In this document: positions 1 through 34,915 of the stretch, piece after piece | Layout: each line of letters begins with the position of its first letter | Numbering within the stretch: the stretch's first letter is position 1 | NCBI GenBank assembly: GCA_024278445.1 | Contig: JAJRTC010000254.1 | Coordinates: forward strand, 1 to 34,915 | Source: Nitrospirota bacterium | GTDB lineage: Bacteria; Nitrospinota_A; UBA7883; JAJRTC01 | Direction: 5' to 3' | Length of the DNA: 34,915 nucleotides | The notes under the pieces: model-generated | Told to the model about the DNA's origin: nothing | What the model saw: only the letters and a program-made list of their open reading frames with translations | Databases searched by the model: none | Made by a program: the position numbers and the translations under genes

Positions 1-41
1 AGGAATATTACCGCCTGACGATTCAGCAATTTTCTCTGGTG

Positions 42-770
42 TCATAATCTCTTAACCCCATGGATCAAATCTCCCGGTGCCTTCGTAACCATTTCACGCG
101 CCGCAGTTTCACCAACGATGTCGGACGCTACTTTCATACCACTTCTCAGGTTTGGATATCTTTCTGTCAGGTTGTGGCAGTCACTGGCCAAAAAGGTGAC
201 CTGATTAGTTTTGAGCAGATCGCAGGCGGCCTTAAAAACGGTGGCCCCAAAATCGCCCATCAGGCTTCCACAATTTATTTGTAACAAACAACCTGATTCG
301 ATATAGGGTTTGATTTTGCTTATATCGTTTTGTATTTCATAATTACGTTCAGGGTGGGCCAGAATGGGCTGAATGTTTTTTGAAACGAGCCGGCTCACCA
401 GTTGGTCACCACCAAAAGGCAGGTTAAAGGGTGGCAAGTCCATAAGAAAAGCCTTTCGTCCCTCCCAACTGCCGATCCAGGGCATATCATCATATTCCAC
501 AAACTTTAAAATAGCGTGGCTTATCATAACCTCTGCGGACAAATGAAGCCGTATGGCTATCCCTGCGTCATCAACCGCCTTTTGTAGCAGAGAGAAGGCG
601 GCTTTAGCACCATTTACAGATTCTTCATAATGGCCCTCACTTAGGTGGGGTGTGAGAACCTGGTCGGTAACACCATCGGCTACTACCAGATGAAGAAGTT
701 TTAGCGCCTCGAACATATCTTTTGCGCCGTCATCTACGGCAGGCAATATGTGGCTATGAATGTCTATCAT
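42..770 (-). CDS. PHP-domain tyrosine-protein phosphatase (CpsB/CapC/YwqE-like)
   Basis: N-terminal MIDIHSHILPAVDDGA plus internal LAHPERN and SDCHN metal-site motifs; adjacent to a Wzc/CpsD-like kinase. Confidence 0.9.
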   Translation of the reverse strand: MIDIHSHILPAVDDGAKDMFEALKLLHLVVADGVTDQVLTPHLSEGHYEESVNGAKAAFSLLQKAVDDAGIAIRLHLSAEVMISHAILKFVEYDDMPWIGSWEGRKAFLMDLPPFNLPFGGDQLVSRLVSKNIQPILAHPERNYEIQNDISKIKPYIESGCLLQINCGSLMGDFGATVFKAACDLLKTNQVTFLASDCHNLTERYPNLRSGMKVASDIVGETAAREMVTKAPGDLIHGVKRL

Positions 771-821
771 ATGCGCCTCTTCTAAGTGCCGCGATGTTGG
801 TTAGAAAAAACGTTCAGGGAT

Positions 822-3107
822 TTAAGCCTCGGCGCTGTTTCCAGCTTTGACCCCGGTAGCATAATACTTCCCGTAATAGTAGTCGCCATAGCCGTTCATA
901 GACTTGGTGTTGGCATGCGACAAAACAACACCAAGCGGCTTGATATGTGAATTGTGCAATCGTTTAAGAGTGCCCTGCGCTACGTTGTGCTTGCACCAGT
1001 CTACCCTGACCACCATTATTAACGCATCAACTAACTGCCCTAAAACCAGGACATCGCTAAAAAGAAAAACCGGCGGAGTATCGATAATCACATACTCAAA
1101 CCGTGCTTTAAGGTCATCAAGCGCATGTTTAAATTTTTTTGAAGAGACAAATTCGAGCGGGTTTGGAGGTATTGTACCACAGGTGATAAAGCTTAAATTC
1201 CTTTTATGATGTTTTCGTATCACCTGTTCCGCCGTCGCCTGCCCGGACACAAACTGTGTGATGCCTCTTTTCTCATCAAGCCCCATTGTTTTCGCTACGC
1301 TCGGATTACGCAAATCCGCTTCCAGCAAAAGAGTTGGGCCAAGCTGGCTGAACGACATCGCCAACTCACAACTTAAAGTGGTTTTACCTTCATTTGGCAC
1401 AGAGGAAGTGACCAGTAATGTTTTAGGGGGAGCGTCAATATTTGAAAAAAGCATACTTGTGCGAATATTGTTTATAGCTTCAATAAACATCTGCCCGGAC
1501 ATGGAAACAGAGCCGTCGCCAGCCAGAGTTTTCTTAAGGTCTTTATTGCCGATTAATGGCGCCATCCCAAGCACGGGTAGGGCAAGCTTTCTCTCGATAT
1601 CATCATGCCCTTTAAAAGTATTGTCCAGCCGCTCCTTCAATAAGGCTAAAAAGAAACCAAGCAGAAGCCCGCCAAAAAGAGAGGCGATAATAATCAGTTT
1701 CTTTTTCGGTTTAAATGGCTTCGTTGGGCGTTTGGCACTATCGACAATCTGAATGTTAGTGACCTTACTATCCTCGGTCATGTTGGTTTCTTTAAAGCGG
1801 GTGAGAAACATTTCGTAAAGATTGCGGTTTGCTTCCACATCCCGCTCCATCTTCGCAAGCTGAAATCCCTTCCCCTTTAACTGCCTTATTTCTGTTTCCT
1901 GTTTTTCATATATACTTCTCAGTTTCCGTTCATTTTCAGCCGCCACTTCATATTCTCTTCTTATACCTTCTACAACCTTGCCAACTTCCGATTGCAAACG
2001 CTTTATCGCTTCATTAAGGTCGGACTTGGCGGCAATCATCTTTGGATGTTTGTCACCATAGCGTTCAGACAACTCTGCCACATGCCTGCCAAGCTTTGAT
2101 TCTTCCTCTTTGAGTTTTTGTACAAGCAGGTTTTGTAATACCGAGCGGAGAGAATCTACCCCTTTTTTATTTCGTTGGGCAACCAGCAACTGGTTGTAAC
2201 GGCTCTCAGCTTCGGCCAGGTAGATTTGAGCCCCAACAAGTTCCTGAGTGATTTTGGAAAGCTTGCCCCTTATAATTTCCTGGCTGTTTTTCGTATCAAC
2301 AACCCCTTCCTTCGTCTGAAACTCAAGCAGGGCGTTTTCAGAGTCAACCAGTTTCTGGCGCAGATCGGCAAGCCTGTCCGTCAGCCAGGAAGTGGCCTGT
2401 TTTACAACAAAAAGTTTTGAATCAAGATTTCTTTCTACATAAGCCGTCACCACGGCATTGGCTATATCAGCCGCCAACTGCGCCGTTGGAGCCTCGTAAC
2501 TTACAAGCACAATCTGGCTTTTTTCCTCCCCGCCAATAGACAGATGCGTTTGAAAATAGGTGGTAAGCTCTTCCTGATACTCATCCGCTGTCAAAACAGG
2601 CTTATTACCGGAAAAAACACCTCCGGCAAAATCAACGTTTTGCCATTCAGCCGGAAGCCACTTTACAAGTTTGTCAAAACTGAATTTGCTGTTTTCATAG
2701 TCGGCAATAAAATCAGGGTTTTTATCAAGCGCAAGCTTTTTAATCACCGCTTCCGTAACCGACCTGCTACCGATAATTTCGTATTGCGTTTCATAGAAAA
2801 ACATGATGTTAGAAGCCGCTTGTAAAGGGTCTAACGAAACAATTTTCGGCGCATCGGGTTCAACCAGCAGTTTAACCTCGGCTTTATAAACAGGACTTGC
2901 GGAAAAAGCGGTGAGCCCGCCAATAAGGCCCGCCAGAATTGTTAAAGCGAGAATAGACCAGATGTGGTTTTTTGTTATTTTCCAATATTCGGCAAGGTCG
3001 AACTCATCGTTATCCGCGCCACTAAACGTTGAATTGTGAGGCGAAGCATGCATACCCATTACATCATGTTGAACTTGGTTAGTTCCCGTATTTTTATTTT
3101 GTATCAT
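822..3107 (-). CDS. Polysaccharide chain-length determinant / BY-kinase (Wzc/CpsCD-like)
   Basis: Wzz-like N-terminus with two TM segments, coiled coil, P-loop region VTSSVPNEGKTTLS, VIIDTPP Walker motif, and Tyr-rich C-terminus GYGDYYYGKYYATG. Confidence 0.93.
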   Translation of the reverse strand: MIQNKNTGTNQVQHDVMGMHASPHNSTFSGADNDEFDLAEYWKITKNHIWSILALTILAGLIGGLTAFSASPVYKAEVKLLVEPDAPKIVSLDPLQAASNIMFFYETQYEIIGSRSVTEAVIKKLALDKNPDFIADYENSKFSFDKLVKWLPAEWQNVDFAGGVFSGNKPVLTADEYQEELTTYFQTHLSIGGEEKSQIVLVSYEAPTAQLAADIANAVVTAYVERNLDSKLFVVKQATSWLTDRLADLRQKLVDSENALLEFQTKEGVVDTKNSQEIIRGKLSKITQELVGAQIYLAEAESRYNQLLVAQRNKKGVDSLRSVLQNLLVQKLKEEESKLGRHVAELSERYGDKHPKMIAAKSDLNEAIKRLQSEVGKVVEGIRREYEVAAENERKLRSIYEKQETEIRQLKGKGFQLAKMERDVEANRNLYEMFLTRFKETNMTEDSKVTNIQIVDSAKRPTKPFKPKKKLIIIASLFGGLLLGFFLALLKERLDNTFKGHDDIERKLALPVLGMAPLIGNKDLKKTLAGDGSVSMSGQMFIEAINNIRTSMLFSNIDAPPKTLLVTSSVPNEGKTTLSCELAMSFSQLGPTLLLEADLRNPSVAKTMGLDEKRGITQFVSGQATAEQVIRKHHKRNLSFITCGTIPPNPLEFVSSKKFKHALDDLKARFEYVIIDTPPVFLFSDVLVLGQLVDALIMVVRVDWCKHNVAQGTLKRLHNSHIKPLGVVLSHANTKSMNGYGDYYYGKYYATGVKAGNSAEA

Positions 3108-3117
3108 GAAACTTTTA

Positions 3118-3678
3118 CTAGAAGAGACTCTCGCCTACAAACATCACGTCGCCAGGCAGAACCGGATCTTCCAACTTTACTTTATCAGTGGCGTCACCCG
3201 CACCCTCATGCGCCAGGGTTATCTTTTTTTCAGAAGCCCTGGGAGTGAACCCGCCAGCCAAAGCTATCGCCTTTTGAACCGTAAGGCCATGCACGAAGTT
3301 GAACCCTCCAGGTTTTCTCACCTCGCCGTAAACATAAAACAGACGATATTCAAGAATAGAAACAACTACCTCAGGTTTTTTAAGATAACCATCCAGTAAA
3401 AACCCGGCCAGGCGCTGTTCCAGTTTTTTTGAAGTAAGCCCATTGGCGCTAACCTCCCCCAGCAATGGAAAGGAAATAGTACCATTACTGGCAACGCGCA
3501 CCTTCTCAAGGCTTAGCTCTTCTTCACCAAAAACGGTTATGGATAACAAATCCCCGCTTCCTATCAGGTATTCGTTAGAGCCATCATCGGCCATAGAAAC
3601 AGGTGGGGAAAACAGCACAAGCGCAAACAACAAGAACAAAAATCTCTGTTTTCGCACCAAGGAACTAAAAATGCTCAT
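3118..3678 (-). CDS. Polysaccharide export protein (Wza/SLBB family)
   Basis: Signal peptide then YLIGSGDLLSITVFGEEELS and YVYGEVRKPGGFNFVHGLTVQKAIALAGGFT. The ORF track extends to 3753, but MSIFSSLVRKQRFLF at 3678 is a better signal-peptide start. Confidence 0.9.
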   Translation of the reverse strand: MSIFSSLVRKQRFLFLLFALVLFSPPVSMADDGSNEYLIGSGDLLSITVFGEEELSLEKVRVASNGTISFPLLGEVSANGLTSKKLEQRLAGFLLDGYLKKPEVVVSILEYRLFYVYGEVRKPGGFNFVHGLTVQKAIALAGGFTPRASEKKITLAHEGAGDATDKVKLEDPVLPGDVMFVGESLF

Positions 3679-3736
3679 AGATTTAACCGCAATGGCCTCA
3701 CCCTCGACAAACAGGTGAACAGGGGCACCGGCAGGT

Positions 3737-4930
3737 TTAATCCTTGTTAACAAGAGTTACTTTTAATAAGAACGTATTTGCGACATAGTCCAACCCGGCG
3801 GCAGTTGAATCGCGACTATTATATTGATATTTGGCACCTAGTCTCAGCCACTCCCGCAGACGATATTCAAGTTCCAGGCTGGTATTGAAGTAGTCCTCCG
3901 TCTGATCGATACCGCCATAATCGACCTTATGAATGGCGGCATCGGCATATGAGATGAATTGGTCGGTAAACGAGTGTTTCCAATAAAGCGAAACGGTATC
4001 TCTAACATAATAGCTAGGATTAACCGCCACAGATTCATCGTAAGGAACCTCGTCTGTTCTTCTCGACGCTTCCAGAGTTATATGGCTATACGGTTTTGGT
4101 TCCCAAAGAACGGATACAAAGTAGCTTCCACCCTCGAAATCTTCAAGATACTCTTCATCCATGTCCTTCGTGTGATAGCCGACTTTAATTTCACCAGTGG
4201 TTTTGGCGGTCGCTTCCCACCTTACACCCGCGAGAGAAAATGTCTCGGTACTATCGAGGTTTATGGATGCGTCGTTAACATAGTCAACGGTTACATAGGT
4301 TCCTTCAAGCAATAAGGAAGTTTTAGAGCTTAGGTTGTAGTACAAGGTAATTGTTCCGCCGGCTCTCTCACGGTCGCGTTCGTCTTGCCCGTTGTTGGTA
4401 TATTTACGATCAAGAAAACTGCCGGAAACCTCAATTTGCGCAGTGCTGGTCCGGCGGCCATAGGTAACTTTTGCCTCAGCCGATCCCTGCTCCCAGGTAT
4501 CCAACTCACGCGGGGTACCTCCCCTGGAACCTGCGACACCACGATTTTCGTGCGACCACATATAACCTGCATCCAGAGTTACATCGAGCCTGCGTGTTAG
4601 ATCCAGCAAGAGTTCCGCATCCAGACGGTTATCGTTATAGTCCTCAGTGCTGTATGTATCGAATGAGGTAAACTCCCCAATGTAAGTAAAATCAAGGCTA
4701 TGTTTCCCAAACAGTGCCTTATAGAGGAGGGACGGGGCAATTACGAGAGCGTCGTCGCTGGTTTCATTCCCATCAGACATAAAGACGTTGTCTGTGTTTG
4801 CATACCCAACAGAAAGCGCAGGATAAAAGCCTGGGTCAAGCTCTTCTTCCGCAGTAGCATTAGAGTAAGAAAAACAAAGAATAACAGCCAGGAGAGGCAG
4901 GAGAGAACGCAATTTAACTCTATTATTCAT
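3737..4930 (-). CDS. Outer-membrane beta-barrel protein of the exopolysaccharide locus
   Basis: Signal peptide; alternating amphipathic aromatic beta-strands; ends in a strand-like TFLLKVTLVNKD; position next to the Wza-like gene. Confidence 0.75.
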   Translation of the reverse strand: MNNRVKLRSLLPLLAVILCFSYSNATAEEELDPGFYPALSVGYANTDNVFMSDGNETSDDALVIAPSLLYKALFGKHSLDFTYIGEFTSFDTYSTEDYNDNRLDAELLLDLTRRLDVTLDAGYMWSHENRGVAGSRGGTPRELDTWEQGSAEAKVTYGRRTSTAQIEVSGSFLDRKYTNNGQDERDRERAGGTITLYYNLSSKTSLLLEGTYVTVDYVNDASINLDSTETFSLAGVRWEATAKTTGEIKVGYHTKDMDEEYLEDFEGGSYFVSVLWEPKPYSHITLEASRRTDEVPYDESVAVNPSYYVRDTVSLYWKHSFTDQFISYADAAIHKVDYGGIDQTEDYFNTSLELEYRLREWLRLGAKYQYNSRDSTAAGLDYVANTFLLKVTLVNKD

Positions 4931-5050
4931 AACTTGATGTTTCGACGGCGTTTTTATGACGCAACGCCAATCTACTATCCCCTCAATTAGTTGAATTAGT
5001 TTTAATGTTATACTAATTTTAAATATAAAACAAATTTTTGCAAACCTGAT

Positions 5051-5100
5051 GTTTTGGCTGAGCCAAACGTCTGAATATTCAGCTCAACCAAACAAAATAG
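5051..5100 (-). terminator. Possible hairpin terminator downstream of the 5106-5534 gene
   Basis: On the minus strand TTTGGTTGAG and CTCAGCCAAA can pair, enclosing the palindrome CTGAATATTCAG. Confidence 0.4.
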
Positions 5101-5105
5101 CAGAA

Positions 5106-5534
5106 TCAGGATGGGCTCAGGTCACCACCACCACCGTTACCGCCATCAGGTACGCTGGACGGAACGGTTCTGCCGATAGCAAAGCCGGCGGCTGTCGCTT
5201 CCGTAATAAGAGCAGGGTCGGCTCCCGCTAAAATGGCACATCTGACGGCCACTTCTTCTTCTGCTCCTTTTTCCAGAGCGGCAACAACGATTGGAACCGC
5301 GTTGTCAGGATACATTTCTATAGCCGTTCTGATTATCTCACAGGTTTTTTCCGGAGCCAGATAGCTGGCCTCAGCGGCGACCTCTTCTATGGTTTTGCCT
5401 TCTGCCATGCCATTTTCTAGAACGGTTTTGACAGGAAGCTTAGCCTCCAGGTCTTCCTTGATACCGGCAAACGCAGGGGTAGAAACCCACGCCACCAACA
5501 AAAACAGTGATAATACAATTACTTTGTTTTTCAT
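5106..5534 (-). CDS. Small secreted helical protein of unknown function with a Gly-rich tail (GGNGGGGDLSPS)
   Basis: Signal peptide MKNKVIVLSLFLLVAWVSTPAFA; HEAT-like helical segments; lies inside the EPS locus. Confidence 0.7.
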   Translation of the reverse strand: MKNKVIVLSLFLLVAWVSTPAFAGIKEDLEAKLPVKTVLENGMAEGKTIEEVAAEASYLAPEKTCEIIRTAIEMYPDNAVPIVVAALEKGAEEEVAVRCAILAGADPALITEATAAGFAIGRTVPSSVPDGGNGGGGDLSPS

Positions 5535-5647
5535 TTTCTCCCTTTTACCTCCAACAGCATGAACGACACTATATGTATTCTCAATCAGACTAACTGTTAA
5601 TACCTTAAATTACAATTTTATTATCATAAACAGAGAAAATGCTTTTC

Positions 5648-7105
5648 TCAATATGCCTTTTTAGAAACCAGAGTGTATGTTGTCTTAAAAAGTATTTTAA
5701 GATCCAGCATGATTGACCAGTTGTTTATGTAGTCCAGGTCATACTGAATACGCTCCTGCATTTTGTCTATAGTCTCAGTCTCGCCACGGCATCCGTTAAC
5801 CTGCGCCAAGCCGGTCATTCCTGGTTTTATCCTGTGCCTCGCAAAATATGAACTTATTTTTTGTGAATAATAATTGTCATGCGCAACGGCATGCGGACGC
5901 GGGCCGACAAGAGACATTTTTCCTTCCAGCACGTTAAACAACTGAGGCAGTTCGTCAATACTGGTAGACCTTATGAAGCGGCCCACCGCAGTCACCCTGG
6001 GGTCGCCAGCCACAGCTTGAGTTGTTACGTTCGAGTTTTCTTTATGAAGACGCATACTCCTGAACTTGTAAACTTCAAACACAGACCCGTTCCAGCCCTG
6101 ACGTTTCTGTTTGAACATAACAGGCCCGGGAGATGAAAGTTTAACGGCGATGACCGTTGCAAGCATTATCGGGCTGAAAACAAGAATCGCCACACTGGCC
6201 AACACCCTGTCCAGAACTGATTTGGCAAATTGGGACGCACCAATAAGAGGAGTTTCCGAAAGTGCCAATACGGGCACGCCGGCGATTTCTTTTATATTGT
6301 GATTAACCAGTATCATGCCAAAAAGGTCTGGTGCCCAATTCACATTAACGTTTTTACTGAGAAGCTCAAGATAGAGCGTTTCAATTTTGGCAGACGCGCT
6401 GATAGGCATGGCTATATACACAGTTTCTATATCGAACTTTTCAAGCAGAGCGCCGATATCGGCAACCGACCCCAGCACGGGCGCGTTATCAACGTCCCAA
6501 CCGGACAAAGCCTGCTCGTCATCATCCACGACACCGACGATTTGAATAGGCAACCACGGGTTGCTGTTTATGCTACCGGCAAGAAACCTGCCTAAATTAC
6601 CGGCCCCCACAAGCAATGCAGGGGTTGTGTTCTTCTGGGAAGATCGAAAGTTTTTTAGTAAAAGCGGAAAAATAATGTGAGCCGCCAGTTGTAAAAGAAA
6701 ACATGACACGGCCCATGTAAGAATTATTTGCCGTGAATAGATCGTCGATGTCTTGGTGATAAAACCTATAAGTACAAGGCCGATGACAACGGCACCCCAA
6801 GCTTTAACGAGCTTGACAAAAACACCATAATTATCGGTATACCTTCTGTAAAGTCCTAAGCTGTTGTAAACGATCCACATCAATAACAGCGTGGCCACCA
6901 GCAGGATGCGGTAGTGGAAGTCAAACTCGTTGCCCCTTGCAAGCGTAAGAACGTAAAGCAAGCCGGACGCGATAAAGGCGTCTATCAATAGCTGAAACCA
7001 AAACAGTAAAGTGCTATGCTTCTGCAAAATGCTATGGCTACGGGAATAGGAAGGCGAATCGCCACGGGTGGCACGCCCCTGATTTAATTTGGTATTACCC
7101 AGCAC
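5648..7105 (-). CDS. Undecaprenyl-phosphate glycosylphosphotransferase (WcaJ-type polyprenyl glycosylphosphotransferase)
   Basis: N-terminal TM region, CoA-binding-like domain, and bacterial sugar transferase motifs KFRSMR, STSIDELPQLFNVLEGKMSLVGPRP, RHRIKPGMTGLAQVNGCRG. Confidence 0.93.
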   Translation of the reverse strand: MLGNTKLNQGRATRGDSPSYSRSHSILQKHSTLLFWFQLLIDAFIASGLLYVLTLARGNEFDFHYRILLVATLLLMWIVYNSLGLYRRYTDNYGVFVKLVKAWGAVVIGLVLIGFITKTSTIYSRQIILTWAVSCFLLQLAAHIIFPLLLKNFRSSQKNTTPALLVGAGNLGRFLAGSINSNPWLPIQIVGVVDDDEQALSGWDVDNAPVLGSVADIGALLEKFDIETVYIAMPISASAKIETLYLELLSKNVNVNWAPDLFGMILVNHNIKEIAGVPVLALSETPLIGASQFAKSVLDRVLASVAILVFSPIMLATVIAVKLSSPGPVMFKQKRQGWNGSVFEVYKFRSMRLHKENSNVTTQAVAGDPRVTAVGRFIRSTSIDELPQLFNVLEGKMSLVGPRPHAVAHDNYYSQKISSYFARHRIKPGMTGLAQVNGCRGETETIDKMQERIQYDLDYINNWSIMLDLKILFKTTYTLVSKKAY

Positions 7106-7252
7106 TGCTACTTCTCCCTCTCAACATTTGGTATTACAAAAGAGAACCGAACAACCTGACCCGAGAGCAAAACTCCTTGAACACCTTTCATGTTCAAAGC
7201 AGACAGTGTGCATGCTAATAACTCCCATCATTTTATAGGCAAAACTTGAATA

Positions 7253-7269
7253 TGTCAATTTACCTTACA
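7253..7269 (-). promoter_or_regulatory. Putative activator half-site pair upstream of the 5648-7105 gene (minus strand TGTAAGGTAAATTGACA)
   Basis: Same architecture (TGTAA-N7-TGACA) as the site at 7696-7712 on the plus strand upstream of the PEP-CTERM gene. Confidence 0.35.
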
Positions 7270-7695
7270 TTTCTTGACAAGTAGATCGTGACGAGTTCAT
7301 AAAATAACTAACTGATATTACACAGCTTGATCGCCCTACGCTCTTCTTGCATGCCATATCAAGCCTATATTATAGACACCAAAACGAGACAAATTACACG
7401 AATCTACCACAAACAAAACATTGAACAAATCTCAAGTCTGGATTCAATGCAAATTTCATGCGAAAACAAGCTTTTTCTACTATAAGCAGAAACTTTTAAG
7501 CTCTAAAACAACATTAACAAACTGTTACATTAAAAAACGCCTCCGTCATGTACCGCAGTACAGCGCAAAATGGAAGCCCGGTTCGATATATTTCATTGTT
7601 TTAACAGTATATTCTTGATCCTCGTAGCCACCTGTGACAAGCTAAATAATTGAAAGAAAAGGAGTTTTTTCCACAAGTAAAAAAAATAAATTTGC

Positions 7696-7712
7696 TGTAA
7701 AGTTTTCTGACA
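7696..7712 (+). promoter_or_regulatory. Putative enhancer/activator site TGTAAAGTTTTCTGACA (PrsR-like candidate)
   Basis: TGTAA-N7-TGACA about 170 bp upstream of a sigma-54 -24/-12 element; partial second copy TGTAAAGTTTT at 7795. Confidence 0.4.
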
Positions 7713-7885
7713 GTGCAATTCAAGCCCTCGAACCCATTAAGACCATAAAATTCAAATGATTAGACAATTACGGACAAGAATGTCCTAAATCTACTGTAAA
7801 GTTTTTTTATGGCTCGGCTGAAAATGTTTTTTTGCTATATCCCTTTGCAGGTTAAATATCAATAAGTTAGCCTGAAATTATGCGA

Positions 7886-7901
7886 TGGCACGGAATATGC
7901 T
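7886..7901 (+). promoter_or_regulatory. Sigma-54 (-24/-12) promoter TGGCAC-N5-ATGCT
   Basis: TGGCACGGAATATGCT closely matches consensus TGGCACNNNNNTTGCW; located about 125 bp upstream of the PEP-CTERM gene. Confidence 0.75.
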
Positions 7902-8024
7902 TAGTAAGTTAGCAGGAGAGAATATGAATTTGCGTATGTGCACTAGCAGTTACGCAACACAGACGGATAGATAAAGCATCATGATTTCAAATATTGGAAA
8001 CACTCTAGATAGTAAGGGGAGAAA

Positions 8025-8798
8025 ATGAAAAAGACAGCTTTTACGGTATGTTTGGCGCTTGTGGTGTCCAGTGTTCTATTTATCACCAGCCTAACAGAAG
8101 CCGCCACCATGAATCTTACGGGAACCATACGCGATTTCAGTACAACCCACCCTGATTTTGAAGGAACAGTTGGCGCTGAAACAGGGATAGTCAAAAATAC
8201 GATCGGCCTTGACGGCAAGCCTGTCTATAATAAGCTTGCTGACGGTAGCGACAGCCTCACAACCACCGGCACGGCAAACTTTAACCAGTGGTATAACGAC
8301 GTACTCGGAGTTAACACAAGCCAGCTTCTGACCATAACCTTGGATAACACTATCACCGCCGACCCTAACGTTTACACCTATGAGAACAACTCATTCTTCC
8401 CGATAGACGGCGCAATGGGTGGTAACGAGGGCAACCCGCATAACTACCATTTCACTTATGAGATCAACAGCGATTTCACCTATCAGGGTGGTGAAACTTT
8501 CAGTTTCGCAGGTGATGACGATCTCTGGGTATTTATCAACGGTCAACTGGCAATAGATTTAGGCGGAGTTCACGGGGTGATGGGTGATAGCGTTAATCTT
8601 GATACTTTAGGACTTACTACGGGGAATGACTACACCTTCGCCCTCTTTTTTGCAGAGCGCCACACGACAGAGTCTAACTTCAGAATTGATACCTCAATCA
8701 AACTGAACAATAAGGTTCCTGAGCCTGCGACACTTCTTCTGTTGGGTTCCGGCCTTCTTGGTTTTGGTCTCTTCCGCAGAAACTCTGAAGAGAGCTAA
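8025..8798 (+). CDS. PEP-CTERM sorting domain protein with fibro-slime/PA14-like domain
   Basis: C-terminal VPEPATLLLLGSGLLGFGLFRR; fibro-slime features FSFAGDDDLWVFINGQLAIDLGGVHG; signal peptide; RBS aagggga. Confidence 0.93.
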   Translation: MKKTAFTVCLALVVSSVLFITSLTEAATMNLTGTIRDFSTTHPDFEGTVGAETGIVKNTIGLDGKPVYNKLADGSDSLTTTGTANFNQWYNDVLGVNTSQLLTITLDNTITADPNVYTYENNSFFPIDGAMGGNEGNPHNYHFTYEINSDFTYQGGETFSFAGDDDLWVFINGQLAIDLGGVHGVMGDSVNLDTLGLTTGNDYTFALFFAERHTTESNFRIDTSIKLNNKVPEPATLLLLGSGLLGFGLFRRNSEES

Positions 8799-8825
8799 AA
8801 AACTTTTAATAATCAGTTCAAGCAA

Positions 8826-8859
8826 AACGCCTGCAGGCTTTAAACTGCAGGCGTTTTTT
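8826..8859 (+). terminator. Rho-independent terminator after the PEP-CTERM gene
   Basis: AACGCCTGCAG-gctttaaa-CTGCAGGCGTT followed by a T-run. Confidence 0.85.
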
Positions 8860-8985
8860 GTTTGCAACGCTGATAGAAGCCTGCGTTAATATCGTGCTTC
8901 TCTTTACCACGTTGTTACTACCCCGCCCCGCACAAGGTTTTATTGCCAAAGATAGCCGTAAGGCTTCCGATAAATTGATATAATC

Positions 8986-9732
8986 ATGGTAAGTGTTTTT
9001 GCACACCAGAACCTTAAGAAGGAGCGGCCCGATATTTTGCTCTCATTTGACAATCTTAAAACGCTTCCTCCCGCCAACAGGTTTTTTAAGGCCACGGCTC
9101 TCACCATGCTTATTTTTACTGCCATCGCAATAGCCGACAATGCCGGCCTTAGCCAAAAGCTTCTTGATTATGTGGCCGATAAATACGGCTCACGCGCAAT
9201 GGACAGATTGCTGGATTGGGAAGAACTTATAAAAAATAACAAGGATAAAAACAACTCGGAAAAACTCAAACTGGTGAACGAGTTTTTTAACCGGCTCAGG
9301 TTTATAAGCGACAAACGTCATTGGAAGAAAGATGATTACTGGGCGACACCGGTAGAAATGCTGGCGACAAACGGCGGTGATTGCGAAGATTTCTCAATAG
9401 CCAAATATTTTACTCTCAAACAGATGGGCCTTCCCGTTAAAAACATGCTGATAACTTATGTAAAATCGTTAACACTTAATCAGGCCCACATGGTTCTCAC
9501 CTATTACAAAACAGAGGACTCAGAACCGCTTGTGCTTGATAACCTGATAGACGAAATACGACCAGCTTCCGAGCGCAAAGACCTCGTTCCCGTATATAGC
9601 TTCAACGGTGACGGGCTGTGGTTATCGAAAGAGCGTGGCAGGGGCACGTTTATAGGCGACTCAAGCAGTATAAACTTATGGCAAGACTTAGGCATCCGAA
9701 TGGAAAAAGAAAAACCGTTTGAAAATAACTGA
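8986..9732 (+). CDS. Bacterial transglutaminase-like cysteine peptidase (BTLCP, LapG-like)
   Basis: WATPVEMLATNGGDCEDFSIAKYFTLKQMGLP (Cys), AHMVLTYY (His), LVLDNLIDEIRP; characteristic BTLCP motifs. Confidence 0.88.
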   Translation: MVSVFAHQNLKKERPDILLSFDNLKTLPPANRFFKATALTMLIFTAIAIADNAGLSQKLLDYVADKYGSRAMDRLLDWEELIKNNKDKNNSEKLKLVNEFFNRLRFISDKRHWKKDDYWATPVEMLATNGGDCEDFSIAKYFTLKQMGLPVKNMLITYVKSLTLNQAHMVLTYYKTEDSEPLVLDNLIDEIRPASERKDLVPVYSFNGDGLWLSKERGRGTFIGDSSSINLWQDLGIRMEKEKPFENN

Positions 9733-9772
9733 TCTAGTTGTTACTGGTCTACATGTAGGGAAAGGTTAATCA

Positions 9773-10157
9773 TTGCAAATAAGGGAACGAGACCTCTATC
9801 TGGCCTTCTCATCGCTTCTGTTGCTGATGTATTTTTTTTCAGGTCATCACAGCGCAATGGGAAACTGATTTTTTGAACATGTGGCAGTTGTCCGGGAACT
9901 GGCAACCCATCCGTTTTTCCCAAGCCACCCGACACTAAGCTTAAACGCCCCACACGCCTTTTATTTACTCTATGCACTTTGTATAGCAACGGTTTCAACA
10001 ATATTGAACAGTGGCCCAATAGCTACACTGGCTTTGGCCGGTCTTTTCAACTTGCTATTCTTGCTAACAAGCCGATGGATATTTGTAAAATCGTACTTCA
10101 AAAATAAATTCACGGCATTTTACATGCTATTGTTCACACTGTTTTTATTTACGACCA
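9773..10157 (+). pseudogene. Decayed membrane protein ORF (in-frame TGA at 9866-9868, 3' end replaced by transposase remnant)
   Basis: Reading frame from TTG 9773 gives QIRERDLYLAFSSLLLLMYFFSGHHSAMGN*FFEHVAVVRELATHPFFPSHPTLSLNAPHAFYLLYAL... in one frame through the stop; track ORF 9881-10171 is its 3' part. Confidence 0.6.
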
Positions 10158-10391
10158 GGAAGGCCGACTGACAACGCCTTTATCGAGTCATTCAACGGAA
10201 GTTTTCGAGATGAATGCTTAAACGCCAACTGGTTTTTGTCATTGGAAGATGCCCGTCGTAAGATCGAAACATGGCAAAAAGATTATAATGAGTTTCGGCC
10301 ACATTCAGCATTGGGCCATAAAACGCCAAAGGAATTTATGCTGGCTGCCAGAGAAGAGCAGTCAGCCATTGAAGCCAGAAAAGTCGCATAA
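10158..10391 (+). mobile_element. 3' remnant of an IS3-family transposase (OrfB integrase core C-terminus)
   Basis: Frame from 10158 translates GRPTDNAFIESFNGSFRDECLNANWFLSLEDARRKIETWQKDYNEFRPHSALGHKTPKEFMLAAREEQSAIEARKVA*. Confidence 0.9.
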
Positions 10392-10690
10392 TGCCGGATC
10401 AAGAAATGGGAAGGGCTCAGTACTAAAAGAGGGAAGTTTACAACCTTCAACAGTCTCAGATTCATTTTCCCAGCGCCCCTGCCAACCAACTCCACAAAAG
10501 CCATACAAAAGTAGTAGGATAAAACCATGCGGGAGGAACGGGTCATGCAACCTAATGTTGCGCAACATGCGGTTCCACGAAACAACAAGTGAAACACTCG
10601 GGGGGCTTCAGTTGGAACATGCCGCTTGCACTGAATTGTATCTAGCTGTTTTTATTGCCTGCTAAAAAATAAAGGCACTAAGCTGAAATT

Positions 10691-10706
10691 TGGCACAAGC
10701 AATGCA
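10691..10706 (+). promoter_or_regulatory. Sigma-54 (-24/-12) promoter TGGCAC-N5-ATGCA
   Basis: TGGCACAAGCAATGCA matches the -24/-12 consensus; about 90 bp upstream of the ORF at 10792. Confidence 0.7.
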
Positions 10707-10791
10707 ACACTATCAGGCAACAGCGAACAAATGAAACAGTCACTGAAACAAATGACTTTTTGAAACAATTTACATATTCAGGAGATAAAAA

Positions 10792-11175
10792 ATGAAAAAC
10801 ATCAAAACTCTGGTTGCAACAGTCGCTCTTACGTTAACTGCCGGTATCGCTTCGGCAACAACTCTTGAAAATATCAATGCTTCTTTCGATCGTGGGTTCG
10901 GCCATGAGCAGTATAGCTTCAACCAGGTTCAGGCTTCTTTTGACCGCGCATTCGTGGATAACGAGAGAAAAGTCGATTATAACACCATCATTCTCGCATC
11001 TTTTCAGCGCGACTTGAGAATTGAGGATCACGGCGTATACGCAAAAGAAACAGGACGCAACTCTTACGAGTTAGCTCTTCTCGGATGGGAAGACGTTCTG
11101 CCTTACGGTGAGCTGAACAGTGCCCCAAGTGTCATCGTTAGCAACGACGTAGAGAACCAGAAACCGGTTATCTAA
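10792..11175 (+). CDS. Small secreted protein of unknown function with three ASFxR motifs
   Basis: Signal peptide MKNIKTLVATVALTLTAGIASA; RBS aggag; repeats INASFDRGF, VQASFDRAF, ILASFQRDL; followed by a terminator. Confidence 0.8.
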   Translation: MKNIKTLVATVALTLTAGIASATTLENINASFDRGFGHEQYSFNQVQASFDRAFVDNERKVDYNTIILASFQRDLRIEDHGVYAKETGRNSYELALLGWEDVLPYGELNSAPSVIVSNDVENQKPVI

Positions 11176-11193
11176 AACTTAAACAGCCTCTCC

Positions 11194-11239
11194 GCCGGGG
11201 CGGTCAACCCCTGCATATCCATGACCGCCTCGGCTTTTT
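11194..11239 (+). terminator. Rho-independent terminator after the 10792-11175 gene
   Basis: GCCGGGGCGGTCA ... TGACCGCCTCGGC followed by TTTTT. Confidence 0.8.
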
Positions 11240-11319
11240 AATTGCGCTACCGCCAGATATGAAGCCCTCTCTGCAAATAACGCGATCGCAGATATAAAGC
11301 TCTCATCAAGGTTGAAAAA

Positions 11320-12261
11320 TCAGGTTACGATTTTTTCAAGTTCATCAAAGACAGCTTTGGGGATATTGCGATCAAACGCTTTTATATTATCTGCAACTTG
11401 CTCTGGCGTGTTGGCCCCAACAATCGCCGCCGAAACCCCTTTTTGTGATGTAACCCATCGCAAAGCCAAATGTGTTAACGGTGTTTCTATTTCTCCCGCA
11501 TAATTTTTAAGGCGTTCAACCTTTTCCAAGGCCACTGCAAGTGCTTCTTTTTGAAAAATTCCTAATTTCCCGCGTCCGCGCCAGCCTGTAAATTTTGAGT
11601 TTTTATCATATTTACCTGTGAGGAGCCCGGAAGCCAGCGGGCTGTAGGCTATAGAGCCGATCCCCTCATCTATAATATAGGGGAGTAGCGAGCTTTCGAT
11701 ATCACGCACAAGCAAACTGTATTGCGGCTGTACACATGTTATCTGTGCCATTTTTTGCGCAGTTTCTAAAAGTTTTACGTCGAAGTTGCTCACGCCAATT
11801 TCCATGATTTTGCCTTTTTCCTGCAATTTGGCCAGTGCGGTCATCGTTTCATCGATGGGTGTGTCGGGGTCGGGCCAATGTATCTGGTACAGGTCGATAT
11901 GGTCGGTTGCAAGGCGATGGAGCGAGTTTTCCAGCTCCTCGACCACCGATTTGGCCGATAGATCGTGATACATGGTCGCAAGGTTTTCTTCTTTCCATCG
12001 GAGCCCCAGTTTCGTGGCGATCAGGAGATCATCGCGCCTGTTTTTGATAGCATCACCGACGATTTCCTCAGAGCGACCGAATCCGTATATCGGTGCGGTG
12101 TCGATCATATTAACGCCAAGATCGAGCGCCGTCTGGATTGTTTTGATGGATTGGTTCCGGTCGCGCTCATCCCAGAATGGGGGGCCGCTTATTCCCCACG
12201 CTCCGTAGACGATGGGCGCCGTTTCAAGTTTTGATTTTTCAGACAGTTTTTGTTTTTTCAT
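11320..12261 (-). CDS. Aldo/keto reductase
   Basis: NMIDTAPIYGFGRSEEIVG, IATKLGLRW, DLYQIHWPDPDTPIDET, GVSNF, SPLASGLLTGKY motifs. Confidence 0.93.
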   Translation of the reverse strand: MKKQKLSEKSKLETAPIVYGAWGISGPPFWDERDRNQSIKTIQTALDLGVNMIDTAPIYGFGRSEEIVGDAIKNRRDDLLIATKLGLRWKEENLATMYHDLSAKSVVEELENSLHRLATDHIDLYQIHWPDPDTPIDETMTALAKLQEKGKIMEIGVSNFDVKLLETAQKMAQITCVQPQYSLLVRDIESSLLPYIIDEGIGSIAYSPLASGLLTGKYDKNSKFTGWRGRGKLGIFQKEALAVALEKVERLKNYAGEIETPLTHLALRWVTSQKGVSAAIVGANTPEQVADNIKAFDRNIPKAVFDELEKIVT

Positions 12262-12326
12262 TTTTCGATTATAAAGGAACAGCTATTTTTGACCAAACAC
12301 CTAAACTGTGTGGGGTATAAATAGGG

Positions 12327-12483
12327 TAGTGAGCCAGTTTGGTCATTCTGAGGCAAAGGCGAAGAATCTCGAATTACATCTGACGCAATAATAGGTTCGA
12401 GATGCTTCGCGGAGCCTGCCCTGAGTGAACGAATTGAATTGAATGGGCTTCAGCATGACAACAATGCGCAAACTGACTCACTA
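12327..12483 (+). repeat. Dispersed repeat copy A, MITE-like with terminal inverted repeats
   Basis: Starts TAGTGAGCCAGTTTG, ends CAAACTGACTCACTA; internal sequence shared with 27628-27783 and 30090-30249. Confidence 0.85.
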
Positions 12484-12550
12484 CCATAAATAGCGCAAGG
12501 TCACGCCTGATGTATAATGTTAAATTTTTAAGATATTCAGACAAATCAAA

Positions 12551-13021
12551 ATGCTGAAACTGAGAGCCAAAGATTTTGACGTCATGAAAGAACACGCCGA
12601 GCGCGAGTTCCCCCATGAATGTTGCGGGGTAATCATCGGTGATTTTTCCGACAAAACAAAAACGGAAGTGCGCCCCTGCGCAAATATACAAAACGAGTTA
12701 AACGAAAAATATCCGGATAAATACACACGATCGGCCGACACAGGATATTTTATCGACCCGAAAGAACTTCACAAGGCTATGATGGACGCATCGAAACAGA
12801 AACTTGATATCATCGGGTTTTACCACTCACATCCAAATCATGACCCGTACTGGTCGGCTGAAGATAACCGGGCCGCCATGTGGGAAGGAACCGGTGAACC
12901 GCTATACCCGGACGCGTCACATGTTGTAATTTCGGTTTACGATGGCAAGGTTAAGGGTGCTTCTGTCTTTAAATGGGCTGAGTCTGAAAAAAAGTTTTTA
13001 CAACATAACGTAGAACTATGA
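12551..13021 (+). CDS. JAMM/MPN (Mov34, M67 family) metallopeptidase
   Basis: EFPHECCGVIIGD (Glu), GFYHSHPNHDPYWSAEDNRAA (HxHxnD-type zinc motif). Confidence 0.88.
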   Translation: MLKLRAKDFDVMKEHAEREFPHECCGVIIGDFSDKTKTEVRPCANIQNELNEKYPDKYTRSADTGYFIDPKELHKAMMDASKQKLDIIGFYHSHPNHDPYWSAEDNRAAMWEGTGEPLYPDASHVVISVYDGKVKGASVFKWAESEKKFLQHNVEL

Positions 13022-13806
13022 CAAAAGCAAACGTGGTTGAGGTCGAAAACGTATCTTTAAGTTTCGACGGCCACAAGGTGTTAGACGACGTATCTTTCTC
13101 TATACAGGCTGGAAGTTTCACAGGATTGATCGGCCCTAACGGCGCTGGTAAAACAACAATACTCAGGGTTCTTTTAGGTTTGCTCAAGCCTGATGGTGGA
13201 AAGGTTCGCATATTTGGTCACCCGCCCGGAAAATCGCACAGTTTTATAGGCTACGTTCCACAAAGCATAACTTATGACCGCATGTTTCCCGTATCAGTTC
13301 GCGAGGTCGTAATGATGGGTCGGTTTGGGACCATCGGTTTGGGGCGTGGGCCTAAAGAAAAAGATCATGCGGCGGTTAACGAAGCGTTATCGGTTGTTGG
13401 TGCGCAAAGTTTTGCAGATAAGCGTTTCGGCAAGCTTTCGGGCGGGGAGCGGCAAAGGGCGCTTATAGCCCGCGCACTTTGCGTTAAACCGCATCTTCTT
13501 CTGTTAGATGAGCCTACGACAGGTGTGGATGTGGTGTCGCAGGACACATTTTACAAGATGTTAAAAGGGCTTGTGAAAAACATGAGAATGACGATCATGC
13601 TGGTAAGCCACGACCTGGGCGTTATAACAAAAATGGTGGACGACCTTATATGCATCAACCAGAAAGTTTTTGTTCACGGTTCGCCTAAAGATGTTTTGTC
13701 CGATGGTGTTATAGGGCAGGCATACGGGTGCGAAGCGGAGATTTTAATGCACGATCATTCCACGCCGCATCGTGTTGTGCGGCCGCATGACCATGAGGCA
13801 AAATAA
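13018..13806 (+). CDS. Metal (Zn/Mn-type) ABC transporter ATP-binding protein
   Basis: Walker A GPNGAGKTT, signature LSGGERQR, Walker B LLLLDEPTTGVD; paired with a ZnuB-like permease; His-rich C-terminus. Confidence 0.9.
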   Translation: MTKANVVEVENVSLSFDGHKVLDDVSFSIQAGSFTGLIGPNGAGKTTILRVLLGLLKPDGGKVRIFGHPPGKSHSFIGYVPQSITYDRMFPVSVREVVMMGRFGTIGLGRGPKEKDHAAVNEALSVVGAQSFADKRFGKLSGGERQRALIARALCVKPHLLLLDEPTTGVDVVSQDTFYKMLKGLVKNMRMTIMLVSHDLGVITKMVDDLICINQKVFVHGSPKDVLSDGVIGQAYGCEAEILMHDHSTPHRVVRPHDHEAK

Positions 13807-13893
13807 AAATGCTTGAGACTTTTTCGTGTCACTCCCATGGTTGTCTTTGTTGGTGTATAACCAATGCGAGGCAAAACAAAAATGCTTGAGATG
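13795..13893 (+). repeat. Imperfect direct repeat bracketing a 73-bp-period duplication at the ATPase/permease junction
   Basis: gaggcaaaaTaaaaatgcttgaga at 13795 and gaggcaaaaCaaaaatgcttgaga at 13868. Confidence 0.8.
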
Positions 13894-14685
13894 TTTTCTT
13901 ACGGGTTTATGGTTCGCGCCCTTATGGCGGGAGTTTTAGTTGGCACCCTGCTCGCCGTTCTATCCGTACCGGTAAATTTAAAGAGGCTCTCGTTCATGGG
14001 GGTTGGTGTTTCGCATTCGGCTTTCGGCGGTATAGCGATTGGCGCGTTTTTAGGAATAAACCTTACAATGTCCGCCCTTGTTTTTTCTGTTGTCGTGGCC
14101 CTTGCCATCGGCTGGTTTTCAAGGCGGGGCGGCGTGCATGAAGATGTTAGCACCGGTGTTGTTTTTGCTACGTCTATGGCTTTAGGCGTTCTGTTTTTAG
14201 GTTTTATGCAAGGGAGCGGGATAGACCTTTTCTCATACCTTTTTGGTTCCATACTGGCCGTAACCGAAGCAGACCTTGTAATGGCGGGTGTTGTTTTCGT
14301 GGTTGTTACAGGCATCTTTTTTTATTTGCGTAAGGAATTCCTGGTTGATTGTTGCGACGAGGAGTGGGCGCGGTTTTCGGGGGTGAATGTGGAGCGTTTG
14401 CAAGATCTTTTACATGTCATGATTGCGCTTACCATAGTGGTGTCGATAAAACTGCTTGGCATAGTTCTGGTTTCTGCGCTTCTTGTAATTCCTGGTGCCA
14501 TTGGTTATATGCTGGCGCACGCTTATAAAACGCAGTATCTGATTTCGATAGCCGTGGCGCTAATCTCGGTGCTGTTCGGGCTTGTTTTTTCTTATAGCTT
14601 TGATATTGCTTCCGGGGCTTCGATTATCCTTACGGCTTCATTTTTATTTCTTTTAACGTCCGTTTTTGGCAAGAAAACCGGTTAA
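13882..14685 (+). CDS. Metal ABC transporter permease (ZnuB/MntB family)
   Basis: Multi-TM; MGVGVSHSAFGGIAIG, SIKLLGIVLVSALLVIPGAIGYMLA motifs. The track start is 13864, but comparison with the duplicated junction suggests ATG at 13882. Confidence 0.88.
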   Translation: MLEMFSYGFMVRALMAGVLVGTLLAVLSVPVNLKRLSFMGVGVSHSAFGGIAIGAFLGINLTMSALVFSVVVALAIGWFSRRGGVHEDVSTGVVFATSMALGVLFLGFMQGSGIDLFSYLFGSILAVTEADLVMAGVVFVVVTGIFFYLRKEFLVDCCDEEWARFSGVNVERLQDLLHVMIALTIVVSIKLLGIVLVSALLVIPGAIGYMLAHAYKTQYLISIAVALISVLFGLVFSYSFDIASGASIILTASFLFLLTSVFGKKTG

Positions 14686-14762
14686 CCAGAAAAAGTATCC
14701 ACTTGCTACATCGGGTGGCCTTTGATACATTGATTCAAAGCTTACGGCTTGCGCTTTAAATT

Positions 14763-14845
14763 AGTCCGGTGAGGCTAAAAAGTTGCCGAAGACCTGGTAT
14801 TCGACGGGCCGGTTACGGTTCTCCACAGTTTCTTAGCCTTTTTTT
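14763..14845 (+). promoter_or_regulatory. PyrR-type RNA attenuator: PyrR-binding loop plus intrinsic terminator
   Basis: AGTCCGGTGAGGCT (14763-14776) fits the PyrR binding-loop pattern ARUCCNGNGAGGYU; GGCTAA...AAGTTG / CAGTTT..TTAGCC pairs and is followed by a T7 run, just upstream of pyrR. Confidence 0.75.
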
Positions 14846-14905
14846 GTCTCACCTTGCAATTGAAGCCCTGTTGTTTTTAACTCTAATGTTTACAGGTGGA
14901 TACAA

Positions 14906-15502
14906 GTGGCTCCCCAAGCTAAAAAGAAAAAGGCGACAGAAGAAACGGGTGTAATTCTGACGGCGGACAAGATGCGCCAGACCATAACCCGCATGGCGCA
15001 CGAGATAGTTGAAAAAAACAGGGACCTTGACAGCCTTGTCCTTGTAGGGATCGTGACCCGTGGCGGCGTTCTGGCACGAAGGCTTACAAAAAAGCTTAAG
15101 AAAATAACCGAAGTGGAGCTTCCCACAGGTGTTATGGACACAACCTTGTATCGCGACGATTTTAACAAAAAAGGGGCAACCCTGAAAGAAGACAAAGGTA
15201 CCGATATCCCGTTTTCCATAGAAGGGAAAACGGTTTTGCTTGTAGACGACGTGCTTTTTACCGGGCGCACCATAAACGCCGCCATTACGCATCTTTTTGA
15301 TCTTGGCAGGCCGAAAGAGGTTCAACTAGCTGTTTTAATAGACCGTGGGCATAGAGAGCTTCCTATCCGGCCAGATTATTGCGGCAAAAACGTGCCAACC
15401 CAGTATGTAGAGAAAATACGGGTGAGGTTTAAAGAGTGTGACGGCCATGAGATTGTGTTAACAGGCGCGGGAGATAAAAACGGAGAGAACAATGGGGAGT
15501 GA
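14906..15502 (+). CDS. pyrR: Bifunctional pyr operon transcriptional regulator / uracil phosphoribosyltransferase PyrR
   Basis: PRTase motif [48 protein letters not shown]; first gene of the pyr cluster. Confidence 0.93.
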
Positions 15503-16445
15503 GGCGAACGTTTTTTCTCATCGCCATCTTCTTTCGATGGACGATTTGTCTCGCGACGATATCGGGCAATTTCTCACAACCGCCAAAATGATGAAAGAAG
15601 TTTCCGAACGGGAGGTGAAAAAGATTCCCACCTTACGCGGCAGAACGGTTATCAACTGTTTTCTTGAGCCTTCCACAAGAACGAGAATGAGTTTTGAAAT
15701 TGCCGGTAAAAGGTTATCTGCCGATGTCATCAATATAAGCGCGTCCGGCTCATCGATGAGCAAGGGGGAATCGCTAAAAGATATGGCGGGAACGTTGCGG
15801 GCCATGAATCCTGACCTGATAACCATACGAAGCCCGCATTCCGGTGCCCCTTTTCAGGTGTCTGAAATGATAGAGCGTTGCTCGGTTGTAAATGCCGGTG
15901 ACGGCAGGCACGAACATCCAAGCCAGAGCCTCCTTGATATCATGACGATAAGCGAGCATAAAGAGGCGTTTATGGGGCTTAAGGTTTCTATCGTCGGCGA
16001 TATATTAAACAGCCGCGTTGCAAGGTCTAACATAATTGGGCTTAAAAAACTTGGTGCCGTTGTTACCATATGCGGCCCCAAAACCCTTCTTCCGGTAAAT
16101 GCAGAAGAAATGGCGGACGGTGTGACAACATCGATAAAGACCGCTGTAAAAAATGCTGATGTGGTGATGATGTTGCGGATACAAAAAGAGAGGATAGGGC
16201 AGGCGACATTTCCTAATCTTCGTGAATATTCGCGGCTTTTCGGGCTTACCTCGGAGAGGCTAAAACTTGCGGCAAAAGATGTGGTGGTTATGCATCCGGG
16301 GCCTGTAAACCGTGGAGTCGAAATTGCGCCAGACGTGGCAGACGGGCCGTGGTCTGTTATCCTCGACCAGGTAAAAAACGGTGTGGCTGTGCGGATGGCT
16401 ATTCTTTATCTTCTTTTGGGCGGCGGCCTTGCGCAGGGGGAGTAG
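15492..16445 (+). CDS. pyrB: Aspartate carbamoyltransferase catalytic subunit
   Basis: [43 protein letters not shown] motifs. Confidence 0.95.
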
Positions 16446-17723
16446 ATGGCGGGTTTATTGATAAAAAACGGGAGGGTGATTGACCCTGCCTCCGGTGTAG
16501 ACGAGGTGACCGACGTTCTCATAGAAAAGGGAGTTATCTCGAAGATGGCCCGAAATTTGAAAGCTCCCTCCGGCGCGAAGGTGATAGACGCAACCGGAAA
16601 ATGGGTGACGCCGGGGCTTATCGATATGCACACGCATCTTCGCGAACCGGGATATGAATATAAAGAGACGATAGAAACCGGCGCCTTGTCTGCCGCTGTC
16701 GGAGGATTTACGTCGATAGCCTGCATGGCGAACACTAATCCTGTGAACGACTCCGCTTCCGTTACCGACATGATAACGGAAAAAGCGAAAAAAGCGGTTG
16801 TTAACGTTTTTCCGATTGGTGCGGTTACGCAGGGGTTAAAGGGTGAAAAGCTGGCCGAGATAGGCGAAATGGCGGAATGCGGAGTGGTGGCGCTCTCCGA
16901 CGACGGCAAGTGCGTGATGGACGCAAGGTTAATGCGGCTTGCGATGGAATATGGCTCCATGTTCGGGTTGACTTTAATAGAACACGCGGAAGATCATTCG
17001 CTGTCGGGCGGCGGAGTTATGAACGAGGGGGCGCAAGCTGTGCGAATGGGGCTGGTTGGCCAGCCTAAGGCGGCGGAGGATTCTATCGTGGCGCGTGATA
17101 TAACACTTGCCGAATATCTCGACCTGCCGGTTCATATCGCGCATTTGTCGAGTGCGTATTCTATTGAGCTTATACGCGAGGCGAAGAGACGAGGCGTGAA
17201 AGTTACGGGCGAGGCCGCGCCGCATCATTTTACGTTAACCGATGTCTGTTGCGACGGATATGACACGAACGCCAAGATGGCGCCTCCACTGCGCGAAGAT
17301 AAAGATGTTGAGGCGATAAAAAAAGGATTGAAGGACGGGACGATCGACTGCATAGCCACAGACCATGCGCCGCATAGCGCTGATGAAAAAGAGACGGAAT
17401 TCGACCAGGCCGCGTTTGGAATCGTCGGGCTGGAAACGGCTTTGCCTTTAAGCCTGGCCCTTGTCGATAAAAAGGTTTTAACGCCGTCACGGCTTATAGA
17501 AACATTAACGAGCGCACCTGCGAAAATTTTGGGAATAGAGAGGGGCTCATTGTCACAAGGCGCGGTTGCGGATGTTACCATAATCGACCCGGAGGCGGAA
17601 TGGGTTATCGACCCTTCAAAATTCAGATCGAAGGGGAAAAACACTCCGTTTGGCGGATGGAAAGTTAAAGGACGGGCGGACGTAACGATTGTAAAAGGAA
17701 GAGTGGTACACGAATGGCAATGA
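16446..17723 (+). CDS. pyrC: Dihydroorotase
   Basis: GLIDMHTHLREPGYEYKETIETG; IATDHAPHS; position immediately after pyrB. Confidence 0.95.
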   Translation: MAGLLIKNGRVIDPASGVDEVTDVLIEKGVISKMARNLKAPSGAKVIDATGKWVTPGLIDMHTHLREPGYEYKETIETGALSAAVGGFTSIACMANTNPVNDSASVTDMITEKAKKAVVNVFPIGAVTQGLKGEKLAEIGEMAECGVVALSDDGKCVMDARLMRLAMEYGSMFGLTLIEHAEDHSLSGGGVMNEGAQAVRMGLVGQPKAAEDSIVARDITLAEYLDLPVHIAHLSSAYSIELIREAKRRGVKVTGEAAPHHFTLTDVCCDGYDTNAKMAPPLREDKDVEAIKKGLKDGTIDCIATDHAPHSADEKETEFDQAAFGIVGLETALPLSLALVDKKVLTPSRLIETLTSAPAKILGIERGSLSQGAVADVTIIDPEAEWVIDPSKFRSKGKNTPFGGWKVKGRADVTIVKGRVVHEWQ

Positions 17724-17729
17724 AAGATT

Positions 17730-17896
17730 CCTCCCCCTTAAGGGGGGAGGTCAGGTGGGGGTGGATGATTTATTTATACACCCTCCCCTTGATCCCCTCC
17801 CCTCGAGGGAGGGGAAAGGTGCGGCGCCTATGTCACCCTAAGGGAGAGAAGAAGCGGGTCTTTATATCTCTATACCCCCTTGTGAGCACACAAGGG
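17730..17896. repeat. Cluster of GC-rich palindromic repeats in the pyrC-carA intergenic region
   Basis: CCTCCCCCTTAAGGGGGGAGG (17730-17750), CCCCTCCCCTCGAGGGAGGGG (17794-17814), CCCTTGTG-AGCA-CACAAGGG (17877-17896). Confidence 0.8.
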
Positions 17897-17937
17897 AGGG
17901 AAAGAGTACCCGCAAATATAGGCGCGAAAGGAAGTAA

Positions 17938-19056
17938 ATGAAAAAAGCGTATCTTGTTATGTCTGACGGGCGCGTGTTCACCGGCAAGCCGTTGGGCGCA
18001 GTTGGCGAGACATCTGGCGAAGTCGTGTTCAACACTTCCATGATGGGATATCAGGAGATCCTCACAGACCCTTCATACGAAGGGCAGATTATCACCATGA
18101 CCTATCCGCTCATAGGCAATTATGGTGTGAACGACGAGGACGTCGAGTCGTGCGATATTTTCGCCGCAGGTTTTATAGTTAAAGAAGAGAGCGCCATAGC
18201 ATCAAACTGGCGCAAAACAAAAACGCTGGGCGACTATTTGCGCGAGCATGACGTTGTTGGCATACAGGGGATAGACACGAGAGCGTTGACCCGTCACATA
18301 CGCGAAAAAGGTGCGTTACCTGCGATTATAATTTCTTTGCCCGATGCCGATATAGATGAGCTAAAAGCACGCGTAACAAAAGTTGCGGGAACAGACGGCA
18401 TTGACCTTGTGTCGAAAGTCACATGCGATGGGGCATATAGCTGGGACGACGGACTGTGGGATATTGAGCAAGGGTTTACCAAACCTGATAGTGAATCAAA
18501 ATATAAAGTTGTGGCGATTGATTATGGCGTGAAGCGAAATATCCTGCGCCATCTTGTAAACGCCGGGTGTGATCTTACTGTTGTTCCGGCAAGCATGACG
18601 GCTGACGAGATATTAAAAAAGCAACCGGACGGAATTTTCCTCTCCAACGGGCCTGGTGATCCATCGGCTGTTCCATACGCCGCAGAAACCGTAAAAGAGT
18701 TGATAGGCAAAAAACCTTTGTTCGGAATCTGTTTCGGGCATCAGACGTTGTGCCGTGCGCTTGGCATGGATACTTATAAATTAAAGTTCGGGCATCATGG
18801 CGGCAACCAGCCGGTTATGGATCTTTTAACCCGCAAGGTAGAGATAACCGCGCAGAACCATAACTACGCGGTGGACGACAAGTCCCTGCCGGACGGCGTA
18901 GAAGTTACGCACATAAATTTGAACGATAAAACCGTTGAAGGCATAAAGTCTGACAAGTTAAAAGTGTTTTCGGTGCAATACCATCCGGAAGCCTCCCCCG
19001 GCCCCAACGATGCGCAATATTTGTTCAAACGGTTTACCGATTTGATGGAGGGATGA
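17938..19056 (+). CDS. carA: Carbamoyl-phosphate synthase small subunit
   Basis: [58 protein letters not shown] motifs. Confidence 0.96.
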
Positions 19057-19079
19057 AAATAGAATAACATCGTAATTGT

Positions 19080-19505
19080 ATGACCGATATAAACCTAACA
19101 CAAACTGAAGCTGATACTTTAATTTCAATGCCAAAATTGCGTGTTAATGATGATACTTGGGATTATCCAAACTCTGGCGGGTCTTTATGTGTGCCGCTTG
19201 TGTCACAGGACAATAGAGAGGAGTTCAACCTTGATATTTATAGAGGGCGTATTAATTTGCTTAAAGGTACGCACCAGAGTAGGGCAAGGCAAGTTATTGT
19301 GCTAGTGCGGTTAGATTTTGGAGGTTCTCCTCACCGTAATCCAAATGATGAAGAAATAGGAAGCCCACATTTGCATATTTATCGTGAGGGATATGGTCAT
19401 AAATGGGCTATCCCCGTTCCTGAAGATAAATTCCCCAATATTTCTGATTTATATGCAACGTTATTAAGCCACCTAAAATTTTTAGGGGCCTTTTCTCATG
19501 ATTGA
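19080..19505 (+). CDS. DUF6978-family protein, function unknown
   Basis: Recognised pattern [48 protein letters not shown]-rich; stop overlaps the start of the next gene. Confidence 0.8.
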
Positions 19506-20265
19506 TGAAATACAAAAATTACTAGATCAATATGTTTTATGGCTTAAGGATAAGACATTGCTACGGGAGATGCCTGACAATTGGGTGGAGATTACGACCC
19601 CTTACCTTGATCGACATAATGACTATCTCCAGATATACACCAAGAAGCAAAATAGAACATTTGTGCTTACTGACGATGGCTACATTATGGATGATCTTTT
19701 GCAAGCTGGGTGCAAACTAGATACTCCAAAGCGTAAAGATTTGCTGAAAATGACTTTAGCAGGGTTTGGTATCGATAATAATAACGGGGCTTTAGAAGTT
19801 CGTGCTTCTGCTGAAAGTTTCGCATTGCGTAAACATAATTTAATTCAGGCTATGCTAGCAGTTAATGACTTGTTTTATCTGGCACAGCCAATGGTTGCTA
19901 GTCTTTTTTATGAAGATATAGTTCAGTGGCTTGATCAAAATGATATTCGTTATACACAAAATGTGAAGTTTGCTGGCAAGAGTGGTTACGATCATTTATT
20001 TGATTTTGTTATTACCAAATATCAGCAACATCCTGAGCGCATCATTAAAGCAATTACTAACCCAAGTAGGAATACAGCAGAAGCCCTTGCATTTAAGTGG
20101 ATTGACACTAGAGATGTAAGGCCATCGGACTCACGAGCATATGCACTGCTTAATGACAAGGAACAAAGAGTGCCTTCAAGTGTATTTGATGCTATAAAAA
20201 ACTACGGTATTACACCTGTGTTGTGGAGTAGCCGCGAAAATGTTAAAGCAGAGTTAGCTGCCTAA
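19498..20265 (+). CDS. DUF1828/DUF1829 domain protein, function unknown
   Basis: [47 protein letters not shown] and [15 protein letters not shown]; 8-nt overlap (ATGATTGA) with the upstream gene. Confidence 0.82.
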
Positions 20266-20309
20266 CCTAGCTATATTCTTTCTTCAAATTGTAAGTTTAA
20301 ACTAAAAAA

Positions 20310-23300
20310 ATGCCGAAACGAACTGACATAAAAAAAATTCTTGTTATTGGTGCGGGGCCTATCGTCATCGGGCAGGCGTGCGAGTTTGACTATTCCGGCA
20401 CGCAGGCCGTGAAGGCGCTAAAAGAGGAGGGGTATGAGGTCTGCCTTGTAAACTCAAACCCAGCCACAATCATGACAGACCCCGACATGGCCGACCGCAC
20501 ATACATCGAGCCGATAACACCGTCAGCGGTGGAGAAAATAATAGAGCGTGAAAAGCCGGACGCGGTTCTGCCGACGGTTGGCGGGCAGACGGCGTTGAAC
20601 GTGACCGTTGCGTTAGCCGAAGCCGGTGTTTTTGAAAAACATGGCGTAGAGCTTATCGGCGCAAAACTCGACGCGATAAAAAAGGCGGAAGACCGTGACC
20701 TGTTCAAAAAGGCGATGGCGTCCATCGGGCTAAAAACGCCGGAGTCGCGCCTTGCGCACAACATGGAAGAAGCGCTCGATGCGTTAGACATCGTTGGCCT
20801 TCCGGCGATTATACGCCCTGCGTTTACATTGGGCGGCGCAGGCGGAAGTTTTGCCGCAAGCGAGGCGGAATATGAAGAGAGCGTGAGAACCGGCCTTGCC
20901 ATGAGCCCCGTGTCGCAAGTGTTAATAGAGCGCTCCATCGCAGGCTGGAAAGAGTTTGAGTTAGAAGTCATGCGCGACATGAAAGACAACGTGGTCATAG
21001 TCTGCTCGATAGAAAATTTCGATCCGTTAGGAATTCATACGGGCGACTCTATAACCGTTGCGCCGGCGCAAACGTTGACCGACCGTGAATATCAGATCAT
21101 GCGTGACGCGGCGATAGCCATTATCCGGGAGATTGGTGTGGACACGGGCGGGTCTAACATACAGTTTGCCGTGAACCCTGAAAACGGCGAGCTTGTGATA
21201 ATAGAAATGAATCCGCGTGTATCGCGTTCATCGGCGTTAGCGTCTAAGGCTACAGGTTTTCCGATAGCTAAGATCGCCGCTAAGCTTGCCGTCGGTTATT
21301 CGCTGGACGAGATACCTAACGACATAACCCGCATGACGCCGGCATCTTTTGAGCCGACGATTGATTATTGCGTTGTGAAGATACCACGGTTCGCGTTTGA
21401 AAAGTTTCCAAAAGCCGAAGACGTTTTAGGTGCGCAGATGAAATCTGTTGGCGAGGTGATGAGCATTGGCCGCACGTTCAAGGAGTCGCTACAAAAAGCG
21501 ATACGCTCGCTTGAGACGGGCTATTTCGGTTTTAAAAATAAAGACAGCGCTACAAACGAGCAGATAGAGAAAGTGTTAAAAGTGCCGTCGTCGAAAAGGT
21601 TTCCATACCTTGGCGAAGCGTTAAGGCGCGGTTGGACAATTGAACGCGTGCATCAGGCTACAAAAATAGACGCATGGTTTTTGCACAACATGAAACAGAT
21701 TATCGATACCGAAATGGAAGTTATTAACGAGGGGCTTGGCGACGACGACCGCTTGCGCGAGCTAAAGGAACTTGGTTTTTCCGACAGGCGCCTTGCAAAG
21801 CTTGCGGGCGTAACAGAAAAAGATATACGGGCAAGAAGGTTAAAGGCAGGCGTCGTTCCGGTATATAAAAGGGTAGACACATGTGCAGGTGAGTTTGAGG
21901 CATACACTCCCTATCTTTATTCGACATACGAAGAAGAGTGCGAGGCCGATGTGTCCGATAAAAAGAAGATAATAATTTTAGGCGGCGGGCCGAACAGAAT
22001 CGGGCAGGGGATAGAGTTTGACTACTGTTGCGTCCACGGTGTTATGGGGTTGAAGAAGGATGGCTATGAAACCATCATGGTCAACTGTAATCCGGAAACT
22101 GTCTCAACCGATTACGATACTTCAGACAGATTATACTTTGAGCCGCTGACGTTTGAAGATGTGATGTCTATCATAGACCGTGAAAAACCGGACGGGATAA
22201 TAGTGCAGTTCGGTGGGCAGACGCCGTTGAACCTCGCAAAGGCGCTAAAGGAAGCGGGTGCGCCGATTATCGGCACAAGCCCGGAAGCTATAGACCGCGC
22301 AGAAGACCGCGAAAGTTTCAAGGCGATGTTGGAGAAACTTGATTTAAAACAGCCGCCAAACGGGATCGCCACAAACACGGTCGAAGCTCTTGCCATAGCA
22401 AAAGAGATATCCTATCCGGTTGTTGTGCGCCCTTCATATGTTTTAGGCGGACGGGCGATGGAGATAGTTTACGATGACGATGCGTTAAAGTTTTACATGG
22501 CAAACGCCGTGCAGGCGTCGCCAGATAAACCAATTCTTATCGACAAGTTTTTGAATTCCGCGATAGAGCTTGACGTAGACGCGGTTTCAGATGGCAAGAC
22601 GGTTGTAATTGGCGGCGTGATGGAACATATAGAGGAGGCGGGTGTACATTCTGGCGACTCGGCCTGTTCACTTCCGCCGCGTAGCGTAAGCGTCGAACTT
22701 GTTGAGGAAGTAAAACGCCAAACCAAAATGTTGGCGGTAGAACTTGAAACCGTGGGGCTTATAAACATACAGTTTGCCATACAGGATAACGAGATTTTTA
22801 TTTTGGAAGTAAACCCCAGGGCTTCGCGTACTGTTCCTTTTGTTTCCAAAACAATAGGCAAACCGCTGGCGCAGATCGCGGCGCGTGTTATGGCTGGCAA
22901 AACGTTAGCTGAGTTGGGTTTCACCGAGGAAATAAAATTCAGCCATGTTGCCGTTAAGGAAGCTGTCTTCCCGTTTATAAAGTTTCCTAATGTAGATACG
23001 ATCCTTGGGCCTGAGATGAAATCGACAGGCGAAGTTATGGGGCTTGCCCGCTCGTTCGGGATGTCGTTTGCAAAAGCGTCTAGCGCCGCCGGGGTTGAGC
23101 TCCCGTTGTTTGGCGCGGTTTTTGTTTCTGTAACAGATTCTGATAAGAAAATGGCGGTGACAGCCGGAAGGCGTCTCGCTGATATGGGGTTTTCATTGCT
23201 TGCCACAAGTGGAACGGCGGCCGCGTTGAAAGGTGCCGGGCTTGCCGTTGAGGTGTTAGCCAAAGTCGGCGAAGGAACCCCGACATGTGTAGACAGGTTG

Positions 23301-23516
23301 GCCGATGGCGATATTGTTATGGTTATCAATACGACCTTCGGCAAAAAGTCTATTCAGGATTCTTACACTATAAGAAGAACGGCGCTTACGATGAACGTGC
23401 CATACCAGACCACCGTCGAAGGTGCCTTGGCGTCGGTTACGGCGATAGAGGCACTTGTTAAAGGCGGAATGGATATCATGGCGTTGCAGGAATATTTTAC
23501 GATGGTAAAGTCGTAG
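20310..23516 (+). CDS. carB: Carbamoyl-phosphate synthase large subunit
   Basis: 1068 aa with duplicated ATP-grasp halves: [14 protein letters not shown] and [14 protein letters not shown]-terminal MGS-like domain. Confidence 0.97.
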
Positions 23517-23622
23517 GTTAATCAAAACGCCGTATGGATGTTTGTGCAAATAGAACTTGCATCGATCGCTCTTATAATGGGTGTTATTGGCCTTAATCCT
23601 GGTGAAAGGTTGTACCGGTAAA

Positions 23623-25116
23623 ATGAACCTGACCTGCGTTGCGCGATTTTTATTTGCCGTCCTGTTTACGTTCTGTGTTCTGCTTCCAAACGCATATGCC
23701 GAAACTCCTTCATGGTTTGGAAGGCAATACGAAACACTGCTTTCTGAAACGTGGATGAATGTATCCTTTGGTAAAAACAAAATCGGCTTTTCGCATCAGA
23801 AAATCGAAAAAGGAAAAGATGGATATCGCATAACGTCGCGGGCCGTTATACGCCTTAACGTTATGGGCATTACGCAGGATATGTCGTTTTCAAGGTCTTA
23901 TCATCTCGATAACAAAAAGGATGTTTTGGGCTTTATCTCCCTTATGAAAATAGATAACCAGCGTCAACTAACAGTCGGCACGATAGACGGAAATGTTTTA
24001 AAACTATCAATTAAAGGGGCGGGCGGCTCAAACGACGTAACTAAAAAATTGCCGGATGGGGTAGATTTTGCTGAAACGTTTTCATTTAAACTGGCCGATC
24101 AACTAAAAGTCGGCATGCGTTTAACCGTTCCTGTTTACATGGTGGAATTGCGAACCTTTGCTCCGATGACGCTAAACGTTATTGGTAAAAAGAAAATAAA
24201 ATCTGCTGGGGGCGAAGTTGAGGTTTTTGTTATAGATGTCGCCATGCAGGGGTTTACAAGCAAAAGTTATGTGACGCAAGATGGAGTTACTGTGCGAGAA
24301 GAGCAGAGCATGATGGGCATGGTGTCTGAAGTGGTAGACGAGGCGACGGCGTTATATTTCCCGAAAGGTTCCGCCGTTCCGGTGTCGAGCCTCATCACGT
24401 TTAGCCTTGTCAAGCCGGATAAGCCGATACCCTCTGCCGGATCCTTAAAAGAATTGAACCTTGTGATAGGCGGCATTAAAAACCCTTCCGCCATTCCGGA
24501 GGATGACAGGCAACGGGTTGGAGCGGCCAAGTGGGTGCAAGACGCAAAAGGTGGGCGGAGTTTAAGTTTGGCAGTAACTATTCAGCGCAGGGTTCCACAA
24601 GGTAAAATTTCGATAAAGGAAGCGTCTGCTCTTATGCCCGATGGGTTACGGCCCACGCCTGAGATACAGTCTGGCAACAAGATGATAAAAAAACAGGCGC
24701 TTAAGATTATCGGTGGAGAAACAGACGCCTTTGAGGCGGCAAAAAAAATAAGGCGCTGGGTTTTTGAGAATCTGAAAAAAGAATTGTCAGATTCAATCAC
24801 CGCCGTGGATGTTTTACGTTCAAGGAAGGGGGAGTGCCAAAGCCACACTAACCTTTTTACAGCGTTGGCGAAAAGCGTTGGCATACCAACCAGAACCGCG
24901 TCGGGAATAGTCTATTCTCGTGCTAACGACGGTTTTTTATATCACGCATGGCCCGAAGTTTACATTTCAGAATGGATTCCGATGGACCCGACGTTGGGGC
25001 AGGATGTTGCGGATGTGACACATTTAAAACTTGCCCAGGGTGGTGTGGAGAGCCAGCTTAAACTTATCAGCTTTATAGGCAAAATCACTGTTTCCGTCCG
25101 CTCGTTTAGGAAGTAA
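23623..25116 (+). CDS. Transglutaminase-like domain protein, predicted exported
   Basis: Signal peptide MNLTCVARFLFAVLFTFCVLLPNAYA; SRKGECQSHTNLFTALAKSVGIPTRTASGIVY (Cys), YHAWPEVYISEWIPMDPTLGQ (His/Asp). The track ORF starts upstream at 23581. Confidence 0.88.
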   Translation: MNLTCVARFLFAVLFTFCVLLPNAYAETPSWFGRQYETLLSETWMNVSFGKNKIGFSHQKIEKGKDGYRITSRAVIRLNVMGITQDMSFSRSYHLDNKKDVLGFISLMKIDNQRQLTVGTIDGNVLKLSIKGAGGSNDVTKKLPDGVDFAETFSFKLADQLKVGMRLTVPVYMVELRTFAPMTLNVIGKKKIKSAGGEVEVFVIDVAMQGFTSKSYVTQDGVTVREEQSMMGMVSEVVDEATALYFPKGSAVPVSSLITFSLVKPDKPIPSAGSLKELNLVIGGIKNPSAIPEDDRQRVGAAKWVQDAKGGRSLSLAVTIQRRVPQGKISIKEASALMPDGLRPTPEIQSGNKMIKKQALKIIGGETDAFEAAKKIRRWVFENLKKELSDSITAVDVLRSRKGECQSHTNLFTALAKSVGIPTRTASGIVYSRANDGFLYHAWPEVYISEWIPMDPTLGQDVADVTHLKLAQGGVESQLKLISFIGKITVSVRSFRK

Positions 25117-25150
25117 ACTGTTCTGATAGTTATTTAGGATAATTGAAAAA

Positions 25151-25918
25151 TTGGATTGCATCGTAAGGGTTAACGAGGAACTGGGTGGCGACTTTTTTTA
25201 TCTTGGCTTAGAGCCTTTAGAGCCTATCGCCGATATTCGCCCCGGTCGATTTTTCATGGTGCGCTGTTCGCAGTCAGCCGACCCGTTTTTACGCAGGCCG
25301 ATGAGCGTTGCCGATTATAAAAAAGACGGTTCCGGCTTTGGCCTGGTTGTGCAGACCGTAGGCTGGGGGACGAGCCTTTTATCTACTCTTGTTCCGTGGG
25401 ACAGAATAGACGTGATTGGCCCTTTCGGGACGAACTTTGAGGTTCCGGACGGAGCCCGTTCCTTATGGGCCGTTGCTGGCGGTTCCGGTGTCGCTCCTTT
25501 TTTAGGGCTTATTGACCATGCGGAAGGTGACGTTGACCACACCGTCTTTCTTGGTGCGAGAACTTCTGAACTTCTGATATATGCGGACAGGCTTAAGGAG
25601 AGGGGAGCTTGCGTTATAACCGCTACTGAGGATGGCTCCTCAGGGGAACATGGGCTTGTAACCGAGCCTCTTGTAAAAAAGCTCGATTCGGGCGAAAAGC
25701 CAGACGTTATTTTTACCTGTGGCCCAACACCTATGATGAGGGCCGTTGCCAGGATAGCCGAGGCCCACGGCATTAAATGTTCCGTATCGCTTGAGAACAG
25801 GATGGCTTGCGGGTTCGGGGCCTGTGTCGGGTGCGTGACCAAGAAAAGGGGAGAGGAGAACTATATAACGGTCTGTAGCAGGGGGCCGGTGTTCGATTCC
25901 TTTGAGGTAGAAATTTAA
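25151..25918 (+). CDS. pyrK: Dihydroorotate dehydrogenase electron transfer subunit (PyrK)
   Basis: FAD/NAD-binding reductase; RRPMSVAD, GGSGVAPFLGL, and 2Fe-2S cysteine motif CGFGACVGCVTKK...YITVCSRGPVF; TTG start. Confidence 0.93.
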   Translation: MDCIVRVNEELGGDFFYLGLEPLEPIADIRPGRFFMVRCSQSADPFLRRPMSVADYKKDGSGFGLVVQTVGWGTSLLSTLVPWDRIDVIGPFGTNFEVPDGARSLWAVAGGSGVAPFLGLIDHAEGDVDHTVFLGARTSELLIYADRLKERGACVITATEDGSSGEHGLVTEPLVKKLDSGEKPDVIFTCGPTPMMRAVARIAEAHGIKCSVSLENRMACGFGACVGCVTKKRGEENYITVCSRGPVFDSFEVEI

Positions 25919-25919
25919 T

Positions 25920-26834
25920 ATGCCTGTTAATCTTGCAAATAATATAGCCGGGTTAAACCTCAAAAATCCTATTTTAGGTGCGTCTGGCACTTTTGGATAT
26001 GGCACGTTGTATGAGCGGTTTTATGATATTTCCGTTATTGGCGGGTTTGTTACCAAGGCATTGTCCCTAAAACCGAGAGCCGGGAACCCCGCACCAAGAA
26101 TCTGCGAAGCACCAGGCGGTATGCTAAACGCCATTGGATTGCAAAACATAGGGATAGACAGGTTTGTAAACCAGAAACTGCCTAAAATAAAAGATAAGGA
26201 CCTCGTAATCATCGCAAACTTTTTTGGTGAAACGGTGGATGAATATGTTGAGGTCGCCAGCAGATTGAATGAGGTTGACGGTGTGCATGGGCTTGAAATG
26301 AATATATCGTGTCCTAACAGGAACAACGAGGGGCTGGTATTCGGCGCAAGTTGCCAAATTACGGAAGATGTTGTTAAAGCATGTCGTAAGGTAACAAACA
26401 AACCGTTGTTCGTTAAACTTTCGCCAAACGTGGCCGATATAGCCAAATTTGCAAAAGTGTGCGAAGACAGCGGCGCTGACGGTCTGTCTGTGATAAACAC
26501 TCTCTCCGGCATGGCGATAGACATAAGATCACGCAAGCCTATTCTTGCAAACGTGATGGGTGGGCTTTCCGGCCCTGCCATTAAACCTGTTGCCGTGCGG
26601 ATGGTGTGGCAATGTTACAGGGCGGTTAAAATACCTATTTTTGGCATAGGCGGTATATCATGCGTAGAAGACGTGGTCGAGTTTATTCTTGCCGGAGCGT
26701 CGGCTGTGCAGATAGGCTCGATGAACTTTGTAGAACCCGAAATTTGCAAAACTTTGGCCGAGGAACTGCCGGATCTTTTGGAATCTCTTGGAGTTTCTGA
26801 CTATCGGGAGCTTATTGGCGCACTGGATGTTTAA
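25920..26834 (+). CDS. pyrD: Dihydroorotate dehydrogenase (class 1B catalytic subunit)
   Basis: NPILGASGTFGYG, MNISCPNRNNEGLVFG, VKLSPNV, GGISCVEDVVEFILAGASAVQIGS motifs; next to pyrK. Confidence 0.94.
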   Translation: MPVNLANNIAGLNLKNPILGASGTFGYGTLYERFYDISVIGGFVTKALSLKPRAGNPAPRICEAPGGMLNAIGLQNIGIDRFVNQKLPKIKDKDLVIIANFFGETVDEYVEVASRLNEVDGVHGLEMNISCPNRNNEGLVFGASCQITEDVVKACRKVTNKPLFVKLSPNVADIAKFAKVCEDSGADGLSVINTLSGMAIDIRSRKPILANVMGGLSGPAIKPVAVRMVWQCYRAVKIPIFGIGGISCVEDVVEFILAGASAVQIGSMNFVEPEICKTLAEELPDLLESLGVSDYRELIGALDV

Positions 26835-27084
26835 CGGTGAATTTTTTCTTTTGTCTTTTACCATTAAATTAATGTATAAAATAGTACAGGGATCGAGTCC
26901 GACGCTTACCGTGTGATCCCGAAACTTTATGATCCATCAGATTTTCATGAACAGGACTTCTGTCCTTTTGCAGGGTCGGGTAATTAATACGGATTAAATT
27001 TTCTGATTTTCTATATAAGCGGGGGCGTTTGCGCTCCGTTTCCTCTATTGATAATGATCTAAACAGAATAAAGGTGGTTAAACG

Positions 27085-27291
27085 TTGAAGCGACAAAGAC
27101 AACAGACGCCAAGAAGAGGCAAAAACCCTAAACGCCCGCAGACCGGCAGATTTAAAGCCCGTGGCCCGGCCCGCGAGCCGGAGCGCCAAGTGGATGGAAA
27201 GTATATGGATTTGCCCATGAAAACCATTGAAGAACGTAAAGCCGCACAGCTTGCCAAGTGGCGCAAGGAACTTGGGATAGACGAGGAGTAG
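27085..27291 (+). CDS. Small basic protein, function unknown
   Basis: 68-aa Arg/Lys-rich ORF MKRQRQQTPRRGKNPKRPQTGRFKARGPAREPE..., TTG start; plausible but short. Confidence 0.45.
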   Translation: MKRQRQQTPRRGKNPKRPQTGRFKARGPAREPERQVDGKYMDLPMKTIEERKAAQLAKWRKELGIDEE

Positions 27292-27301
27292 CTAGTAGCT
27301 T

Positions 27302-27610
27302 TTACGGCGTACCCTTTTTTTGTGGCAGTTCTCCAAGCATTTTATCTACATCTTTCGGCGATGCCGAACCGCTGATGATTTTTGCGATAGTTTCATTGTT
27401 CGATGAACCTTTCAGGTGGTCAAGGGTGATATCGGCCACGCCAAAAAATTCTTCTACCGTCATTCCTTTTTTCATGGCAGAGATAAGTAGCTTTAAAAAC
27501 TCGTTTTCTATTTCTGATTTGAGCTTATCGTCGGCCAAGGTAACTCTCCTCCAGAGGGTGCGGTAGCTTTTATTTACAATCATGATATGCGCCCTAAAAG
27601 CGGGTGTCAA
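27302..27610 (-). CDS. Hypothetical small helical protein
   Basis: ADDKLKSEIENEFLKLLISAMKKGMTVEEFFGVADITLDHLKG...DKMLGELPQKKGTP has protein-like composition; start uncertain. Confidence 0.5.
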   Translation of the reverse strand: MTPAFRAHIMIVNKSYRTLWRRVTLADDKLKSEIENEFLKLLISAMKKGMTVEEFFGVADITLDHLKGSSNNETIAKIISGSASPKDVDKMLGELPQKKGTP

Positions 27611-27627
27611 ACGGAGAGCTGTGAAGG

Positions 27628-27783
27628 TAGTGGGTCAGTTTGCGCATTGTTGTCTAAAGCCCATTCGATTCACTTCGTTCACTCAGGGCAGGCTCCGCGA
27701 AGCATCTCGAATCTATTCTTATCGTGTCAGATGTAATTCGAGATTCTTCGCCTTTGGCTCAGAATGACCAAACTGACTCACTA
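27628..27783 (-). repeat. Dispersed repeat copy B, MITE-like, inverted relative to copies A and C
   Basis: TAGTGGGTCAGTTTG ... CAAACTGACTCACTA; internal reverse complement of copy A. Confidence 0.85.
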
Positions 27784-28071
27784 CTCATATAGTATTGGTT
27801 AAAAAAGTTATATGGATAAATAAAAATTCAGTAATTGAACTATCATCCAATTGTTCTTGCGATAAAATTACTTGAGCCGTGCAAGGCCCTGTCTCTTACC
27901 GCACATCTGGCGCAGGCTACCTAAAATATCGGCTATCCAGCACAAGACGCTGAATTTTATATTTTTGTTACATGGACTTAGAAATCATAATATAATCGGG
28001 CAACCATGCTTCTTTCCTTGGAACTGGTATTTTTCTGTTAAGTACGACATGTTAAACAGAGCGGATTAAAC

Positions 28072-29229
28072 ATGGCGCATGAGCTTGCGGATACCAAAAT
28101 CCTGATAGTAGACAATCAGGGTGAGATACGCAATATGCGTGAAACCTTGCGGGATATTGGCTTTAATTCAGTGAAAGACCTGACATCCGGTCTTAAAGTA
28201 TTAACCGAGATACAGAAGGAAACGCCAGACGTCGTTCTGGTTAATTACTATCTTCCACAATACTCCGGCATGCAGGTTTTCAAGTCTTTAAGCGGAACCC
28301 AAGCCTTCGCTTCGGTCAAGTTTATCATGATAGTGCCCAAAACAGATTCCAGGAAAATTAAGGATGGCATCCTTGCCGACGGCATTTCAACTCTGCTGGA
28401 GCGTCCCTTTAGTCTAGACGAACTGCGCGAATCTATCTTCAGCCTGTTCGGGATGGGTATGGAGCATATGAAGCAGGTTGCCGAGGCTCAAATGCAGGAA
28501 GGGCATGAGCTTTTTGAGGCGGGCGATTATGAAAACGCGGTTCAGAAGTTTCGAGAAGCGGGCGATGTTGTTTCAAACCCGGAGTCTGTCTTTTGGCAGG
28601 GGCGATGTTACCTCGAGATGGGGATGTTCGATCAGGCCAATGCGTCGTTTCAAAATGCCAACAAGGGGAAAAGGTATCCTGGTATCAGCAAATGGCAGGG
28701 GTTTTTACATGTAGCCAAAAAAGACTATAAAGAAGCTATGACTCACCTTGAGAGAGCTATAAAAGAAGACAAGGCCGATCCGTTTTTGTTGGTAGCGCTT
28801 GGGAAGTGTCAGCTTTTCATTGAAACGGAGAGTATGGCCGAAGCTTCATTTAACGGGGCGACATCTTTAGCGCCGGACGACGAAAAGGTAAAACTTGAAA
28901 TCGGCAACGCCTATCTTGAAAAAGAACTTTATGATAAGGCCGAAAAGATGTTTGGCGCGGCCATCAAAATAGCGTCGAACGATATACAGCTATATAACCG
29001 CATGGCCATTGCCTTGCGAAAGCAGGGAAAGTTCAAGCGGGCCATAGAAATTTATGTAATGGCGCTAAAGATAGACCCTGAAAACGAGGGATTATACTAC
29101 AATCTGGCCCGCGCCCTGCACGAATCTGGCGATGATGAAAAGGCCATCAAAGTTTTGAATAAAGCGCTCGACCTCGATCCTGAGTTTACAGAAGCTACTG
29201 CGCTTAAGAACGAGTATACAAAAGGCTAG
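28072..29229 (+). CDS. Receiver-like domain protein with C-terminal TPR repeats
   Basis: N-terminal CheY-like fold TKILIVDNQGEIRNMRETLRDIGF...DVVLVNYYLPQYSGMQVFK...LLERPFSLDELRE followed by TPRs (LYNRMAIALRKQGKFKRAIEIYVMALKIDPENEGLYYNLARALHESGDDEKAIKVLNKALDLDPE). Confidence 0.88.
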   Translation: MAHELADTKILIVDNQGEIRNMRETLRDIGFNSVKDLTSGLKVLTEIQKETPDVVLVNYYLPQYSGMQVFKSLSGTQAFASVKFIMIVPKTDSRKIKDGILADGISTLLERPFSLDELRESIFSLFGMGMEHMKQVAEAQMQEGHELFEAGDYENAVQKFREAGDVVSNPESVFWQGRCYLEMGMFDQANASFQNANKGKRYPGISKWQGFLHVAKKDYKEAMTHLERAIKEDKADPFLLVALGKCQLFIETESMAEASFNGATSLAPDDEKVKLEIGNAYLEKELYDKAEKMFGAAIKIASNDIQLYNRMAIALRKQGKFKRAIEIYVMALKIDPENEGLYYNLARALHESGDDEKAIKVLNKALDLDPEFTEATALKNEYTKG

Positions 29230-30044
29230 CCTTTAGTTTCATTCATGCTTCCTTGTCGATATCCTTTGATATCGACTGATACATAAAGAAATCCGGCTTT
29301 TTTCAAGGCTTTATATATAGAATCCGCAACGGTTGCGTCTATTGCCCTTGGGATATCCTCTTTTAAAAACTCGATACGGGCAACTTCGCCGTGATGACGC
29401 ACCCTCACTTGGGAGAAACCGAGCCTGCGGATAGCAGATTCAGCGGTTTCCACCATTTTCAAGCTTTCGGCGGTTATGGAAGAGCCATATGGCAGACGTG
29501 AGGCAAGACATGCATAGGCAGGTTTATCCCAGGTAAAAAGCCCCATTTTTTTGGAAAGCGCCCTTATTTCATCCTTCGTCAAGCAGGCTTCCTGTAACGG
29601 GCTTATTACGCCTTTTTCATCCCGTGCGCGCAAGCCTGGCCTGTGGTCGCTTAAATCGTCGGCGTTGGCACCGTCGAATATGGCTGTAATACCTTCATTT
29701 TTTGCAATAGAGGCCAGCTTTTTAAAAAGCTCGGTTTTGCAGTGATAACACCTGTCGGGCGGGTTTTTGCGATAGTTCTCATTTTTAAGTTCGTTTGTGT
29801 CTATTATAATATGTTTCGCGCCAATTTCTTCCGTTATCTTCTTGGCGTCGGCAAGTTCCGAAGCGGGGAATGATGCTGAGTTTCCGGTTGCGGCCACTGT
29901 TCTGCCCCCAATTTTTTTAAGGGTGTCGTGGCAAACTTTAAGCAGAAAAGAGCTATCTACACCGCCTGAGAAGGCAACAATAACCGATTTTTCATTCAAA
30001 ATCAGTTTTTGCAGGCGGGCAAGTTTTTCGTCAATGACGTTCAT
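29226..30044 (-). CDS. larE: ATP-dependent sacrificial sulfur transferase LarE
   Basis: PP-loop VIVAFSGGVDSSFLLKV; NPPDRCYHCKTELFKKL; TWDKPAYACLASRLPYG. The ORF runs to 30254, but the extension crosses repeat copy C; MNVIDEKLARLQ at 30044 is the likely start. Confidence 0.88.
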   Translation of the reverse strand: MNVIDEKLARLQKLILNEKSVIVAFSGGVDSSFLLKVCHDTLKKIGGRTVAATGNSASFPASELADAKKITEEIGAKHIIIDTNELKNENYRKNPPDRCYHCKTELFKKLASIAKNEGITAIFDGANADDLSDHRPGLRARDEKGVISPLQEACLTKDEIRALSKKMGLFTWDKPAYACLASRLPYGSSITAESLKMVETAESAIRRLGFSQVRVRHHGEVARIEFLKEDIPRAIDATVADSIYKALKKAGFLYVSVDIKGYRQGSMNETKG

Positions 30045-30089
30045 TATATTCAGGAGTATAACGCAGTAACGCGATATACAAAAGCGTGG

Positions 30090-30249
30090 TAGTGGGTCGG
30101 TTTGGTCATTCTGAGCCAAAGGCGAAGAATCTCGAATTACACCTGACGCGACAATAATAGATTTAAGATGCTTCGCGGAGCCTTCCCTGAGTGAACGAAG
30201 TGAATCGAATAGGCCGGCGCATGACAACAGTGTGCAAACTGACCCACTG
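30090..30249 (+). repeat. Dispersed repeat copy C, MITE-like
   Basis: TAGTGGGTCGGTTTG ... CAAACTGACCCACTG; shares tcattctgagccaaaggcgaagaatctcgaattaca with copies A and B. Confidence 0.85.
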
Positions 30250-30355
30250 CCCAAAGCGCGCTTCTCTTGCTAGGCTGAAGGTAAAATGTTAGATTAAGCC
30301 CACTTGGAAAGCGTATATCTGCTTTAACTTGCTGTAGTTTAATCGGGAACTAAAA

Positions 30356-31891
30356 ATGTCGAGAGAAAACTGGGGTAGCAGGATGGGTATCATCCTGGCG
30401 GTGGCAGGTTCTGCCGTTGGGCTTGGTAACTTTTTGCGTTTTCCCGTTCAGGCGGCGCAAAACGGTGGCGGCGCGTTCATGATTCCTTACATAATCGCCC
30501 TGCTTGTTGTCGGTATCCCGCTCTGCTGGGTTGAGTGGACGATGGGCCGTGCGGCCGGAGGGCGTGGGCACGGTTCAGGCCCTGGCATACTTAATGTTTT
30601 CTGGAACCACCGCGCCGCGCGTTACTTTGGTGTTCTGGGGATTTTTATCCCGCTCATGATCTATTTTTACTACGTATATATAGAAGCATGGTGCCTTGCC
30701 TATTCGTGGTACGCCATTTCAGGCTCTTTGGGGTATGCGGCGGAGGCGAACGAGATGGGCGTTTTTCTCAAAGCCTTCCAGGGGCTTGCTAACAACCATT
30801 GGTTCTCCGGTATAAGCTCCGCCTATGTCTTTTTTCTCATCACGTTTTTTATTAACTTCTATTTTATATACAAGGGTGTGGTGAAAGGCATCGAATCCGT
30901 TTGCAAAATCGCGATGCCGATACTCGTTATTATGGGCGTCGTCATAATGATCCGTGTTTTAACGCTTGGTGCGCCAGATATGCTAAAGCCTGATTGGAGC
31001 GTAGACGGTGGTTTGGGGTTTTTATGGAACCCTGATTTTAGCCAGCTTACAAACGCAAAGGTGTGGCTTGCGGCGGCGGGGCAGATTTTTTTCACTACCT
31101 CTGTCGGCCTGGGGCTTATTATCACCTATTCCAGTTATTTAAAAGCGAAAGACGACGTGGCGTTGTCTGGTCTAACATCTATTTCCATAAACGAATTTGT
31201 CGAAGTTATCATCGGTGCATCTATCGCCATTCCGGCGGCGTTCGTTTTTTTCGGCCCTGTCGGAATAACGGAGATTGCGACAGGTGGCGCTTTTAACCTG
31301 GGCTTCGTCACCATGCCGATGGTGTTTGACCAAATGCCGCTAACTGCCCTGTTGGCCTTCATGTGGTTTTTTCTTTTGTTTCTGGCAGGTGTCACAAGTT
31401 CGATATCCATGTTGCAACCTGGCATCGCATTTTTGGAAGACGAGTTCGGGCTAACCCGTAAAAAATCTGTCACAATTTTAGGTGCTTTCTGTTTTGTAGC
31501 GGCTCAGCCAGCAATTTTTTGGCTCGACAAAGGCGTGCTGGACATGATGGATTTTTGGGCCGGTACTTTTGCCATCGTTTTATTTGCAACGGGCGAGGTT
31601 ATTATTTTTGCGTGGGTGTATGGAATCGACAGAGGTTTTCAGCAATTGCACCATGGGGCGGATATAAGGGTGCCTGCATTTTTTAAGGTTATCATAAAAT
31701 ATGTAACGCCTGCGTATCTCATCATTATTCTTAGCGTGTGGGTGTATCAGGACGCCGGAAGCTTTATGCCAAGCCCGGATGATCCGAATTTTGTCTACAA
31801 GGCAGGAACGTTAGGTTGCATGTTAGCGTTTATCGGTGTTCTTATAGCCGCTGTTGAAGTTGCGTGGCGCAGGAAGGAACTTAAATCATGA
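30356..31891 (+). CDS. Sodium-dependent transporter of the neurotransmitter:sodium symporter (NSS/SNF) family
   Basis: WGSRMGIILAVAGSAVGLGNFLRFPVQAAQNGGGAFMIPYI, LWCVEWTMGR-like region, about 12 TM segments. Confidence 0.94.
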   Translation: MSRENWGSRMGIILAVAGSAVGLGNFLRFPVQAAQNGGGAFMIPYIIALLVVGIPLCWVEWTMGRAAGGRGHGSGPGILNVFWNHRAARYFGVLGIFIPLMIYFYYVYIEAWCLAYSWYAISGSLGYAAEANEMGVFLKAFQGLANNHWFSGISSAYVFFLITFFINFYFIYKGVVKGIESVCKIAMPILVIMGVVIMIRVLTLGAPDMLKPDWSVDGGLGFLWNPDFSQLTNAKVWLAAAGQIFFTTSVGLGLIITYSSYLKAKDDVALSGLTSISINEFVEVIIGASIAIPAAFVFFGPVGITEIATGGAFNLGFVTMPMVFDQMPLTALLAFMWFFLLFLAGVTSSISMLQPGIAFLEDEFGLTRKKSVTILGAFCFVAAQPAIFWLDKGVLDMMDFWAGTFAIVLFATGEVIIFAWVYGIDRGFQQLHHGADIRVPAFFKVIIKYVTPAYLIIILSVWVYQDAGSFMPSPDDPNFVYKAGTLGCMLAFIGVLIAAVEVAWRRKELKS

Positions 31892-32061
31892 CTGCTGGCG
31901 GCTATATCATGATGATCGGCAGTTGGGTGTTTATAATCGCTCTTGCGTGGTTTTGTATGCGGAAGGTTTTAACGCTTCGCAAAGCGGATGCGGAAAATAT
32001 AAAACCGATTTACGAGATCGACACCGGCGACGTGGAGAAAAAAGAGGAAACAGATGACTAA
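31888..32061 (+). CDS. 57-aa membrane protein, putative small subunit (MetS-like) of the NSS transporter
   Basis: Not in the track (under 60 aa): MTAGGYIMMIGSWVFIIALAWFCMRKVLTLRKADAENIKPIYEIDTGDVEKKEETDD*; ATGA overlap with the NSS stop; single TM. Confidence 0.8.
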   Translation: MTAGGYIMMIGSWVFIIALAWFCMRKVLTLRKADAENIKPIYEIDTGDVEKKEETDD

Positions 32062-32132
32062 GGACTGGGATTTTATAGAAAATTTACCAGAACATTGGCA
32101 AACTTTAACGTAAGCAGAATTGCTAATTAAGC

Positions 32133-32633
32133 ATGGCGTTGATACTAAAAATGCGTTTTTTTACGATTTCCCTTGTATTTGCAACTGTTTTCATCACTTC
32201 GGCTATGGCGGCAGATAAAGCCACGTTCATATGCGATGAAAAGGGTGAGGCGCTTATATCAGCAATAAAGGCATCCGACAGAATACTTTTGGAAAAGGCG
32301 ATAGTCGACGGTGCGGATATTAATTGCATACAAAAAAGTGGGCACTCTCCCCTTTTCTGGGCTGTTGGCAAAAGAAATCTGGAATTAACCATAATTTTAT
32401 TAGGACATGGTGCAAACCCCAATCAAGCGGCACAAAACGCCGGAATTACTCCTTTGATGATGGCGGCGAATTATGGTGATTATGAAATAGTGAAAAGCCT
32501 GCTAGACGCCAGGGGCGATGTTTTTGCCAAAAACAAATATGGCAAAACAGCGTTATTTTACGTGATAGGGAAAAAACAGAAAAAGATAGAGAAACTGCTA
32601 AGAAAAAGGATGAGTGAGGCTTCAGAGAAGTAA
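32133..32633 (+). CDS. Exported ankyrin-repeat protein
   Basis: Signal peptide MRFFTISLVFATVFITSAMA; ankyrin repeats GHSPLFWAVGKRNLELTIILLGHGANPNQA, GITPLMMAANYGDYEIVKSLLDARGD. Confidence 0.85.
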   Translation: MALILKMRFFTISLVFATVFITSAMAADKATFICDEKGEALISAIKASDRILLEKAIVDGADINCIQKSGHSPLFWAVGKRNLELTIILLGHGANPNQAAQNAGITPLMMAANYGDYEIVKSLLDARGDVFAKNKYGKTALFYVIGKKQKKIEKLLRKRMSEASEK

Positions 32634-32827
32634 ACTTATTTTACTGGACTTCCCCCGGTTCCAATGCACCTATCCCGTCACTCCACCATAGGTTTACCTT
32701 AGTCCGATGGAGTTTGAGAATCTGGTGGTTTAGCTTAGGTGTACACAAAAACGCGGGAAGATCATTTTGCATGGTATGCTGGCATGGGTTTCAATAAACT
32801 TTGTATTTTATGGTTATCTGAGAGTTC

Positions 32828-34438
32828 ATGAGTCTTTACATACTAGATAACCACTATTCATTTTTGCCAGATCATAGCTCAACCTATACTTTTGCAGGTG
32901 CAGATGGTCATGTGAAATGGCCCATGAAAAATGGAGCTGGTTTGGGGGTTGCCGGTACATGGAATTGCCTTTGGCGACTTGGCTATCATCCTCTTCTTGT
33001 TTCACCAGATCAACTGCCATCACCAACTCGTGATGATGTTCTATTCGTATATTTAGAAGGTTTTTTACTATCGAAAGGGCAATTAGCAGTCAATAGATGG
33101 CTTAGTGATGGAGGACGAGTTGTTTCTTCTGGCGATGCTTTATCATGGGGTGAGGTTTTTCCAGGGTCTGCTGTTAGTGAACAGGAAACCATAGACCATC
33201 CGTATCACGCGTTAGCCTTTAAATTTAATGAAGAGAATCTACCTAAGCTTATCGCTCCTCCTAAATGGCGTTATGCATTATTACGTTCGAATAAAGCCCG
33301 TGATTTTGAAACTATAGGGGCACTTTATGCGGTTGGAGGTGAACGTCAAACTCCATCTCGTGCAGATATTCAGCAAATTAATAATGGAGTGGCCATTATT
33401 AAGAAAGGCGGGCATTGGCATCTTAACGGAAATCCATTTGCCGCTTTTCAAGCATGGTTGCAGGGCCAGGAAAATATAAATACATGGTTCAATTGGTACC
33501 ATCGAATTTTTTGGTTAGATGAATATGTAGCATATTTAGGGAAAATTCTTATTCGATATGGCTCTATTCCTTCATCCACTCCGCGCCCGGGCATTCCTGG
33601 GTTGGGTTCAACAACATTAATTTTCAAACATGATCTCGACCTGTCCCGTGACACGTCCTGTCTGTCACTTGAAAATAAAATGAATATAGCTGGAGTTCAC
33701 CCCATTCTGATTGATCGCAATTCTAAATTTTGGGTTGATATGCTTAAAGAAAATCCATGCCATGAAGCGGCCTTTCATTACAATTCTATTAAGGGTAACA
33801 AACTCTCAAAGCTGTGGCGGTATATTTTTAATAAGCCCTTTCCTGCTTATAAACCGAATTTAAATGCAATATCAGGGGTTGGCCTGCTCAACCAAGTGCG
33901 GAAAGCTCAGAATAGAGGAATCGGAATACAAACTTTACATAAGCATGGGTCGTTTATTATTTACCCTGAACTGATAGATGCCTTAAATAAAGTCTATCAG
34001 GCAAGTAGCGAGACTCTTGGTGGGTCAAGTTTTTCCAGAGCAGAGATTTTGCGTTGGGGTATTGACAGAGTAGAAAATGTAAAAGGTTCTATCGGTGAGT
34101 GGCCTGATACCCAGTGTCCGTTGTGGTATCCATTTAAGCTAGCTCATGCAGGGCATAATGGAAAAATGCTATGTGGGTGGGAGATGACGTCTTTGATGGA
34201 GACAGAACCGCTCTTGTTCGAACAGATGCTAGATTACCAGATAGATGGAATCGAACAACGCATTATAACTATAAACTATCACCCGTATCATGCTACTGCT
34301 AAAACATTTGCGGAGGATGGGTGTCTACCATGGTTAAAGCGCAATATAGAGATAATGCAGGATAGGGGGGTCTTGGCGATGACTATGGCTGAGCTATTTA
34401 TGAAAATAAACGCACTTTCTCAGCATCAGAATGTGTAA
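32828..34438 (+). CDS. Hypothetical protein with possible polysaccharide-deacetylase-like C-terminal domain
   Basis: 536-aa ORF; FKHDLDLSRDTS resembles the metal-site HDxD of deacetylase-like folds; late GCLPWLKRNIEIMQDRGVLAMTMAEL; N-terminal region looks GATase-like (YLEGFLLSKGQLAVNRWLSDGGRVVSSGDAL). Confidence 0.55.
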   Translation: MSLYILDNHYSFLPDHSSTYTFAGADGHVKWPMKNGAGLGVAGTWNCLWRLGYHPLLVSPDQLPSPTRDDVLFVYLEGFLLSKGQLAVNRWLSDGGRVVSSGDALSWGEVFPGSAVSEQETIDHPYHALAFKFNEENLPKLIAPPKWRYALLRSNKARDFETIGALYAVGGERQTPSRADIQQINNGVAIIKKGGHWHLNGNPFAAFQAWLQGQENINTWFNWYHRIFWLDEYVAYLGKILIRYGSIPSSTPRPGIPGLGSTTLIFKHDLDLSRDTSCLSLENKMNIAGVHPILIDRNSKFWVDMLKENPCHEAAFHYNSIKGNKLSKLWRYIFNKPFPAYKPNLNAISGVGLLNQVRKAQNRGIGIQTLHKHGSFIIYPELIDALNKVYQASSETLGGSSFSRAEILRWGIDRVENVKGSIGEWPDTQCPLWYPFKLAHAGHNGKMLCGWEMTSLMETEPLLFEQMLDYQIDGIEQRIITINYHPYHATAKTFAEDGCLPWLKRNIEIMQDRGVLAMTMAELFMKINALSQHQNV

Positions 34439-34465
34439 TATAAGCACAGTAGGCTATTAGGTAAT

Positions 34466-34915
34466 ATGAATAAAAACAATGTATTTCCCGTGCGGGTAAC
34501 GCTTGAGCTGACTAATGCCTGCAATCTGGATTGTGTGTTTTGCCCACGACAGAAAATGTCGAAAAATCTTGGATTTATTGAAGATAAGCTGTTTTACAAA
34601 GTCATTGATGAAATGGCTGAGTTTGTTCCAGTGGCGTTAGTTCCTTTTTTCCGTGGTGAGTCACTTCTTCATCCAAAGCTGGTTGAGTATATTCGTTATG
34701 CCAAAGAAAAGGGGATTGGGCCGGTTCAGCTTACAACCAACGCAATGTTACTTGATGATAATAAATCACGGTCCATAATTGAAAGCGGTGTTGATTTTAT
34801 TTCATTTAGCATGGATACAACCAACGCCAAAGATTATGAGGATGATAGGGTTGGTGCGGTGTACGACACTGTCGTGAATAATATCTTGCGATTTATTGAT
34901 ATTCGAAATCATGAT
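34466..34915 (+). CDS. Radical SAM protein, truncated by the window end
   Basis: Frame from ATG 34466: MNKNNVFPVRVTLELTNACNLDCVFCPRQKMSKNLGF...VPFFRGESLLHPKLVEYIRYAKEKGIGPVQLTTNAMLL; CxxxCxxC motif. Confidence 0.92.
   Translation, partial: MNKNNVFPVRVTLELTNACNLDCVFCPRQKMSKNLGFIEDKLFYKVIDEMAEFVPVALVPFFRGESLLHPKLVEYIRYAKEKGIGPVQLTTNAMLLDDNKSRSIIESGVDFISFSMDTTNAKDYEDDRVGAVYDTVVNNILRFIDIRNHD

Follow-up and report, generated by a model that had tools for sequence, protein, structure and literature searches.

A candidate toxin-antitoxin pair of the PDC-M24 family between carA and carB, with a frameshift in the putative toxin gene

Introduction

The closest catalogued relative of the gene pair described here is PDC-M24, a two-protein system (PDC-M24A and PDC-M24B) listed by PADLOC; no paper on its function was found in the literature searched. 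The DUF1829 domain found in the larger protein of the pair is also present in DS-6B of the DefensePredictor study, a DUF3037-DUF1829 protein that partners the HipA kinase in the phage-defence system HipAD (PMC13092281). In a retron study, deleting the DUF3037 gene of the PADLOC system PDC-M66 was toxic, and the HipA gene was required for defence (PMC12548924). For the smaller protein the nearest described toxins are those of the TumE group (DUF6516), which block translation in E. coli and are neutralised by TumA (PMC10584680). As for the location, Pseudomonas aeruginosa and Xanthomonas citri are also reported to have an unrelated open reading frame separating carA from carB (PMC4619228).

Here we describe two genes, A and B, lying between carA and carB in a stretch of DNA of 34,915 nucleotides, analysed at full length and referred to as the window. 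We interpret the pair as a mobile, translationally coupled module of the toxin-antitoxin type belonging to the candidate defence family PDC-M24, with A as the toxin, B as the antitoxin and the local copy of A probably disarmed; we assign this reading a probability of roughly 0.55. The main new fact is that gene A of the window is frameshifted by a 28-nt deletion.

Results

The gene pair and its setting

The features on which the analysis is based are the following.

17938..19056, forward strand: carA, carbamoyl-phosphate synthase small subunit, upstream flank (open reading frame; homologues upstream of carB in relatives)
19080..19505, forward strand: gene A, DUF6978 / PDC-M24A, candidate toxin, 141 aa (Pfam, PADLOC, frameshift analysis)
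19308..19376, forward strand: conserved motif of A (R77, D79, H85, N87, H97, H99), candidate active site (conservation in members)
19451..19501, forward strand: remnant of the normal C-terminus of A, 16 residues plus stop, in another frame (mean score 35.3 to relatives)
19498..19505, forward strand: A/B overlap of 8 nt, ATGATTGA; the old overlap of the original stop of A with the ATG of B is 19498-19501 (4 nt in relatives)
19498..20265, forward strand: gene B, DUF1828 + DUF1829 / PDC-M24B, candidate antitoxin, intact, 255 aa (Pfam, PADLOC, own-genome search)
19597-19863, forward strand: DUF1828 domain of gene B (Pfam)
19975-20235, forward strand: DUF1829 domain of gene B (Pfam)
20310..23516, forward strand: carB, carbamoyl-phosphate synthase large subunit, downstream flank (open reading frame; homologues in 12 of 12 genomes of the order)

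Both open reading frames were recovered at exactly the coordinates given in a preliminary description of this DNA, and the domain families and AT-rich composition that it had suggested are borne out by the Pfam E-values and GC3 measurements below. Gene A matches DUF6978 (PF22398, 1e-40), with no other Pfam family listed by hmmscan, and gene B matches DUF1828 (PF08861, 2e-27) followed by DUF1829 (PF08862, 5e-32). Searches of the pair against NCBIfam, and of its proteins against the PDB by sequence and by profile, gave no match. The genes are adjacent, co-oriented and overlapping, as in the layout of type II toxin-antitoxin loci. The GC content is 0.394 for A and 0.382 for B; their GC3 values, 0.296 and 0.316, are the two lowest among the 27 genes of the window, the other 25 having a mean of 0.488 (SD 0.049).

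In PADLOC, A corresponds to PDC-M24A (PDLC04538, E 2.4e-49, residues 5-134 of 141) and B to PDC-M24B (PDLC04539, E 4.3e-104, residues 4-255 of 255). The matches cover almost the full length of both proteins, and the two genes lie next to each other on one strand in the order listed for the family. The pair had been put forward as an undescribed system, but PADLOC already lists it as a phage-defence candidate. It differs from the listed family, itself only a candidate, in the frameshifted C-terminus of A: in the window B is intact and A is without its normal end, and the pair is still homologous to the PDC-M24 family, probably as a degenerate member of it.

With gene names taken from a reading of the sequences, the pyrimidine operon of the window has the order pyrR-pyrB-pyrC-carA-[A-B]-carB-(transglutaminase-like)-pyrK-pyrD, with spacers of 23 nt from carA to A and 44 nt from B to carB. 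The transglutaminase-like protein has 511 aa and is encoded at 23581-25116, in the carB-pyrK interval. The pyrC-carA spacer (17724-17937) contains CCCTCCCC-type repeats and a short palindrome; similar-looking translated stretches of the PSPRGRG type are present in the spacer upstream of carB in the order relative G006. No RNA element was detected in an Rfam scan of the window.

A frameshift in gene A

Gene A, FRAMESHIFTED here, follows its native frame only up to about position 19463 and is out of frame beyond it. In close relatives, the tail of A reads, for example, FCNIVEPPIIERGLFI before a TGA stop, in most cases with a 4-nt overlap (ATGA) with the ATG of B. This tail, as 16 residues and their stop, can be recognised in another frame in the window: against eight relatives the remnant has a mean BLOSUM62 score of 35.3, while 20,000 shuffles of the same DNA score at most 15.0 and the stretch read in the own frame of A scores -22.6. 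The stretch that separates the old stop from the last shared motif is 38 nt long in the window, as against 66 in four relatives and 63 in two. This comparison of sequences identifies an out-of-frame deletion of 28 nt, which takes out the C-terminal helix region of A; R77, D79, H85, N87, H97 and H99 are intact, as is all of B.

As a result of the deletion, A reads past its old stop (19499-19501) to a TGA at 19503-19505, making the 8-nt overlap with B a by-product. The tight overlap reported previously is thus present but is not the native junction, and the pair in the window is not intact as had been supposed. The frameshift presumably inactivates A. Since the deletion removed the helix region and displaced the tail, what remains here is probably a toxin that has been disarmed, next to an antitoxin that is intact.

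Pairing and defence neighbours in other genomes

In a survey of 384 genomes, DUF6978 was found at 15 places in 14 genomes, and at all 15 a DUF1828 gene adjoins it, with contig ends cutting the pair in G006 and G339. Using HMMs, DUF6978 was matched by 20 of 20 aligned A proteins and DUF1828 by 24 of 24 aligned B proteins. Pairwise distances among A proteins correlate with those among B proteins (r = 0.945 over 19 pairs; 0 of 9999 permutations). All eleven phage records examined encode an A-type protein upstream of B, recognised by HMM or by the HxN...HxH motif; Javan642, Javan197 and Javan249 retain just the first half of this motif, with R and N replacing the later His residues. A-type proteins with the full motif are encoded by two archaeal replicons, a Halorubrum virus and a Haloarcula plasmid.

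The defence neighbours are listed locus by locus. The pair lies between HsdS and HsdR in G322; after HsdM/HsdS and an Old/GajA-like ATPase, and before HsdR, in G326; between HmaB and HmaC in G172; beside an EcoRI-type methylase and a GmrSD/HNH protein in G026; and beside a ResIII helicase in G107. The window differs from the Type I restriction-modification and Hma loci in having no gene of either kind next to the pair, which is itself a subunit of neither system.

Horizontal acquisition and the carA-carB site

The pair is carried on an IncP plasmid and on an Acetobacter plasmid. Nine temperate or satellite phages, and two staphylococcal plasmids of prophage-like type, carry the pair between regulator and integrase, or near the integrase. 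For B, the window copy shares 69% identity with that of G330 and 67% with that of G339, two genomes outside the window's class whose carB is 66% and 65% identical to that of the window; for the order-mate G006 the corresponding values are only 63-65% for B and 73% for carB. This contrast fits horizontal transfer.

In the sequence seen of the order relatives, the carA-carB site is always without the pair, and from this absence we conclude that the pair was horizontally acquired. The gap between carA and carB is 3 nt in G002 and about 0.12 kb in G003. Some relatives contain further genes at this site, in addition to the conserved one described below: an Mrr restriction endonuclease and a YgiT-finger protein in G006, a DUF4258-YgiT pair of the toxin-antitoxin type in G010 and a GIY-YIG protein in G009 (L046 2744-5221, L053 2431-3638 and L052 3543-5242). 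Given this varied cargo, the interval between carA and carB is a hotspot for insertions in this order, and defence or toxin-antitoxin genes figure prominently in it. The pair would have landed in it oriented with the pyr operon, the 28-nt deletion following later.

The preliminary description had proposed a horizontally acquired mobile module of the toxin-antitoxin or defence type. This proposal is upheld by the absence of the pair from the site in relatives, the low GC3 of both genes and the occurrence of adjacent pairs in restriction-modification, Hma, plasmid and prophage settings; none of the counter-checks set out in that description (conservation of the pair at the site across the clade, rare co-occurrence elsewhere, no compositional difference) speaks against it.

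A conserved gene of 206-222 aa occupies the gap in seven order relatives (L018 784-1404, L019 835-1500, L020 841-1470, L022 4724-5353, L024 851-1501, L046 2744-3391 and L053 2970-3638). A Pfam scan of two of the encoded proteins gave no match above the cut-off, and a search of the window's genome, run without a positive control, found no homologue. With no Pfam relation and no homologue found in that genome, this gene was rejected as a forerunner of the pair.

Candidate active site of A and comparison with TumE

Among 17 diverse A members, H85, N87, H97 and H99 are invariant; in a wider set H85 remains invariant and R77, H97 and H99 are conserved in at least 90%. A would thus be a small protein with an H-x-N...H-x-H site. 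TumE-TumA is likewise a two-gene pair, with a small toxin that contains R-x-D...H...H-x-H, a pattern also present in A, followed by a C-terminal helix (PF20126, DUF6516; PMC10584680). DUF6978 differs in being longer and in having an HxNP element, and comparison of B, with its DUF1828-DUF1829 architecture, against TumE gave no sign of a relation (hhalign, 0.3%).

Comparison of A with a 14-sequence TumE alignment by hhalign gave 81% (P 1.2e-5) and 58%, and other alignments gave 5 to 35%; no similarity was found to the profile of a short TumE subgroup. That subgroup aside, all 60 shuffles scored lower than the observed comparison in three of the four settings and one shuffle scored higher in the fourth; in a separate run all 300 shuffles scored lower. 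The PF20126 HMM did not match A at E up to 0.1, nor did it match anything in the window's genome. The TumE fold is alpha+beta, with two helices on a seven-stranded sheet; a single-sequence model of A had a pLDDT of 37 and was unusable. We treat this weak profile similarity as a lead and not as membership. As a toxin, A would probably act on nucleic acid or translation, as do the possibly distantly related TumE toxins.

B as putative antitoxin

That B may be a neutraliser is suggested by analogy with the DUF3037-DUF1829 partner of HipA. HipAD (DS-6, PDC-M66) is likewise a two-gene module, in which the partner reportedly carries DUF1829 and its gene is required to avert toxicity (PMC13092281, PMC12548924). 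Their toxin, however, is a kinase and not DUF6978, and the N-terminal domain of the partner is DUF3037 instead of DUF1828; A matches DUF6978 only and no kinase gene adjoins the pair. A PDC-M66-type pair, encoding a HipA_2 kinase and a DUF3037 protein, is present in G047 (L156 692-2304); in this one M66B homologue a relation to DUF1829 was not detected. As an antitoxin, B would bind A, and it may also bind DNA.

Two Rickettsia plasmids encode a short DUF1828-only protein (L118 2450-2824, L119 2480-2824) and have no A gene. The gene follows one for a DnaA N-terminal domain and, in one of the plasmids, precedes an AAA ATPase gene. This arrangement is a different use of the DUF1828 domain.

One-sided decay

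Damage to A is not confined to the window. There is an in-frame stop in G339 and a frameshift in both G266 and G009, and A is absent in G330; in phage UPMK_1 a stop interrupts A, and L. intestinalis has B alone. B is intact at all of these loci, with the start of the G339 copy on another contig; G330 has a second, degraded B fragment in addition to its intact main copy. At 17 genome loci, the window included, there are five lesions or losses of A and no case of a main B copy being hit. Were lesions distributed according to gene length (about 147 versus 255 codons), all five would be in A with a chance near 0.007 by our own arithmetic, although the count is small and some loci were located via B. 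Because of this way of finding them, the decay evidence is suggestive only, but a pair that had lost its toxin and kept the antidote would look like this.

Discussion

On the toxin-antitoxin reading, with B as the neutraliser, A would be released when the cell is infected or the element is lost; growth would stop and the population or the element would be protected. More broadly, and at slightly less than even odds, PDC-M24 could be an unrecognised toxin-antitoxin superfamily in phage defence, combining a TumE-related, His-rich toxin with a large DUF1828-DUF1829 antitoxin, distributed over bacteria, haloarchaea, temperate phages and restriction-modification operons, and with natural copies disarmed by breakage of the toxin only.

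Several other explanations have to be weighed. A and B may constitute a defence system without toxin neutralisation, either as a sensor-effector complex or as an accessory of restriction-modification or Hma systems, with neither protein toxic alone. The repeated placement in Type I restriction-modification operons and between HmaB and HmaC speaks for this, as does the PADLOC category, which is that of a defence candidate and not of a toxin-antitoxin system. We nevertheless regard it as unlikely: the pair is found by itself, too, on plasmids, in temperate phages and in the window, and repeated loss of A only is unexpected if both proteins are needed and neither is harmful. The roles might also be reversed, with the smaller, upstream A as the antitoxin and B as the toxic or effector protein. 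In type II toxin-antitoxin loci, an antitoxin-first order and a smaller antitoxin are common, and the order of A and B, smaller gene first, matches many such pairs. A toxic B would not easily allow the several loci at which B is present without an intact A; together with the conserved, catalytic-looking residues of A, and with the neutralising role of the DUF3037 partner of HipA in a related-looking system (PMC12548924), this makes the reversal improbable.

It is also improbable, to a similar degree, that the frameshift is an assembly or sequencing error and that the organism itself has an intact pair. With 269 contigs and 87% completeness the genome is a draft, which would allow for errors, but a deletion of 28 nt relative to the closest relatives is unlike a one-base homopolymer slip, and A has independent lesions in other genomes. 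That the two genes are native to the pyrimidine operon, with a metabolic or regulatory role in CarA-CarB function, would explain their common strand, short spacers and position within it. This we rejected as very nearly untenable on synteny and composition: the order relatives examined have no pair at the site, the GC3 values are the lowest of the window, and homologues elsewhere adjoin restriction-modification genes, integrases and plasmid genes.

Under the toxin-antitoxin reading, likely roles can be assigned to both proteins of PDC-M24, one of many PADLOC candidates, candidate catalytic residues can be named and a link to a known toxin superfamily can be proposed. The one-sided decay predicts which of the two genes is toxic, so a simple expression test would be decisive. 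A hotspot inside carAB is a place that a search confined to defence islands could miss. Elsewhere in the window, a gene of 536 aa (32828-34438) has a GC3 of 0.335, the third lowest after the pair, and may also be foreign.
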